From Limnobacter sp. CACIAM 66H1 (lineage in GTDB: Bacteria > Pseudomonadota > Gammaproteobacteria > Burkholderiales > Burkholderiaceae_B): 64,000 bases of DNA. A model generated the notes under the pieces. That model was not told the origin of the DNA and searched no databases. It saw nothing but the letters and a program-made list of their open reading frames with translations. A program made the translations under genes and the position numbers. The DNA is taken from the NCBI RefSeq assembly GCF_001601825.1, contig NZ_LUJK01000003.1, positions 1 to 64,000 of the forward strand. The letters run 5' to 3'. Below are positions 1 through 64,000 of the stretch, piece after piece (position 1 is the stretch's first letter; the number at the start of each line of letters is the position of its first letter).

Positions 1-1499
1 TGCTGGTTGTTGATGCTTCACAGGGGGTGGAGGCTCAAACCGTGGCCAATTGCTACACGGCGTTGGACCTCGGTGTCGAAGTTTTGCCCGTGTTGAATAA
101 AATTGATTTGCCACAAGCTGATCCTGAAAATGCCAAGTCCGAAATTGAAGATGTAATCGGCATTGACGCATCAGAGGCCATCGCCATTTCAGCCAAAACC
201 GGTCTGGGTATTGATGATGTGCTTGAGCTGATCGTCAACAAGGTGCCACCCGCTCGCGGCAGTCGCGATGCCCCTCTACAAGCCTTGATCATTGATAGTT
301 GGTTTGACAATTATGTCGGTGTGGTGATGCTGGTTCGAGTAATCAATGGTGTGCTCAACCGCAAAGACAAAATCAAGCTGATGGCCACAGGCGACACCTA
401 CATTGCAGACGATGTGGGCGTATTTACACCCAAGTCAGTTGCGCGTGAATCGCTATCAGCGGGTGAAGTGGGCTATATCAACGCAGGCATCAAATTGCTT
501 GAAAGTGCCAAAGTGGGCGACACCGTGACCTTGGCCGGCAAGCCTGCTGACAAACCCCTGCCAGGCTTCAAGGAAGTGCAGTCTCAGGTGTTTGCTGGCT
601 TGTTCCCTGTGGAATCAAATCAATATGAAGCCTTGCGGGAGGCCTTGGACAAACTGCGTTTGAACGATGCGGCCCTGAATTACGAACCCGAAGTGTCTCA
701 GGCCTTGGGTTTTGGTTTCCGCTGCGGCTTTTTGGGCATGTTGCACATGGACATTGTGCAGGAGCGCCTGGAACGCGAATTTGACATGGACTTGATTACC
801 ACTGCTCCTACGGTGGTGTACGAAATCAAGCAGCGAGATGGCACCATTCTTCGTGTGGACAATCCATCGAAAATGCCTGATCTGAGCCGCGTTGATGAAA
901 TTCGTGAACCGATTGTGACCGTGAATTTGCTGATGCCACAGGAGTATGTGGGGTCGGTGATGACGCTGTGTACGGGGCGGCGTGGTACGCAAACCAACAT
1001 GGTTTACCACGGTCGGCAGGTACGCATCACATTTGAGATGCCGATGGCTGAGATCGTTCTCGACTTTTTCGACAAACTGAAATCGACTTCGCGTGGCTAT
1101 GCGTCCATGGACTATTCCTTCAAGGAATACAGGCCAGCAGACATTGTGAAAGTGGACATGTTGATTAACGGTGAGAAAGTGGATGCCTTGTCGATCATGG
1201 TTCACCGAAGCAATGCGGTTTACCGTGGCCGTGCAGTGGCAGGCAAAATGCGGGAAATCATTTCCCGTCAAATGTTTGACGTGGCAATTCAAGCGGCGAT
1301 CGGCGCCAATATTATTGCCCGTGAAACTGTGAAAGCCTTGCGTAAAAACGTGTTGGCCAAGTGTTACGGCGGAGATATTTCACGCAAGAAAAAGCTGTTG
1401 GAAAAGCAGAAGGCAGGCAAGAAACGCATGAAGCAGGTCGGTAACGTGGAAATTCCGCAAGAGGCGTTTTTGGCCATTCTCCAAGTGGAAGACAAATAA
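1..1499 (+). CDS. lepA: Elongation factor 4 (LepA), 5' end cut by window
   Basis: Ribosome-associated GTPase that back-translocates stalled ribosomes and helps 30S biogenesis. The frame is open to base 3, upstream of the ORF-track GTG at 27, and reads [13 protein letters not shown], the G-domain segment after switch II. About 100 N-terminal residues, including the P-loop, lie outside the window. NKIDLP is the G4 motif and SAKTGLG the G5 motif. Domain II, the EF-G-like domain and the LepA-specific C-terminal domain (ending [17 protein letters not shown]) follow. lepB starts 2 bases after the stop, the usual lepA-lepB arrangement. Identification is secure. Confidence 0.97.
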
Positions 1500-1501
1500 C
1501 A

Positions 1502-2368
1502 ATGAATTTTTCCCTGATCCTGTTTTTGCTGGTGTTGTTCACCGGCTTTTTCTATGTGCTTGATGTGTTTGTGTTCAAGCCAAAACGAAAAATGGCAGCA
1601 GAGCAAGCCTTGGCGGGTGCAGGTGCCACTGCCAACCTGAATGGTGATGCAGAAAGGCGAATTCGCCAGCAGTACATGAAGCAGCCCCTGTGGCTGGAAT
1701 ACAGTGCAAGCTTTTTTCCAGTCATTTTGTTTGTGTTTGTGTTGCGCTCGTTTGTAGTGGAGCCGTTCAAAATTCCATCAGGATCGATGATTCCGACGTT
1801 GCTGATTGGCGACCTTATTCTGGTGAACAAATTCACCTACGGCATTCGTTTGCCCATCGTCGATAAAAAGATCATTCCAATCAATGATCCTCAGCGTGGC
1901 GATGTCATGGTGTTTCGTTACCCGCTTGATCCCTCGCTTGACTACATCAAGCGTGTGGTGGGCGTGGGTGGTGACGTGGTCGAATATCGAAACAAGAAGC
2001 TGTCGATTAATGGTCAAGTTCTGCCGGTGAAAGAACTGGACAAGTACTACGATCCCAATAACTTCTCTTATTCACTGCAGTTTCAGGAAACCTTGGGTGG
2101 CAAAAAACACCTGGTGCTCAATGATGAAGACGCGCCGCCGTACGTGATTGGCGCGCAGACTTTCAAGAATCGGGACAACTGCAAGTACGACGTGACCGGC
2201 TTTCGTTGTGTGGTGCCACAGGGGCATTACTTTATGATGGGTGACAATCGGGACAATTCCAGCGACAGTCGCATTTGGGGTTTTGTGTCCGATGAGCAGG
2301 TTGTTGGCAAAGCGTTTTTGGTGTGGATGAACTTCAATGACTTTTCCCGAATTGGCTTGTTTCACTAA
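1502..2368 (+). CDS. lepB: Signal peptidase I
   Basis: Membrane serine protease that removes signal peptides from Sec/Tat substrates on the periplasmic side. At 288 aa it has two N-terminal membrane segments (about residues 1-24 and 60-80). The catalytic Ser is in PSGSMIPTLLIGD, the general-base Lys in YIKRVVGVGGD, and the C-terminal box is GDNRDNSSDSR. These are the conserved type I signal peptidase boxes. It follows lepA by 2 bases and precedes rnc by 20, so it is part of one transcription unit. Confidence 0.97.
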   Translation: MNFSLILFLLVLFTGFFYVLDVFVFKPKRKMAAEQALAGAGATANLNGDAERRIRQQYMKQPLWLEYSASFFPVILFVFVLRSFVVEPFKIPSGSMIPTLLIGDLILVNKFTYGIRLPIVDKKIIPINDPQRGDVMVFRYPLDPSLDYIKRVVGVGGDVVEYRNKKLSINGQVLPVKELDKYYDPNNFSYSLQFQETLGGKKHLVLNDEDAPPYVIGAQTFKNRDNCKYDVTGFRCVVPQGHYFMMGDNRDNSSDSRIWGFVSDEQVVGKAFLVWMNFNDFSRIGLFH

Positions 2369-2388
2369 AGCCAGCCAGGAGGAATTGA

Positions 2389-3105
2389 GTGGATAGTTCA
2401 AAGTATTCAAGTCTTGAAGCGGCATTGGGGTACTCGTTCAAAGACCAGGCCTTGCTTCACCTTGCCTTGACACATCGCAGCTACAGCAGCCATCACAACG
2501 AGCGTCTGGAATTTCTGGGTGACAGTGTACTGAACTGCGCGGCTTCCATTTTGTTGTTTGAAACGCATCCCGACATGGATGAGGGCAAAATGTCGCGTGT
2601 GCGCTCGCATCTGGTCAAACAGGACTGCTTGGCCATGGTGGGTCGCAATCTGTTGCTGGATCAATATTTGTTTCTGGGTGCTGGCGAGCTTCGCAGTGCG
2701 AAAACCATCAAAGACAGCATTGTGGCAGACGCGCTAGAGGCACTTTTTGGTGCCATCCTCCTGGATTCGGGCTTTGAGGCCGCACGCGATTGCGTGGTGC
2801 GTTTGTTAAAGCCCGTGATGCTTGAAACTCCAATCGAGTCCATGGGTAAAGACCCCAAAACCCGCCTGCAGGAATTGCTGCAGGGTAAGCGCATGAAACT
2901 GCCCATGTACCGCGTATTGGTCGAGGGTGGAACTTCGGCCAGTCCCGAGTTCAGTGTGGAATGCGAGGTTGAAGACCTTGAAATTACCAAGGTCGGGCAG
3001 GGGCATTCTCGCCGGGTGGCTGAGCAGCACGCCGCGCAAGCGGTGCTTATCGAATTGCTTGAACGGGAGTATTCCGATCCCAATCAAGCCAGCAGGAGGC
3101 AATGA
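2389..3105 (+). CDS. rnc: Ribonuclease III
   Basis: Double-stranded-RNA endonuclease that processes rRNA precursors and some mRNAs. The GTG start is chosen because AGGAGG lies 6 bases upstream and the 238-aa length is normal for the family. The nuclease domain carries the signature ERLEFLGDSVLN and the second metal-binding region ADALEALFGAILLD. A C-terminal dsRNA-binding domain begins near residue 155 (DPKTRLQELLQ) and includes GQGHSRRVAEQHAA. era begins one base after the stop, consistent with a coupled rnc-era unit. Confidence 0.97.
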   Translation: MDSSKYSSLEAALGYSFKDQALLHLALTHRSYSSHHNERLEFLGDSVLNCAASILLFETHPDMDEGKMSRVRSHLVKQDCLAMVGRNLLLDQYLFLGAGELRSAKTIKDSIVADALEALFGAILLDSGFEAARDCVVRLLKPVMLETPIESMGKDPKTRLQELLQGKRMKLPMYRVLVEGGTSASPEFSVECEVEDLEITKVGQGHSRRVAEQHAAQAVLIELLEREYSDPNQASRRQ

Positions 3106-3106
3106 C

Positions 3107-4003
3107 ATGGCCGAATCAAAATGCGGCGTGATTGCCGTGGTGGGGCGACCCAATGTGGGTAAGTCCACGCTCATGAATGGAATGATCGGCGAACATTTGT
3201 CGATTACATCCAGCAAGCCACAGACTACCCGTCACCGGGTTCTCGGCGTGATGACTGAGACCGTCAAGGACGTGCCAACCCAATTTATTTTTGTGGACAC
3301 CCCCGGCTTTCAAACCAAGCATTCAAACGCCCTGAATAAAACCATGAACCGAGCGGTGCTTACTGCGCTGGCCGATGTGAATGTCATTTTATGGGTAATT
3401 GAGCAAGGCAAACTCACGCCGGCTGACTTGAAAGTGCTTGAGCTCTGCCCCAAGGGTGTACCGTTGGTGGCGGTGGTGAACAAGGTGGATTTGCTCGACA
3501 AGAAAGCCGAGATGTTGCCCTTTCTTCAAAAGGTCAGTGGGCAACGTAATTTTGATGCCATCGTGCCGTTGAGTGCGCAGGCCATCAAGAATCTGGATGC
3601 GCTAAAAGAAGCTGTGTCAGCCTTGTTGCCCGAGCAGCCTTTTTTTTACGACGAAGACACTCTCACAGACCGTCCTGAAAAGTTTCTTGCTGCTGAGCGC
3701 ATTCGCGAGAAGCTGTTTCGTCTGGTGGGCGATGAGTTGCCTTATACCTGCACGGTGGTCATTGATAAATTTGAGATTCAAGAAGGTCGCCGGGTTATCT
3801 ATGCTTCGATTCTGGTGGATCGCTCCTCTCACAAGGCGATGATTATTGGCAAGGGTGGAGAAAAACTGAAGAGAATCGGCTCGGAAGCGCGGCAGGACAT
3901 GGAGCGATTGTTCGGTGGCAGCGTGCATCTTGAAACTTGGGTGAAGGTGCGCAGCGGATGGGCTGACAACGCGACCCTGCTACAAAGCCTGGGGTATGAA
4001 TAA
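3107..4003 (+). CDS. era: GTPase Era
   Basis: Essential GTPase that binds the 3' end of 16S rRNA and promotes 30S subunit maturation. The ORF track extends to 2927, but that part overlaps rnc. The ATG at 3107 gives MAESKCGVIAVVGRPNVGKS, with AGGAGG just upstream and a standard 298 aa. G1 is GRPNVGKST, G3 is DTPGF, G4 is NKVD. The C-terminal KH domain contains MIIGKGGEKLKRIG. The last 8 bases overlap recO. Confidence 0.97.
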   Translation: MAESKCGVIAVVGRPNVGKSTLMNGMIGEHLSITSSKPQTTRHRVLGVMTETVKDVPTQFIFVDTPGFQTKHSNALNKTMNRAVLTALADVNVILWVIEQGKLTPADLKVLELCPKGVPLVAVVNKVDLLDKKAEMLPFLQKVSGQRNFDAIVPLSAQAIKNLDALKEAVSALLPEQPFFYDEDTLTDRPEKFLAAERIREKLFRLVGDELPYTCTVVIDKFEIQEGRRVIYASILVDRSSHKAMIIGKGGEKLKRIGSEARQDMERLFGGSVHLETWVKVRSGWADNATLLQSLGYE

Positions 4004-4730
4004 CACCCGATCCAACACGGATTTTGCCTATGTACTGCACAGCGTGCCGTACAAGGAAACCAGTTTAATTGTTGAGCTTTTTTGCAAGGAACACGGGCGC
4101 CTGCCAGTAGTTGCGAAGGGGGCGAAAAGGCCACATTCTGGCTTGCGGGCTGTTTTGGTCAGTTTTCAGCCCCTGTCTGTGCGTTTTACAGGCAAGTCTG
4201 AGGTAAAAACCCTGGTTCAAGCGGAGTGGCTGGGCGGTTTGATGTCCCCGGATGGTAAAGCTCTGTTTGCGGCTTATTATCTGAACGAGTTGTTAATGCG
4301 AGGGTTGAGCCGTGAGGACACGCATCCCGACCTTTTTGAGTTGTATCAAAATACTTTGCTGGGGTTGGCTGGTGGCGATGACATGAATGTGTGTATTCGT
4401 CAATTTGAGGTTGGATTGCTTCAGTCTCTTGGCTATGGTCTCGATTGGCAGCAGGACAAGGCGGGTGCGGCAATTGATCCTGATCGTCACTATGTGTGGC
4501 AAGACCAGGAAGGCTGGGCTCCCTCAGACGGGGTAAGTGTAAACAATTCGTTGAACAGCAGCGTTGAGCAAACGGTCCAAGGCTTGTGGATTGTTGAAAT
4601 TCAGAATGGCATATGGTCAAAGTCCGCTGCGAGTGTCTTAAAACCGATTACCCGCAAACTGTTGATGGCTCACATCGCACCCAATGGTTTGATGTCTAGA
4701 GTCTGGATGGAGCATTTGTTAAGAGCATGA
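3996..4730 (+). CDS. recO: DNA repair protein RecO
   Basis: RecFOR-pathway mediator that helps load RecA on SSB-coated single-stranded DNA. At 244 aa it has an N-terminal OB fold ([20 protein letters not shown]) with the basic VVAKGAKRP segment, followed by a helical domain ([19 protein letters not shown]). It overlaps era by 8 bases and pdxJ by 4, suggesting translational coupling. The family's C-terminal zinc cysteines are not evident, which is common in proteobacterial RecO. Confidence 0.93.
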
Positions 4731-5467
4731 TTGAACTTGGTGTAAACATTGATCACGTGGCCACGATTCGCCAGGCCCGTAGGGGGCACGAGCCCGATCC
4801 TTTGCGTGCTGCCTTGTTGGCGGAGGAATATGGCGCGGATGCGATTACTGTGCATGTTCGTGAGGACAGGCGCCACATGCAGGATGAAGACGTGCGCAGA
4901 ATCAGGCCTTTGATCAGCACCCGAATGAACTTCGAGTGCGCAGTGGTTGAGGAAATGATTCGATTGGTTGAGGATGTGAAGCCTCAAGATGTGTGTTTTG
5001 TGCCCGAACGCCGGGAAGAGGTAACCACTGAAGGCGGCCTGGATGTGATTGGCGGTTTTCATCTGATTGCGCCTGCTGTGGCACGCTTGAAAGACCAGGG
5101 AATGCGAATTTCGCTGTTTATTGATCCAGACTTGGATCAAATTGAGGCTGCCTTGAAGTGCGGTGCGGACGCGATTGAGTTGCATACTGGGCGTTATGCC
5201 CATGCCTTGGGACCTGCGGTTGAGCTTGAGTTGTCAAGAATCCGCAAATCGGCCAATTTCGGGGTTGCCGAGGGCTTAAGGGTGAACGCCGGGCATGGCC
5301 TGAACTACGACAATGTGCAGCCTGTGGCCGCGATTGAAACCATTTCAGAGTTAAACATCGGGCACAGCATCGTGGCCAATGCGGTGTTCATGGGTTGGGA
5401 AGGTGCAATCAAGAAAATGAAAGAACTCATGATTTCGGCGAAGCTGGAATCAATTAGACCACGATAG
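4727..5467 (+). CDS. pdxJ: Pyridoxine 5'-phosphate synthase
   Basis: Final step of DXP-dependent vitamin B6 synthesis: joins 3-amino-2-oxopropyl phosphate and deoxyxylulose 5-phosphate to form pyridoxine 5'-phosphate. The 246-aa TIM barrel starts with the hallmark [18 protein letters not shown]. Further conserved stretches are [40 protein letters not shown] and [10 protein letters not shown]. The ATG overlaps the recO stop by 4 bases. pdxJ followed by acpS is a widespread proteobacterial arrangement. Confidence 0.97.
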
Positions 5468-5490
5468 GTGAACATAGGTTTGATTGCCTC

Positions 5491-5895
5491 ATGATCGACG
5501 ATATTCTAGGTTTGGGTTGTGACGTTCTAGAAGTGGACCGTTTGGAGGGTCTGCTGCGCAAGGGCAGGGATGTGTTTATCAAGCGCGTACTGACCCCGGC
5601 CGAAATTGATGAGTATGAGCGTCGGTCTGACAAATCGGCCATTCGAGGCACCTTGTTTGTTGCAACACGCTACTGCGCCAAGGAGGCGTTTTCCAAGGCC
5701 ATGGGCACTGGAGTGGGTGCAGAATTTTCATTTCAGGATTTGTCGGTGTTGAACGGCGATTCCGGGGCGCCCGTTTTGGTCTATTCCGAACGTTTGCAGA
5801 ATTGGTTACAGTCCCGCAGGGCTCAGGCGAGAATTTCAATCAGTGATGAACAAAATTACGTAATGTCCACGGTTATTTTGTATTCAAAACAATAA
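5491..5895 (+). CDS. acpS: Holo-[acyl-carrier-protein] synthase
   Basis: Transfers 4'-phosphopantetheine from CoA to the serine of acyl carrier protein. At 134 aa it is a normal group I phosphopantetheinyl transferase. The metal-binding motif GLGCDVLEVDRLE is near the N terminus and the second motif YCAKEAFSKAMGTGVG is mid-protein. ISISDEQNYVMSTVIL forms the C-terminal strand. It sits 23 bases after pdxJ and 24 before nagZ. Confidence 0.95.
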   Translation: MIDDILGLGCDVLEVDRLEGLLRKGRDVFIKRVLTPAEIDEYERRSDKSAIRGTLFVATRYCAKEAFSKAMGTGVGAEFSFQDLSVLNGDSGAPVLVYSERLQNWLQSRRAQARISISDEQNYVMSTVILYSKQ

Positions 5896-5919
5896 TTTAA
5901 GTTAAGGAACTCAATCGAT

Positions 5920-6943
5920 ATGTTAGGTCCATTCATCATTGGTTTGACGGGTTTGACCTTATCCAAGGAGGACATTGAACGCATTCAAAATCCGGCCGTT
6001 GGCGGACTTATTCTATTCACGCGAAACTTTGAAAGTAAAGCCCAACTTATTGATTTGGTGGAATCTATTCGATCAAATGGTGGCTCGAACAAGCCGGTTT
6101 TTGTGGATCACGAGGGTGGCCGGGTGCAGCGCTTCCGGGATGGTTTTACCGCAATTCCCTCCATGCGCCAAATTGGTCAACGCGCTGAAACTGATTTTGA
6201 TGATGCTGTGCTTTTGGCCAGAGAGGCTGGCTTTGTCATGGCCGCCGAGTTACGCGCCTGTGGCATCGACATGAGTTTTGCGCCAGTGCTTGATCTGGAT
6301 TGGGGCAATAGCGAGATCATTGGTAACCGGTCGTTCGGTAAAGACGCCAGAATGGTATCCCGTCTTTCTGCAGCCTTGATGAATGGCATGGCCTTGGCAG
6401 GCATGCAAGCCTGTGGAAAACCACTTTCCTGGGCATGGTTGGGTGAGTTTGGACAGCCATTTGGCTTTGCCTCACGACAATCGCTCATTGAATGAAATTT
6501 TGAAGGTGGATGCGCTGCCGTATCAATTGAATTCGACCTTGAATATGGCCAGTATCATGCCGGCGCATGTGGTGTATTCGGAGGTGGACCCAATGCCGGC
6601 CTGTTTTTCCAGCTTCTGGATTCAAGAGGTATTGAGGGTGAAGTTCAGTTTTGACGGTGCAGTGATCAGCGACGACCTGGACATGGTGGGTGCACACGGT
6701 GTGGGGGATATTCGTGCCCGAGCCAGCGCCGCTTTGCAGGCGGGTTGTGATGCAGTGCTGGTCTGTAATAATTTTGATGACATCGATACCCTGGTAAATA
6801 ACCCGGTGCCCGAAGTTCATGAGCATATGGAAGTGCGCAACCGTCGCCTGGGTCGTTTGTTGTCCGGGCAATCGCTGAATTGGGAAAACTTGCGCCAAAG
6901 TTACATGTACCAGGCTGCAATCGACCGAATTACCAATATTTGA
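5920..6943 (+). pseudogene. nagZ: Beta-N-acetylhexosaminidase NagZ, frameshifted as sequenced
   Basis: Glycoside hydrolase family 3 enzyme of peptidoglycan recycling that removes GlcNAc from anhydromuropeptides in the cytoplasm. Two ORFs carry one protein. ORF 5920-6495 has VDHEGGRVQRF and runs to MQACGK. The second (from about 6422 to 6943) resumes with HFPGHGWVSLDSHLALPH and contains SDDLDMVGAHG with the catalytic Asp. The break is at GGAAAACCACTTT: removing one C (6421 or 6422) restores the family motif GKHFPGHG and gives about 340 aa, the normal length. All other motifs are intact, so this is either a very recent mutation or a base-calling error; I favour error. Last gene of the lepA operon. 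Confidence 0.9.
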
Positions 6944-6988
6944 AAACAGTCAGTAGCAGGGGTTGTGACGGTTTTTGAGGATAAAAAG

Positions 6989-7025
6989 AAAAAGCCGCCA
7001 GCGCATTAACTGGCGGCTTTTTCTT
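6989..7025. terminator. Bidirectional rho-independent terminator
   Basis: Stem AAAAAGCCGCCAG / CTGGCGGCTTTTT with an 8-base loop. It gives a T-run on both strands and lies between the convergent ends of nagZ (+) and the PPIase gene (-), so it can end both operons. Confidence 0.9.
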
Positions 7026-7037
7026 TGGGTTTGTTGC

Positions 7038-7820
7038 TTATTTGACTTTGGCGTTCGATAACAGCTTGCCCTGATACTCTTCCCACTTGTCATTGATCAT
7101 TTTCTGTTCAAGTTGTGGGCGAATCTCTTCGAGCTTGGGTGGTGTGGCCTCCCTTGTGTCGGCCAGCAGGATCACATGGTAGCCAAATTGGCTTTTTACT
7201 GGAGCCTTGGTGTATTCACCTTTCTTCAAACCGACCATCGCTTGGGAAAACTCGGGTACAAAGCTGTTGGGGTTGGCCCAGTCGAGGTCACCACCATTGG
7301 GCGCTGAGCCTGGATCTTTCGACTTGGCCTTTGCGATGTCTGCAAACTTTCCACCTTTGCCCAACTGATCGATAATTGCTTTGGCCTCAGATTCCTGCTC
7401 AACCAGGATGTGGCTGGCGCGGAATTCGCTGCCACCCATCATTTTGGCGATTTCCGCGTAGGCTGCTTCGACCTCTTTGTCAGTCAATTTCGTGTTTTTG
7501 TAAAAGTCCTCACGCAATGCATTGGCCAAAATAGCCTGGTTCATCATTTGAACCTGGTACTTTACTTCGGGGGAGCTGCCCAGGCCTTTTTTAACGGCCT
7601 CTTGCTTCATCACTTCTTGATTGATCAGTTCTTGGCGAATGGTGGCGCGCATTTCGGGAGAGGCAGCCTGGCCGCGCTTTTCCTGTTCGGCCATGATGAA
7701 GTCAACCAGGGCGCTAGGAATGGACTGGCCATTCACCACAGCGGCGTTTTGAGCGTGTACGGGTGTGCCCAGAACCAAAACGGCGGCCAGGCAAGTTGCT
7801 TTCAGGGTGGTTTTCAACAT
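7038..7820 (-). CDS. Periplasmic peptidyl-prolyl cis-trans isomerase, parvulin type
   Basis: Probable periplasmic foldase. At 260 aa it has a signal peptide (about residues 1-23, cleavage after VHA) and an N-terminal SurA-like helical chaperone segment. The parvulin domain (about residues 130-225) runs from FRASHILVEQESEAKAII through GGDLDWANPNSFVPEF to QFGYHVILL. One parvulin domain and moderate length point to the PpiC/PrsA-like group rather than SurA, which has two. It is the last gene of a leftward group with bolA and yciB and ends at a shared terminator. Confidence 0.88.
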   Translation of the reverse strand: MLKTTLKATCLAAVLVLGTPVHAQNAAVVNGQSIPSALVDFIMAEQEKRGQAASPEMRATIRQELINQEVMKQEAVKKGLGSSPEVKYQVQMMNQAILANALREDFYKNTKLTDKEVEAAYAEIAKMMGGSEFRASHILVEQESEAKAIIDQLGKGGKFADIAKAKSKDPGSAPNGGDLDWANPNSFVPEFSQAMVGLKKGEYTKAPVKSQFGYHVILLADTREATPPKLEEIRPQLEQKMINDKWEEYQGKLLSNAKVK

Positions 7821-7891
7821 AACAAAATAACCTTGTGTCTCAGAGAGTTAAAACAATGGGCTTGGCTCGAATCCCGGTGCGCGTCTTCTGT

Positions 7892-8170
7892 TCAGTTCCC
7901 TGTGGAGCCTTCGGTGGAGTCCTCAGTGGAATCTATAGCCAAAGCATGGATTTCTTTTTTCATCCATTCTGCCAAAGCATCATACACGAGACGATGGCGC
8001 GCTAATGTTCTTAGCCCATTGAAGCGTGCAGACTTCAGTTTGACCCGGTAGTGCCGACCGCCAGACTTCGCACCTTCATGGCCTGCATGCAAATGTGATT
8101 CATCAACCACTTCGACTTTGGCATTGAGTGCGGTTTCAAGACGCTGTTTGATGTCTTCACTGGTGACCAT
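7892..8170 (-). CDS. BolA family protein
   Basis: Small protein of the BolA/YrbA class, which pairs with monothiol glutaredoxins in Fe-S cluster handling or acts in stress morphology control. At 92 aa it shows the BolA core: IKQRLETALNAKVEVVDES, then HYRVKLKSARFNGLRTLARHR with the conserved FxGxxxxxRHR pattern. A short Ser/Thr/Glu-rich tail from a tandem repeat is added at the C terminus. It follows yciB by 3 bases. The specific paralog (BolA or IbaG) cannot be fixed from sequence alone. Confidence 0.88.
   Translation of the reverse strand: MVTSEDIKQRLETALNAKVEVVDESHLHAGHEGAKSGGRHYRVKLKSARFNGLRTLARHRLVYDALAEWMKKEIHALAIDSTEDSTEGSTGN
7902..7937. repeat. Three 12-bp tandem units in the bolA 3' end
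   Basis: GTGGAGCCTTCG, GTGGAGTCCTCA and GTGGAATCTATA follow each other directly. On the minus strand they encode the low-complexity tail DSTEDSTEGSTG of the BolA-family protein. Units are diverged in the last half. Probably replication slippage. Confidence 0.6.
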
Positions 8171-8173
8171 GTT

Positions 8174-8809
8174 TTACTTGGCCTCGCTGCTTTGTTCATT
8201 CGTTTGCTTCATGTGTTTGGACATGTAAAAACCTTGCCCAAACACGAAGATCAGAGTGGCCCCCAAGGAGCCGAACAATTTGAAGTCTACCCACACATCG
8301 GTTGAGAACGAGTAGGCAACCACGATATTCAAAACGGCCATCACCACAAAAAAGCCTACCCAAGCCCACAATAAATTGACCCAAACCGGGGCGGGAAGAT
8401 CGACCTGGCCTTTCATCATCAATTCAATAGGATTGCGCTTGAAGGCGTAGGCGATCAGGAAGCCTGCTGCCATCGCGAGGTAGAGCACAGTTGGCTTCCA
8501 TTTGATGAAGGTTTCATTTTGCAAAACCAGTGTGGCGCCACCAAACACCGCGATCAGGATCAGGCCGATCCATTGCATGTTTTCCACTTTTTTGCCGGTG
8601 GCTTTTTGGTAAACAATTTGCAGCACCGTGGCCACAATGGCGACTACCGTGGCCAGCAAAATTGGCAATTGCGCAGTTTGCACTTCCGCATTGGAAATGC
8701 TGCCCAATATGGGTTCAAGCATGGATTGCGCCTGTTCTGGGTTGCTGCCAGCCCATTTGAAGCTGACAAAGAACAGAACAATCGGTAGAAAATCGAGTAA
8801 CAGTTTCAT
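8174..8809 (-). CDS. yciB: Inner membrane septation protein A (YciB/IspZ family)
   Basis: Integral inner-membrane protein of the intracellular septation family, linked in other bacteria to the cell-wall elongation and division machinery. At 211 aa it has about five or six hydrophobic segments, beginning MKLLLDFLPIVLFFVSF, the usual family start. NMQWIGLILIAVFGGATL and FIKWKPTVLYLAMA are conserved-looking core segments. The C terminus is charged and slightly longer than in E. coli. It is upstream of bolA with a 3-base gap. Confidence 0.92.
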   Translation of the reverse strand: MKLLLDFLPIVLFFVSFKWAGSNPEQAQSMLEPILGSISNAEVQTAQLPILLATVVAIVATVLQIVYQKATGKKVENMQWIGLILIAVFGGATLVLQNETFIKWKPTVLYLAMAAGFLIAYAFKRNPIELMMKGQVDLPAPVWVNLLWAWVGFFVVMAVLNIVVAYSFSTDVWVDFKLFGSLGATLIFVFGQGFYMSKHMKQTNEQSSEAK

Positions 8810-8840
8810 GTAGTAATTGTAGTTTGGTTATGCCGGTGCT

Positions 8841-9254
8841 TTACGCCGATGAGTCAGAGGCAAAGGGTTCAAACGCCAAGCTGACTGAGTTGATGCAGTA
8901 GCGCAGGCCCGTTGGGGCAGGTCCGTCCTCGAATACATGCCCCAAATGCGAATCGCATATCTTACAGGTCACTTCGGTTCGAATCATGCCGTAGCTGCGG
9001 TCTACGTGTTCTTCAACATTGTCGGGGTTCAATGGTGCGAAGTAGCTGGGCCAGCCGCAGCCGGAATCGAACTTGGTGTCGGATGCGAACAAAGCGGTTC
9101 CGCAGCAAATGCAACGGTAAATGCCGGGCTCGTGGTGATCCCAATACTGCCCGGTGAACGCACGCTCGGTGCCTTTCTTGCGGGTAACTTCGAAGCTGGT
9201 GGGCGTGAGTTCTTCGCGCCACTGGGCCTCTGTTTTGATAACTTTTTCAACCAT
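8841..9254 (-). CDS. msrB: Peptide methionine (R)-S-oxide reductase MsrB
   Basis: Reduces methionine-R-sulfoxide in proteins. The start at 9254 ([12 protein letters not shown]) is preferred to 9275 because GGAG lies 8 bases upstream and 9275 would overlap selO; length is then 137 aa. Two zinc-binding CxxC pairs are present (CICCG and CKICD). The catalytic Cys is in [24 protein letters not shown] and [11 protein letters not shown] are the other MsrB signatures. It lies 17 bases after selO, suggesting co-transcription. Confidence 0.95.
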
Positions 9255-9271
9255 GATCGTGTCTCCGTAAT

Positions 9272-10840
9272 TCATGACGAACAGCTCAGCACCAATGATT
9301 TTGCCCAGTCGGGTGGCTGTGCCGTGTACTCATTTGGAAGTTGCGCCGCATTGTAGGGGTCAGACAATGCGGTGAACAATCGGTTCACCTCTGTAAATTC
9401 GCCTTGCTGCGCCCGCTCAATGGCGTTTTGAAGCAGATGGTTGCGCAACACGAAGGCTGGGTTGGTCTGGTCGAGTTTCTTTTTCCAAGCCTGGATATCC
9501 AGGTTTTGACGGTTTGTCGCCTCTCGCCATTGTTTAAGCCACAGTTTTGCGTTGTTCACCTGTGCCTCGTCGCCCAAAGCCAAAGGGAAGAAGGCGCTTT
9601 TCTGCCAACTGGCGAAGTTTTCCTCATGGGTAGCACTTGGATTCAGCGCTGAAATTGACCTGAAAAACCGCGTGAAATCGAGTGAATGTTCGTGCAGGAA
9701 TTTCAGTGTGTTCTCAATCAGGCTGTCCACCGCATCGCCTTGCTCGTTGGGTAGGCCCAGTTTGCGCGCAAATAAAGCACTGTGTTCGGCATGAAATGCA
9801 TCGGCAAAGCTGTCCAGCAGGTTTTGAAGCGTTTCTTTGCTGTCGGGGATCAGTGGGCTTAATGCTTGAGCCAGTGCGTATAAGTTCCAATGGGCAATTC
9901 TGGGCTGGTTGCGATAGCTGTAGCGGCCCTGGTGGTCGGAATGGTTGCAGATGTGGTCAATGTCGAAACCATCGATGAAACCATAGGGGCCATAATCAAT
10001 GGTCAAACCCAGAAGGCTCATGTTGTCTGTGTTCATCACGCCATGGCAAAAACCCACGGCTTGCCACTGGGCAACCATGCGGGCAGTGCGCGCGATGACC
10101 ACACCCAGCCACTGAAGCAAACCGGCATGGAAACTGGCTTCCGTATCACCAAGGTCGATTTCAGGATGATGTTGCTCAATGTGCCAGGTCAGCAAGTTTC
10201 GCAGCGCCTGGAGCTGGTTGGTGTAGCAAAAAAATTCCACATGGCCAAAGCGCATGAAGCTTTCGCTGACACGACACACAATGGCGGCTGTCTCCGTCGT
10301 TTCGCGAAACACCGGGTCCGCACTCGCCGTCAGGCTGAGTGCGCGGGTGGTGGGTATGCCAAGCGCATGCATGGCTTCTGAGGCAAGATATTCCCGAATA
10401 GACGAACGCAACACCGCACGGCCATCGGCATGGCGGGAGTAGGGGGTGGGGCCAGCGCCTTTGAGTTGTAGCTGACGGTATTGTTTGCCTTTGCGAATCT
10501 CGGCGATCAGCAAGGCGCGGCCGTCGCCAAGCTGTGGCACAAATTGCCCGAACTGGTGCCCGCAATATACGCTGGCTTTACTTTGGTAACCTGGAAATGG
10601 CGTGTTGCCAGAGAGAACATCAATACCCTGTGTGCTGCTCAATTCTTCAGCATTCAAGCCCACTTCGGTGGCCAAAGCGGTGTTGAGGTGAACCAGGCCA
10701 GCTTCTGTACGGAGGGGTGTGGTGGGCACCTCAGCAAGATAAGGCGTACCCAAACTTGCGTATTCTTGAACCAAAATAGAATCGTGATTATGAAACAAAG
10801 GGCGGTCCTGAAGTATAGTTTCGTTAAACAACCCCACCAT
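9272..10840 (-). CDS. selO: Protein adenylyltransferase SelO (YdiU family)
   Basis: Pseudokinase-fold enzyme that transfers AMP to hydroxyl side chains of proteins, linked in other organisms to redox stress. The ORF extends to 10984, but that part would run into the divergent ligase gene; ATG at 10840 gives [11 protein letters not shown] and 522 aa, near family size. Seen: [62 protein letters not shown] with the Asn and Asp of the metal site, and [10 protein letters not shown]. The family's C-terminal redox cysteine appears as SLVLSCSS at the very end. Grouped with msrB, which fits oxidative-damage control. Confidence 0.93.
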
Positions 10841-10893
10841 TGTAGTCGGGTAAGGCGGAAGAACAAACGTAATAGCTGGAGGAGAGAGCGCAA

Positions 10894-12531
10894 ATGCAAG
10901 GTTTGATGATGAACATGCCCCTGTTGATTTCATCGGTGATGGAACACGCGGAGCGGCACCACCCACACGTTGAAGTTGTATCACGCCGTACGGAAGGCGA
11001 TATTCATCGAACCACCTATGGCGAAGTGGCCAAACGCGCCAAGAAGTTGGCCAACACCCTGACTGAACTTGGCGTACAGCAGGGTGAAAACATTGCGACT
11101 CTGGCGTGGAATGGTTACCGCCACGTTGAAATTTACTATGCTGTATCAGGCATGGGTGCGGTCGTACACACTTTGAATCCGCGTTTGTTTCCGGAGCAAT
11201 TGGTGTACATCATTAACCACGCGAAAGACACCATGGTGTTTTTTGATAGTACGTTTGCGCCATTGATCAGGGCGATTGCGCCTGCGTGCCCCACCGTAAA
11301 GCGTTGGGTACAAATGTGTGACGAAGCTGTGATGCCCTCTGAACCAGCTGTGGCTGGCTGCCTGAATTACGAGGCCTTGATCAAAAACGCTTCAGACCAA
11401 TACGTGTGGCCCCAACTGGATGAGAATACGGCCTCTGGCCTGTGTTACACCTCCGGTACTACGGGCAATCCCAAGGGTGCTCTGTATTCGCATCGTTCTA
11501 CCGTGTTGCATGCGATGGCAGCCTGCACGCCCGATGCCCTGGGCTTGAGCAGCCGCGATACTATTTTGCCTGTCGTACCCATGTTCCACGTCAACGCATG
11601 GGGCATTCCCTACATTGCGCTGATGACCGGTGCCAAAATGGTAATGCCCGGTGGTGCTTTGGATGGGGCCTCCATTTTCGAATTGCTGGAAAGCGAGAAG
11701 GTAAACTTCTCGGCCGGAGTACCCACAGTGTGGTTGGGCTTGTTGAACCATGTGCAGCAAAATGGTTTGAAGTTCAATTATTTCAACCGTACGGTGATTG
11801 GTGGTTCTGCCGCGCCAGCGGCGATGATCAAAACGCTGAATAGCCTGGGTGTTGAAGTAATTCATGCGTGGGGAATGACTGAGTTGTCACCGCTCGGTAC
11901 GGTGTGTCGACTAAAAGCTCAGCACCTGGATTTGTCTCTGGAAGAAAAGCAGAACATCCTGCAAAAGCAGGGGACTGCAATCTTCGGGGTGGACATGAAA
12001 ATTGTCAGTGACGATGGTGAGGAATTGCCTTGGGATGGTGAGGCTTTCGGCGATTTGCTGGTTCGTGGCCATTGGGTAATCGACAGCTATTACGGCGGTG
12101 AGGGAGCGAAAGCATTCACGATCGATAAGGATGGCAAGAAGTGGTTTGCCACAGGGGATGTGTCGAAAATCAATCGTGAAGGCTTTATGCAGATTACGGA
12201 TCGAAGCAAAGATGTCATCAAGTCGGGCGGTGAATGGATCAGCTCGATCGAGCTGGAAAATGTCGCCATGGCACACCCTGCGGTGCATGAAGCGGCGGTG
12301 ATCTCCGTTTACCACCCGAAATGGGATGAGCGCCCTTTGCTTGTAGTGGTGCGTAAGCCTGGTATCGAAGTGAGCAAAGAGGAGCTACTGAACTTCTATG
12401 AAGGCAAAGTGGCGAAATACTGTTTGCCCAACGATGTTGCGTTTGTTGATGAATTGCCACACACAGCGACTGGTAAAATCCAGAAACTGAAATTGCGCGA
12501 GCAATTCAAAGACTATCAGTTACCAAACTGA
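10894..12531 (+). CDS. Medium/long-chain acyl-CoA ligase (AMP-dependent)
   Basis: Activates fatty acids to acyl-CoA through an acyl-adenylate. At 545 aa it is a full ANL-superfamily member. The P-loop is [15 protein letters not shown] and the A5-type motif is [44 protein letters not shown] covers the hinge. The C-terminal catalytic Lys is in [15 protein letters not shown]. The start [20 protein letters not shown] resembles AlkK-type medium-chain ligases. GGAGGA lies about 10 bases upstream. Divergent from selO across 53 bases. Confidence 0.93.
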
Positions 12532-12560
12532 GATTACCCAACCAAATCTAGAGAAGTTCA

Positions 12561-12863
12561 ATGATTAAGCACATCGTATTCTGGCAGTTGAAAGACGAAG
12601 CCCTTGGCAACACCAAGGCCCGCAACATGGAACTGGTGAAGGAAAAGCTAATGGCTTGCGCCAACATCGTGCCGGGTATTGTGGACTTTGAAGTGGGTTT
12701 GGGTGGTACCAGCCTTGAGTGCACGTACGACGTGGTGTTGTACTCGACCTTCGAGAACAAGGCAGCGTTGGATGCCTACGCGGTTCACCCCACGCATGAA
12801 GCCATTAAAAGCTTCATTGGAGAGGTTCGCACGGCTCGGCAGTGCATGGATTACGAAGTTTAA
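12561..12863 (+). CDS. Dabb-domain (stress-responsive alpha/beta barrel) protein
   Basis: Small 100-aa protein of the Dabb family, dimeric ferredoxin-like barrels with mostly unknown or minor catabolic roles. The family pattern is clear: MIKHIVFWQLKDEA at the start, then GIVDFEVGLGG, STFENKAALDAYAVHPTHEA and a C-terminal strand. It begins 29 bases after the acyl-CoA ligase gene and is probably co-transcribed; no specific function can be assigned. Confidence 0.88.
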   Translation: MIKHIVFWQLKDEALGNTKARNMELVKEKLMACANIVPGIVDFEVGLGGTSLECTYDVVLYSTFENKAALDAYAVHPTHEAIKSFIGEVRTARQCMDYEV

Positions 12864-12886
12864 TGAATTGATTTGCGACCAGTGAG

Positions 12887-13696
12887 TCAATGGTTGGGCG
12901 GTAGGGGTATTTCAAACCTTTGCCGCCCAATTTCATTTCCGGCCGGGTTAAACGTCACTTCGGTGAAATGAACTGTATTACGGTGATCCAGCAGAATTAC
13001 CGCGCTGGAGCGGGTGCCATACAAAGGCGACACAATTTTCACTGCCGACAGCATTTTTTCCCATTCGTAAGGCACCCCAGTGCTGGGCAATTCGGCATCC
13101 TCGGCAAGCTCGGTGTCGGCAAGCAAACCCAACAAGGTTTGTTCAAAAGCAGGCAATGAAGCGCGCTTTGTGCAATGCGCCTCGATTGTTTTTTCCAGCC
13201 CTGTTTTCAACAGGCGCGATTTTGGCCAGGGTGCATTCAAATAACCGTTGGAGAGGCTGTGCAGGCCCGACTGCACTGTGGTGGAGAAATTGAAACCGTT
13301 CTTCAGTTTGATGCCTTGGTTACTTGTGCAGTGAAAGTGAAGTGACTGCAAGTTTCCGTGAATCAAATTAAAACCCGCAAACTGGAGTGAGTTTTTTTCA
13401 TTGGGCGCACTCCCGGTTTGAATGGCATCAAGTACGATCTGGCCCCGCGAAGGAGCTGTGCCCGGCATGTTGAGGGTGCTGTTTCTGACATTGGTTAAAA
13501 GGGCGAACTGTGAATTGCTGCCGATTCCCAGCCAGCTGCCACCGGATTGCAGATCTTTCCCTGCCCAGACCGAGCCATAGGGGGTTGACCAAACCTGCAA
13601 GGGGGCGGTGGGGCGATCGTGAAACTCATCCCGGTTGGCGAGGCAAATAAAGGGATAGTCAGGGTGTGCATGAATCGCAAGCACGGCCAGACACAT
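12887..13696 (-). CDS. NRDE family protein (TANGO2-like)
   Basis: At 269 aa, starts MCLAVLAIHAHPDYPFICLANRDEF, the family-defining Asn-Arg-Asp-Glu stretch following an N-terminal Cys-2. Further family segments are GSWLGIGSNSQFALLTNVRN and LYGTRSSAVILLD near the end. The fold resembles Ntn hydrolases, and Cys-2 could be a nucleophile after Met removal; this is inference. Eukaryotic TANGO2 has been tied to heme and lipid handling, but the bacterial role is unknown. Its start overlaps the stop of the upstream gene by 1 base. Confidence 0.9.
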   Translation of the reverse strand: MCLAVLAIHAHPDYPFICLANRDEFHDRPTAPLQVWSTPYGSVWAGKDLQSGGSWLGIGSNSQFALLTNVRNSTLNMPGTAPSRGQIVLDAIQTGSAPNEKNSLQFAGFNLIHGNLQSLHFHCTSNQGIKLKNGFNFSTTVQSGLHSLSNGYLNAPWPKSRLLKTGLEKTIEAHCTKRASLPAFEQTLLGLLADTELAEDAELPSTGVPYEWEKMLSAVKIVSPLYGTRSSAVILLDHRNTVHFTEVTFNPAGNEIGRQRFEIPLPPNH

Positions 13697-14013
13697 TATT
13701 CATTCACCTCAATATCAACCTCTCCGAACAATTCAAGGTGTCGGCTGGGCATGGTTGGCAATTCCGCAAAACAATCGTTGGCCAGTTGCGCAAGTGCGTC
13801 GATGAAAACTGGCTCACAAAGCGAGTGTTCGGGTGCAGGGTGAATCACCTCCATCAGCGTGTAATAAGGTTTGTCCGCTTCCTCGCGTTGAAAAAGCTGG
13901 CTGCGGCCCAATCCCTGCTGTTGTAGACATGCAGCCATACGCCTTGCGCATCGCAAACCCAAGACAATGTTGGCTTTGGGTATTCGGTAGTAAATGAATA
14001 GCTGGCGATTCAT
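13696..14013 (-). CDS. Small conserved protein, DUF4936-like
   Basis: 105-aa soluble protein starting MNRQLFIYYRIPKANIV. It has no signal peptide and no recognised catalytic motif. The pattern of an N-terminal IYYR strand, a repeated-helix middle and a C-terminal ELFGEVDIEV resembles the DUF4936 family of Burkholderiales, which I assign tentatively. It overlaps ygfZ by 4 bases upstream and the NRDE gene by 1 base downstream, so the three form one coupled unit. Confidence 0.7.
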   Translation of the reverse strand: MNRQLFIYYRIPKANIVLGLRCARRMAACLQQQGLGRSQLFQREEADKPYYTLMEVIHPAPEHSLCEPVFIDALAQLANDCFAELPTMPSRHLELFGEVDIEVNE

Positions 14014-14909
14014 TCAAATACGTTGCCTTTTTGATGCACATCGTAGGGAGGTGGCTGAACATTCAGTGCAATCAAACCTGTCTCGTTTTTGATGCAGAAA
14101 GCGGCACCGCTTTGCTCTGCGTCGTCCACTGGCAGTTCAACCAGCAAATACTGCTGACCATTGAAGTTCACCGCAGTGGCTACGGCACCTGCTGGTTCGT
14201 TTTCCTTTCCGGCAAGCCAAACATCCTGACCGGCTGTAATGGTTGAAGCACCTGTTGAGGTGGCCTGGAATACACGTCGTTTTACTTTGCCCAGGTAGTG
14301 GCTTCTGGCGACAATTTCCTGGCCGGGGTAGCAACCCTTGCTAAAACTGACACCGCCCACGAGGTCGAAATTAATGGCTTGTGGAATAAACATTTCAACC
14401 GTGGGTTGTGACACATAGGCAATCCCGAGTTGCTGCAGGACAAATTCGAATTGGTCGTCAGCCGCAGCTTGTTCAGCTTGTGCGTTGCCAGCGACTAGCT
14501 GAAAACCAGGTATTGCGCCATGGAGTGAACGCAAACTGGCAGTGGCGTTGCCTTGTTCGTCCCATTGAATGCGCATGGGTGAGGTCAAGAGCGAGTCGGG
14601 CAAAAAGGCGAGTTGATAATCAGCCGTGCAGTCGCGTACTGTGCATTTGCTGCGCAACACAAACATGCTCAGGCGTTTGACCAAAGCTGCAATGGTTTCC
14701 TTGCGGCATGCCAAATAAACCCGTTTGCCCTGACGTAGCACAAAAAAGCTACCCAGTAAGCGGCCTTTTGCGGTGCACAGGCCCGCCATGCGCAGCTGGC
14801 CTTCGGACATCCCGGCAACGTCATTGCTGAGTTGCGATTGAAGAAAAGTCACTGCGTCGTCTCCGTCCACGCCAATGACACCCCAACGCGATAAAAACTG
14901 TGCAGACAT
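14010..14909 (-). CDS. ygfZ: Folate-binding protein YgfZ (GcvT-related, Fe-S repair)
   Basis: Tetrahydrofolate-binding protein related to the glycine cleavage T protein that assists repair or assembly of some Fe-S enzymes. The ORF runs to 15059, but the ATG at 14909 (MSAQFLSRWGVIGVDGDDA) gives 299 aa and keeps the upstream region free for the divergent mltG. The signature motif is KGCYPGQEIVARSHYLGK, with the essential Cys. FLQSQLSNDV is the N-terminal folate-pocket segment. Confidence 0.93.
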   Translation of the reverse strand: MSAQFLSRWGVIGVDGDDAVTFLQSQLSNDVAGMSEGQLRMAGLCTAKGRLLGSFFVLRQGKRVYLACRKETIAALVKRLSMFVLRSKCTVRDCTADYQLAFLPDSLLTSPMRIQWDEQGNATASLRSLHGAIPGFQLVAGNAQAEQAAADDQFEFVLQQLGIAYVSQPTVEMFIPQAINFDLVGGVSFSKGCYPGQEIVARSHYLGKVKRRVFQATSTGASTITAGQDVWLAGKENEPAGAVATAVNFNGQQYLLVELPVDDAEQSGAAFCIKNETGLIALNVQPPPYDVHQKGNVFE

Positions 14910-15051
14910 GTTCAAATCCTTAGTAACAAACAAAACAAACCGTGTCGACAGGCCATGGAAAAACTTTCCCGCTATCATGAACGGCAATGTCCACATTGTA
15001 GTGGCTTCTGGTAAGGTCTCGCCTTCCAACAACCCAAGGTGAAGCAAAGTC

Positions 15052-16095
15052 GTGCGCAAAGCTCAAAAAACAAAGAAGGCATTGAAAAAAACAGCGTTTG
15101 GTTGGCGTTGGTTCAAACGGACTATGATCGCCGCTGTCGTACTGCTGTCCGCAATTATTGTGGGTGTTTACTTTGTTCTGACCCTGCCAATCGGTCGTAG
15201 CCAACCCCGGGTGGATGCGCATGTGAGTTCAGGCTTGGGTGCACGCGCCATTGCGAATGAATTGAACCAGCAGGGTTTGAATGTCAGTCCTGATTTGTTT
15301 GTGTTGGCCGCTCGGTTAACCGGTAACGCTGGTCAGCTGAAAGCAGGCCGTTACGACCTTCCAGAGGGAATCAGTACCTTGGGTTTGGTGGATTACCTGA
15401 GCAAAGGGCAGGGGGTGCTAAGCAGCGTGGCCCTGGTGGAAGGGCAAACCGCCCGCGCCTTGTTGGCAAAATTGCGGACGCAACCAGACTTGATTGATGA
15501 TTTGCCTGGCATGGACCACCGTGCAATTGCCGCAAAATTTGGCCTGGAAGGCGCAAGCCTGGAGGGCTGGATTTATCCAGATACCTACAAGTATTCACCG
15601 GGCTCGAAGTTGTCCGAATTGTTGCAAAGGGCAGTGCGTTTGCAGCAAGTAGAGCTTGATAAGGCTTGGGCGCAACGCGATCCCCAAACACCTCTGAAAA
15701 CCCCCTACGACGCTTTGAAAATGGCCTCAATCGTCGAGAAGGAGACCGGTTTGGCGAGCGACCGTGGCAAAGTCGCCAGCGTATTTGTAAACCGATTGCG
15801 CGTGGGCATGTTGCTGCAAACCGACCCCACGGTAATCTACGGTGTTGGCGAGGCCTTTGACGGCAATTTGACTCGAAAACACCTTCAAACTGACACCCCT
15901 TACAACAGCTATACCCGGGCAGGTTTGCCTCCAACACCCATCTCAAACCCCGGCAAGGCGGCCTTGTACGCAGCGGTAAACCCTGACAAAACTCCGTATT
16001 TTTATTTTGTGGCCAAGGGTGACGGCGGTAGTTATTTCAGCAAGAATCTGAATGAGCACAACAATGCTGTACGGAAATACCAACTTGGGCGGTGA
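15052..16095 (+). CDS. mltG: Endolytic murein transglycosylase MltG
   Basis: Inner-membrane lytic transglycosylase that cuts nascent glycan strands. GTG start; 347 aa. A basic cytoplasmic N terminus (MRKAQKTKKALKK) is followed by one membrane segment at about residues 25-45. The YceG domain holds the catalytic Glu in ASIVEKETGLASDRGKVA and conserved LLQTDPTVIYG, YNSYTRAGLPPTPISNPG and YFYFVAKGDGGSYFS. First gene of the mltG-tmk-holB-pilZ-tatD-ankyrin run. Confidence 0.95.
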   Translation: MRKAQKTKKALKKTAFGWRWFKRTMIAAVVLLSAIIVGVYFVLTLPIGRSQPRVDAHVSSGLGARAIANELNQQGLNVSPDLFVLAARLTGNAGQLKAGRYDLPEGISTLGLVDYLSKGQGVLSSVALVEGQTARALLAKLRTQPDLIDDLPGMDHRAIAAKFGLEGASLEGWIYPDTYKYSPGSKLSELLQRAVRLQQVELDKAWAQRDPQTPLKTPYDALKMASIVEKETGLASDRGKVASVFVNRLRVGMLLQTDPTVIYGVGEAFDGNLTRKHLQTDTPYNSYTRAGLPPTPISNPGKAALYAAVNPDKTPYFYFVAKGDGGSYFSKNLNEHNNAVRKYQLGR

Positions 16096-16102
16096 CGGCG
16101 AG

Positions 16103-16753
16103 ATGAAAAAGCAGAAGCAAGGTTACCTGATCAGTTTTGAAGGCGTGGACGGCGCCGGAAAGTCGTCGCACATTGCGCGGGTTAAAGCACGCCTTGAAGA
16201 ATTGGGCTTTGAATGCCTGCAAACCCGTGAGCCTGGTGGAACACCTGTAGGCGAGGCCATTCGGGAACTGGTGTTGCACCATGACATGGATGTAAACACC
16301 GAGTTGTTGTTGATGTACGCAGCGCGCAGACAGCATATGGTCGAAACCATTCAGCCCGCCCTGGAGCGCGGTGTGTGGGTTATTACTGACCGGTTTGAAG
16401 ACAGTAGTTTCGCTTACCAGGCCGGGGCGGGCGGTGCCAGTTGGGAGGACTGCCAACAATTGAGTAAGTGGGCGTTGAAGGGATTCGAGCCCACATTGAC
16501 CTTTTTGTTTGATTTACCCATTGTCGTATCGCAAAGCCGCATTCAGGGCAGGGCGGGCGCTAGCGACAAATTTGAAGAAAAACCGACGAGTTATTTTGAA
16601 GCAGTGCGCGCGGGTTTTATCAAACGCTCGCAGTTGAACCCACGCCGAATTCGCCTGATCGACGCCCAGCCTCCTGAAGCGGAAGTCGGAGAAACCGTGT
16701 TGGCTGAACTCGACAAGTTCATGCGAACCCATTTAAACCTGGGTTTGGCATGA
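16103..16753 (+). CDS. tmk: Thymidylate kinase
   Basis: Phosphorylates dTMP to dTDP. The ORF extends back to 16052 inside mltG; the ATG at 16103 (MKKQKQGYLISFEGVDGAGK) is 7 bases after the mltG stop and gives the usual 216 aa. The P-loop is FEGVDGAGKSSH, the dTMP-binding DR motif is VITDRFEDSSFAYQ and REPGGTPVGEAIR precedes it. The lid region is RIQGRAGASDKFE. The stop overlaps holB by 4 bases. Confidence 0.95.
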   Translation: MKKQKQGYLISFEGVDGAGKSSHIARVKARLEELGFECLQTREPGGTPVGEAIRELVLHHDMDVNTELLLMYAARRQHMVETIQPALERGVWVITDRFEDSSFAYQAGAGGASWEDCQQLSKWALKGFEPTLTFLFDLPIVVSQSRIQGRAGASDKFEEKPTSYFEAVRAGFIKRSQLNPRRIRLIDAQPPEAEVGETVLAELDKFMRTHLNLGLA

Positions 16754-17745
16754 GTACTGCCAGCTGGTTGTTGCGCGCCCAGGCACAATTGGGCAATTTG
16801 ATGCAGGCCACCACCGCGCCGATATTGGTGCATGGTCACCAGCCCAAAGGGCTTTATGAATTGGTAGGGCAACACCTGGCTGAATTGCTCTGTGAGGCTT
16901 CAGCCGGCAACAAGCCATGCCTGCAATGCCCCGGGTGCCACATGCGTGTAGCTGGCAATCACCCTGATTTGCGCTACCTGATGCCACAGACCGTTGCCCT
17001 TGAACTGGGTTTTAATGTGGAAGTAAAAACAGGCGTTAAACCCAGTCAGGATATTCGAATCGATGACGTGCGCGACCTGCAAAACTATTTCAATACCGCA
17101 TCCAGTCGTGGCGCTTCCCGCTATGTGGTGGTCTATCCATTTGACAACATGAACGCCAACACGGCCAATGCGCTGCTCAAAACACTCGAAGAACCAGCCA
17201 ATGGTCTTCGGTTTGTGCTGGTGGGTAGCCGTGTTGACAAACTGCTACCCACCATTCGTTCGCGTTGCCAGGAATTGACCATGCCCATGCCCGCTATTTC
17301 TGAATGCCTGGCCTGGCTGGAGACGCAGGGTGTGCAGCAGCCGGATGTCGCATTGGGTGTAGCCATGAACGATCCTTTTGAGGCGCTCAGCCTTGCCCAA
17401 GTGGCAGCGGACCAGCTAGATTTGCGCAAGAAGTTTTTGGAATGGCTTGCCAACCCCGACCAGCATGCCAACCCGCCTGCCGGTCTTGAAAAAGTGGGCT
17501 TGCCGGTGGTGCTCGAATTGGCCATGCGCCTGTGCAGCGACTGTGTTTCGCAGGCTCATGGCTTGAAGGGGACCAATTTCCCCTGGTTGGCCCCGAAACT
17601 CATGTGGGTTAAGTCGGTTGGTATGGATCGTTTCAGCCAGCTCTATCAAAATTTACAGAAAGAATTTCGCTTGGCGAATCATCCTATTAACCCCCGTTTG
17701 GCGCTAGAGTATGTGGGACAACAGTGGCAAAATTTAACGAAGTAA
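16750..17745 (+). CDS. holB: DNA polymerase III delta' subunit
   Basis: Clamp-loader subunit that pairs with delta to load the sliding clamp. At 331 aa it has the AAA+ fold with the zinc module CLQCPGCHMR, VVYPFDNMNANTANALLKTLEEP for the Walker B/sensor region and PTIRSRCQELTM for sensor 1. The Walker A position reads GHQPKGLYEL and cannot bind phosphate normally, which is expected since delta' is not an ATPase. tmk-holB-pilZ-tatD is a conserved proteobacterial order. Confidence 0.93.
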   Translation: MSTASWLLRAQAQLGNLMQATTAPILVHGHQPKGLYELVGQHLAELLCEASAGNKPCLQCPGCHMRVAGNHPDLRYLMPQTVALELGFNVEVKTGVKPSQDIRIDDVRDLQNYFNTASSRGASRYVVVYPFDNMNANTANALLKTLEEPANGLRFVLVGSRVDKLLPTIRSRCQELTMPMPAISECLAWLETQGVQQPDVALGVAMNDPFEALSLAQVAADQLDLRKKFLEWLANPDQHANPPAGLEKVGLPVVLELAMRLCSDCVSQAHGLKGTNFPWLAPKLMWVKSVGMDRFSQLYQNLQKEFRLANHPINPRLALEYVGQQWQNLTK

Positions 17746-17781
17746 TTCACTGAAGAATTTCCTTTCCGGACCGCACAAGCC

Positions 17782-18165
17782 ATGACCAGCAACTTGATAA
17801 ACAAACCGCGAAACAACAAGGAAGCCAGCCGCCCTTGGATGCTTTCTTTGACTTTGGGCGACAAAAACACGGCAGCGAACCTCTACATGCCTTTCATCAA
17901 GGGCGGCGGCGTGTTCGTGGAAAGTGACAAGGAATACAATTTGGGCGACCCGGTGTTCGTGTTGTTGACCGTCGGTGAAGAAGCCAAAAAGTTTCCTATT
18001 AACGGCAAAGTTGTGTGGATTTGCGGTGCAAATGCCCGTGGTGACAAAGCGCAGGGGATTGGCGTGCAGTTTCCGAAAGACGACAGTGGAGAAGGCGTGC
18101 GGGTGGCAATCGAGCAAATGATTGGTAAAATGCAGAATTCAATGAAGAAAACAGCAACCCTGTAG
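17782..18165 (+). CDS. pilZ: PilZ-domain protein (type IV pilus PilZ-like)
   Basis: 127-aa single PilZ domain. After MLSLTLGDKNTAANLYMPFIKGGGVFV comes GDPVFVLLTVGEEAKKFPINGKVVWI and GIGVQF. The cyclic-di-GMP-binding RxxxR and D/NxSxxG motifs are missing, as in type IV pilus assembly PilZ proteins, which act by binding PilB and FimX-like partners. Its place between holB and tatD is the classical pilZ position. The stop shares one base with the tatD GTG. Confidence 0.9.
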   Translation: MTSNLINKPRNNKEASRPWMLSLTLGDKNTAANLYMPFIKGGGVFVESDKEYNLGDPVFVLLTVGEEAKKFPINGKVVWICGANARGDKAQGIGVQFPKDDSGEGVRVAIEQMIGKMQNSMKKTATL

Positions 18166-18950
18166 TGTTTACCGATTCACACTGTCATCTTGATTTTCCT
18201 GGTCTGGTCGAGCATCTCCCAGACATCCTGAGCCGAATGCAGACCGCGCAGGTGAACCGCGCCTTGTGCATTTCGGTACAGCTTGAAGATTTCCCCAACG
18301 TACTGGCGCTGGCCGAAAACCACGAGCAATTGTGGGCCACTGCGGGCGTGCATCCCGACTATGAAGACATTACCGAACCCACTGTAGAAAAACTGCTTGA
18401 ATTGGCTGATCACCCCAAGGTAATTGGCATTGGTGAAACGGGTTTGGACTACTTTCGCTTGAAAGGCGATTTGGAATGGCAACGAGAACGCTTTCGGGTG
18501 CATCTGCGCGCGGCCAATCTGTGTAAAAAACCGGTGATTGTTCACACCCGTGCCGCGGGTGAGGACACCTTGAAAATTCTTTCTGAAGAAAATGTACAGG
18601 GTTGTGGCGGCATTATTCACTGCTTCACCGAGTCACTCGATTTCGCGCGTCAGGCGCTTGATTTGGGCATGTATTTGTCATTCTCAGGAATTGTCAGTTT
18701 CAAGAATGCGGGTGACCTTCGCGAAGTGGCCAAGTTTGCGCCAATGGACCGAATCCTGATTGAAACCGATTCGCCTTACCTTGCACCGGTTCCACATCGT
18801 GGCAAAACCAATGAGCCAAGCTTTGTGCCGCATGTGGCCAAGGTTATTGCGCAAGAGAAGGGGGTTGCCGTTGAAGAAATTGGTATTCAGACCTCAGCGA
18901 ACTTTGATCGTTTATTTGGGTTTGCACCAACCGGAGTGAATGCGGTTTGA
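18165..18950 (+). CDS. TatD family metal-dependent hydrolase
   Basis: 261-aa TIM-barrel metallohydrolase, probably a 3'-5' DNase/RNase as for TatD/YcfH members. GTG start, giving MFTDSHCHLDFPGL with the metal-binding HxH. GIGETGLDYF holds the metal Glu. Later His residues are in PVIVHTRAAGED and IIHCFTES, and ILIETDSPYLAP ends the active site. Position after pilZ supports the YcfH-like subgroup. The TTG of the next gene overlaps its stop by 4 bases. Confidence 0.92.
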   Translation: MFTDSHCHLDFPGLVEHLPDILSRMQTAQVNRALCISVQLEDFPNVLALAENHEQLWATAGVHPDYEDITEPTVEKLLELADHPKVIGIGETGLDYFRLKGDLEWQRERFRVHLRAANLCKKPVIVHTRAAGEDTLKILSEENVQGCGGIIHCFTESLDFARQALDLGMYLSFSGIVSFKNAGDLREVAKFAPMDRILIETDSPYLAPVPHRGKTNEPSFVPHVAKVIAQEKGVAVEEIGIQTSANFDRLFGFAPTGVNAV

Positions 18951-19621
18951 AGCGTCGTGCCTTTGCGGGTAGTTTGCTTCTGCTTGCCTTGCCAGGTGTT
19001 TCACTGGCAGGCGCCTTCGAAGATTTTTTCCTGGCAATTCAATTTGACGATGAATACCGCTTGAAATCTCTGTTGCTCAAGGGCATGGACCCCAACACAG
19101 TGAATGAACAAGGTTTTCCCGCCATCACCTTTGGCATGATGCAAGACTCGCCCAAGGCGGTGCGGGTGTTGCTGTCGTCTGGCAAACTGAACCCCAACCA
19201 GGCAGATCGCCGCGGTGAAACTCCTGTGATGGTGGCTTGTACGTTGAACAAGCCTGATTGGGTCGCGGCCTTACTGGCCAAGGGCGCCACAATCGGTGGG
19301 GACGGGCAGTGGACAGCCTTGCACAATGCAGCAGCCTCGGGTTCAAGTGAATCGATTGAATTATTGGTGAAGGCGGGGGCGAAAATTGATGTACTTTCGC
19401 CCAACGACACCACACCTTTGATGATGGCTGCACGTGAGGGCAGGGAGGCCTCCGCGCGAGTGCTCTTGAAGCTGGGGGCCAATCCAGCATTGAAAAACCA
19501 GGCTGGATACAACGCTGCGGGTTATGCCATGAAAGCCAATCAAAAAGAGCTGGCGTTTGAGATCATGAAAAAAGAAAGGGCGCTGCGAACAGCGCCCTTG
19601 AAGCCTAACAAGACGAACTAA
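18947..19621 (+). CDS. Secreted ankyrin-repeat protein
   Basis: 224-aa protein with an apparent signal peptide (MKRRAFAGSLLLLALPGVSLAG) and about five ankyrin repeats. Recognisable repeats include NEQGFPAITFGM, DRRGETPVMVA, DGQWTALHNAAASG and NDTTPLMMAAREG. It is probably periplasmic and used for protein-protein contacts; no partner can be named. The start is TTG, overlapping tatD by 4 bases. Its last 45 bases contain the terminator of the opposing chemoreceptor gene, so the C terminus is shaped by two roles. Confidence 0.85.
   Translation: MKRRAFAGSLLLLALPGVSLAGAFEDFFLAIQFDDEYRLKSLLLKGMDPNTVNEQGFPAITFGMMQDSPKAVRVLLSSGKLNPNQADRRGETPVMVACTLNKPDWVAALLAKGATIGGDGQWTALHNAAASGSSESIELLVKAGAKIDVLSPNDTTPLMMAAREGREASARVLLKLGANPALKNQAGYNAAGYAMKANQKELAFEIMKKERALRTAPLKPNKTN
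19566..19599 (-). terminator. Rho-independent terminator for the chemoreceptor gene, inside the ankyrin ORF
   Basis: On the minus strand AAGGGCGCTG-TTCG-CAGCGCCCTT is a perfect 10-bp stem with a stable UUCG loop, followed by TCTTTTTTC. It lies about 50 bases after the stop of the minus-strand chemoreceptor gene and wholly within the last codons of the plus-strand ankyrin gene. A second 8-bp hairpin (AGACGAAC/GTTCGTCT, 19611-19631) lies between them without a T-run. Confidence 0.85.
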
Positions 19622-19648
19622 CCGTTCGTCTGATTGACGGGTGAAAAC

Positions 19649-21274
19649 TCACAGACTTGCCTCAAAATGTTTGACCAGGGTACGCAAGTCGCCGGACGTT
19701 GAGGCCAGTTGTTTTGCTGCGCTGTCCAAATCGTTAATCGCAGCAACGTTGCTTTCGGTCAGCGCACTCATGCGCTCCATGCTGTTTGCTACTTCAAGCG
19801 ATGCTTGTGACTGTTGTTCAAGCATGGCCGAAATATCCTTGGCAGATTGGGCTACGCCACGGCTGGCTACTTTGATGGCCTGCAGACTTTCACCTGCTTC
19901 TAGAATCAAGGTTGTGCCAATATTGACTTCGTCCACTGCGCGCCCCATGGTTTCAAGGCCTTTGTTGGTACCGCTTTGAACCTCTTGCACCGTGGCTGAA
20001 ATTTCCGTGGTGGATTGTCGTGTCATTTCCGCCAACTTGCGCACTTCATCAGCCACCACAGCAAACCCCCGGCCTGATTCACCGGCTCTTGCTGCTTCAA
20101 TTGCAGCGTTCAATGCCAGCAAGTTGGTTTTCTCGGCAATCTCGGTAATGGTCCGAGTCACGTTGCTGATTTTCACCACTGCGCGGTTCAGTTCTTCAAT
20201 ATTCTGTTTTGCATCTTGAACAACCTGTGCCACCTTCTGAGTGGCTTGGGTGGACTTGTCCATGCTTTGTGCTCCTGTGTCGACCACATCCATGGCGTTC
20301 TTCGCATGGGCCGAACTCTTGCCCGTGGCCTCTGAAATTTCAGAAACAGACACCGACAGTTCCTCCAATGCCGCCGCAACGCCATTGATGCCGTCTGATT
20401 GCTGCTGAGAGCGAGTCATCAAGTTGATTGCCAACTGGCTAAGGTGTTCGGCATTGTTCTTTACTTCGGATGAACTAGAAATGACGTCTGCAATAATGGC
20501 GCGCAGGTTTACTTGCATGCTCTTGAACGCGGTATGCACCTTGTTGAATTCGCGTGTGCTTGACTCTGGAATTTCATGCTTGAAATTGCCTTCTGCCAAG
20601 GCTCGCATGGCTTGTAACATCGAGTTGTTGGTGTGTTCAACACGGCCTTTCAGCCAAATCAAACCCAATGCCGCAGCTACAAATGATGCAGCAGCGCTGC
20701 CATAGCTGAGGGCAGGGATGTTGAACATCGACAGCAGGGCGATCATGACCGGTAAAAAGCCGACAATGACCAAATCAACAACAAATGGGCGCCCTTTTGC
20801 GGGCTTGGTGAACGGAAAGCTGGCGCTGCCAGCATTGATTGCCTTGTACAAGACCTCAGCTTCTGCTTTTTGTGTATCACTGGGCTTGGAGCGCACGGAC
20901 ATGTAACCAATCTTCTCGCCGTTCTGTGTCAACGGCGTGACGTATGCATCCACCCAGTAGTAACCGCCGTCCTTACAGCGGTTTTTTACCAGGCCTTTCC
21001 ACGGTTCATCCCGGCGCGCCGTATCCCACAGGTCTTTAAACGCGTCACGGGGCATGTCCGGATGGCGAACCACGTTGTGTGGCTGCCCCAGTAACTCGTC
21101 AAGCGTAAAACCGGAAATTTCGACAAAGGCTGGGTTGGCGTAGGTAATGCGACCCTTCAAATCAGTTTTGGTCACAATGGGAATGCGTGGATCCAGCAGG
21201 CGTTCTACAGCAGTTGTAGGAGCGGCCATTCTTGCATTGCGGCCTTTGAGGTTATTTTGGGCAGATGTTGACAT
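19649..21274 (-). CDS. Methyl-accepting chemotaxis protein with N-terminal PAS domain (Aer-like)
   Basis: Membrane-anchored sensor feeding CheA/CheW. Start at 21274 ([13 protein letters not shown]) is preferred to 21346; 541 aa. The PAS domain (about residues 35-130) reads [21 protein letters not shown] and [18 protein letters not shown], typical of Aer-type redox PAS domains. A double hydrophobic segment at about 165-215 has no periplasmic sensor domain. HAMP follows ([14 protein letters not shown]). The signalling tip is [19 protein letters not shown]. Likely a cytosolic PAS-based redox or energy sensor; FAD binding is inference. Confidence 0.92.
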
Positions 21275-21377
21275 GAAGGTTCCATACCATGTGGGTCGAT
21301 TTACCTTCTCATCATACGAATTCCCAGTGCAGATGAAGGCTTGCAACAGAGGCCTAAATCGGCCTCAATTTTATGCT

Positions 21378-21512
21378 TTACATGCTTTGGCCAACCACAA
21401 TTACCTTGGATTGGAAGCCTTGAATAATGTCCTGACCTGCAGCAACTGCTTCAATGGGCCAGTCGGGATACAACGCGCAAGCCACAAAAGCGAAGAACAT
21501 GAATTTGTACAT
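21378..21512 (-). CDS. Possible 44-aa small secreted or membrane peptide
   Basis: Too short for the ORF track. MYKFMFFAFVACALYPDWPI forms a short hydrophobic N terminus, then a neutral tail ending VIVVGQSM. GAGG lies 8 bases before the ATG, a good ribosome binding site. It sits in the 328-base gap between the chemoreceptor start (21274) and the transposase (21603). No family is recognised. The rest of the gap holds a partial GGCGAT/ATCGCC inverted repeat near 21559-21585 and nothing else I can support. Confidence 0.4.
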   Translation of the reverse strand: MYKFMFFAFVACALYPDWPIEAVAAGQDIIQGFQSKVIVVGQSM

Positions 21513-21602
21513 AAGAATAGCCTCAGATAAAAGTGAACCAACCTATGTACTTTTTCGGCGATTGCAGACCGCAAAGCATCGCCAGTATTGGTGGGGGTCA
21601 CT

Positions 21603-22824
21603 CTAGGTAACCCTTTTTATGATCATGGATATTTGTCGCATAATTTGTATTATGTAAACTAATGTATTTTTGAATGTGCTCCCACAGAAGCCAAACTGTC
21701 GTCTTATCGCGTACGAATTCTTCGGAGTAAGAAGAATTGACCCAACCGAATTTTTTAGTACTTCTGCAACTACCTTTGCTTTTTCGGCAAGTGCACCATC
21801 AATTGAGGTTTCGTCCCAGCATATGCCCACAAACTGCTTACCTAAAACACTGGGAAACCCGGCACCATCGATATAAAAGTCCTTGTCGGTGTGGTGTAGT
21901 TTTTTCTTCGCCCAGGGGGAAAGGGACTTCTTGATTACCCGAAGCACATCTTCTTTAGAAATCTCTTTTCGAAGACTCATGTGATATCCAAGCACCAATC
22001 GAGTCACCACCTCAATAATCACGATCACCCAGATTCTATGGATCAGTACGTTCTGGTAGCCACCCTCAAGTAAAGGAATCGCAACGGTGAAGCGCCCATC
22101 AATTTTGTGGGCGTCCATTTCTACACGTTGAAACGGGCGGTGAACTGGTCGATCAACACCATCTCCCGCCTGCATTTTCCTTTGAAGTTCATTTCCACCG
22201 TGTATCAGGATTGCCTTGCCAGGGTTTTCGTGAAGCACCTTATCAATGTATTTAATGATTGAGTGATATCCGTTCGTTTTAGTATTAAAAGGCCACTCCC
22301 CTTTGATTTCAAGACCTTTCTCTCTAAGACTTTGGAGAAACCAGAGCCAAATCGATCGTTTTGAAGTTGACAACATTCCAAGCTTTTTTTCGAGTATTGG
22401 GGACTTTAAGAATTTTTTTGTGTAAAGCCTCTCTGACGTCCGGATAGGTGTCTAGTAGCGTTTGAAAAGCGCCAACAGCACCGTGTCCCCACTGATTAAT
22501 AACGATGGGTGAACGTCTCTTGAATTGAACTATTCTTGTTTGTGGGATCAGTGCTCGCCAGCCGTAAATTTGGCCGTCTGGGTGATTGCAAATACACCGT
22601 TCAGTGATTAAGCGATAGATTTGAGGCTCTGAGATACCATATTCTTTTCGAATCGTAGCGACTTTACTGCCGCTTAAATAGGCCTTGATTGCCTCTTTTC
22701 TATTGAGGAACTTGGCTAGCTTATCTGGAGCTAGTGAAGCTTCATCAAAGCCTGGCCAAACTGTAAAGTCAGCCCAGATGGTGTCACTTAAACCTTTGAT
22801 GTGTCGAGTCGACTCGGAGGCCAT
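21603..22824 (-). pseudogene. Integrase-core (DDE) transposase, frameshifted copy 1
   Basis: Two ORFs in different frames. ORF 22324-22824 carries an N-terminal HTH-type region (IKAYLSGSKVATIRKEYGISEPQIY) and ends shortly after KVPNTRKKAW. The continuation (21603-22376) holds the catalytic part, including EMDAHKIDGRF, a hydrophobic IWVIVIIEVVTRLVLGYH strand and FVGICWDETS. Copy 2 reads straight through as NTRKKLGMLSISKRS. The difference is seven A residues here versus six in copy 2 (T7 at 22384-22390 on the plus strand). It is therefore inactive unless polymerase slippage at A7 restores the frame. Confidence 0.8.
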
Positions 22825-22863
22825 GGTAGAGACTTAGGCAAAGTAGTTTCTATTTACTTTACC
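22240..22863. repeat. 624-bp direct repeat, copy A
   Basis: Matches 27276-27898 in the same orientation. The two copies are 624 and 623 bases long, and the only length change is the A7/A6 tract; scattered base substitutions occur. Recombination between them would delete about 5 kb carrying all the chr genes. Confidence 0.85.
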
Positions 22864-22926
22864 CGGTTTTTCTCAGGTCGTGCCGTCGGCTAGGCTAGTT
22901 CGCTTTTCAAAAGAATCCAAATATAT

Positions 22927-22946
22927 CTTGTATCGATCACTACAAG
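22927..22946. promoter_or_regulatory. Candidate ChrB operator upstream of chrB
   Basis: CTTGTA-8 nt-TACAAG inverted repeat 17 bases before the chrB ATG. ChrB proteins are known chromate-responsive regulators of their own operon, so this dyad is a reasonable binding-site candidate. The link is inference. Confidence 0.35.
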
Positions 22947-22963
22947 TTGGTAGGATAAGCTAC

Positions 22964-23902
22964 ATGAATATGTGGCTTATCCTTATTATTAGCTTGTCAA
23001 CTGAAAACGCAACTGCCCGCATGCGTGCCTGGCGCGCTTTGAAAGCAGCAGGCGCAGCGGTCTTACGGGATGGCGTTTATCTTTTGCCTAATCAGCCCAG
23101 CTTCCGTTCCACTTTCGATGCCGTCGCGGCAGATGTGGTTGCAAATGGCGGTAGTGCATATGTGCTAAGCGCCGGAGAGCCGTCTGACATCCATTTTCAA
23201 GAACAATTCGATCGCCGTGATGAGTATGCTCATTTGCTGGTTGACATCCAAACAGTGCGCAATGAGCTCACTGCCGATACAGCTTTGAGTGTTGCGAAAC
23301 AAATCCGCAAGTTGCGCAAGACCTTTGCGGCAGTGATGGAAATCGATTTTTTCCCCGGCGAGGCGCAAAAACAGGCCGATGCCGCGCTTGTGGAATTGGA
23401 AGTGGCGGTCAATCGCGTCTTGTCACCTGATGAACCGCACCCCGTTATAGGGCAAGTTTTGAGCTTAAAGCTTGCCGACTATCAAGGCAAGACATGGGCG
23501 ACTCGCCGCCGTCCCTGGGTAGACCGGTTGGCCAGTGCTTGGCTGATCCGTCGGTTTATCGACCAGGAGGCCACCATTCTCTGGCTTGCCCATCCATCTG
23601 ACTGCCCGAGCGATGCATTGGGCTTTGATTTTGACGGTGCCACCTTCAGCCACGTCGGCGTCAAAGTGACGTTTGAAGTCTTACTCGCCAGCTTTGGTTT
23701 GGATCGTCCCGGCTTGCAGCGCATTGGCACATTGGTCCATTACCTAGATGTCGGCGGCGTACAACCGCCTGAATCCGTGGGTATTGAAACTGTCTTGGCA
23801 GGACTGCGGGAATCGATTACCGATGACGATCAATTATTAGCATTAGCCAGCGGTGTGTTCGATGGCTTACTGGTTTCTTTTGAAAAGGTGCAAACTAAAT
23901 GA
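22964..23902 (+). CDS. chrB: Chromate resistance regulator ChrB
   Basis: Chromate-sensing regulator of chr operons. The ORF extends to 22880, but MNMWLILIISLSTENATARM at 22964 matches the usual family start and has AGGA 8 bases upstream; 312 aa. The N-terminal region (RMRAWRALKAAGAAVLRDGVYLLP) is the regulatory domain. The C-terminal ChrB_C domain begins WATRRRPWVDRLASAWLIR and includes FDFDGATFSHVG. The stop overlaps chrA by 4 bases. The same C-terminal domain recurs as a stand-alone protein at 26283. Confidence 0.93.
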   Translation: MNMWLILIISLSTENATARMRAWRALKAAGAAVLRDGVYLLPNQPSFRSTFDAVAADVVANGGSAYVLSAGEPSDIHFQEQFDRRDEYAHLLVDIQTVRNELTADTALSVAKQIRKLRKTFAAVMEIDFFPGEAQKQADAALVELEVAVNRVLSPDEPHPVIGQVLSLKLADYQGKTWATRRRPWVDRLASAWLIRRFIDQEATILWLAHPSDCPSDALGFDFDGATFSHVGVKVTFEVLLASFGLDRPGLQRIGTLVHYLDVGGVQPPESVGIETVLAGLRESITDDDQLLALASGVFDGLLVSFEKVQTK

Positions 23903-25266
23903 GTATTACCAATGCTGTGGCCGACGATGCGCCACTGACTAGGCCAGCCGATGTCGGCTTTTGGGAAGCGTTCAGATTATGGCTAAAACTTGGCTTCATG
24001 GGTTTTGGTGGGCCGGCTGCACAAATCGCGCTCATGCATCGGGAACTGGTTGAGCAAAGACGCTGGATTAGTGAGCGCCGGTTTTTGCATGCCCTTAACT
24101 ATTGCATGTTGCTCCCCGGCCCGGAGGCGCAGCAGCTCGCCACTTACATGGGTTGGTTGATGCACCGCACCTGGGGCGGCATCGTTGCAGGTGCACTTTT
24201 TATCTTGCCGGGTCTCTGTTTCCTGATTGGGTTGTCGTGGCTCTATATCGCCTACGGGGACGTTCCCCTTGTAGCGGGACTGTTCTATGGCATCAAACCT
24301 GCTGTGACGGCTGTTGTCGTCTATGCGGTGCATCGCATTGGTTCGCGCACACTGAAAAATAATGTGCTGTGGGCGATTGCGGCCGCGGCATTCGTGGCGA
24401 TCTTCGCGTTCAACGTGCCGTTTCCAGCCATTGTCGCGGGCGCCATAGTAGTCGGCTATATCGGCGGGCGCGTGGCACCCGACAAGTTTAAAACAGGGGG
24501 CGGTCATGGTAGTGCCAAGCAGTCGTACGGCCCGGCGGTCATTGACGATGAAACACCCACGCCGGCACATGCCTTGTTCCGCTGGTCGAAACTTGCGAGA
24601 GTATTGATCATCGGCGCAATCCTTTGGTCAGTGCCTATGGCCTTGTTAAACATGGTTTATGGCTGGGATCATACTTTCACCCAAATGGGCTGGTTTTTCA
24701 CCAAGGCGGCGCTTCTGACCTTTGGCGGCGCGTATGCCGTGTTGCCCTATATTTACCAGGGAGCCATTACCAATCATGGCTGGCTCACACCGACCCAGAT
24801 GATCGATGGCCTGGCATTGGGAGAAGCCAACCCTGGTCCGCTGATCATGGTGGTGGCCTTTGTCGGCTTTGTGGGCGCGTATGTCAAAACGCTGTTCGGC
24901 CCCGACATGCTGTTTGCCGCCGGCGCCTTTGCCGCCGTGCTGGTTTCTTGGTTCACCTTTTTGCCTTCGTTCATTTTCATTTTAGCCGGCGGCCCCTTTG
25001 TCGAGACAACCCATGGCAACCTGAAGTTTACCGCGCCATTGACGGCTATTACGGCGGCAGTAGTCGGCGTGATCTTGAATCTGGCCGTGTTCTTCGCGTA
25101 TCACGTATTGTGGCCCAAGGGATTTGCCGGGTCATTTGATTGGGTCGCTGCCGTGCTCGTCGTGCTCGCTGCGGTGGCACTCGTGCGCTACAAGCGCAAT
25201 GTCATGCAAGTCATTGCAGTCAGTGCTTTAATCGGCTTGCTTTTAAAAACTGTTGTCAACGTTTAA
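23899..25266 (+). CDS. chrA: Chromate efflux transporter ChrA
   Basis: Proton-driven chromate exporter of the CHR superfamily in the inner membrane. At 455 aa it is a long-chain (two-domain) member. The first half holds GFMGFGGPAAQIALMHRE and LPGPEAQQLATYMGW, the second the diverged counterpart LLTFGGAYAVLPYIYQG and GEANPGPLIMVVAF. About ten or more hydrophobic segments are visible. Coupled to chrB by a 4-base overlap; SOD gene follows after 15 bases. Confidence 0.95.
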   Translation: MSITNAVADDAPLTRPADVGFWEAFRLWLKLGFMGFGGPAAQIALMHRELVEQRRWISERRFLHALNYCMLLPGPEAQQLATYMGWLMHRTWGGIVAGALFILPGLCFLIGLSWLYIAYGDVPLVAGLFYGIKPAVTAVVVYAVHRIGSRTLKNNVLWAIAAAAFVAIFAFNVPFPAIVAGAIVVGYIGGRVAPDKFKTGGGHGSAKQSYGPAVIDDETPTPAHALFRWSKLARVLIIGAILWSVPMALLNMVYGWDHTFTQMGWFFTKAALLTFGGAYAVLPYIYQGAITNHGWLTPTQMIDGLALGEANPGPLIMVVAFVGFVGAYVKTLFGPDMLFAAGAFAAVLVSWFTFLPSFIFILAGGPFVETTHGNLKFTAPLTAITAAVVGVILNLAVFFAYHVLWPKGFAGSFDWVAAVLVVLAAVALVRYKRNVMQVIAVSALIGLLLKTVVNV

Positions 25267-25281
25267 GTTAGGAGAACCCAG

Positions 25282-25881
25282 ATGCCGTATGAATTATTGC
25301 CGTTACCAACCGACGCCAAAACCTTACATGGCTTGTCCGCGACCTTGATTGAAAGCCACCATGCGAATAACTATGGCGGCGCGGTCAAGCGCTTGAACCT
25401 GATTCAAGAGCAATTGGGGAAAACCGACTTCGACCAGGCGCCGGGATTTGTGCTAAATGGCTTAAAGCGTGAAGAGTTGATTGCATACAACTCCATGCTG
25501 CTGCATGAGATCTATTTTGATGGCTTGGGTGGCGATGGTGTTTTGCCATCCGGCTTGCTGCGGGACGCTATTGAGCGCGACTTTGGCAGTGTCGCGCGCT
25601 GGCAGTCCGAGTTTGTCGCCATGGGCAAAGCCTTGGGTGGCGGTTCGGGCTGGGTGTTGCTGGTGAAGTCGCCACGCGACGGCAAGCTGAGCAACCAATG
25701 GGCAGCCGACCATACCCAGACCTTGGCTGGCGGTATGCCAATTTTGGCTTTGGATATGTATGAACATGCGTATCACATTGATTTCGGTGCCAAGGCTGGT
25801 GAATATGTAGAGGCATTCATGAATAACGTGAACTGGACTACAGTAGAAGAGCAATTAGCGAGGGTCAGAAGCCATGCCTAG
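25282..25881 (+). CDS. chrC: Fe/Mn-type superoxide dismutase of the chr operon (ChrC-type)
   Basis: Removes superoxide formed during chromate reduction. At 199 aa it keeps the SOD metal ligands: His in IESHHANNYGGAVKRLN, His in NSMLLHEIYFDGLGG, and Asp/His in ALDMYEHAYHIDFGAK. The sequence differs from housekeeping Fe-SODs (for example MLLHEIYFDGL instead of a QxWNHxFYW pattern) and fits ChrC of chrBAC operons, where ChrC is SOD-like. AGGAGA lies 8 bases before the ATG. Activity and metal preference cannot be read from sequence. Confidence 0.88.
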   Translation: MPYELLPLPTDAKTLHGLSATLIESHHANNYGGAVKRLNLIQEQLGKTDFDQAPGFVLNGLKREELIAYNSMLLHEIYFDGLGGDGVLPSGLLRDAIERDFGSVARWQSEFVAMGKALGGGSGWVLLVKSPRDGKLSNQWAADHTQTLAGGMPILALDMYEHAYHIDFGAKAGEYVEAFMNNVNWTTVEEQLARVRSHA

Positions 25882-26251
25882 CGTTTTTATCTCGTTGATT
25901 GGGTTTGCTTTCGCTTTGAACACTCCGATCGCAACAGCGGAACCACACCGGAAAGTGCTATCCGGACAAGAAATCCGTAAGGTATTTATAGGGAAGATCA
26001 CGACCGACAGTACCCATTTTGCTTATCACTTGAAGCCGGATGGGAAGATTATTGGCAACGAGTTGGGGCGCAGTCGTAAAGGAACCTGGGCAATACAAAG
26101 CAACCAACTGTGCCTGAGTGTTCCGATGGGCGCTCCTGCAGATTGCTGGACAGTTGTGTGCCTTGATGGCAATCTGGTTTTTCGGCGTGACGGCGTTGAT
26201 GTCATGGAGGTCACGGTCGAAAAATTTAGCGCAAAGTACCACTTTGATTAG
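25874..26251 (+). CDS. Secreted protein of unknown function in chr operon
   Basis: 125 aa with a likely signal peptide (MPSVFISLIGFAFALNTPIATAE). The mature part looks like a small beta-sheet domain: IGKITTDSTHFAYHL, DGKIIGNELGRSRKGTW, NQLCLSVPMGAPADCWTVV and DGNLVFRRDG. Three Cys residues in the central part could form a disulfide. It overlaps the SOD gene by 8 bases, so it is probably translated with it. No family is recognised; the pattern recalls lipocalin-like single-domain periplasmic proteins. Confidence 0.75.
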   Translation: MPSVFISLIGFAFALNTPIATAEPHRKVLSGQEIRKVFIGKITTDSTHFAYHLKPDGKIIGNELGRSRKGTWAIQSNQLCLSVPMGAPADCWTVVCLDGNLVFRRDGVDVMEVTVEKFSAKYHFD

Positions 26252-26282
26252 CAGTTGTCACTATGCTTGAAAGGAATGAAGT

Positions 26283-26732
26283 ATGAAATGGGTTACCCGA
26301 GAACGCCCCAAAATCGACCGGATTGCCTGCCCGTGGCTGGTGGCCCGTTTCATCGATTCCGAAGCCGAGTTTTTATATGTGCCTTCAAAAGAGGTGCTGA
26401 AAACAGCTGAGGAGACCGGGGCGATTCCGTACGATGTGTCAGGGGTCGAGCTGACCCATGATGGAGAGCTGTGCAGCTTCGATGCCATCCTCAAAAAGTA
26501 TAAGCTCGAAGATCCGGCGCTGCAGCAATTGGCTGCCATTGTGCGTGGCGCGGATACAGACAGACTTGACCTGACGCCGCAATCGGCCGGGTTATTTGCG
26601 ATATCGCTCGGGCTGTCTGCCAATTTTGCCGACGACCATGAAATGCTCAGGCACGGCATGGTCATGTATGACGCGCTCTATGCCTGGTGCCAACAGTGTC
26701 AATCTGAAACGCACAACTGGCCACCCCAATGA
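26283..26732 (+). CDS. Stand-alone ChrB C-terminal domain protein
   Basis: 149 aa. MKWVTRERPKIDRIACPWLVARFIDSEAEF aligns directly with the ChrB C-terminal stretch in the same operon (WATRRRPWVDRLASAWLIRRFID). The following YDVSGVELTHDGELCSFDAI and LEDPALQQLAAIVRGAD match the rest of that domain. It lacks the N-terminal regulatory region, so it is not a second ChrB. Such proteins occur in chromate clusters; the reaction or ligand is not known to me. AAGGAATGAAGT precedes the ATG. Confidence 0.88.
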   Translation: MKWVTRERPKIDRIACPWLVARFIDSEAEFLYVPSKEVLKTAEETGAIPYDVSGVELTHDGELCSFDAILKKYKLEDPALQQLAAIVRGADTDRLDLTPQSAGLFAISLGLSANFADDHEMLRHGMVMYDALYAWCQQCQSETHNWPPQ

Positions 26733-26764
26733 ACTAACGATTTTTCTATTTCAGGAGAAATGCT

Positions 26765-26845
26765 ATGTCTAACTCCATTCTTTTGCGACGCTCTTTGCTT
26801 GCGCTCTCGCTTGCGGCAAGCACGGTACCCGTAGTTCCTATGTGA
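26765..26845 (+). pseudogene. 5' remnant of an exported-protein gene, joined to MFS fragment
   Basis: Good ribosome binding site (AGGAGA) and ATG followed by MSNSILLRRSLLALSLAAS, a signal-peptide-like start, then a stop after 26 codons. The sequence changes into an MFS transporter fragment in another frame at about 26815-26825. I read it as the left side of an internal deletion. The original gene cannot be named. Confidence 0.5.
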
Positions 26846-27081
26846 TGGCGATCGTTACGCCGCCAGAGCGCGCGGCAGCGGCAAGCGTGACAGCAGTTCC
26901 ACGCACCTTTGCCGCCGCCATGGCGCCATTGTTGGCGGGATATTTGCTAAGCGTTTCATCATTCGGCTGGCCGTTGATCATTGCCGGTGTGCTGAAAATA
27001 ATCTACGACTTGTTGTTATTGAAGATGTTTCATGCCATTCGCCCACCAGAGGAGGTCCAATCTCGCGACAACAGGGCATGA
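26822..27081 (+). pseudogene. C-terminal fragment of MFS transporter
   Basis: Frame reads HGTRSSYVMAIVTPPERAAA and then AMAPLLAGYLLSVSSFGWPLIIAGVLKIIYDLLLL, the last two membrane helices of a major-facilitator exporter, ending in EVQSRDNRA. The first ten or so helices are missing. MFS genes are found in chr clusters, so this is likely an eroded cargo gene. Confidence 0.75.
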
Positions 27082-27159
27082 TGCAGCGCCGTATTATTTT
27101 TGCCAGCTGGTTGGCCTGCGATCATTTGTAACGGCTTGCAGCGGCAGAAAAATCCATTG

Positions 27160-27283
27160 CTATACCAGCATTTTGCGCAGTCTGACGTTCTCGGCCTCCT
27201 GTGTTTTTAGACGTCGAACTTCATCGGTTTCCAAGTCGCCAAATTTCTTGCGCCACGCATAAATTGTCGGTTCGCTTATCAAT
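27160..27283 (-). pseudogene. IS3-family OrfA remnant
   Basis: Minus-strand frame encodes SEPTIYAWRKKFGDLETDE followed by VRRLKTQEAENVRLRKMLV, the leucine-zipper end of an IS3/IS407-group OrfA, then a stop. The N-terminal part has been replaced by transposon copy 2 at about 27276 and no OrfB follows. Confidence 0.75.
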
Positions 27284-27859
27284 GTATTTAATAATTGAGT
27301 GATATCCGTTCGTTTTAGTGTTAAAAGGCCACTCCCCTTTGATTTCAAGACCTCTATCTCTAAGACTTTGGAGAAACCAGAGCCAAATAGATCGTTTTGA
27401 GATTGATAACATTCCAAGCTTTTTTCGGGTATTGGGGACTTTAAGAATTTTTTTGTGTAAAGCTTCTCTGACGTCTGGATAGGTGTCTAGTAGCGTTTGA
27501 AAAGCGCCAACAGCACCGTGTCCCCACTGATTAATAACGATGGGTGTACGTCTTTTGAATTGAACTATTCTGCTTTGTGGGACCAGTGCTCGCCAGCCGT
27601 AAATTTGGCCGTCTGGATGATCGCAAATACAGCGTTCAGTAATTAAGCGATAGATCTGAGGCTCTGAGATACCATATTCTTTTCGAATCGCAGCGACTTT
27701 GCTGCCGCTTAAATATGCCTTGATTGCCTCTTTTCTATTGAGGAATTTGGCTAGCTTATCTGGAGCTAGTGAAGCTTCATCAAAGCCTGGCCAAATTGTA
27801 AAGTCAGCCCAGATGGTGTCACTTAAACCTTTGATGTGTCGAGTCGACTCGGAGGCCAT
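27276..27859 (-). pseudogene. Integrase-core transposase, truncated copy 2
   Basis: Open in frame from MASESTRHIKGLSDTIWADF through NTRKKLGMLSISKRS to IIKYIDK, where the sequence switches to an IS3 remnant and the frame continues with unrelated residues to 27221. It lacks the catalytic half, so it is not functional. It is the A6 reference for the frameshift in copy 1. Confidence 0.8.
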
Positions 27860-27898
27860 AGTAGATATTTGGGCAGAGTAATTTCTATTTACTTTACC
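27276..27898. repeat. 623-bp direct repeat, copy B
   Basis: Partner of 22240-22863. The 3' boundary is the last base shared before the inner terminal repeat diverges. Between 27928 and 28126 I see no gene, only AT-rich sequence leading to the protease gene. Confidence 0.85.
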
Positions 27899-28126
27899 TT
27901 TTTAATCTACAGTCTGTCTACTTTACAATTGTACTCTCACGGGAAGTTAGCTTACTTGTGAATTGGGTAAAAATAAATTGTTTATTATCAGCAGGTTGGG
28001 GGAACAATCTTCTTTACAACTCTAATAGAACAGGCGCCAAACCTTTCATTTTCCTGTTTCCTGTTCTGAATCCGCAAGCCCCTCTCCCCGGTATTATCTA
28101 ATAACAACCACAATCAGGGTCTACCC

Positions 28127-30121
28127 ATGCAGTTGCGTTTTGTAATTCAAAGCAGTTTATTCATGCTGCTTGCCATGTTCTCGACCATTTCTTGGTCGGC
28201 TGATCGTTGGGTAATCCAGTTCAAGGACAGTGCTGATCGCAGTGAATCTGTTATTCAATCATCCTCATTGGAATCACGAAAATCAGAATTGCGAGCCAAG
28301 CTTGCCGAGTTGTCCAAAGTTCACAAACGTACATTTCAGCTTGTCAGGCCGTTTGGTGAACGTGGTGCCGTGATCACAACGTCAAATATCAGTGATGCCG
28401 AACAAACCCGTCTTCGTTTATTGTCGGACCCGTTGATTGAGTCGGTAGAGCTGGATCGTCGAATCCGGCTTCGAGCACAGTCTCCCCTGATTGGTTTGTT
28501 GAACGCACTTGATTTGTCCAGACGCAGTCGGTCTTGGTTTCATCAAGATGTGAGTACTCAACCGGCTTCCATCAACACTGGTGCAATGTGGGCGAATTTT
28601 CACGGAACTGCACCCACTGTGGTAGCTGTGTTGGATACAGGTGTTTTGCCAAGCCACCCAATGCTTCAGGGTCATTTGCTGCCGGGCTATGATTTCGTTG
28701 CAGACCCTTCCATTGGAGCTGATGGGCAAGGTTCCGCAGGTTCAGACCGTGATTCCGATCCAACTGATCCCGGTGACGGTGTGGGTCCGGCAGACCTTTT
28801 GGCTGACCCAGTGTGCGGTGGTCTTAGTCAGTCAAGCTGGCACGGCACCTTTGTATCCGCCCTGCTTGCCGGAAACCCGGTTCCGGCTGAAGGTGTTTTC
28901 TCGGTCAACTGGAATGCGGTGGTATTGCCTGTTCGGGTGTTGGGCAAATGCGGTGGATTTTCCAGCGACCTTGCTGACGGAATTCGTTGGGCTGCAGGCC
29001 TGAGTGTGCCCGGCGTGCCCAATAACCCCTTCCCTGCCAAGGTAATTAATTTAAGTTTGGGTGCGGAGGGAGCTTGCGTGCCTTCCATTGAGGGCGCCGC
29101 AATTTCCGCTGCACGGCAGGCTGGCTCTTTGGTGGTGGTTGCTGCGGGCAATGATGGGAGCACTGTAGATTCTCCGGCAAATTGTCCTGGCGCTTTCGGT
29201 GTGGCTGCAATCGATCAAGAAGGCTTGAAGGCCAATTACAGCAACTTTGGTCCCACTATTCAACTTGCTGCGCCGGGTGGTGATGCGGCTTTCCCAATCT
29301 GGAGTGCCAGCAATACGGGTTTTGCGGGACCGTTAACCAACACCTACAACACCAAGATCGGAACCAGTTTTTCCTCACCGATGGTTGCGGGTGCAGCTTC
29401 TTTGTATTGGTCCCTGAATCCATCTGCATCGGTGGCAACTGTAGAGAACCTGTTAAAGACTTCTGCTCGACCTTTCCTATCCTTGGGGGGCAGCCCAACC
29501 TGCACCGTGGATACGGTCGGTATTGAATGCAACTGTACCCGCGCACTGTGCGGTGCAGGTATGCTGGATGTAGCCAATTTGATTAATACTCAGGCTGCAG
29601 GTGGTCTGACCAATCTGTTTTCCAACACCGGCAATGTGATTCCTCCGGGTCAAACGCGTACTTTTTCTGCAACCGGCACCTTAAATGCTTCTGGGCAAGA
29701 AGTGAGCGCGGTGAGTTTTGATGTAATCAATGTATTGAAATCGTCGGCAGATGCACCTGATCCCGTCCTTTCAATCAATGGGTTGAATGTGGACGTTACC
29801 GCACCAGCCGGTGTTGCAGGGTTCGACCTTCGTGCCCAGGTGTCCAATGGTCGAGCTGCAATTGCCTCGGTGGTTGTGGCCAATCAGGGTGCCACGTCCC
29901 CTACTTTGCTGGCCAGCCTGCTTTCACCATTGATCAATGGCGCTTCAGCCGGTGTGGGTGCGCCCTCTTCGGCCGTGGGCGATGGGGTGGTAGGCGATTC
30001 TGGCAGTGGTTCTGCCGCGGGCGGTTCCGGTGGCGGAGGGGGTGGTGGCGCTTTGAATTTACTGGGTTTGTTGACTTGTTTGTTTCTATTTCATTGTTTT
30101 AAAAAGAAAAACGTAATTTAA
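28127..30121 (+). CDS. Subtilisin-like S8 serine protease with C-terminal sorting-type tail
   Basis: 664-aa exported protease. Signal peptide at about residues 1-25 (FMLLAMFSTISWSA), then a probable inhibitor-like propeptide (WVIQFKDSADRSE). The catalytic triad is visible: Asp in VVAVLDTGVLPSHPM, His in SSWHGTFVSALLAGN and Ser in GTSFSSPMVAGAAS. Oxyanion Asn is in VVVAAGNDGS. Extra Cys pairs occur (VCGG, CNCTRALCG). The C terminus is a Gly-rich stretch, a hydrophobic helix and basic KKK, resembling GlyGly-CTERM type sorting signals. Likely anchored or cleaved at the envelope. Confidence 0.92.
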   Translation: MQLRFVIQSSLFMLLAMFSTISWSADRWVIQFKDSADRSESVIQSSSLESRKSELRAKLAELSKVHKRTFQLVRPFGERGAVITTSNISDAEQTRLRLLSDPLIESVELDRRIRLRAQSPLIGLLNALDLSRRSRSWFHQDVSTQPASINTGAMWANFHGTAPTVVAVLDTGVLPSHPMLQGHLLPGYDFVADPSIGADGQGSAGSDRDSDPTDPGDGVGPADLLADPVCGGLSQSSWHGTFVSALLAGNPVPAEGVFSVNWNAVVLPVRVLGKCGGFSSDLADGIRWAAGLSVPGVPNNPFPAKVINLSLGAEGACVPSIEGAAISAARQAGSLVVVAAGNDGSTVDSPANCPGAFGVAAIDQEGLKANYSNFGPTIQLAAPGGDAAFPIWSASNTGFAGPLTNTYNTKIGTSFSSPMVAGAASLYWSLNPSASVATVENLLKTSARPFLSLGGSPTCTVDTVGIECNCTRALCGAGMLDVANLINTQAAGGLTNLFSNTGNVIPPGQTRTFSATGTLNASGQEVSAVSFDVINVLKSSADAPDPVLSINGLNVDVTAPAGVAGFDLRAQVSNGRAAIASVVVANQGATSPTLLASLLSPLINGASAGVGAPSSAVGDGVVGDSGSGSAAGGSGGGGGGGALNLLGLLTCLFLFHCFKKKNVI

Positions 30122-30247
30122 CCTGTGATGCTTTGGTTAAATACAACGTTAGAAGTAGCGCTCCAATCTATGACATCGCTCGATGGTAGAGTTCAGTTGT
30201 TGACCCGTTGGTCAGCAATTGATGCAGTAAATTTTGAGAGGTGTCGT

Positions 30248-30466
30248 ATGAAAGCTCTTCGTTCTTACCCAGGTGTGTTGGTCTTGTTGCTGATTGCCTC
30301 AGCCATGCTGGTGCATGGTCTGGTCGATTACATCAACTATGAAGTAGCAAGCCCGAGTATTCTGGCGGCCCTGGGCTGTCTATTCTCCGCAATTTTACTG
30401 GTGGGTGTGTATGAGTTCAAATCCTTCAAAGCCAACCGCAAAGTAATACGTGACAGCAATGTTTAA
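30248..30466 (+). CDS. Small two-helix membrane protein
   Basis: 72 aa from the ATG at 30248, which has GAGAGG 6 bases upstream; the longer ORF from 30125 lacks this. Two hydrophobic segments are visible: YPGVLVLLLIASAMLVHGLV and SILAALGCLFSAILLVGVY. The tail is basic (KSFKANRKVIRD). No family is recognised. It follows the protease gene and converges with the TPR gene, overlapping it by 4 bases. Confidence 0.65.
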   Translation: MKALRSYPGVLVLLLIASAMLVHGLVDYINYEVASPSILAALGCLFSAILLVGVYEFKSFKANRKVIRDSNV

Positions 30467-31503
30467 TTGCGTTTGACACTTTCTGAAAGGCCTGTTTTCG
30501 CCGCATTTTGAGCGGCGATCACGGCCTGCAGGTTCTTTTGTGTACTCAATGTCAATGGGTCTTCGTTGCCCAAGGCATCCGCCCGAATAATGTAGGCGCG
30601 GCTGAGCGCTACTTCGGCACGCTTCAAGTCCCCTGCCCTGTAAAGTACAACCCCCAAGTTGTTTAAAGATTGGCTGGTTCGAATGTCGTTAGGACCGAAT
30701 GCTGCTTGTCGCACTTCAAATGCAGTCTGATAATTTCTGGCGGCTTCTTGCAGTTGATCGTTACGCATTTGCAGCGTGCCTAAAAAAGTGAGTATTTCTG
30801 CACGAATTGGTTCGTCCTTGTAGTTGGGTGTGGAGTTGATAATCTCTGCAAGAATCTGGAAACTTTCCAGCGCCTCTTGCTCCTTCTCCATGTCCAGCAA
30901 GCCCACCGCGTGATTCATTCGGGTTTCTAGTGTTCGGGCATTGGTTTTCCCCAAACGTATTTCATAAACAATCCGCGATCTTTTGAATGCGGCTTCAGAC
31001 TCTGCTGCCTTGTTCTGCAGCGCATAGTAAGTGCCGAGCGCGTCTTGAACCATACCTGCAGGCAAGGAATAACGCCCGATGGATTGCTCAACCGTACCGA
31101 GCGTTTTCTGAAAGTGTGCTTCGGCGCGTTCCATTTGATCGGCTTGTGCATAAGTTTGGCCAATGAGCACCTGCAAACGTGTCCAGGCTTCGGCCGCAGC
31201 TTGGTCTTCTCGGTTGAGCGGACTGTATTGGCTGGCTTCATTCCAGGTTGAAATGGCCAAGTCAGCTTCGTTTTGAGCCAGATAGGCTTTGCCCAGGGTT
31301 TCAAGAATTTTGACGCGTTTGGCCTGCGTGATCGGACCAGTCAACTCCAGGCGGCAAGTTTCAACAGTGATGCCTACCGCGTCCTTGCCGAAGCTGCTTT
31401 CACAACGGGTTAAATTTGAACTTGCTTCCTGAGCAGTGGCGGTAGGCACGTAAGCCAGTGCAAACAAACCCAGGAAAAAAGAAAAAGTCCAAGCGCGTTT
31501 CAT
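30463..31503 (-). CDS. Exported tetratricopeptide-repeat protein
   Basis: About 346 aa from MKRAWTFSFFLGLFALAYVP (signal peptide ending near TATAQ); alternative starts at 31512 and 31524 lack a better ribosome binding site. Several TPR units are visible, for example ILETLGKAYLAQNEADLAISTW, AEAWTRLQVLIGQTYAQADQM and SLNNLGVVLYRAGDLKRAEVAL. Likely a periplasmic scaffold. No neighbouring gene points to a specific system. Confidence 0.82.
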   Translation of the reverse strand: MKRAWTFSFFLGLFALAYVPTATAQEASSNLTRCESSFGKDAVGITVETCRLELTGPITQAKRVKILETLGKAYLAQNEADLAISTWNEASQYSPLNREDQAAAEAWTRLQVLIGQTYAQADQMERAEAHFQKTLGTVEQSIGRYSLPAGMVQDALGTYYALQNKAAESEAAFKRSRIVYEIRLGKTNARTLETRMNHAVGLLDMEKEQEALESFQILAEIINSTPNYKDEPIRAEILTFLGTLQMRNDQLQEAARNYQTAFEVRQAAFGPNDIRTSQSLNNLGVVLYRAGDLKRAEVALSRAYIIRADALGNEDPLTLSTQKNLQAVIAAQNAAKTGLSESVKRN

Positions 31504-31608
31504 AAACACCATTGTTGTGGTCATTCGATTGTTGTTACTGAAGAGTATTACTAAAACCGATTGCTGTGTTTGGCAGTACAAAGGTTAATAGCAACATTAC
31601 TAGTCATC

Positions 31609-31845
31609 ATGGGCCATCATTCAAGCGTTGAAGTAAACCGGATAGAAAGTTTGGGAAAGAAATTTGAAACTCTCGCACTGGTTGACAGACTCATGGAAGA
31701 GAACGAAGCTCTTAGACGTGAGCTTAACCTAAAAACTGCCCGGTTAAGAACTCTGCAAAAAGCAGTGCATGCGTTTTTGATGGGAACCGAAGATCAAGAC
31801 AGCAACAAAGCCAAGCTCATTGAGCAAAGCAAGGAGCAGCCATGA
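31609..31845 (+). CDS. Small coiled-coil protein
   Basis: 78 aa from the ATG at 31609 (MGHHSSVEVNRIESLGKKFE). Residues about 20-60 are a heptad-rich coiled coil (VDRLMEENEALRRELNLKTA), then a polar tail. It overlaps the next gene by 4 bases, so the two are probably made together. ZapB-like sizes and coils exist, but no family motif supports naming it. Confidence 0.7.
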   Translation: MGHHSSVEVNRIESLGKKFETLALVDRLMEENEALRRELNLKTARLRTLQKAVHAFLMGTEDQDSNKAKLIEQSKEQP

Positions 31846-32267
31846 CACACTTTGATTTCAAGGAATGGGCCGACTTGTACCAGGTAGACCCTGTTGCCTT
31901 CGAGCAGCGCCGCGAGGCAGTGCTGGAAGGTTATGTAGCCAGTGTCGATCCCGAACACCGATTGGCGCTTGAGCAAACGTTGTTCAAGATCCGTATGATT
32001 CGCCAGCGCTCGAAAAGCCCATTGCAGTCGGCCATGGAATCGTCAAAGCTGATGTGGGAATCGTTTGGCAAATTGCGTGAGCAGGTACAAAAACTGGAAC
32101 AGGAACTGAGCCCTGCCCCATTGAAGCAGAATGGTTTGCGTTTGATCGATCAGAATTACGCTGGCGACATTGAAAAGGTCACAGACGTTTCCAATGATCC
32201 ACTAGAGCCAGTTGCCAACCTGGCCCGTGTTATTCCATTTACGGCTTCAGGCAAACGCGCCCATTAA
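31842..32267 (+). CDS. DUF3135 family protein
   Basis: 141 aa. FDFKEWADLYQVDPVAFEQRREAV matches the DUF3135 opening, then a middle FKIRMIRQRSKSPLQSAMESSKLMWESF and coiled coil LREQVQKLEQEL. The C-terminal 40 residues are polar and less conserved looking. No function is known for the family. Coupled to the coiled-coil gene upstream; its end overlaps the opposing SIMPL gene by 29 bases. Confidence 0.8.
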   Translation: MTHFDFKEWADLYQVDPVAFEQRREAVLEGYVASVDPEHRLALEQTLFKIRMIRQRSKSPLQSAMESSKLMWESFGKLREQVQKLEQELSPAPLKQNGLRLIDQNYAGDIEKVTDVSNDPLEPVANLARVIPFTASGKRAH

Positions 32268-32949
32268 CCGAAACACTGACCCGGCTTGAACCAGCGGCCG
32301 GGGCCACTTCCATGCCTTTGCTCATCATGTCAGCCGATGCGGCATACATCCGTGGATAGGAAGGTGGACCTTGATTCTCATCATTGATTGACACTTCACC
32401 CAAGGTATAGCCAGTTTTGCCAAAACCTTTTGCAGCAACACTGGCTTTATTCTGAAACTCTCTCATTGCACTTTGCAGCAGTTTTTCACGACTTTGCTCG
32501 ATACGGCCTTCGCTGGGAAAATATTCCAGATTGCTGAGTGTCAGGCCATCCGCCACATTCAAATTCTTCTGGGTTTTTAATGCCTGAACCGGTATTTCAA
32601 AAGTGAGCGAGCCCACACCTTGCCAAGTTTGGATGACATTGTTTTTGCCGTATTGCGGATAGGTTTGAATGTTGTTCTTCAGTTTGCTGATGTCTTTGTT
32701 CTTCGATAAATTGTTGATTGATTTTTCAAGCACGGTGTTGACGGCACTCATGGCCTCGTTGGCTGTACCTGCCTGAATTTGCACCTGCCAATTCAAACGC
32801 ACCATGTCATTGTCCACCTCTTCGCTGCTAATGGCATTCAAGTTCACGGCGGGTGTTTTCTCGCACAGGTCTGCAAACGCGACCGACGGTGCCAACAAAC
32901 CGATTGATGAACTGAACAGAGCGATTCTCAAAGTGTTGGATAATTTCAT
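32239..32949 (-). CDS. SIMPL-domain (DUF541) periplasmic protein
   Basis: 236 aa from ATG at 32949 (MKLSNTLRIALFSSSIGLLA), giving a signal peptide cut near AFA. The ORF-track extension to 33495 runs into the divergent permease gene and was dropped. SIMPL features: repeated strand patterns VRLNWQVQIQAGTANEAMSAV, TWQGVGSLTFEIPVQA, and the family's YTLGEVSINDENQGPP. The fold is found in oxidative-stress-related periplasmic proteins; role unproven. Confidence 0.82.
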   Translation of the reverse strand: MKLSNTLRIALFSSSIGLLAPSVAFADLCEKTPAVNLNAISSEEVDNDMVRLNWQVQIQAGTANEAMSAVNTVLEKSINNLSKNKDISKLKNNIQTYPQYGKNNVIQTWQGVGSLTFEIPVQALKTQKNLNVADGLTLSNLEYFPSEGRIEQSREKLLQSAMREFQNKASVAAKGFGKTGYTLGEVSINDENQGPPSYPRMYAASADMMSKGMEVAPAAGSSRVSVSVNGRVCLKP

Positions 32950-33060
32950 GTGTGTTCTCGTGAAAGTGAAATAACAGTCAATTTGCAATTCAGGCGTTGC
33001 TACAATGATTGAACCACAAACAAGCATTCCAATAACGCGTAATCCGCACGACTGGCTGAC

Positions 33061-34140
33061 ATGGCAGAACACCTGAGACAACCGAAGTCCCTGATCAGCA
33101 CGCTGTTTACTGTGTTGATACTGGTTGGTGCTGCCATTGTATTGTCGCCATTCCTGTTGGCAATTTTGTGGGCGGGAATTATTGCCACCGCGTTTTGGCC
33201 ACTTCACTGTCGCATTCGCGCACGATTTCCCGGAAAGCCCAATGGCGCCGCATTTCTGACCACCCTGGTTGTTGCATTCCTGTTGGTTGGACCAATGATC
33301 GGCCTGATCGTGTTTATGGTTCAAGACATTCTTGAAATTACCACCTTCTTGCGACAGGCCGATGACTCCGGCGTTGCTGTGCCCAACTGGCTGCCTCAAA
33401 TTCCGGTGCTTGGCGAAATGCTCGTGGCCAGCTGGACAGAATATTTGAGTGTGCCCAAACAAATTTCCGGACTGTTGCGCGAAACACTTACCCAACGTTT
33501 GGGCGATGTGCAGGGCACCGCATCGGCCATTTTGCTTGAACTGCTGGGTCGTGTTGCCACCCTGTTTTTTGCATTGTGGGTGCTGTTCTTTTTTTACCGC
33601 GACGGCTCAAGCATCAGCATCCGCATGAACCGAATTGGCACTGACTGGCTGGGCCAACGCTGGAAACCTTATGTTTCACATATGCCACCTGCGCTGCGAG
33701 CTGCGGTTAACGGGTTGGTGATTGTCAGTTTTGCAGAGGCAGTCATCCTTTCTGTGCTGTTTGCTGCGTGTGGCGTCTATGCACCGGTGCTATTGGGCAC
33801 TATCACTGCCCTGATTGCCTTTATTCCCATGGCTGCACCAGGCTTGCTCGCTATTTTGGGTATGATCCTGTTTTTAAGTGGCAACGGCGCGGAAGCAATT
33901 GTATTGATCTCCGTGGGCATGTTGGTGGTGTTGATTGCCGATTACCTGGTTCGCCCTTTGTTGATACAAGGCGGAACCCACTTGCCGTTTTTGGCCGTCT
34001 TGTTCGGTGTGTTTGGCGGCGTCATTACCATGGGTATTGTGGGCTTGATTATTGGCCCGGTGCTGCTGGTGTTGTTGGTGGTGTTTTTTGACGAAGCATC
34101 GCATGCACACCACCACGACACCCCCGAATCCATCAATTAA
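33061..34140 (+). CDS. AI-2E family transporter (PerM/YdiK-like)
   Basis: 359-aa inner-membrane protein with about seven or eight helices, starting LISTLFTVLILVGAAIVLSP. Family-typical segments: ALWVLFFFYRDGSSI, PPALRAAVNGLVIVSFAEAV, and AFIPMAAPGLLAILGMI. The C-terminal half has VLIADYLVRPLLIQG and TMGIVGLIIGPVLLVLL. Family members export signal molecules or act as sodium/proton antiporters; the substrate cannot be told here. It is 22 bases upstream of the purT ORF. Confidence 0.88.
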   Translation: MAEHLRQPKSLISTLFTVLILVGAAIVLSPFLLAILWAGIIATAFWPLHCRIRARFPGKPNGAAFLTTLVVAFLLVGPMIGLIVFMVQDILEITTFLRQADDSGVAVPNWLPQIPVLGEMLVASWTEYLSVPKQISGLLRETLTQRLGDVQGTASAILLELLGRVATLFFALWVLFFFYRDGSSISIRMNRIGTDWLGQRWKPYVSHMPPALRAAVNGLVIVSFAEAVILSVLFAACGVYAPVLLGTITALIAFIPMAAPGLLAILGMILFLSGNGAEAIVLISVGMLVVLIADYLVRPLLIQGGTHLPFLAVLFGVFGGVITMGIVGLIIGPVLLVLLVVFFDEASHAHHHDTPESIN

Positions 34141-34168
34141 TCAGTGATTTAATCAAGCGAGTTTGAGC

Positions 34169-35410
34169 ATGACAACAGCGATTCAATTTCCAACACAGAT
34201 CGGTACACCTTTGGCTGCAAACGCCGTCAAAGTGATGTTGCTGGGCAGTGGTGAGCTGGGCAAAGAAGTGATCATCGCCTTTCAGCGTCTGGGTGTTGAG
34301 GTTATTGCAGTGGACCGCTACCCCAATGCGCCAGGGCACCAGGTTGCGCATCGCTTTCATGTAATCGACATGACCAATGCCAACGCATTGAAGGCCTTGA
34401 TTGCACAAGAGCGTCCCCACATTGTGGTGCCGGAAATTGAAGCAATTGCGACCCCTGCCCTGAAAGAACTTGAGGCTGAAGGCGTGGTGCGTGTGGTGCC
34501 TACAGCCAATGCGGCTTGGCTGACCATGAACCGTGAAGGAATTCGTCGCCTGGCTGCTGAGGAATTGAATTTAAGTTGCTCGCACTATGCTTTTGCGGAT
34601 GATTTTGAAACCCTGAAGATGGCTGTAGAAAAAGGCGTTCATGGCAAAAAGCCGGTGGGCTACCCCTGCATCATCAAGCCTGTGATGTCATCCTCCGGAA
34701 AAGGGCAATCCAAGGTGGATAATGCAAGCCAACTTGAAGCAGCGTGGGATTACGCGGGTAGCGCCGGGCGTGTCAACTCAGGGCGGGTTATCGCCGAGTC
34801 GCTGATCGAATTCGAGTATGAAATCACTCTGTTGACTGTGCGTGCCCGCAACTCCAAAAGTGGCGCAATTGAAACCAGTTATTGTGAGCCAGTGGGTCAT
34901 ATTCAGGTAAGCGGCGATTATGTTGAAAGCTGGCAACCCCAAACCATGAACGCAAAGGCTTTGGATGAGGCCCGTAAAATGGCAGACCAGGTAACCACCG
35001 CTTTGGGTGGCACCGGTTTGTTTGGCGTTGAAATGTTTGTAAAAGGCGATCAGGTTTGGTTTTCTGAGGTGAGCCCTCGCCCTCACGACACCGGCATGGT
35101 CACCATGATTACGCAGTGGCAAAATGAATTTGAATTGCATGCACGTGCCATTCTGGGTTTGCCTGTTGACACCAGCTTGAAAACACCGGGCGCCAGTGCA
35201 GTGATTTATGGCGGTTTAGACAAAGTGGGCATCGCATTTGAAGGCGTGGCCGATGCCTTGGCCGAGCCCGGCACGGATGTGCGTTTGTTTGGTAAACCCG
35301 AGTCGTTTGTGAAACGACGAATGGGTGTTGCCTTGGCGCGTGATACAGATGTGGAAAAAGCCCGTGCGAAGGCCAAGCGGGTTGCTGCGAAGGTGAAGCC
35401 AGTTGGTTAA
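34169..35410 (+). CDS. purT: Formate-dependent phosphoribosylglycinamide formyltransferase (GAR transformylase 2)
   Basis: Makes formyl-GAR in purine biosynthesis from formate and ATP, without folate. 413 aa from ATG at 34169 (the track's TTG at 34163 is less likely). ATP-grasp protein. N-terminal domain: [19 protein letters not shown] and [21 protein letters not shown] site: [17 protein letters not shown]. Metal ligands: [20 protein letters not shown] then PHDTGMVT. Last gene before the structured element. Confidence 0.95.
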
Positions 35411-35485
35411 CTTGCTCGGCGTTTCGGGAATGCGCATGGCGTTGTTGATTACGCTGGTCTGATGGGGCTGCACATGGTATTGCCC

Positions 35486-35623
35486 GTCTGCCTTGATCAA
35501 GTCGAATTCCCCTGTTCGAAACTGGCACGGGGCATGCGAAACGCGAGCGCGTCTTCGCATCGACCTTGCAGGTCGCCCCTTGCTGCGTTCCAAACCGGGC
35601 GACTTGATCTTGAATCGGCAGAC
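35486..35623. other. Structured non-coding element (nested inverted repeats)
   Basis: A 138-base multi-branched fold between the convergent 3' ends of purT and ybiT. Outer stem: GTCTGCC (35486-35492) with GGCAGAC (35617-35623), continuing GATCAAGTCG (35495-35504) with CGACTTGATC (35600-35609). A GGGG/CCCC stem (35529-35532/35576-35579) encloses two hairpins: ATGCGAAACGC-GAGC-GCGTcTTCGCAT (35534-35560, one bulge) and CGACCT-TGC-AGGTCG (35561-35575). No T-run follows, so it is not a simple terminator. ORFs over it look like chance. The 271-base gap 35411-35681 holds nothing else. Confidence 0.65.
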
Positions 35624-35681
35624 TGAGCAAAACCATAAGCATCCCCGCCAATTCAGTATCTCTACCAGCAGCACTGTTCTA

Positions 35682-37280
35682 TCAATTTAGCCCCAAACTC
35701 TCGCGGTATTCTTCGTAGGTACCGCGGTAATCGGTAATGCCGTCTTCACGCATTTCAAAAATTCTCGTGGCAATGCCAGAAACAAACTGGCGGTCATGTG
35801 ACACCACAAACACTGTGCCTTCGTATTTCTCCAGTGCATATTGAAGCGACTCGATCGACTCCATGTCCAGGTGGTTCGTAGGCTCGTCCAGCAGCAACAC
35901 ATTGTGACGCCCCAGCATCAGGCGACCAAACACCAGTCGGTTTTTCTCACCACCTGAACACACTTTCACCTGCTTGGAAATTTCGTCATTCGAGAACAGC
36001 AAGCGCCCCAGAATGCCGCGAATGGCTTGATCGTCGTCGCCGTCCTGGGCAAAGCGCTCGGTCCATTCACGCAAATTCAAAGGCACATTGAATTCATCGC
36101 TTACGTCTTGTGCCATGTAACCCAGGTCTGCATTCTCTGACCACTTTACTTCACCATAAGTTGGCTCCAAAGCCTTGGCCAGCAGCTTCAGTAGTGTGGT
36201 TTTACCCATGCCGTTGGCACCCACGATACCCACTTTGTCGCCAGCTTCCACCATGATGGAAAAATCGCGAATCACTTTGTTATCGCCGTAAGCCAAACTG
36301 ACGTTGTCGAGTTCAACAGCCAAACGATGCATCTTCTTTTTTTGTTCAAAGCGAATGAAGGGGTTTTGACGTGACGATGGCTTAAGCACCACTGTTTCCT
36401 GTTTGATTTTCTCGATCTGCTTTTGACGTGATGTCGCCTGACGCGCCTTCGATTTGTTGGCTGCAAAACGGCGTACAAAGTCTTGCAGATCGGAAATACG
36501 TTCTTTGGCACGCGCATTGGATGCTTGTGCTCGTTCGCGTGCCTGGGCTGCAGCCAGCATGTAATCGTCGTAATTACCGGGTACTACTTGCAATGTACCG
36601 TAATCCAGATCAGCCATGTGGGTGCACACTTCATTGAGAAAGTGGCGGTCGTGGCTGATGATGATCATGGTGCTCTCATACTGGTTTAGTACGTTTTCCA
36701 GCCAGGCAATCGTATTGATATCCAGGTTGTTGGTGGGTTCATCCAGCAACAGCACATCAGGTTTCGAGAACAGGGCTTGTGCCAGAAGCACCCGCAGCTT
36801 CCAGCCTGGGGCAATTTCACTCATTGGGCCATTGTGGTTTTCAAGCGGAATACCCGCACCCAGCAGCAACTCACCTGCCCGGGCCTCGGCTTCGTAGCCG
36901 CCGAATTCGGCATACACCGCTTCAAGGTCAGCTGCGCGCATGTAGTCGTCGTCGGTGGCTTCGGGGTTCGCATACAAGGCATCGCGTTCCGTCATTGCAG
37001 CCCACATTTCCTTGTGGCCCATCATGACCACATCCAGCACGCGGTGTTCTTCAAACGCAAATTGATCCTGGCTTAACTTTCCCAGCCGCACATTGGGCTC
37101 GATCACTACAGTGCCGCTGCTGGGCTCCAGGTCGCCACCCAGAATTTTCATGAAAGTGGATTTGCCGCAGCCGTTTGCGCCAATCAAACCATAGCGGTTG
37201 CCATCGCCAAATTTGGCATTGATATTTTCAAAAAGCGGCTTGGCGCCGAACTGCATGGTGATATTGGCTGCGGTGAGCAT
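35682..37280 (-). CDS. ybiT: ABC-F family ATPase (YbiT-like)
   Basis: Soluble twin-ATPase that acts on the ribosome; YbiT group. 532 aa with two ABC domains joined by a charged linker ([19 protein letters not shown]). Walker [10 protein letters not shown] and GANGMGKTT. The first signature is the YbiT-type [18 protein letters not shown], the second [16 protein letters not shown]. Walker [14 protein letters not shown] and [13 protein letters not shown]. No membrane domain. Ends with a short tail [10 protein letters not shown]. Ribosome factor by family knowledge. Confidence 0.93.
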
Positions 37281-37318
37281 AAGTATTGGAAAATTCAGTG
37301 ATTTTTAACGAAGGGGGC

Positions 37319-37324
37319 ATTATA
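37319..37324 (-). promoter_or_regulatory. Possible -10 element upstream of ybiT
   Basis: Minus-strand TATAAT about 40 bases before the ybiT ATG, inside a small dyad GGGCAT-5-ATGCCC. No good -35 hexamer at 16-18 bases, so confidence is limited. Confidence 0.35.
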
Positions 37325-37370
37325 CATGCCCGGGCTTTGAGTGCGTTGAATGTGGGCTCGGAGGTTGCGA

Positions 37371-38351
37371 CTAGCGAACGGTTTGAACCAGGCGTGCGTT
37401 GAATTCCTTGTGCCCGCCAGTCATGGTCAAGGTGCCCTGCCCGCCCTGAAACCAGCAAGCCTTGGGGGTGCAGTGACCAAATGGAAAATTCAACAATACG
37501 GGTACATGTGTCAGTTGGCTTTGAACAAATTCAGCGGCGCTGCGCAAGTTGTAGCCATTGTCGTGTGCGCCAGGTTTGGGTTCACAAAAATTACCCAACA
37601 CAATGGCCTTTTGTTGGGTCAACACGCCGGCGTGCAGCAACTGAAGCAGCATGCGCTCAATTTTGTAGGTTGGCTCGTTCACATCTTCAAGCACCAAGAT
37701 GCCGCCAGACACACTGGGTAACCAAGGGGTTCCCAAAAGACTGCACAGCAAGGTGAGGTTGCCACCCCATACCGGACCTTCAATTGCACTGCTTTGTTGT
37801 TCTGCGCTCAGTCCGATGCATTCAGCAGGCCATTCAATATGTACTGCCTGTTTTTCTACGGCACGCAAAAAGTGTTCAAGCGTGAGTGGGTCGGCACCCT
37901 GCTCTGCTCCAAAATCGAAGCAAGCCATGGGCCCGTGCAACAAGGTGGCAGGTTGTGCGCCAACTTTCAGCAACGCCAATTGCAGGCTGGTAATGTCGCT
38001 GTGGCCGCACAACAGGTGCGCATTTGCATTCAGCAATGCAGCAAGTTCCGGAAAATTCAACAGCGGCAGCAGGCGGCTTAGGCCGTAACCCCCTCGGGTG
38101 GCCATCAGCAGGCTGGGGGTATTCATGGCAAATGCATTTTCAATGCTGGCCATACGCGTGGCTTCGTCACCTGCAAAGCGCTGTGTGCGCCGGCGTGATT
38201 CAGGCACTTCAATCACATTGAACCCATGTTGACTGCTCAAATGGTTGCAGGCCCGGTCGAGCAAGGTTTCATCAACCAGCGCGCCACTGGGCGAAAACAT
38301 GACCAGCTGGTTCAGGGCCTGGTTTGTCGAGATGGGCGGTTTGCTGTTCAA
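37371..38351 (-). CDS. ldcA: Muramoyltetrapeptide LD-carboxypeptidase
   Basis: Cytoplasmic S66 peptidase of murein recycling that removes terminal D-Ala from tetrapeptides. 326 aa. The nucleophile Ser is in LCGHSDITSLQLAL, preceded by ATRGGYGLSRLLPLL. The catalytic Glu is in VLEDVNEPTYKIERML and the His in LNFPFGHCTPKACW. LLHGPMACFDFG and GGNLTLLCSLLGTPW are conserved. It lies between ybiT and tadA, probably on one minus-strand unit with tadA 25 bases upstream. Confidence 0.9.
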   Translation of the reverse strand: MNSKPPISTNQALNQLVMFSPSGALVDETLLDRACNHLSSQHGFNVIEVPESRRRTQRFAGDEATRMASIENAFAMNTPSLLMATRGGYGLSRLLPLLNFPELAALLNANAHLLCGHSDITSLQLALLKVGAQPATLLHGPMACFDFGAEQGADPLTLEHFLRAVEKQAVHIEWPAECIGLSAEQQSSAIEGPVWGGNLTLLCSLLGTPWLPSVSGGILVLEDVNEPTYKIERMLLQLLHAGVLTQQKAIVLGNFCEPKPGAHDNGYNLRSAAEFVQSQLTHVPVLLNFPFGHCTPKACWFQGGQGTLTMTGGHKEFNARLVQTVR

Positions 38352-38376
38352 TTCAATTCCGGTTTAAAAAGTAAGC

Positions 38377-39156
38377 TTACAGATACTGTTTCCACGAACG
38401 CACGGGTTCTCCGTTGAAATAATCGCACAAACTGGCCAGAATGGCGGCCTGCTGGGTGTGCTGCCCTGCTTTCAACACGCGGCTATGTTCAGCCAATCTT
38501 TCACTGGCTTGCTGCAGTCCTGTCTGTAAAAAATCATGCGGAGTGTGAAAGCCAAGTTGCGCAAGTACGTCAATTGTTTGTTTGTTGGCATTGGGCAGGT
38601 GCATCAGACTGGCCAATTCAGCAACAGTTTCTTCTCGCTGCTTGCGGCGCGCTTTGAAAAAATTGCCCAGCAATTCTTCACTTTCCTGTCCCATACAATC
38701 AGTTTCAAAAACACAGGGGTGCCAGGCTTGCGCTTGCTCGAACACTGACAAGGACTGTTTCAAATCCCCGTTGTAGCGTGACTGTGCACAACCCACCACC
38801 ACGCGACCCAGCCGCGCATGCAAAATTGCACCAATGCACATGAGGCAGGGTTGTAGTGTGACGTATAGGGTGGCTTGTGCACCCAGGCGGTAATTGCCAA
38901 CCGCCTGACAGGCTTGGCGAATGGCCTGAATTTCAGCGTGTGCGCAGGCATCGTTCAATGAAACTGGTGCATTGTGTGCCCTGGCAACGGCTTTGCCATC
39001 GATTACCACGACTGCGCCAATCGGTACTTCGCCAGCCTGTGCAGCAAGCCTCGCCTGCTGCAATGCAAGTTCCATCCATGGCGTGTCCTCTGGCTGGCCT
39101 TGGTGGGCCAGTATCGAAAATTTGTCGGACAGCTTGCGGGTTTGCATTGTTTTCAA
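38377..39156 (-). CDS. tadA: tRNA adenosine(34) deaminase TadA with C-terminal extension
   Basis: Converts A34 to inosine in tRNA-Arg(ACG). The zinc deaminase domain occupies about residues 25-165: GEVPIGAVVVIDGKAVARAHN, catalytic DACAHAEIQAIRQA, and the zinc PCLMCIGAILHARL. RYNGDLKQSLSVFEQ is typical of the TadA tail. Length is 259 aa versus about 150-170 usual: about 90 extra C-terminal residues (from AELASLMHLP) form a helical region I do not recognise. Start ATG at 39156 or the nearby 39147. Confidence 0.9.
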   Translation of the reverse strand: MKTMQTRKLSDKFSILAHQGQPEDTPWMELALQQARLAAQAGEVPIGAVVVIDGKAVARAHNAPVSLNDACAHAEIQAIRQACQAVGNYRLGAQATLYVTLQPCLMCIGAILHARLGRVVVGCAQSRYNGDLKQSLSVFEQAQAWHPCVFETDCMGQESEELLGNFFKARRKQREETVAELASLMHLPNANKQTIDVLAQLGFHTPHDFLQTGLQQASERLAEHSRVLKAGQHTQQAAILASLCDYFNGEPVRSWKQYL

Positions 39157-39189
39157 AGTAAGCCGAATAAAGTGTTCTCAGTTTGACAT

Positions 39190-39215
39190 AAAAAAACCCG
39201 GCACCAGGCCGGGTT
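39190..39215 (-). terminator. Rho-independent terminator after livM
   Basis: Minus strand AACCCGGC-5-GCCGGGTT followed by TTTTTT. It lies 24 bases beyond the livM stop and ends the liv operon before tadA. Confidence 0.88.
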
Positions 39216-39238
39216 CTTGGTCAGTGGGCAGCTTCAGT

Positions 39239-40225
39239 TTACTGACCCGCTTTGAGCAGCCTGCGTTGGTTCCATGCAAGAATTTCTCCAACAATTCCAC
39301 GCCGGAAGGCCAGCACCACCACAATGAAAATGAAACCAGTCACGATCGTGACCTGTTCCCCCAATGAGCGGAACCAGGCAATGTCGGTGGTCACTGCCAT
39401 CCAGGTGCCAAATTCACCAATTCGATTTTCCAGGGCGATGATCACAATCGCACCCACAATGGGGCCCGCGAGAGTGCCCAGGCCGCCCACCAAGGTCATT
39501 AGCACCACCAGGCCAGACATCGTCCAGTGCACATCCGTCAATGTTTCAAAGCCAAGCACCGAGGCTTTGGTTGCACCGGCCAAACCCGACAACGCCGCTG
39601 ACAGAACAAACACCAGCAACTTGTATTTGTCCACGTCATAACCCAGTGATATGGCGCGTGGTTCATTTTCCTTGATGGCCTTGAGAACCTGCCCGAATGG
39701 AGAATGCACAGTGCGAACAATCAGGGCGTAGCCTGCGATGCAAATGGCCAGTACGACGAAGTAAAGTGTCAAGTCGTTGCTGAGGTCGACAACACCAAAC
39801 AAGGTGCCGCGCGGTATGCCTTGTAAACCATCTTCACCGCCAGTAAATGGCGCCTGTAAAAAAATGAAATACAGCATTTGTGCCAAGGCCAGTGTAATCA
39901 TGGTGAAGTAAATGCCTTGCCGCCGAATGGCCAGAGCACCCATGACTAAACCAATGAGCGCTGCGAATGCTACACCTGCCAACAGGCCAAGCTCAAACGG
40001 CATGCCAAGATCTCGAATGACATAGCCCGCGATGTAGCCTGCACCACCCAGGAAGGCTGCATGACCGAAGGAAAGTAAACCGGTGTAGCCAATCAACAAG
40101 TTGAATGCACACGCAAACAGCGCGAAACACAGCAGTTTCATGAGCAGCACCGGGTACATAAAGAACGGCGCCGCTAGGGCGAGAATAATTGCAGCAATCG
40201 AGATAATTGTATTTTTGTTCATCAT
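39239..40225 (-). CDS. livM: Branched-chain amino acid ABC transporter permease LivM
   Basis: Inner-membrane permease partner of LivH. 328 aa, about eight to ten helices. CAFNLLIGYTGLLSFGHAAFLG is the family signature. The coupling-helix-like motif is ENEPRAISLGYDVDKYKLLVF with AATLALAQMLYF-type core helices. Last gene of the liv operon, followed by a terminator. The transported amino acid cannot be defined from the permease alone. Confidence 0.92.
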   Translation of the reverse strand: MMNKNTIISIAAIILALAAPFFMYPVLLMKLLCFALFACAFNLLIGYTGLLSFGHAAFLGGAGYIAGYVIRDLGMPFELGLLAGVAFAALIGLVMGALAIRRQGIYFTMITLALAQMLYFIFLQAPFTGGEDGLQGIPRGTLFGVVDLSNDLTLYFVVLAICIAGYALIVRTVHSPFGQVLKAIKENEPRAISLGYDVDKYKLLVFVLSAALSGLAGATKASVLGFETLTDVHWTMSGLVVLMTLVGGLGTLAGPIVGAIVIIALENRIGEFGTWMAVTTDIAWFRSLGEQVTIVTGFIFIVVVLAFRRGIVGEILAWNQRRLLKAGQ

Positions 40226-40235
40226 GTCAAACCCT

Positions 40236-41120
40236 TTATTTCTCGCGACCGAACAGACCGGCCGGGCGAATCATGAGCACAATCGCCATGATGATGAACA
40301 CTACTGTGGCTGACAATTCCGGATAAAACACACGGGTCAATCCTTCCACAATGCCCAAGGTGAGCCCGGTAATGATTGAACCGAGAATAGATCCCATTCC
40401 ACCAATCACCACAACCGCAAACACGGTGATGATGAGGTTGGAGCCCATCAACGGCGAGATCTGAATGACTGGCGCAGCCAGCACGCCCGCGAATGCGGCC
40501 AGTGCCACACCAAAGCCGTAGGTCAGCGTCACCATCAAGGGCACATTGATACCGAAGGCCTCCACCAGTCGCGGATTCTCAGTACCGGCGCGAAGCAAGG
40601 CTCCAAGTTTTGTTTTTTCAATCATGATCCACGTGGCAAAACAAACTACCAGCGAGGCCACCACGACCCAGGCGCGATAGTTCGGCAAAATCATGAAGCC
40701 TAGGTTGGTCGCACCCTGCAAGGCCTCTGGCACTGAATAGGGTTGACCGGATACACCATAAATCGAGCGGAATATTCCTTCCAGCATTAAGGTAATGCCG
40801 AAGGTCAGCAACAAGCCATACAAGTGGTCAAGCTTGTAAAGCCAGCGCAACATTGTTTTTTCAATCAGTATCCCGAAGGCGCCCACAAGAAGCGGCGCAA
40901 GCAACAACATCACCCAATAATTCAGGTTGAAATAGGCCATGCCCATCCAGGCGAAAAATGCACCCATCATGTACAGCGCGCCGTGGGCAAAATTGATCAC
41001 GTTGAGCAAGCCAAAAATAACAGCAAGACCGAGTGACAACATGGCATAAAACGAGCCATTCACCAAACCAAGCAGTAACTGCCCAAGAAAGGCCTGCAAG
41101 GGAATTCCAAAAATTTCCAT
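40236..41120 (-). CDS. livH: Branched-chain amino acid ABC transporter permease LivH
   Basis: 294-aa permease. LVNGSFYAMLSLGLAVIFGLLNVINFAHGA is the LivH signature. The cytoplasmic loop has LGALLRAGTENPRLVEAFGI, the coupling segment that contacts the ATPases. Ten bases upstream of livM. A hairpin separates it from livK. Confidence 0.93.
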   Translation of the reverse strand: MEIFGIPLQAFLGQLLLGLVNGSFYAMLSLGLAVIFGLLNVINFAHGALYMMGAFFAWMGMAYFNLNYWVMLLLAPLLVGAFGILIEKTMLRWLYKLDHLYGLLLTFGITLMLEGIFRSIYGVSGQPYSVPEALQGATNLGFMILPNYRAWVVVASLVVCFATWIMIEKTKLGALLRAGTENPRLVEAFGINVPLMVTLTYGFGVALAAFAGVLAAPVIQISPLMGSNLIITVFAVVVIGGMGSILGSIITGLTLGIVEGLTRVFYPELSATVVFIIMAIVLMIRPAGLFGREK

Positions 41121-41138
41121 GAGTACGTGTCCCGCAAA

Positions 41139-41165
41139 GCCCCTGGGTCGTTAAACCTCAGGGGC
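41139..41165 (-). other. Intercistronic hairpin between livK and livH
   Basis: GCCCCTG/CAGGGGC arms with 13 bases between; extendable by GGT/ACC with one bulge. No strong T-run on the minus strand. Such stems after a binding-protein gene commonly stabilise its mRNA or reduce read-through so the binding protein is made in excess. Confidence 0.6.
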
Positions 41166-41191
41166 ATTGGTATTGTGTTGGTTTTAATGCA

Positions 41192-42397
41192 TCACTTCCA
41201 CAACGCACACTTGGTCTCAGCTTTGGTGGTAAACGCCTGTTCGCCTGGAATGGCTTGAACAACCTTCAGATAGTCCCACGGCTTTTTGGATTCCTTGGGG
41301 TCTTTTACCTGCATCAGGAACATGTCGTGAATCATGCTGCCATCGGCACGGTAGTATCCGTTCTTGGCATACATGTCGTTCACCTTTTGCTTGCGCAGCG
41401 TTTCCATTACTTTGGCGCCATCATCCGTACCTGCTGTTTTCACTGCATTCAAATATTGCAAAGTCGCAGAGTAATCGGCCGCTTGCAAGCTACTGGGCAT
41501 TTTTTTCATTTTGTCGAAGAAGCGCTTGGACCACTTGCGCGTTTCATCATTTTGATCCCAATACCAACTGTCGGTGAGGTACATGCCCTTGGTTTGTCCC
41601 AAGCCCAATGCATGCACGTCGTTAATGAACATCAGCAAACCGGCGAGCTTCATGCTGCCTGTGACACCAAATTCATTGGCGGCCTTGATGGAGTTGACTG
41701 TATCTCCGCCAGCATTGGCCAAGCCCAGAATTTGAGCGCCGGACGCCTGTGCCTGAAGCATGAAGCTGGAGAAATCCGACGCTGACAGTGGATGGCGGAT
41801 AGCCCCTTTCACCGTGCCACCGTTGGCCTTAACGACTGCGGTGGTGTCGGTTTCCAGCGAGGTGCCAAAAGCATAGTCCGCGGTCAGGAAATACCAGCTT
41901 TTTCCGCCTTGTTTGACCACTGCCGAGCCGGTGCCTTTGGCCATCGCTACTGTGTCATAGGCGTAGTGGATGCTGTATGGGTTGCATTCTTCATTGGTGA
42001 TGCGGGCGGTACCAGCACCAATTACAAAGTTGGGCTTTTTCTTTTCATCCGCTACTTTGGCCATTGCCAAAGCCGTTCCGGAGTTGGTACCTGAAATCAG
42101 CATGTCGACACCTTCAGTGTCAAACCACTCGCGTGCCTTGCTGGCTGCAATATCGGCTTTGTTTTGGTGGTCAGCAAACACCAACTCAATTTTTTTGCCA
42201 TTCAATGTGCCACCGAAGTCGGCAATCGCCATTTTCACGGCTTCTACACCACCAGGCCCATCAATGTCGGCATATAGGCCAGACATGTCAGTGATGATTC
42301 CAATCTTGATCGTGTCATTGGAAATTTGTGCCTGAGCTGAGCCGACAGCGAATGCAAAAAGCGTGGCCAGTCCGGTTGCGATTGGTTTTAATTTCAT
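41192..42397 (-). CDS. livK: Periplasmic substrate-binding protein of liv-type ABC transporter
   Basis: About 401 aa with signal peptide (MKLKPIATGLATLFAFAVGSAQA). Start at the third of three consecutive ATGs (42397), which is 6 bases after GGAG. Type I periplasmic-binding fold: IKIGIITDMSGLYADIDGPG, LISGTNSGTALAMAKVA, HPLSASDFSSFMLQAQASGAQIL. Two Cys (EECNPYS and CALWK) may form a disulfide. Members bind Leu/Ile/Val, other amino acids, amides or aromatic acids; the ligand is undetermined. Confidence 0.9.
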   Translation of the reverse strand: MKLKPIATGLATLFAFAVGSAQAQISNDTIKIGIITDMSGLYADIDGPGGVEAVKMAIADFGGTLNGKKIELVFADHQNKADIAASKAREWFDTEGVDMLISGTNSGTALAMAKVADEKKKPNFVIGAGTARITNEECNPYSIHYAYDTVAMAKGTGSAVVKQGGKSWYFLTADYAFGTSLETDTTAVVKANGGTVKGAIRHPLSASDFSSFMLQAQASGAQILGLANAGGDTVNSIKAANEFGVTGSMKLAGLLMFINDVHALGLGQTKGMYLTDSWYWDQNDETRKWSKRFFDKMKKMPSSLQAADYSATLQYLNAVKTAGTDDGAKVMETLRKQKVNDMYAKNGYYRADGSMIHDMFLMQVKDPKESKKPWDYLKVVQAIPGEQAFTTKAETKCALWK

Positions 42398-42442
42398 CAT
42401 CATCTCCTTTGGTTTAAGTCCAATCCCTTGAAAGGTTGGTTT

Positions 42443-43165
42443 TTATACGCCCAGCAGCGAATGCAGAACGGGCATTTTTTCATCGAGTTCCGAGGAAGCA
42501 AAAGCCTCCACAATTTGGCCGTGTTCCACCACGTAAAACCGGTCAGCCAGGGGGGCTGCAAAACGAAAATTCTGTTCTACCATCACAATGGTGTAACCCT
42601 TCGATTTCAGGGTGGTGATCATTTTGGCCAGAGCTTGAACAATCACCGGTGCAAGCCCCTCAGAAATTTCATCCAGCAGCAAGAGTTTGGCGCCAGTTCT
42701 CAGAATGCGTGCGACGGCCAGCATTTGCTGTTCACCGCCAGACAAACGCGTGCCCTGGCTTTTCTTGCGTTCGGCCAGGTTGGGGAACATCTCATATATT
42801 TCTGCAACACTCATACCCCGGTCGGCATTTGAAACATAGGGGGGAAGCATCAGGTTCTCTTCAGCAGACAGCGAGGAAAATATGCCACGTTCTTCCGGGC
42901 AGTAACCTACACCCAAGTGGGCAATTTTGTGGGTGGGCATATTGATTGCCTCGGTGCCGTTGATCTTGATCGATCCTTTCCGTGAACCTGTCAATCCCAT
43001 GATTGCGCGCAGGGTACTGGTGCGCCCTGCTCCATTTCGCCCAAGCAATGTGACCACCTCCCCGGTTTTAACGGTCAGGTTCAGGTTGTGCAAAATGTGT
43101 GATTCGCCATACCAAGCGTTAAGCCCGGCGATTTCAAGCGCAGTGCCCGTCGATACTTTATTCAT
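42443..43165 (-). CDS. livF: ABC transporter ATPase LivF with Arg in Walker A
   Basis: 240-aa ATPase. Walker A reads GRNGAGRTSTL: the usual invariant Lys is Arg. Other elements are normal: signature RLSGGEQQMLAVARIL, Walker B LLLLDEISEGLAP and H-loop-type MVEQN. Arg at this place recurs in some betaproteobacterial LivF homologs as far as I recall, so it may be tolerated with LivG providing the main site. Start overlaps the livG stop by one base. Confidence 0.92.
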   Translation of the reverse strand: MNKVSTGTALEIAGLNAWYGESHILHNLNLTVKTGEVVTLLGRNGAGRTSTLRAIMGLTGSRKGSIKINGTEAINMPTHKIAHLGVGYCPEERGIFSSLSAEENLMLPPYVSNADRGMSVAEIYEMFPNLAERKKSQGTRLSGGEQQMLAVARILRTGAKLLLLDEISEGLAPVIVQALAKMITTLKSKGYTIVMVEQNFRFAAPLADRFYVVEHGQIVEAFASSELDEKMPVLHSLLGV

Positions 43166-43935
43166 CAGTGCGCACCCTCAAGTACGCCGGTGCTTGAGCC
43201 CATGTAGGCCTCCATCACCTCGGGGTTACGTGAAACCTCGGCATAACTGCCTTCAGCCAGCACTGCACCGCGTTGAAGCACGGAGATGCGATCGCTAATA
43301 CCCGCCACCACATTCATATTGTGTTCAACCATCAATATGGTTCTGCCGACGGATACTTTCTTGATCAATTGGGTTACGCGGTCCACATCCTCGTGGCCCA
43401 TGCCCTGGGTGGGTTCATCCAGCAGCATCAATTCAGGTTCCATGCCCAATGTGGTTGCAATTTCAAGCGCACGTTTTCTACCGTACGGCAGGTCCACGGT
43501 CAGAGTGTCTGCGAAGCTTTCCAGATCAACCAGCGCGAGCAAAGCCATGGCCTTGTCATTGAGCACCGAGAGTTTTTTCTCACTTTTCCAGAAATGAAAC
43601 GAATTACCCAATGGACGCTGCAGGCCAATACGTACATTTTCAAGCACAGTGAGGTGTGGGAATACTGCGGAAATTTGAAACGACCGAATAATGCCTTGCC
43701 TGGCGATTTGGGCTGGCTTTGCACTGGTGATGTCTTTGCCGTTGAACAGAATTTGGCCCGAAGTGGGCGTTAAAAATTTAGTCAACAAATTGAAGCAGGT
43801 CGTTTTACCCGCACCGTTGGGGCCGATTAGCGCGTGTATGTGTCCCCGCTGTACCTTTAAATTCACATCGCTGACTGCAGTGAATCCTTTGAATTCCTTG
43901 GTCAGCGCCCTTGTCTCCAACACTACTTCTGCCAT
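43165..43935 (-). CDS. livG: ABC transporter ATPase LivG
   Basis: 256-aa ATPase. Walker A is GPNGAGKTTCF with normal Lys; signature VDLPYGRKRALEIATTL is the LivG-type variant of LSGGQ, Walker B LMLLDEPTQGMGHEDV. The C-terminal LivG-specific segment is AEGSYAEVSRNPEVMEAYMG. First gene of the liv operon; GGAG precedes the ATG. Confidence 0.93.
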   Translation of the reverse strand: MAEVVLETRALTKEFKGFTAVSDVNLKVQRGHIHALIGPNGAGKTTCFNLLTKFLTPTSGQILFNGKDITSAKPAQIARQGIIRSFQISAVFPHLTVLENVRIGLQRPLGNSFHFWKSEKKLSVLNDKAMALLALVDLESFADTLTVDLPYGRKRALEIATTLGMEPELMLLDEPTQGMGHEDVDRVTQLIKKVSVGRTILMVEHNMNVVAGISDRISVLQRGAVLAEGSYAEVSRNPEVMEAYMGSSTGVLEGAH

Positions 43936-44063
43936 GGGTTCTCCATGTTGTCATTGTCGTTGTGCCAACCGGTGCCGGGCTGCGCCGATGGTTAAATATT
44001 GTCAGCGATGGTGGCATGTGTGTTTTCATTCGGGAATTAGGGCAAACCTCACCCCCTGAATGG

Positions 44064-44087
44064 AAAAAAGCCCGCATTTGCGGGCTC
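44064..44087 (-). terminator. Rho-independent terminator after guaA
   Basis: Minus strand AGCCCGC-AAAT-GCGGGCT followed by TTTTT. It lies 43 bases beyond the guaA stop. The 194-base gap up to livG has no gene. Confidence 0.88.
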
Positions 44088-44129
44088 TTCTGTAAGGGTG
44101 GGGTAAGTGATGGGATGTGCTTTATTGGC

Positions 44130-45752
44130 TTATTCCCACTCAATGGTCGCAGGTGGTTTGCCCGATACGTCGTAGACCACCCGGTTTACACCTTTTACTT
44201 CATTGATGATGCGATTGGAGATACGGCCCAACAACGCATAAGGCAGGTGAGCCCAGTGTGCTGTCATGAAGTCTTGGGTTTGTACTGCGCGAATGGCCAC
44301 CACGTATTCGTAGGTGCGACCATCGCCCATCACACCCACCGATTTCACTGGCAAGAACACTGCAAAGGCCTGGCTGGTCAGGTCATACCAGCTTTTTCCG
44401 ATTTGTTCCTCGGTGCACAATTCAGCCGCGGCGTCTTTGGCTGTGGCTTTGGTATTTCGCAATTCTTCAATGAATACGGCATCGGCACGCTGCAAAATTT
44501 CCGCGTATTCGGCTTTTACTTCACCCAAAATACGAACACCAAGACCAGGCCCGGGGAATGGGTGGCGGTAAACCATTTCAGGGTCAAGGCCAAGTTCAAC
44601 GCCAAGCTTACGCACTTCGTCCTTGAACAAATCGCGCAAGGGTTCAAGCAATTTCAGGTTCAGCGTATCCGGCAAGCCGCCCACGTTGTGGTGGCTCTTG
44701 ATGCTGGTGGCTTTGCCTGTTTTTGCGCCTGCTGATTCAATGACGTCCGGGTAAATGGTGCCCTGTGCAAGCCACTTGGCGTTGGCTCGCATACCAGCCT
44801 CGCGCTGGAATACATCCACGAATGCTTTACCAATAATTTTGCGTTTGGCCTCGGGGTCGGTAACGCCTTTCAGCTGTCCCATGAATTCCTCCGTGGCGTT
44901 GACATGCACAACACGCACACCCAAATGTTTGGCAAAGGTTTCCATGACCTGTTCGCCTTCTTTAAAACGAAGCAAGCCGTGGTCTACAAATACGCAGGTT
45001 AGTTGGTCGCCAATTGCCTTGTGAATCAATGCGGCTGCCACTGAAGAATCTACGCCACCGGAAAGGCCCAGAATCACTTCATCGGTGCCGACTTGGGCAC
45101 GAATCTTTTCAACCGCTTCATCCACAAAACCGGGCATGGACCAATCACCTTTACAGCCGCAAATATCGCGAACAAAGCGAGCCAGTATCTCCTTGCCCTT
45201 CTTGGTGTGTGTCACTTCGGGGTGAAACTGCACGGCATAAAACCCGCGTGCTTCATCCGCCATGCCGGCGATTGGGCATGAGGGTGTAGAAGCCATCAAC
45301 TTGAAGTTTGGGGGAAGCTCGGTCACCTTGTCACCGTGGCTCATCCACACATTCAACAGACCATGGCCTTGCTCGTTGGTCTCGTCTTGAATGCCATCAA
45401 ACAGTTTTGTGTGGCCGTGAGCCCGAATTTGGGCATGGCCAAATTCCCGAACCGTACCCGCTTCAACTTTGCCGCCGAGTTGCATGGCCATGGTCTGCAT
45501 GCCGTAGCAAATACCCAGCACAGGTACGCCAAGATTAAACACCAACTCGGGCGCCCGGTCGGTGCTTTCTTCATAAGCAGACTGGTGGCTACCCGACAAC
45601 ACAATGCCAGATGCTCCGTATTCCCTGATGCGTTCCGGGTCTACGTCGCAGGGCAAAATTTCGCAGAAAACCCCACATTCACGCACGCGTCGAGCAATAA
45701 GTTGTGTGACCTGTGACCCGAAGTCGAGTACCAAAATTTTCTGATGATTCAT
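44130..45752 (-). CDS. guaA: GMP synthase (glutamine-hydrolysing)
   Basis: Converts XMP to GMP using glutamine ammonia. 540 aa. Glutaminase domain: Cys in [12 protein letters not shown], His/Glu in [14 protein letters not shown]-pyrophosphatase domain: P-loop [17 protein letters not shown], then C-terminal dimerisation domain with [14 protein letters not shown] and the terminal IEWE. Slightly longer than the usual 525, with small insertions. 56 bases after the GAF gene and ends at a terminator. Confidence 0.96.
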
Positions 45753-45808
45753 GAAGCGTTCTTTGAATGTATTAAAGGTAATTGGCCCAAGGCAACGTTG
45801 TACCTGGT

Positions 45809-46801
45809 TTAGCTAAGGCTGAGTATGCGATCCACTGCCTGCACGGCCGTACACCGTAGGTCCTCGCCGGACAGGGTGAGAAAATTGATTTCCACGTCAA
45901 CCAGTGCTTTTACGCCATGTGTTTCCAGAGTTGTTTCAGCAAAGCTTGTTTTGAGTTGCTCCAGTATACGAGCCACCTCTGAACTGGTCATGCCTGAGCA
46001 AACTGCTACAAAAGCATCCGCCCCCAAAGAGCCAACGCTCGATCCATTTGGCAAAGCATCCCGAATGATGGCCGCGGTGAATTTGGTGAAGTCAATGATT
46101 CGATCATGACCAAACCTGTTCAAAATCAAGTCAAATGAACTGAGTTTGACATGCAACAGGGAAAGATCTTCTCCCTTTCGCGAAGCATGCTCCAGCTCTT
46201 TGTCCAGAAGTGCCTCAAAGCCGCGTCGGTTCCAAGAACCCACAATTGGGTCAATCAGCAAGGACCGTTGGTGCTCGTTGAGTGAGCGAACGAACCGCGT
46301 GACGATGTTATCGTCCACAGGTTTCGCAATTTCCGCCTCAACCAGGCGTGCAAAATCTCGCAAATCCTGCCGATCTTCCTGAGAAAAAGCCCGTGGCACG
46401 CTGTCAATCACGCAAAGTGTACCAATGGTAATACCGAATGCATCCCGGATGGGCTGACCTGCATAAAACCGGATTCTAGGTCCGTCAACGACCAATGGAT
46501 TGTCCATGAACCGGGGGTCCAGCAGCGCATTTTCCACAATCAGTGGTTCATCGCTGAGAATCGCGTGTCCACAGAAAGATACCTCCCTGTCAGTGGAGCA
46601 GGCATTCAGGCCCTGCAGGGATTTGAACCATTGAATTTCCTTGTACACAATGGTGACCAGCGCCGTGTCGATATCAAAATGCCGACAAACCAAACGCGTG
46701 ATGCGATCAAACCGGGCTTCAGAGGGCGAGTAAATCATCCCCAAGTTCTGGATAGCCCGTGTTCTTTCTTCTTCGTTGTGCGGAATGTCAGGTTTTTGCA
46801 T
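45809..46801 (-). CDS. GAF protein with degenerate GGDEF domain
   Basis: 330 aa from the ATG at 46801; the TTG at 46831 would overlap guaB. An N-terminal GAF domain (about residues 30-165) includes [11 protein letters not shown]-type sequence and [21 protein letters not shown]. The second domain starts like a diguanylate cyclase ([20 protein letters not shown]), but metal Asp positions are lost (KLSSFDLIL) and the GGDEF loop reads SLGADAF. So no cyclase activity is expected. It lies between guaB and guaA. It may bind GTP or c-di-GMP as a sensor; that is speculation. Confidence 0.85.
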
Positions 46802-46827
46802 GGTTGCTTCGCTGTGCTCAGGCCTTG

Positions 46828-48733
<1,906 letters not shown>

Positions 48734-48734
<1 letters not shown>

Positions 48735-49180
48735 TATCGCCCTGCTCCCGTGCTGTGTAGTGATTCAGCACGTTTAATGAATGAATCCACAAAACTGTTG
48801 GCCAAGCTGGTAAAAACAGGTCCTACGAGTTGCTCGAGCACTTTGCTTGAAAACTCATACTCCAGTTTGAAATGTACTTTGCAGGCCTCAGGCGTGAGTT
48901 CAATGAACTGCCAGATACCTTCCAGATGCGTGAACGGACCCTCTACCAAGGTCATGTGAATTTCCGTGCCGGGGTTGAGCCGATTCATGGTGCAAAAGCT
49001 TTGCTTGACACCTTTGAATGCAATTTCTACGGTCGCTTTTTCTGTATGGATATCGACAGGCTCCACGCTTCCGGCGCCGCACCAAGGTAAAAACTGAGGA
49101 TAATCGGCCACGGCCCGCACCAAATCAAACATTTGTTGCGTGGAAAAATGAACCAACACGGATTTTTCTACAATGGCCAT
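48734..49180 (-). CDS. ratA: RatA-family/START-like protein (ubiquinone-binding COQ10 homolog)
   Basis: 148 aa, SRPBCC/START fold. VEKSVLVHFSTQQMFDLVRAVADYPQFLPWC is the family opening; LVEGPFTHLEGIWQF and FKLEYEFSSKVLEQLVGPVF follow. E. coli RatA blocks 70S assembly, while close homologs are coenzyme Q-binding; the physiological role here is uncertain. Divergent from smpB across 101 bases, the common arrangement. Confidence 0.88.
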
Positions 49181-49194
49181 GAATGCTGAAGGGT

Positions 49195-49224
49195 TTGTTT
49201 CCCGCTCGGAGAAAGGATTAAACT
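49195..49224 (+). promoter_or_regulatory. Possible smpB promoter
   Basis: TTGTTT (49195-49200), 18-base spacer, TAAACT (49219-49224), about 60 bases before the smpB ATG. Hexamers match partly. Confidence 0.3.
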
Positions 49225-49281
49225 CTCTATTTTAGCGTTTTTCACGCTGCGCCGCACCCAAAGGACGTTTTCACCGAATTC

Positions 49282-49731
49282 ATGAGCATTATTGACAACA
49301 AAAAAGCAGGTTTTGATTACTTCATTGAAGAGAAGTATGAGGCGGGTATTGTGCTGGAAGGCTGGGAGGTCAAATCCATTCGCGATGGCCGCGTTCAAAT
49401 CAAGGAAAGCCACATTGTGGTTCGCAATGGTGAGTTGTGGTTACTGAACTGCCATATTTCGCCACTGACCAGTGCGTCAACTCACGTCAATCCCGTCAAT
49501 ACCCGTACACGCAAGTTATTGATGCACAAAAAGGAAATTAACCGGCTAATTGGTAAGGTCGAACAAAGGGGTTATTCACTGGTACCCCTGAACCTGCATT
49601 TCAAAAATGGCCGGGTGAAAGTAGACATGGCTCTTGCTAAGGGCAAAAAGCAGCATGACAAACGGGATACCCTGAAGGACAAGGATTGGAAGCGAGAGCA
49701 GGAACGGTTGATGAAGATTCACCGCACCTGA
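49282..49731 (+). CDS. smpB: SsrA-binding protein SmpB
   Basis: tmRNA partner for trans-translation. 149 aa. [31 protein letters not shown] is the typical opening; ending [19 protein letters not shown]. No tmRNA gene is seen nearby. Convergent with the stomatin-like gene. Confidence 0.96.
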
Positions 49732-49747
49732 ACTCGCCGCAGGAGAA

Positions 49748-50653
49748 TTATTTCCCCTGCTTCACCACCTGCATCGCTGCCGCCACCATGGAACCCATGT
49801 TGGAAAGGTCGCCCGGCAGTATCAAGGTATTGCCAGCCTTGGCCACTCCAGAAAAGGCCTCGATGTACTGCTCTGCCACCTTCAGGTTCACTGCTTCCAT
49901 ACCCCCAGGTTCCGCCACCGCTGCGGCCACTTTTCGCAATGCATCGGCAGTGGCTTCGGCAATTTCCCGAATCGCGCCCGCTTCACCCTGGGCGCGGTTG
50001 ATGGCAGCAATTCGGTCACCTTCGGAGCGGGCAATTGCAGATTCCCGTTCACCGTTGGCAATATTGATTTGCTCCTGCTTGCGCCCTTCTGAAGCGGCAA
50101 TCAGGGCGCGCTTTTCACGTTCCGCCGTAATTTGCGCCTGCATTGAAAGTAAAATCTCACGTGGTGGCGTCAAGTCTTTGATTTCATATCGCAATACCTT
50201 AACGCCCCAGTTCAGTGCCGCTTCATCCAAAGCATTTACAATCGCCGCGTTGATCATGTCGCGCTCTTCAAAGGTTTTGTCCAACTCCATGCGACCAATA
50301 ATCGATCGCAAGGTGGTTTGCGCCAGTTGGGTGATCGCACTGATGTAGTCGCTTGAGCCGTAGCTGGCCCGCATCGCGTCAGTCACCTGAAAATACAAAA
50401 TGCCATCAACCTGAAGCTGAGTGTTGTCCTTGGTAATACACACCTGGCTGGGTACATCCAAGGGAATTTCTTTTAACGAATGTTTGTAGGAAACACGCTC
50501 GATGAATGGCACTAAAAAGTTCAGACCAGCCTGCAAGGTGCGGTCGTATTTGCCCAAACGCTCAACCACCCATGCACTTTGCTGAGGCACAATACGCAGC
50601 GCCTGGCTGACGAACACAATCGCCAATATCAATATGACAATTGAAACTTCCAT
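49748..50653 (-). CDS. SPFH/stomatin-family membrane protein (paraslipin/QmcA-like)
   Basis: 301 aa with one N-terminal membrane helix (VSIVILILAIVFVSQAL) and a SPFH domain: QSAWVVERLGKYDRTLQAGLNFLVPF, ITKDNTQLQVDGILYFQV, RSIIGRMELDKTFEERDMI. A C-terminal coiled coil follows (QAQITAEREKRALIAASEG). It forms large oligomers on membranes. It is encoded with an NfeD partner upstream. Confidence 0.9.
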   Translation of the reverse strand: MEVSIVILILAIVFVSQALRIVPQQSAWVVERLGKYDRTLQAGLNFLVPFIERVSYKHSLKEIPLDVPSQVCITKDNTQLQVDGILYFQVTDAMRASYGSSDYISAITQLAQTTLRSIIGRMELDKTFEERDMINAAIVNALDEAALNWGVKVLRYEIKDLTPPREILLSMQAQITAEREKRALIAASEGRKQEQINIANGERESAIARSEGDRIAAINRAQGEAGAIREIAEATADALRKVAAAVAEPGGMEAVNLKVAEQYIEAFSGVAKAGNTLILPGDLSNMGSMVAAAMQVVKQGK

Positions 50654-50699
50654 GAATTTTCTCCTTTGATTGGCGGACCCGGGGACGAGGCTTGGCCGA

Positions 50700-51122
50700 T
50701 TACGCGTGTGTCGATACGCTTTTAACTTTCAGGACATTGCCCTGAACATCGACAATTTGATGCAGGCCAGTTACAGGCGTGCTGTCGGTGCTCTCTGCTG
50801 CCCAAGTGGCACCACGGTATTGAACATTGGTACGTCCACCCGTATTCCAGCTAGGAATTTCAAGTTTGTTGCCAATGTCGAGCACATCGTGTTGTTTGTC
50901 TGTGGTGCTTCGTTTGACTGAACGGTTACGAAGAAGAAGGCTGCCAGCCACTGCAAACACAGCGGCTGCGCCAATTTGAATTTCAAGACCGTAGCCTAGA
51001 TAGGCCATCAATGCACCGATGGCCGCTCCCAAGGACACCATGAGCAGATAAAACGTGCCTGTGGTCATTTCGGCAATCAACAAAATACCCGCCAATACCA
51101 ACCACAGTGACAAATTGCTCAA
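50700..51122 (-). CDS. NfeD-family membrane protein
   Basis: 140 aa. Two or three hydrophobic helices (LWLVLAGILLIAEM, YLLMVSLGAAIGALMAY, IGAAAVFAVAGSLLL) and a C-terminal OB-type domain with RTNVQYRGATWAAES. Short NfeD1b type without a protease domain. These pair with stomatins, as here (46 bases apart). Confidence 0.9.
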   Translation of the reverse strand: MSNLSLWLVLAGILLIAEMTTGTFYLLMVSLGAAIGALMAYLGYGLEIQIGAAAVFAVAGSLLLRNRSVKRSTTDKQHDVLDIGNKLEIPSWNTGGRTNVQYRGATWAAESTDSTPVTGLHQIVDVQGNVLKVKSVSTHA

Positions 51123-51137
51123 TGGTGTAACTCCTGT

Positions 51138-53546
51138 TTACTTTTTGTTGAACTTGTCAGCCAATTTCTGCCAAGTGTCAATCACGGTATCGGGGTTCAA
51201 GGAAATCGATTCAATTCCCTCGCCCGCCAGCCACAACGCAAAATCCGGATGATCGGAAGGTCCTTGCCCGCAAATACCCACGTATTTGCCTTTGGATTTG
51301 CAAGCCTCGATGGCCTTGCTCAACAGGGCGCGCACGGCAGGGTCTCGTTCGTCGAAATCAGCAGCCAAAATATCCAGCCCTGAATCCCGGTCCAGGCCCA
51401 GGGTAAGCTGGGTCAGGTCGTTGGAACCCACCGAGAAACCATCGAAATATTCGAGGAACTGGTCGGCCAGCACTGCATTGGAAGGTACTTCGCACATCAT
51501 GACCACTTTCAACCCGTTATCGCCGCGCTTCAAACCGTTTCGTGCCAACAGGTCAACCACCCGTGCGGCCTGATTCAAGGTACGAACAAATGGAATCATG
51601 ATTTGCACATTGTCCAGGCCCATTTGCTCACGAACTCGCTTGAGGGCCAAACATTCCATTTCGAAACACTCTGCGAATTCCTCAGAGATGTATCTGGCTG
51701 CGCCGCGGAAGCCGAGCATCGGGTTTTCTTCTTCAGGTTCGTAGCGACTGCCGCCGATCAGCTTGCGGTATTCATTGGACTTGAAATCGGACATGCGAAC
51801 AATAACCGGCTTTGGGTAGAACGCAGCGGCGATTGTGGCCACGCCCTCCGCCAATTTATCCACAAAAAATGCAACCGGGCTGGCATGGCCACGCGCCACA
51901 CTTTCCACGGCTTTCTTCAAGTCGGCATCCACGTTCGGATAATCAAGAATTGCTTTCGGGTGAATGCCGATGGCGTTGTTAATAATAAATTCCAAGCGTG
52001 CCAAACCAACGCCCTTGTTGGGCAATTGGCAAAACTCAAAGGCCAACTGAGGGTTGCCCACGTTCATCATGATCTTCACAGGAATTTCAGGCAATGCGCC
52101 GCGCTTGACTTCACTGACTTCGGTTTCCAGAAGACCTTCGTAAATATAGCCGGTGTCACCTTCGGAGCAGCTAACCGTCACCAGCATGCCTTCCGTGAGT
52201 TTCTCGGTGGCATCGCCACAACCTACAACCGCGGGAATACCAAGTTCACGGGCGATAATTGCGGCGTGGCAGGTGCGGCCACCTCGGTTGGTCACAATGG
52301 CTGCCGCGCGCTTCATGACTGGTTCCCAGTTGGGGTCGGTCATGTCGGTCACCAAAATGTCGCCGGCCTGTACACGGTCCATTTCCGAAGAATCATTGAT
52401 CACCCGCACTGAGCCCGCGCCAATCTTCTGACCGATGGCGCGGCCAGAGCTCAGAATCGCAGAGTTGCCTTTGAGTTTGTAGCGCAGCTGCACATCATTG
52501 TCTTTTTGGGAATTTACGGTTTCAGGACGAGCTTGCAAAATATAGAGCTTGCCATCGATCCCGTCTTTGCCCCACTCAATATCCATTGGACGGCCATAAT
52601 GCTTCTCGATGATCATGGCGTACTTGGCCAGTTCGATGACGTCATCGTCATTCAGCGAATAACGGTTACGCTGTTCGGCAGGCACGTCCACGGTGCGAAC
52701 ACTCTTGCCGCTTTCCTTCAACGCATCAAATTCCATCTTGATCAATTTAGATCCAATTTGACGGCGAATGATGGGGTATTTTCCCGCAGCCAATGTGGGC
52801 TTGAATACGTAGAACTCATCGGGGTTCACTGCGCCTTGCACCACGGTTTCACCCAATCCGTAGCTGGAAGTGATGAACACCACTTGATCAAATCCGCTTT
52901 CAGTGTCCATGGTAAACATGACACCAGAGGCAGCTTTGTCAGAGCGAACCATGCGCTGCACACCTGCACTCAAAGCCACGTCCGCGTGCGCAAATCCTTT
53001 GTGTACGCGGTAAGAAATGGCGCGATCGTTGTACAACGAAGCGAACACTTCCTTGATTTTTTCCAGAACATCATCGATGCCCGTCACGTTCAGGAAAGAT
53101 TCTTGCTGACCGGCAAAAGAAGCATCCGGCAAATCTTCAGCGGTGGCGGAGGAGCGAACAGCCACCGAAATGTCACCGCCGCTTTGAGCCATCATCGTGG
53201 CGTAGGCGCTGCGAATTTCCTGTTCGAGATCCGCTGGCAAGGGAGCCTCGACAACCCATTGGCGAATCTCGGCACCTGCTTGGGTCAGTGCGCGAACATC
53301 GTCTACGTTCAGGGCGTCCAGCTTGGCGTTGATACGCTCAACCAGATTGTTGGCTTTCAGGAATTCGCGGAAGGCATGGGCTGTGGTGGCAAAGCCGCCA
53401 GGCACTCGCACGCCAGTTTCGGCCAATTGGGAGATCATTTCTCCCAAAGACGAGTTTTTACCGCCGACAGTTTCTACATCTTCCATTCGAAGCTTTTCGA
53501 ATGGCGCAACAAGAGCTGTTGGGCTAACTCCTTGATTTGTTGACAT
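51138..53546 (-). CDS. ppsA: Phosphoenolpyruvate synthase
   Basis: Makes PEP from pyruvate and ATP, entering gluconeogenesis. 802 aa. N-terminal ATP-grasp: [18 protein letters not shown] and [21 protein letters not shown]. Phospho-His in [24 protein letters not shown]-binding barrel ends with [17 protein letters not shown] and [23 protein letters not shown] precedes the ATG. Divergent from its regulator ppsR. Confidence 0.97.
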
Positions 53547-53682
53547 TGATTCACCTTATAGTTCAAAAGAAATAGTGAATGCGGCGATTTGGGAGCACGC
53601 GCATCGACTATTTCCCCTGATTTCTTTTTATGATTGTAACTGTAACCCGATCTTTTGCCACCGATACACACAGGATTGATTC

Positions 53683-54519
53683 ATGTCAGAAAATGTAAGC
53701 CAGGAGCGCACCGTGGTTTTTGTGTCAGACGGCACTGGCATTACGGCGGAAACCCTCGGCCACTCGGTGTTGTCCCAATTTGAAGGCATACGTTTCAAGC
53801 AAATTCGCATTCCCTTTATTGATTCAGAAGTGAAGGCAATTTCAGCCCGACAAAAGATCAATGACATTGCGAAATACGATGGCCAAAAACCCATCGTGTT
53901 CAGCACCCTGGTGAACACGGTCATCAACGACGTCGTGAAACAGGCTGATGGTGTGTTCATGGATTTGTTCCTCACCTTTGTGGAACCCTTGGAAAAAGAA
54001 CTGGACATCAAAAGCACACATCGCATTGGCCGTTCGCACACCATTGCTGACAACGAGCAGTACAAAAACCGCATTGAAGCGATTAACTACACACTGGCGC
54101 ATGACGATGGTCAAACTCACAAGGACCTACAGGCAGCCGATGTCATTTTGGTGGGTGTTTCCCGGTCTGGTAAAACACCAACCAGCCTTTATCTGGCAAT
54201 GCAATATGGCATCAAGGCCGCCAATTACCCATTGATTCCAGAGGACTTTGAGCGTGGAGAGTTGCCAGCGGCCCTACCCCCGTTCAAGGACAAGATTTTT
54301 GGACTTTCAATATCACCAGAACGCTTGAGCGAGATACGCAACGAGCGACGTCCGGGCAGCAAGTATGCGTCGCTTGAAAATTGCAGGCAAGAAATCCGGG
54401 CAGCCGAGTTCATGATGCGCCGAGAGGGAATCAGCTGGCTTAGCTCGACCAGCAAATCCATTGAAGAAATCTCGACCACGATTCTGCAACAATTGAATTT
54501 GGGCTCCCCAATTTACTGA
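53683..54519 (+). CDS. ppsR: PEP synthase regulatory kinase/pyrophosphorylase
   Basis: Bifunctional enzyme that inactivates and reactivates PpsA by ADP-dependent Thr phosphorylation and Pi-dependent removal. 278 aa, DUF299 family. [18 protein letters not shown] and P-loop [21 protein letters not shown] are diagnostic. AGGA lies 8 bases before the ATG. Divergent from ppsA, as expected. Confidence 0.95.
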
Positions 54520-54542
54520 GTTTGCGCCTTCATCAATCTGGT

Positions 54543-56222
54543 TCAAAATAAACTTTGCTGTATATCGGTCTCGATCATTGACTCGTCGGATCGTTTCTTC
54601 TGGCTGCGCCGTTTAGGGGTGACACTGCCATTGCGGTTGGGGTTTCTGGAGCCGTGTTTTTCATAAACACGCTGTGATTCCTCCACAAAACCTTTGCGGT
54701 GCCTGAATTCGGTAATTTTGGACCGCGCTTTCGAAATGGCTGAGTCGGGATCCACTACAGGCCACGGGTAGTCCACCCCAATCACGCATCCGCACTCTTG
54801 CTGAATGAGTTGTGGCGTATTCCAGGGCTCCCCTATCCATGGATCGGGGATGTTTTTCAGCTCTGGTATCCAGCGCCTGATGAACACTCCTTTGGGATCA
54901 TGATCTTTGGCTTGTTTCACCGGGTTGTAAATGCGCAAGGTGTTAATACCTGTGACGCCCGACTGCATTTGAAATTGCGGGTAGTGAATGCCAGGCTCGT
55001 AGTCGAGAAATTCACGCGCCAACATGGGCGCCGTGTGTCGCCAATCCAGCCAGAGTTGGTAAGACGCAAATGCCACAAGCATGGCACGCATGCGGAAGTT
55101 AACCCAACCCGTGGCGCGCAACATTCGCATGCAGGCATCCACCATGGGAAAACCGGTACGCCCTTCTATCCAGGCCAGTGCTTTTTGATTTTCTTCCGGG
55201 CCAAGCTCGGCGAAATTGCGCATGGCATTCAAACCACGATGGGCTGATCGAAATTCAAGCTCGGGTTCGCTTTCCAGTTTTTGAATGAAGTGGCAATGCC
55301 AATGCAAACGGCTCTCGAACGATTTCAGGGATTGCTTCCACTGTGTTTGTGCTTTGGGTGACAATCCGCTTTCTGCCAGTTGCTGACGGGCCAAGCCCAA
55401 TGCCTCCAGCACTTCCCGAATGGAAATGACACCAAAAGCAAGGTAAGGCGACAGGCGTGAGCAGGCTGACTCAGCGCTCAAGGGGCTGGACATCTCAAAA
55501 CGGTAGTTCATACCGCGCTCATTCAAAAACTCCTTCAAACAGGCCTGTGCCTGTTGGCGCCCACCACGTTGACGTAAAGCCTTGTCAGTTAAATGTTTCG
55601 GGTAAAAATGTACAAATTGTGCCCATTGCGGCCAAAGTGAACGGTTTAGCTGCACACAAGGCAATCCGTTGACTTCCAGCTTTTCTTGCAATTGTTGGGG
55701 AAAGTCAAACCAGGTGACTTGGGGTAATTCTGAAAAATCCGGTACCGGCAGCAGGGGTTTACGCATGGTGTCCAGCCACAACTTACCCCATTCATCGCGA
55801 TTTTTTAGCCTGCGTATCACTGCATTGTTTTGGAATTCAAACCAAGGTATCGACTCGCGTTCACACCAGACCCTCACTTCCTTGTCACGCTCATAGCTGG
55901 CCCAATTACCTGTTTCCTCATGGCTGTAAATGGTGATTCGCTCGTAGCACAAGGTCAGTGTTTGCAAGGCCACAGTGGCATTGGCTTTGGCCAGCAGCAA
56001 AGGCACGTGCTCTGGCATTTGCTCCGCCAATTCCTGTAGACACTCACGGGCAAACTCAAAATGTTGTGGGGCACTGTCGGGCTGCTTGATCAGTTTGGGT
56101 TCAAGGCAATACAAGGCGGCGACGCAACCCTGATTGTCCCTGGCGGATGCGATCGCCGCATGCCAGGGAGCATGGTCGCTCAGGCGTAGGTCTTTTTTCA
56201 GCCAAACAAGGTGCAAGTGCAT
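54543..56222 (-). CDS. Photolyase/cryptochrome family flavoprotein
   Basis: 559 aa from ATG at 56222 (MHLHLVWLKKDLRLSDHAPW). The N-terminal antenna domain is Rossmann-like; the FAD domain has SRLSPYLAFGVISIREV, GRTGFPMVDACMRMLRATGWVNFRMRAML and NPVKQAKDHDPKG plus FIRRWIPEL. At the place where CPD photolyases have NNGxWQW, this has IHYPQFQMQSGVTGINTLR, which marks a separate photolyase-like clade. DNA repair or light sensing cannot be decided. A basic tail (PKRRSQKKRS) is added. Confidence 0.85.
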   Translation of the reverse strand: MHLHLVWLKKDLRLSDHAPWHAAIASARDNQGCVAALYCLEPKLIKQPDSAPQHFEFARECLQELAEQMPEHVPLLLAKANATVALQTLTLCYERITIYSHEETGNWASYERDKEVRVWCERESIPWFEFQNNAVIRRLKNRDEWGKLWLDTMRKPLLPVPDFSELPQVTWFDFPQQLQEKLEVNGLPCVQLNRSLWPQWAQFVHFYPKHLTDKALRQRGGRQQAQACLKEFLNERGMNYRFEMSSPLSAESACSRLSPYLAFGVISIREVLEALGLARQQLAESGLSPKAQTQWKQSLKSFESRLHWHCHFIQKLESEPELEFRSAHRGLNAMRNFAELGPEENQKALAWIEGRTGFPMVDACMRMLRATGWVNFRMRAMLVAFASYQLWLDWRHTAPMLAREFLDYEPGIHYPQFQMQSGVTGINTLRIYNPVKQAKDHDPKGVFIRRWIPELKNIPDPWIGEPWNTPQLIQQECGCVIGVDYPWPVVDPDSAISKARSKITEFRHRKGFVEESQRVYEKHGSRNPNRNGSVTPKRRSQKKRSDESMIETDIQQSLF

Positions 56223-56269
56223 GCAGCGAAATCCAGATACCACTGTTTAAGTGTACAGTGTATTTGATT

Positions 56270-57091
56270 TTACCGCCTTTGCCTGAATTGTTCAAACAAA
56301 CACACTGCGCTGCTGCTGCCTACATTCAGGCTTTCAATGGTCTGGCTTTGTGGAATTCGAATGTGTTCGCTGGCGCGGTCCAGCCAGGCTTGACTAACGC
56401 CCTGCCCCTCGCTGCCGAATACCCACACACCCGCAGGCCTTAAATTGGCGTTGAACAGGTCAACGCTTTTGGGATGCAGGCTGGTCACGCGCACCGGTGT
56501 TTTTAGTGCGGCTGCTGAAAGTGCCTTCAGCAAGTCATCCTCAGCATACAGCTGCAAGCCGAACTGGGCACCCATGCCTGCTCGCAGCACCTTGTCACTC
56601 CATACCCACGCGCTGTGGTTGCTCAAAGCCACTTGGTGAACCCCTGCTGCTGCACAATTTCGCAACAAGGTGCCCACATTGCCTGGATCTTGAATGCCAT
56701 CCAGTAAGGCGATATCCCGATTTAAGTCAATGGCAGCGCTGGCGTCCACAGGCTTAAAAAAGATCATTGGCCCGGTGGGAGTGCTCAGTTTGCTAAGCTT
56801 TGAATAAAGTGCATCGCTAAGCACCAAACAGCGCACCTCTCCGTTGTTCAGCACATCGCTCAGGGCCGACATGGTTAACCATTCAGGCTTGTTCAACAAA
56901 CTTTGAGGAATCCAGACCGATTCGATGTGCACACCCGGCAGGTGCAGAAGTATTTCAGCGAGGTGTAATCCCTCGGCAGCGGCCAGGCCGCTGTTGCGTA
57001 GCGTGTGGTTTGAATTCAGCAATTTGATGGCTGTTTTTAGCCGCTCATTCTGTGCCGATTCAATGAGCATGAAGTTGCGTTCGTAACTCAT
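56270..57091 (-). CDS. TrmH/SpoU family RNA methyltransferase
   Basis: 273 aa. N-terminal substrate-binding domain (LKTAIKLLNSNHTLRNSG and AAAEGLHLAEILL). SPOUT motifs: LLDGIQDPGNVGTLLRNCAAAG, VWVFGSEGQGVS and IPQSQTIESLNVGSSSAVCLFE, which forms the knotted SAM site. Likely 2'-O-methylates rRNA or tRNA. It follows rnhB by 8 bases. Confidence 0.9.
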   Translation of the reverse strand: MSYERNFMLIESAQNERLKTAIKLLNSNHTLRNSGLAAAEGLHLAEILLHLPGVHIESVWIPQSLLNKPEWLTMSALSDVLNNGEVRCLVLSDALYSKLSKLSTPTGPMIFFKPVDASAAIDLNRDIALLDGIQDPGNVGTLLRNCAAAGVHQVALSNHSAWVWSDKVLRAGMGAQFGLQLYAEDDLLKALSAAALKTPVRVTSLHPKSVDLFNANLRPAGVWVFGSEGQGVSQAWLDRASEHIRIPQSQTIESLNVGSSSAVCLFEQFRQRR

Positions 57092-57099
57092 GATTTTCC

Positions 57100-57756
57100 T
57101 TAGAACGACAAGTTCTGCTGCGTCCGCTCCAAGGCTTCTCTCACAGGACGGAACGATTTTCGGTGAACCTGGGTTGCTCCGTGTTTTGCCAGCAAAGCCA
57201 TGTGGCGTGCGGTGGGGTAGCCCATGTGCACATCCAGTTCATACTGTGGGTATTGCAACGCATGGGTTTTACACCATTCGTCGCGAGCTACTTTGGCCAG
57301 AATTGAAGCGGCTGAAATGGCAGGAACTTTGGTATCCCCTTTTACTACAGCCACCGCTCGGTAGGACCATTTTGGTAATTTGTTGCCGTCCACCGCAATC
57401 AAACACTGCTCTGGCCTCAGGGCGGCTTGCTGAACTACCAAATCAACCGCTCGCCACATGGCCAACAAACTGGCTTGAAGTATATTCAACTGATCAATTT
57501 CCTCTACAGAGGCCTGAGCCACAGCGCATGCCCTGGCATGCGCGTGAATTGCGCTCGCAAGCGCGTCTCGCTTCTTGGCGGTGAGTGTTTTTGAACAGGC
57601 CAACCCTTCGATGGTATTGGGCTGCTCCAGTAATGCTGCACCGGCAACTACTGGTCCACACAATGGGCCGCGACCCGCTTCATCTACACCAATGACCAGC
57701 AAACCATGTTGTGAAGCATAGGCCTGTATTTCAAGCCAATCCTGAAATTCAACCAT
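57100..57756 (-). CDS. rnhB: Ribonuclease HII
   Basis: Removes ribonucleotides from DNA and RNA in hybrids. 218 aa. GVDEAGRGPLCGPVVAGAALL holds the DEAGRG motif; ISAASILAKVARDEWC and the HMGYPTARHMALLAKHG segment complete the site. Overlaps lpxB by 8 bases, the standard lpxB-rnhB order. Confidence 0.95.
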   Translation of the reverse strand: MVEFQDWLEIQAYASQHGLLVIGVDEAGRGPLCGPVVAGAALLEQPNTIEGLACSKTLTAKKRDALASAIHAHARACAVAQASVEEIDQLNILQASLLAMWRAVDLVVQQAALRPEQCLIAVDGNKLPKWSYRAVAVVKGDTKVPAISAASILAKVARDEWCKTHALQYPQYELDVHMGYPTARHMALLAKHGATQVHRKSFRPVREALERTQQNLSF

Positions 57757-58918
57757 TCATCACCTGCTGAATAACACGGCTGGCAATTTCTCCAGAAGGT
57801 TTTAACAAACGTTGGTGTTGTTCTGCAAAGGCCGTCTGAAGCCGATCACGATTGGCGTCATTGTCGAGTTGGAACAATGCTTCATTGGCCAGCGCAGTGG
57901 GCGTCGCACGATCCTGCAGTAGTTCAGGCACCGCAAATTCATTCACCAAAATGTTGGGCAATCCGACATAAGGCTGATAACCCTTGCCTTTCATCATTTG
58001 GTAGCTTAGCCAGGGCATTTTGTAGGCAATGACCATGGGTTTGCGGTACATCATCGCTTCGAGCGTGGCGGTGCCGCTGGCCAACATCACTGCATCGGCT
58101 GCGGCCATGCATTCATGAGACTTGCCTTCGATCAATGTCCAGCGATCCAGTAGCTGTACAGGGATCATGGTTCTGAACATGTCGAGCAATTTACTGGCCG
58201 GTGGCATGGGTGTTACAAAACGCAAGTCTGGCTTTTGTTTGAGTAATTCAATGCAGGCTTGAACAAATGCGGGGCCAATGTGTTTGACTTCGGCACCACG
58301 GCTACCGGGCAACACAGCCAGTAATTGCCCCTCGCGTTGCAAACCCAGGCCAGCGCGATACGCAATCGGGTCGATTGTTTCGGGTACCAGTGCAGCCATG
58401 GGGTGGCCAATATAGGTGGCTGAAATTCCCTCCTTGGCTAAAATTTCAGGCTCAAATGGGAAAATGCACAACACATGGCTGCAGGCAGCTTTTATCTTGT
58501 GAATTCGCTCCATGCGCCACGCCCAAATAGATGGGCACACCACATGGACCGTGGGCACACCGGTCTCCCGCAAGGCCAATTCTAGGTTTAAATTGAAATC
58601 GGGAGCGTCTACACCCACAAATACCTTAGGGCGATTGGCCGTTGACCAATGCTGAATGAGATTTCTGCGCATTTTCAGTAAACGCGGCAAATGGCGCAAC
58701 ACCTCGACATAGCCCCGCACCGACAACTCCTCGGAACCGTGCAAGGGTTTCACACCCAAATCACGAAGCTTGGGGCCTGCAATACCTTCCATTGACAGCG
58801 TTTGGGTTTGGATCAAATGCTCAATGGCCAAGGCGCCTATCCAGTCTCCTGAGGCCTCGCCCACGGCAATCGCCAGGTCCACAGGCTGAGTGCTGTAAGG
58901 TGTACGGGTGTACGCCAT
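57749..58918 (-). CDS. lpxB: Lipid-A-disaccharide synthase
   Basis: GT19 glycosyltransferase joining UDP-2,3-diacylglucosamine and lipid X. 389 aa. IAVGEASGDWIGALAIEHL opening, VDAPDFNLNLELALRETGVP, CPSIWAWRMERIHKIKA, ILPGSRGAEVKHIG-type LAVLPGSRGAEVKH and LASGTATLEAMMYRKPMV. lpxA lies 3 bases upstream. Confidence 0.95.
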   Translation of the reverse strand: MAYTRTPYSTQPVDLAIAVGEASGDWIGALAIEHLIQTQTLSMEGIAGPKLRDLGVKPLHGSEELSVRGYVEVLRHLPRLLKMRRNLIQHWSTANRPKVFVGVDAPDFNLNLELALRETGVPTVHVVCPSIWAWRMERIHKIKAACSHVLCIFPFEPEILAKEGISATYIGHPMAALVPETIDPIAYRAGLGLQREGQLLAVLPGSRGAEVKHIGPAFVQACIELLKQKPDLRFVTPMPPASKLLDMFRTMIPVQLLDRWTLIEGKSHECMAAADAVMLASGTATLEAMMYRKPMVIAYKMPWLSYQMMKGKGYQPYVGLPNILVNEFAVPELLQDRATPTALANEALFQLDNDANRDRLQTAFAEQHQRLLKPSGEIASRVIQQVMNG

Positions 58919-58921
58919 GGC

Positions 58922-59710
58922 TTAACGAATGATGCCGCGAGTGGCTTCGTCAAGAAATGCTTTCATTTGAACAAGGTGTGGCTTTGCGTCGTCGGGTGCG
59001 GCAGTGGCCAGGGAATCAATGGCTTCTTTTGCCTCCGCGATGCTTAGCCCCTGACGATAAATCGCCTTGTAGGCACGTTTGATATTCAAAATCGCGTCCG
59101 GTGAAAAGCCTCTTCGTTTCAACCCTTCCGAATTGATTCCAGCGGGCGCAGCCGGGTAACCAGCGGCCATCACGAAGGGAGGAACGTCTTGCATCAGCTT
59201 GGTTTGAAATGCTGTCATGGCATGGTCGCCCACGCGAATGAATTGGTGTACGCCACTCATGCCACCGAGAATAACCCAGTCACCAATAATGACGTGGCCT
59301 GCCAGTTGTACGCTGTTGGCGATGATGGTGTTGCTTCCAATGTGGCAGTCGTGCGCAATGTGCACATACGCCATAATCCAGTTGTCGTTGGTCATGGTGG
59401 TTTTGCCACCATCCTGCACGGTGCCCGTATTAAAAGTGCAGTATTCCCGAACCGTATTTCGGTCGCCAATAATCAGTTCAGTGGGTTCCCCTTTGTATTT
59501 TTTGTCTTGTGGGTCTCCGCCAATGGTGGCCGAGCCATGAAATACATTGTCCTCACCAATGGTGGTGTGGCCACTGATAATCATGTGGGGCCCCACTTTG
59601 GTACGCGCACCGATTTTGACATGGGGGCCAATGACCGAAAACGGACCAACCTCCACTGTACTATCGAGCTCAGCCTTCGGATCAACTATTGCAGATGCAT
59701 GTATGGGCAT
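58922..59710 (-). CDS. lpxA: UDP-N-acetylglucosamine acyltransferase
   Basis: First step of lipid A synthesis, a left-handed beta-helix trimer. 262 aa. Hexapeptide repeats from [13 protein letters not shown]; catalytic His in [13 protein letters not shown]; GIVHQFxRVG-type [17 protein letters not shown]-terminal helical domain. 13 bases after fabZ. Confidence 0.96.
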
Positions 59711-59723
59711 TTAAACGTGTTCC

Positions 59724-60188
59724 TTACACTTCGCGGGCCGTGCACATCAAGTCAGCAAGCGCGACCACATTGCCATCCACCAGCGCTTTCGCGGCGTACT
59801 TCCAGATACCACGCGAAACACGCTCCACCTGAACATCCAGCATCAACACATCACCAGGCACCACGGGGCGCTTGAAACGACAATTGTCGATACCCACGAA
59901 GTAATACACCAGGTTCTTGTCGGGCGCGGCTTCCATGGATTTAAACGACAGCAGCCCAGCGGCCTGCGCCAAGGCTTCCATGATCAACACGCCAGGCATG
60001 ACCGGATGAATCGGAAAGTGCCCTGGAAAGAATGGCTCGTTGTAGGTCACGTTTTTCTGGGCAAGAATTCGAACATTGGGTTCAAGCTCGAGCACTCGAT
60101 CCACGAGCACAAAAGGGTAACGGTGCGGCAAATTTTCCAAAATGCCTTTGATGTCCATAACTGGCGTATTCATAGCTTCTGAGTTCAC
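59724..60188 (-). CDS. fabZ: 3-hydroxyacyl-[ACP] dehydratase FabZ
   Basis: Hot-dog dehydratase in fatty acid elongation. 154 aa. Catalytic His in [15 protein letters not shown] and Glu in [28 protein letters not shown] is the opening; alternative starts at MNTP or MDIK are possible. Located between lpxD and lpxA as usual, balancing lipid A and phospholipid synthesis. Confidence 0.96.
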
Positions 60189-60209
60189 ACTTTTAATTTG
60201 GGTTTATTG

Positions 60210-61295
60210 TTATTTCAGCTTATTCTTCAATTCACGCACTTCGCCGCGCAACTTGAGTAATTGTTTGAGAGTTACCGCAGTTTTCTCCCAATCCTTGTGC
60301 TCTTGCAAGGGGAATATCCCGGTGAAAGCACCCGGTTCCTTAATACTGCTCATGACCACCGACGCCCCGGACACATGGGTTCCATCCGGAATATTGAGGT
60401 GACCGAACACCATGGCGGCACCGCCCACCGTGCAACGCGCGCCAATACTAGTACTGCCTGCAATGCCGACGCAGCCGGCCATGGCGGAGTGCTCTCCCAC
60501 CGTCACATTGTGAGCGATCTGGATTTGATTATCCAGCTTCACGCCGAAACCGATTAGGGTGTCATCCAGAGCACCACGATCAATGGTGGTGTTGGCACCA
60601 ATTTCCACATGGTCTGCAATCAGCACCCGACCCACCTGCGGTATTTTGACCCAGGTCCCCTTTTCATTGGCAAAGCCAAAACCGTCTGCACCGATCACCA
60701 CGCCAGCATGCACGACACAATTCGATCCTATCTTGCATTCGTCGTACACCGTTGCATTGGGATAAATACGGGTGTTTGCACCCACTTCAACATGGCTGCC
60801 AAGAACAACACCCGCTTCAATCCGGCTACCCTCACCCACCCTGGTATTAGCGCCAATCACGCAATTGGCCGCAATCGTCGCACTGGATGCAATTGTGGCT
60901 GATGGATCTACAACCGCTCTCGGATGAATGCCTGGGGCAGGTTTGAACTCACTATTGGCTACCCACCACTGTTGTACCTTGGCATAGTACAAATACGGGT
61001 CATTGACCAGCCATGCCAATGTGGTGGGGACGGAACCGGTGCTGTCTTTGAGATATTGGCAAAGCGACTCAAACTGGGATTCCCGAACAAGAACCACAGC
61101 CGCTTTGCTTGAAAGCAATTGATCGCGAAATTTGGGGTTGGCCAGGAAGCCGAGGTGTGTCGCCCCTGCATTCTCCAGAGGCTGGATTCCTGCCAGGCGA
61201 ATGTCGTCTGGGAGCGCTGGTTCACCACCAAACGAAGCCAGACGACCGCCAAACTGATCAAGTAGCGCACTGAGCTTCGTTTCAATAAAATTCAT
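60210..61295 (-). CDS. lpxD: UDP-3-O-(3-hydroxyacyl)glucosamine N-acyltransferase
   Basis: Third step of lipid A synthesis. 361 aa. N-terminal uridine-binding domain ([20 protein letters not shown]), a hexapeptide helix ([20 protein letters not shown]), [16 protein letters not shown], and catalytic His in [18 protein letters not shown]-terminal helix [20 protein letters not shown]. skp is 9 bases upstream. Confidence 0.96.
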
Positions 61296-61304
61296 TGACG
61301 CAGT

Positions 61305-61826
61305 TTACTTCGCGTTATCCAAGCTGCTGAGAACTTGGTCTGTGATGTCGATACGCTTGTTGGCATAAACTGCTTCCTGGAAAATGATGTCGTAATTTTC
61401 CTTTTCGGCAATTTGACGAATTACGCGATTGGCGCGTTCGACCAACTCACCCACAACCTGATTCTTGCGTTGTGCCAGGTCCTCTTCAAACTCGCGGCGC
61501 TTGCGCTGAAAATCTCGATCCATTTCGGCCAGATCACGCTGACGACGTACCTTCTCTGCTTCCGGCAAAGTAATTGCATCTTTGTCCAGCTTGGTGGCCT
61601 CGGCTTTCACCTTGGTGGCCAGGTCTTCCAGTTCTTTCTGACGCTTGGAAAAATCACGTTCCAGTTTCTTTTGTGATTCAACAGCAAACTTGGAATCACG
61701 CAGAATGCGCTCTGTATTTACAAATCCAATCTTTGTTGCTGCCTGAGCGTGGGACATAGTCGGCAGTACAACCGCCAACGACAAAGCACTACCAATCAAC
61801 AATTTTTTCACACTATTCAAAACCAT
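61305..61826 (-). CDS. skp: OmpH/Skp family periplasmic chaperone
   Basis: Holds unfolded outer-membrane proteins in the periplasm. 173 aa with signal peptide (LLIGSALSLAVVLPTMSHAQA), body strand TKIGFVNTERILRDS and long charged coiled-coil tentacles (ATKLDKDAITLPEAEKVRRQRDL), then YDIIFQEAVYANKRIDITD. Between bamA and lpxD as in most proteobacteria. Confidence 0.93.
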   Translation of the reverse strand: MVLNSVKKLLIGSALSLAVVLPTMSHAQAATKIGFVNTERILRDSKFAVESQKKLERDFSKRQKELEDLATKVKAEATKLDKDAITLPEAEKVRRQRDLAEMDRDFQRKRREFEEDLAQRKNQVVGELVERANRVIRQIAEKENYDIIFQEAVYANKRIDITDQVLSSLDNAK

Positions 61827-61846
61827 TCTCCAATATTTGTTCGAAT

Positions 61847-64000
61847 TTAGAAGCCAGTACCAATCGTGAACTGAACACGTTGGGTTTCGTCTTGTGGCTC
61901 CCGGTTCAGCGGCACGCCCAAACTGAACTTCAAAGGCCCAACTGGCGACAGCCAGGAAATACCCACACCGGTTGAGTAACGCAGTTCACCAAACTTGATT
62001 TTTTCATTGGTTTGGAACACGTTACCTGCATCAAAGAAGGTAAACGCCCTGAAGGTACGGTCTTTTGACATACCTGGGATCGGGAAGAAAAACTCTGCAT
62101 TCGCAATAACGCGCTTGGAGCCACCAATGGGTACATTGTCAGCATCGCGTGGCCCCAGCGTGGACGAGCGATAGCCTCTGACAGTACCAATACCACCTGC
62201 ATACACATTGCGGAAAATCGGGTAAGGCGAGTCGCCCAAACCAAAACCACCTGTTACCTCACCATTCAAGGCCAGGGTGTACAGCTTGCCAATCGGGAAA
62301 TAAAACTGTTCCTGGTAAGTGGTGCGAATAAACTCTTGATCGCCAAGGGGGGTTGCGTATTCAGCGGTCAATCGGGTTACACGACCGCGTGTCGGGGCAA
62401 TGGCCGAGTCGCGTGAGTCAAATGAGTATCCAGCGTTGAGCAAAACGGCATAACTCGAATTGCCAAAGTCGTTCACATAGCGCTGAAAGCGATCTGGGCT
62501 GAATGGGCCCACTTCAAGGTCTGTACCTTCGTAACCCGCTCCGAACGAAATACGCTCAAATTCGCTAATTGGATAACCAAAGCGCAGGCCTGCACCTGTG
62601 GTTTCAATGATGTAGTCACCCAGATTCAACTCGCTGGGGTCTGTGCGGCGGTTGTATACCTCGAAGCTGCGGGAAACCCCGTCAATCGTGAAGTATGGGT
62701 CTGTCTGGGAAAACGATATTGTGCGGTTGACCTTGCTCGTGTTTTAACTCCAGGCCGACTGTTTTACCGGTTCCAAACAGGTTTTGCTGCTGAATGGCTG
62801 CCGACAGCACCAAGCTATCGGTACTTGAGATACCTGCACCCAGCAAGAGGTTGCCAGTCGGTTTTTTCTCAACTTGCATGTTTACATCGATTTGATCCGA
62901 TGTGCCAGGTACCGGTTGGGTTTCGATATCCACGTTGGAGAAATAACCCAAACGATCCACGCGCTCCTTGGACAGCTGAATTTTTCTGGAGTCGTACCAG
63001 GACGATTCGAACTGACGGAATTCACGGCGAATCACTTCATCCTTGGTGCGGGTGTTGCCGCCCACATTCATGCGGCGAACATACACCCGTTTGCCGGTGT
63101 CCACTGCCATGTTGATGTTCACTACCCGTTTTTCACGATCGATGTCGGGAATCACATTGGCATTGGCAAATGCGTAGCCATAATTACCCAAGCGGTCCTG
63201 AATGGCTTTGGAGCTGTCCGTCAACAATTCGCCATTGAAGGTCTCGCCTTTCTTCATCTTGATCAGCGAACGCAACTCATCGTCGCGCCCCAGTAATTGA
63301 CCAGAGAGCTCAATGTCGCCGAAGGTGAATTTCTCGCCTTCCTTGATGGTGATGGTAATGAAGATGTCTTGCTTGTTGGGCGCAATTTGAACCTGAGTGT
63401 TCTCGATGCTGAAATCGGCATAACCGCGGTTCAAGTAAAAGGAGCGTAGCTTTTCAATGTCTCCACTCAACTTTTGCCGGGAATACTGATCATTCTTGCT
63501 GTACCACGACATCCAGCCGCCAGTGCTCAGCTCGAACTCCTCCAGCAGTTCCTCTTCCTCGAAGTCTTTTGCCCCCAGAATCTTCAACTGCTTGATTGAG
63601 GCTGATTCGCCCTCATCGATGTTAAACGTAATACCAACGCGATTACGGGCCAGTTGGTCAACACGGGTTTGGACCTGCGCGCCATATTTGCTTCGGGACA
63701 GGTATTGGCGCTTCAATTCCTGCTCCGCCTTGTCAAGAAGCGATCTGTCAAAAATCAGGGATTCACCAATACCGACGCCCTTCAGCGCCTCTTTGAGGGT
63801 TTCTTTGTCGAATTCTTTGGTCCCGTTGATTTCGACGGAGGCAATTGCCGGTCTCTCAACCACGGTAACCACCAATACGTCACCTTTGGCAGAAATTTTG
63901 ACATCTTCAAAAAATCCGGTTGCAAAAAGTGAACGGATAGCCTGTAAGGCTTTTTCGTCGGTGAAGGTGTCACCCACGCGAATGGGCAGGTAACTGAATA
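61847..64000 (-). pseudogene. bamA: Outer membrane assembly factor BamA, 5' cut by window and frameshifted as sequenced
   Basis: Beta-barrel insertase with POTRA domains. Upstream frame (from beyond the window end, reading FSYLPIRVGDTFTDEKAL, to 62682) covers most POTRA domains and the barrel start. The downstream frame resumes with VNRTISFSQTDPYF and runs to the terminal FTIGTGF, the classic outer-membrane signature. The break is at about 62731 (plus-strand CC; minus CAAGGTC): removing one base gives HEQVNRTISFSQTDPYF, matching the family. Since BamA is essential, a sequencing error is the best explanation. The N-terminal signal peptide lies outside the window. Confidence 0.92.

Follow-up and report, generated by a model that had tools for sequence, protein, structure and literature searches.

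The large palindrome between purT and a ybiT-like gene in Limnobacter sp. CACIAM 66H1 is one copy of a Limnobacter-specific interspersed palindrome family (family A, about 130-200 bp). The family is apparently undescribed: literature searches by title, abstract and term, with subscription journals mostly outside their coverage, returned no Limnobacter repeats of this type. It is multicopy and genus-restricted, has been gained, lost and inverted at orthologous sites, and sits at gene 3' ends, mostly convergent ones. Its fold is kept while the sequence changes, through paired changes, and constraint falls on the strand opposite the adjacent upstream gene. From these sequence patterns we give a probability of about 0.45 to the reading that family A is a once-mobile or recombining non-autonomous repeat whose retained copies may act as RNA hairpin barriers at gene ends. 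Interspersed palindromes in bacteria are usually deemed junk or dependants of RAYTs; the Limnobacter family has no recognisable helper, and its paired-change evidence for a fold, its strand bias and its occupation of the same junctions across species make it a testable case of parasite versus working gene-end part.

The purT/ybiT copy and its fold

In the window (the whole 64,000-nucleotide stretch analysed), purT, encoding the formate-dependent GAR transformylase (34163..35410, + strand; Pfam ATP-grasp and PurT_C), converges with a gene for a YbiT-like ABC-F ATPase (35682..37280, - strand; Pfam ABC_tran and ABC_tran_Xtn) across a spacer of 271 nt. The element was first reported at 35486..35623 on the + strand, sense to purT, and belongs to subfamily F1 of family A. 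Arm-to-arm alignment places the full palindrome at about 35464-35646, or ~183 bp, which exceeds the 138 nt first reported; the left outer arm, GGGGCTGCACATGGTATTGCCCGTCT with the GTCT of the 7-bp stem, occupies 35464..35489 (+), and the right outer arm, AGACTGAGCAAAACCATAAGCATCCCC, occupies 35620..35646 (+). The core between them (35490..35619, +) matches the family A covariance model, R1, end to end at 133 bits. This modelled element lies 79 nt from the purT stop and 62 nt from the stop of the YbiT-like gene. There are no tRNA or tmRNA genes in the window.

All the pairings proposed in the initial annotation stand. The 7-bp outer stem pairs GTCTGCC (35486-35492) with GGCAGAC (35617-35623), the 10-bp outer stem pairs GATCAAGTCG with CGACTTGATC, and GGGG (35529-35532) pairs with CCCC (35576-35579) to close a three-way junction (35529..35579) around two hairpins. 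Hairpin A (ATGCGAAACGC-GAGC-GCGTCTTCGCAT, 35534..35560) has 11 bp, one bulged C and the four-base loop GAGC, a loop whose sequence varies among copies; hairpin B (CGACCT-TGC-AGGTCG, 35561..35575) has a strongly covarying stem and a loop that reads GCA (GNA) on the - strand. The alternative fold suggested earlier, in which CCCC at 35509-35512 would compete for the GGGG, finds no place in the predicted structure: CCC within 35509-35512 pairs instead with a GGG adjoining the CGACTTGATC arm, a helix kept in the other subfamilies. The spacer had also been described as far more structured than usual, and the fold is well beyond chance, with minimum free energies for the 138-nt palindrome of -66.2 kcal/mol on the + strand (z -6.1) and -73.6 kcal/mol on the - strand (z -8.1), and none of 200 dinucleotide shuffles folding as well on either strand. 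The better-folding strand here is the mRNA strand of the YbiT-like gene.

Copies, covariation and sister families

BLASTN with the element gave 14 matches in this genome, matches in most congeners and none in 44 genomes of other genera. The covariance model, built from 36 copies, extends this to 16 full-length matches in this genome, amply supplying the second copy on which the initial annotation had made its reading depend, and to 1-30 matches in 13 of 17 Limnobacter genomes. The boundary between matches and nothing is sharp: family A is missing from G003, G011, G015 and G016, and G005 has one copy. Among 269 genomes of the taxonomic family, the model matched Limnobacter only and none of 42 other genera, and exact motif matches in GTDB contigs fell in Limnobacter and in unclassified MAG contigs. 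The hairpin-A motif was not found in viral contigs, and a phage origin was rejected on that ground. In all, 64 copies were fetched and read; further copies were counted only.

The window copy's subfamily, F1, and subfamilies F2 and F3 share a common core and carry arms of unrelated sequence that nevertheless pair; a fourth, F4, is prevalent in G010, and whole genomes are dominated by single subfamilies. Sequence conservation is highest at the centre and lowest at the ends. On both sides of several G010 copies (L116, L103, L106 and L111), the flanks hold outward ~60-nt repeats of arm sequence, as if the palindrome were growing by addition of paired arm copies.

The covariation among relatives that had been anticipated is present. 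In the family A alignment of 36 copies, 98.3% of cells are paired, and 84 are double-changed; shuffles give 24.8 and slid structures no more than 19, though the slid control somewhat overstates the contrast, the alignment itself having been the source of the predicted structure. Five of the six pairs of hairpin B covary. Particular imperfections are conserved across families as well, namely the bulge of hairpin A, a one-sided TTGAAT loop and the T..C ends of the hairpin B loop.

A sister family, family B, is built alike, from a long stem, a one-sided TTGAA loop, a CCC/GGG helix and a three-way junction with two hairpins, and has its own excess of double-changed cells (29 against 7.3 in shuffles). 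Its model detects the window's family A copy from end to end, with the strand agreeing (30.1 bits, E 7.6e-6). Family B has 38 copies in this genome, 18-87 in most carriers and two in G005, and its presence and absence across the 17 genomes is identical to that of family A, G003, G011, G015 and G016 lacking both. Many family A copies stand head to head with a family B copy across a convergent spacer, while the window copy is single. There is probably a third isostructural sister, family C: ~195-bp palindromes whose inner hairpins read AACGC...GCGTCTTGCGGAGCCGC face F3 copies of family A (L118:3185-3379; L117:3192-3387; L119:1172-1367 and 2568-2763; L036:2148-2361).

Near lysS, two inverted F3 copies ~700 bp apart are kept in five species (L027:1876-2728, also L028-L031 and L122). 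The pair flanks a 142-aa ORF without a Pfam match, a probable lipoprotein, with lysS on one side and a transglutaminase gene on the other; given this content, the pair was rejected as the ends of a RAYT transposon.

Strand constraint and site history

Of the two strands, the one opposite the adjacent same-strand gene is the more stable in 62 of 63 copies, by a median of 12 kcal/mol; in the window copy this constrained strand is the minus strand. Hairpin-B loops read GN(N)A on the constrained strand in 52 of 60 cases and in none on the other. When each pair is counted once, would-be G-U mismatches on the constrained strand outnumber the reverse by 90 to 52 (p 0.002), a modest bias; a first count of 162 to 28 had scored conserved positions repeatedly, and the smaller figures are those relied on. 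As a check on mutation bias, substitutions in paired columns were compared by direction and are balanced (101 vs 94), so the bias lies in which mismatches persist. Family B is biased in the same direction. The strand preference persists when folding energies are computed with DNA parameters (62 of 64), and thus suits folded RNA and folded single-stranded DNA alike.

Forty-four of the 64 family A copies lie between convergent genes, whereas convergent junctions make up 7 of the 60 in the window, and in nearly every copy the model starts 39-178 nt beyond the end of a same-strand gene (gene calls around the copies come from a simple codon-score method). Such a location would fit the role of transcript-end stabiliser that had been among the possibilities raised for this element. 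The orientation rule is broken by an orthologous copy that is antisense to the nearest gene end (L040:1767-1899 and L124:2989-3121).

The copies are not independent: clustered by similarity of the flanking ORFs on either side, the 64 reduce to 24 sites, and an inference of independent insertions from copy number was dropped accordingly. Sixteen of these sites are found in at least two genomes, 15 of the 20 fetched G010 copies occupy sites that are also filled in other species, and a site filled by F1 or F2 in one species may hold F4 in another. Shared sites with differing arm sequences look like old sites with within-genome homogenisation, that is, like concerted evolution; the alternative would be recurrent insertion under very strict targeting.

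Two junctions display the range of states. The purT/ybiT junction holds the element in G000, G014 and G002, an inverted copy in G008 and a remnant in G012; G010 and G007 have a different family A copy plus a family B copy, and the site is empty, with spacers of 12-16 nt, in G006, G013, G015 and G016. The G004 spacer (L049, G004:C13) is 1059 nt long, an inserted coding sequence seemingly replacing the element, and the G016 PurT match (L056, G016:C8:87688-88920) includes one TAA. At ppiD/esterase an F1 copy is found in G000, G008, G002 and G004 and an inverted one in G014; G012, G006 and G001 have remnants, G009, G010 and G007 have family A plus family B, and G005, G013, G015 and G016 are empty. 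G000 and G008 seem to carry one head-to-head pair in opposite orientations. In some element-free congeners the purT/ybiT or ppiD/esterase junction holds ordinary terminator-like hairpins.

Known palindromes and competing explanations

As a kind, the element is an interspersed palindrome of the YPAL/ERIC type: 100-200 bp, multicopy, intergenic and lineage-restricted, with filled and empty sites. YPAL (RU-2) of Yersinia is the closest described kind, likened here by description and not by direct sequence comparison. It is about 168 bp, intergenic, restricted at the genus level, not A+T-rich and without TA ends; it adjoins dyad symmetry, has filled and empty sites and may affect the stability of upstream mRNA (PMC2229807). 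The Limnobacter repeat differs in its unrelated host, in that no target duplication was found, and in its several isostructural sister families, head-to-head pairs and interspecies sites with differing arms. ERIC (IRU, RU-1) and other bacterial MITEs share the size of 100-200 bp, the predicted long stem-loop transcripts, the intergenic location and the tens of copies, and ERIC at gene 3' ends can affect mRNA (PMC2229807, PMC10969869); the TA-ended inverted repeats and target duplications typical of these elements were not found in the Limnobacter element. Every copy does have long inverted arms, differing in sequence among subfamilies, and the purT/ybiT and ppiD/esterase flanks are too diverged for clean placement of junctions. 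Correia (NEMIS) elements of Neisseria offer folded RNA at gene borders, with RNase III processing as a plausible model (PMC2229807, PMC10969869); NEMIS have conserved 24-bp inverted repeats and target duplications, whereas Limnobacter arms differ between subfamilies.

The suggestion of a REP/BIME-like mobile palindrome came close. The element is dispersed and multicopy, often paired head to head with a second family, and present or absent at orthologous sites, and REPs, BIMEs and REPINs are likewise extragenic palindromes of alternating orientation found mainly near 3' ends or between convergent genes (PMC2817692, PMC3733652). It is not a REP, however: its units are about 130-200 bp (~183 bp for the window copy) rather than 20-40, it has no GTAG/CGTC foot, and 16 of 17 Limnobacter genomes, this one included, lack a RAYT (PF01797, Y1 transposase), the exception being G009. 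As REPs prefer 3' ends and convergent spacers (PMC3733652), the Limnobacter element may work like a REP without being one.

On the reading favoured here, family A would have spread as a non-autonomous mobile or recombining repeat, and its retained copies would act as RNA hairpin barriers. Transcription of the constrained strand would run antisense into the adjacent gene, and RNA of that strand could be halted or trimmed at the element, which, as a stop or an exonuclease block, would keep convergent transcripts separated. The barrier formed by the window copy would then lie about 60 nt beyond the stop codon of the YbiT-like gene, in its 3' UTR. Several observations pull against an RNA barrier. 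Some copies lie downstream of the adjacent gene's ordinary terminator (e.g. L033, L109 and L112), so that gene's transcript may not reach them, and at co-directional sites no known gene transcribes the constrained strand. In-place flips of single copies (G008 at purT, G014 at ppiD), together with the apparently reversed pair, indicate that orientation is not fixed, and remnants and empty sites without a replacement structure mark the element as dispensable there. A more ambitious version, which we regard as doubtful, would have at least two, probably three, isostructural gene-end families whose positions are held while their arms are rewritten jointly in each genome and their antisense-ward strand is constrained; these would be insulators of convergent transcription, maintained and homogenised by a putative non-RAYT helper.

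The main rival, somewhat less probable than the RNA barrier though a serious possibility, is a purely selfish non-autonomous element, one strand of which folds as single-stranded DNA for transposition or recombination by a putative enzyme, gene ends being tolerated landing sites and the host gaining nothing. The variety of states at two sites (empty, filled, inverted, decayed), the dominance of single subfamilies in whole genomes and the persistence of the strand preference under DNA parameters would all follow, as would the single presence pattern of families A and B, which a common helper would give. Yet no helper emerged from searches of the RAYT/Y1, integron integrase and reverse transcriptase families, all three being rejected as mobilisers on distributions that do not match the element's; no target duplication is definable; and the 15 of 20 G010 copies at interspecies sites would be odd for a recent parasite unless its targeting were very strict. 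The paired changes could also be a by-product of quasi-palindrome correction, by template switching in an inverted repeat, with no selection for the fold. Arms of unrelated sequence that are each nearly perfectly paired, and G010 arms that extend outward as paired repeats, are what such switching would produce, but it would erase the specific imperfections conserved across families and predicts no strand bias, and we consider it improbable.

Conventional identities fare worse. That the element is a small RNA gene, as had been proposed, with its own promoter is very unlikely: its fold is very stable and its loops are conserved, but there is no promoter-like site, Rfam gave no relevant match, and the upstream sequence outside the arms is not conserved. 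Slightly less credible still is an ordinary intrinsic terminator for purT or the YbiT-like gene. The position between convergent genes would suit one, as would the terminator-like hairpins at the same junction in element-free congeners, but neither strand has a T-tract, as the initial annotation had seen, the sole terminator-like match is a weak one within shuffle expectation, and several copies stand behind a normal terminator. Intergenic self-pairing DNA in Limnobacter is best masked as repeat before small RNAs or terminators are annotated.

Integron attC sites fold from the bottom strand and are located 3' of genes. The element has the same polarity, its constrained strand being opposite the adjacent gene, and some Limnobacter carry intact integron integrases. 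On inspection, however, no core boxes were seen in the arms, and copies lie outside cassette arrays, at housekeeping loci in conserved order. Nor is the element linked to an integrase: G015, with an integrase fragment, is free of elements, and in the element-rich G000 and G008 no integrase match exceeds the curated cut-off. The chance that the repeat is an attC site is accordingly close to negligible. The intact integrase genes lie at G010:C1:2438434-2439375 and G002:C45:16399-17340, and partial or broken ones occur in G001, G009 and G015.
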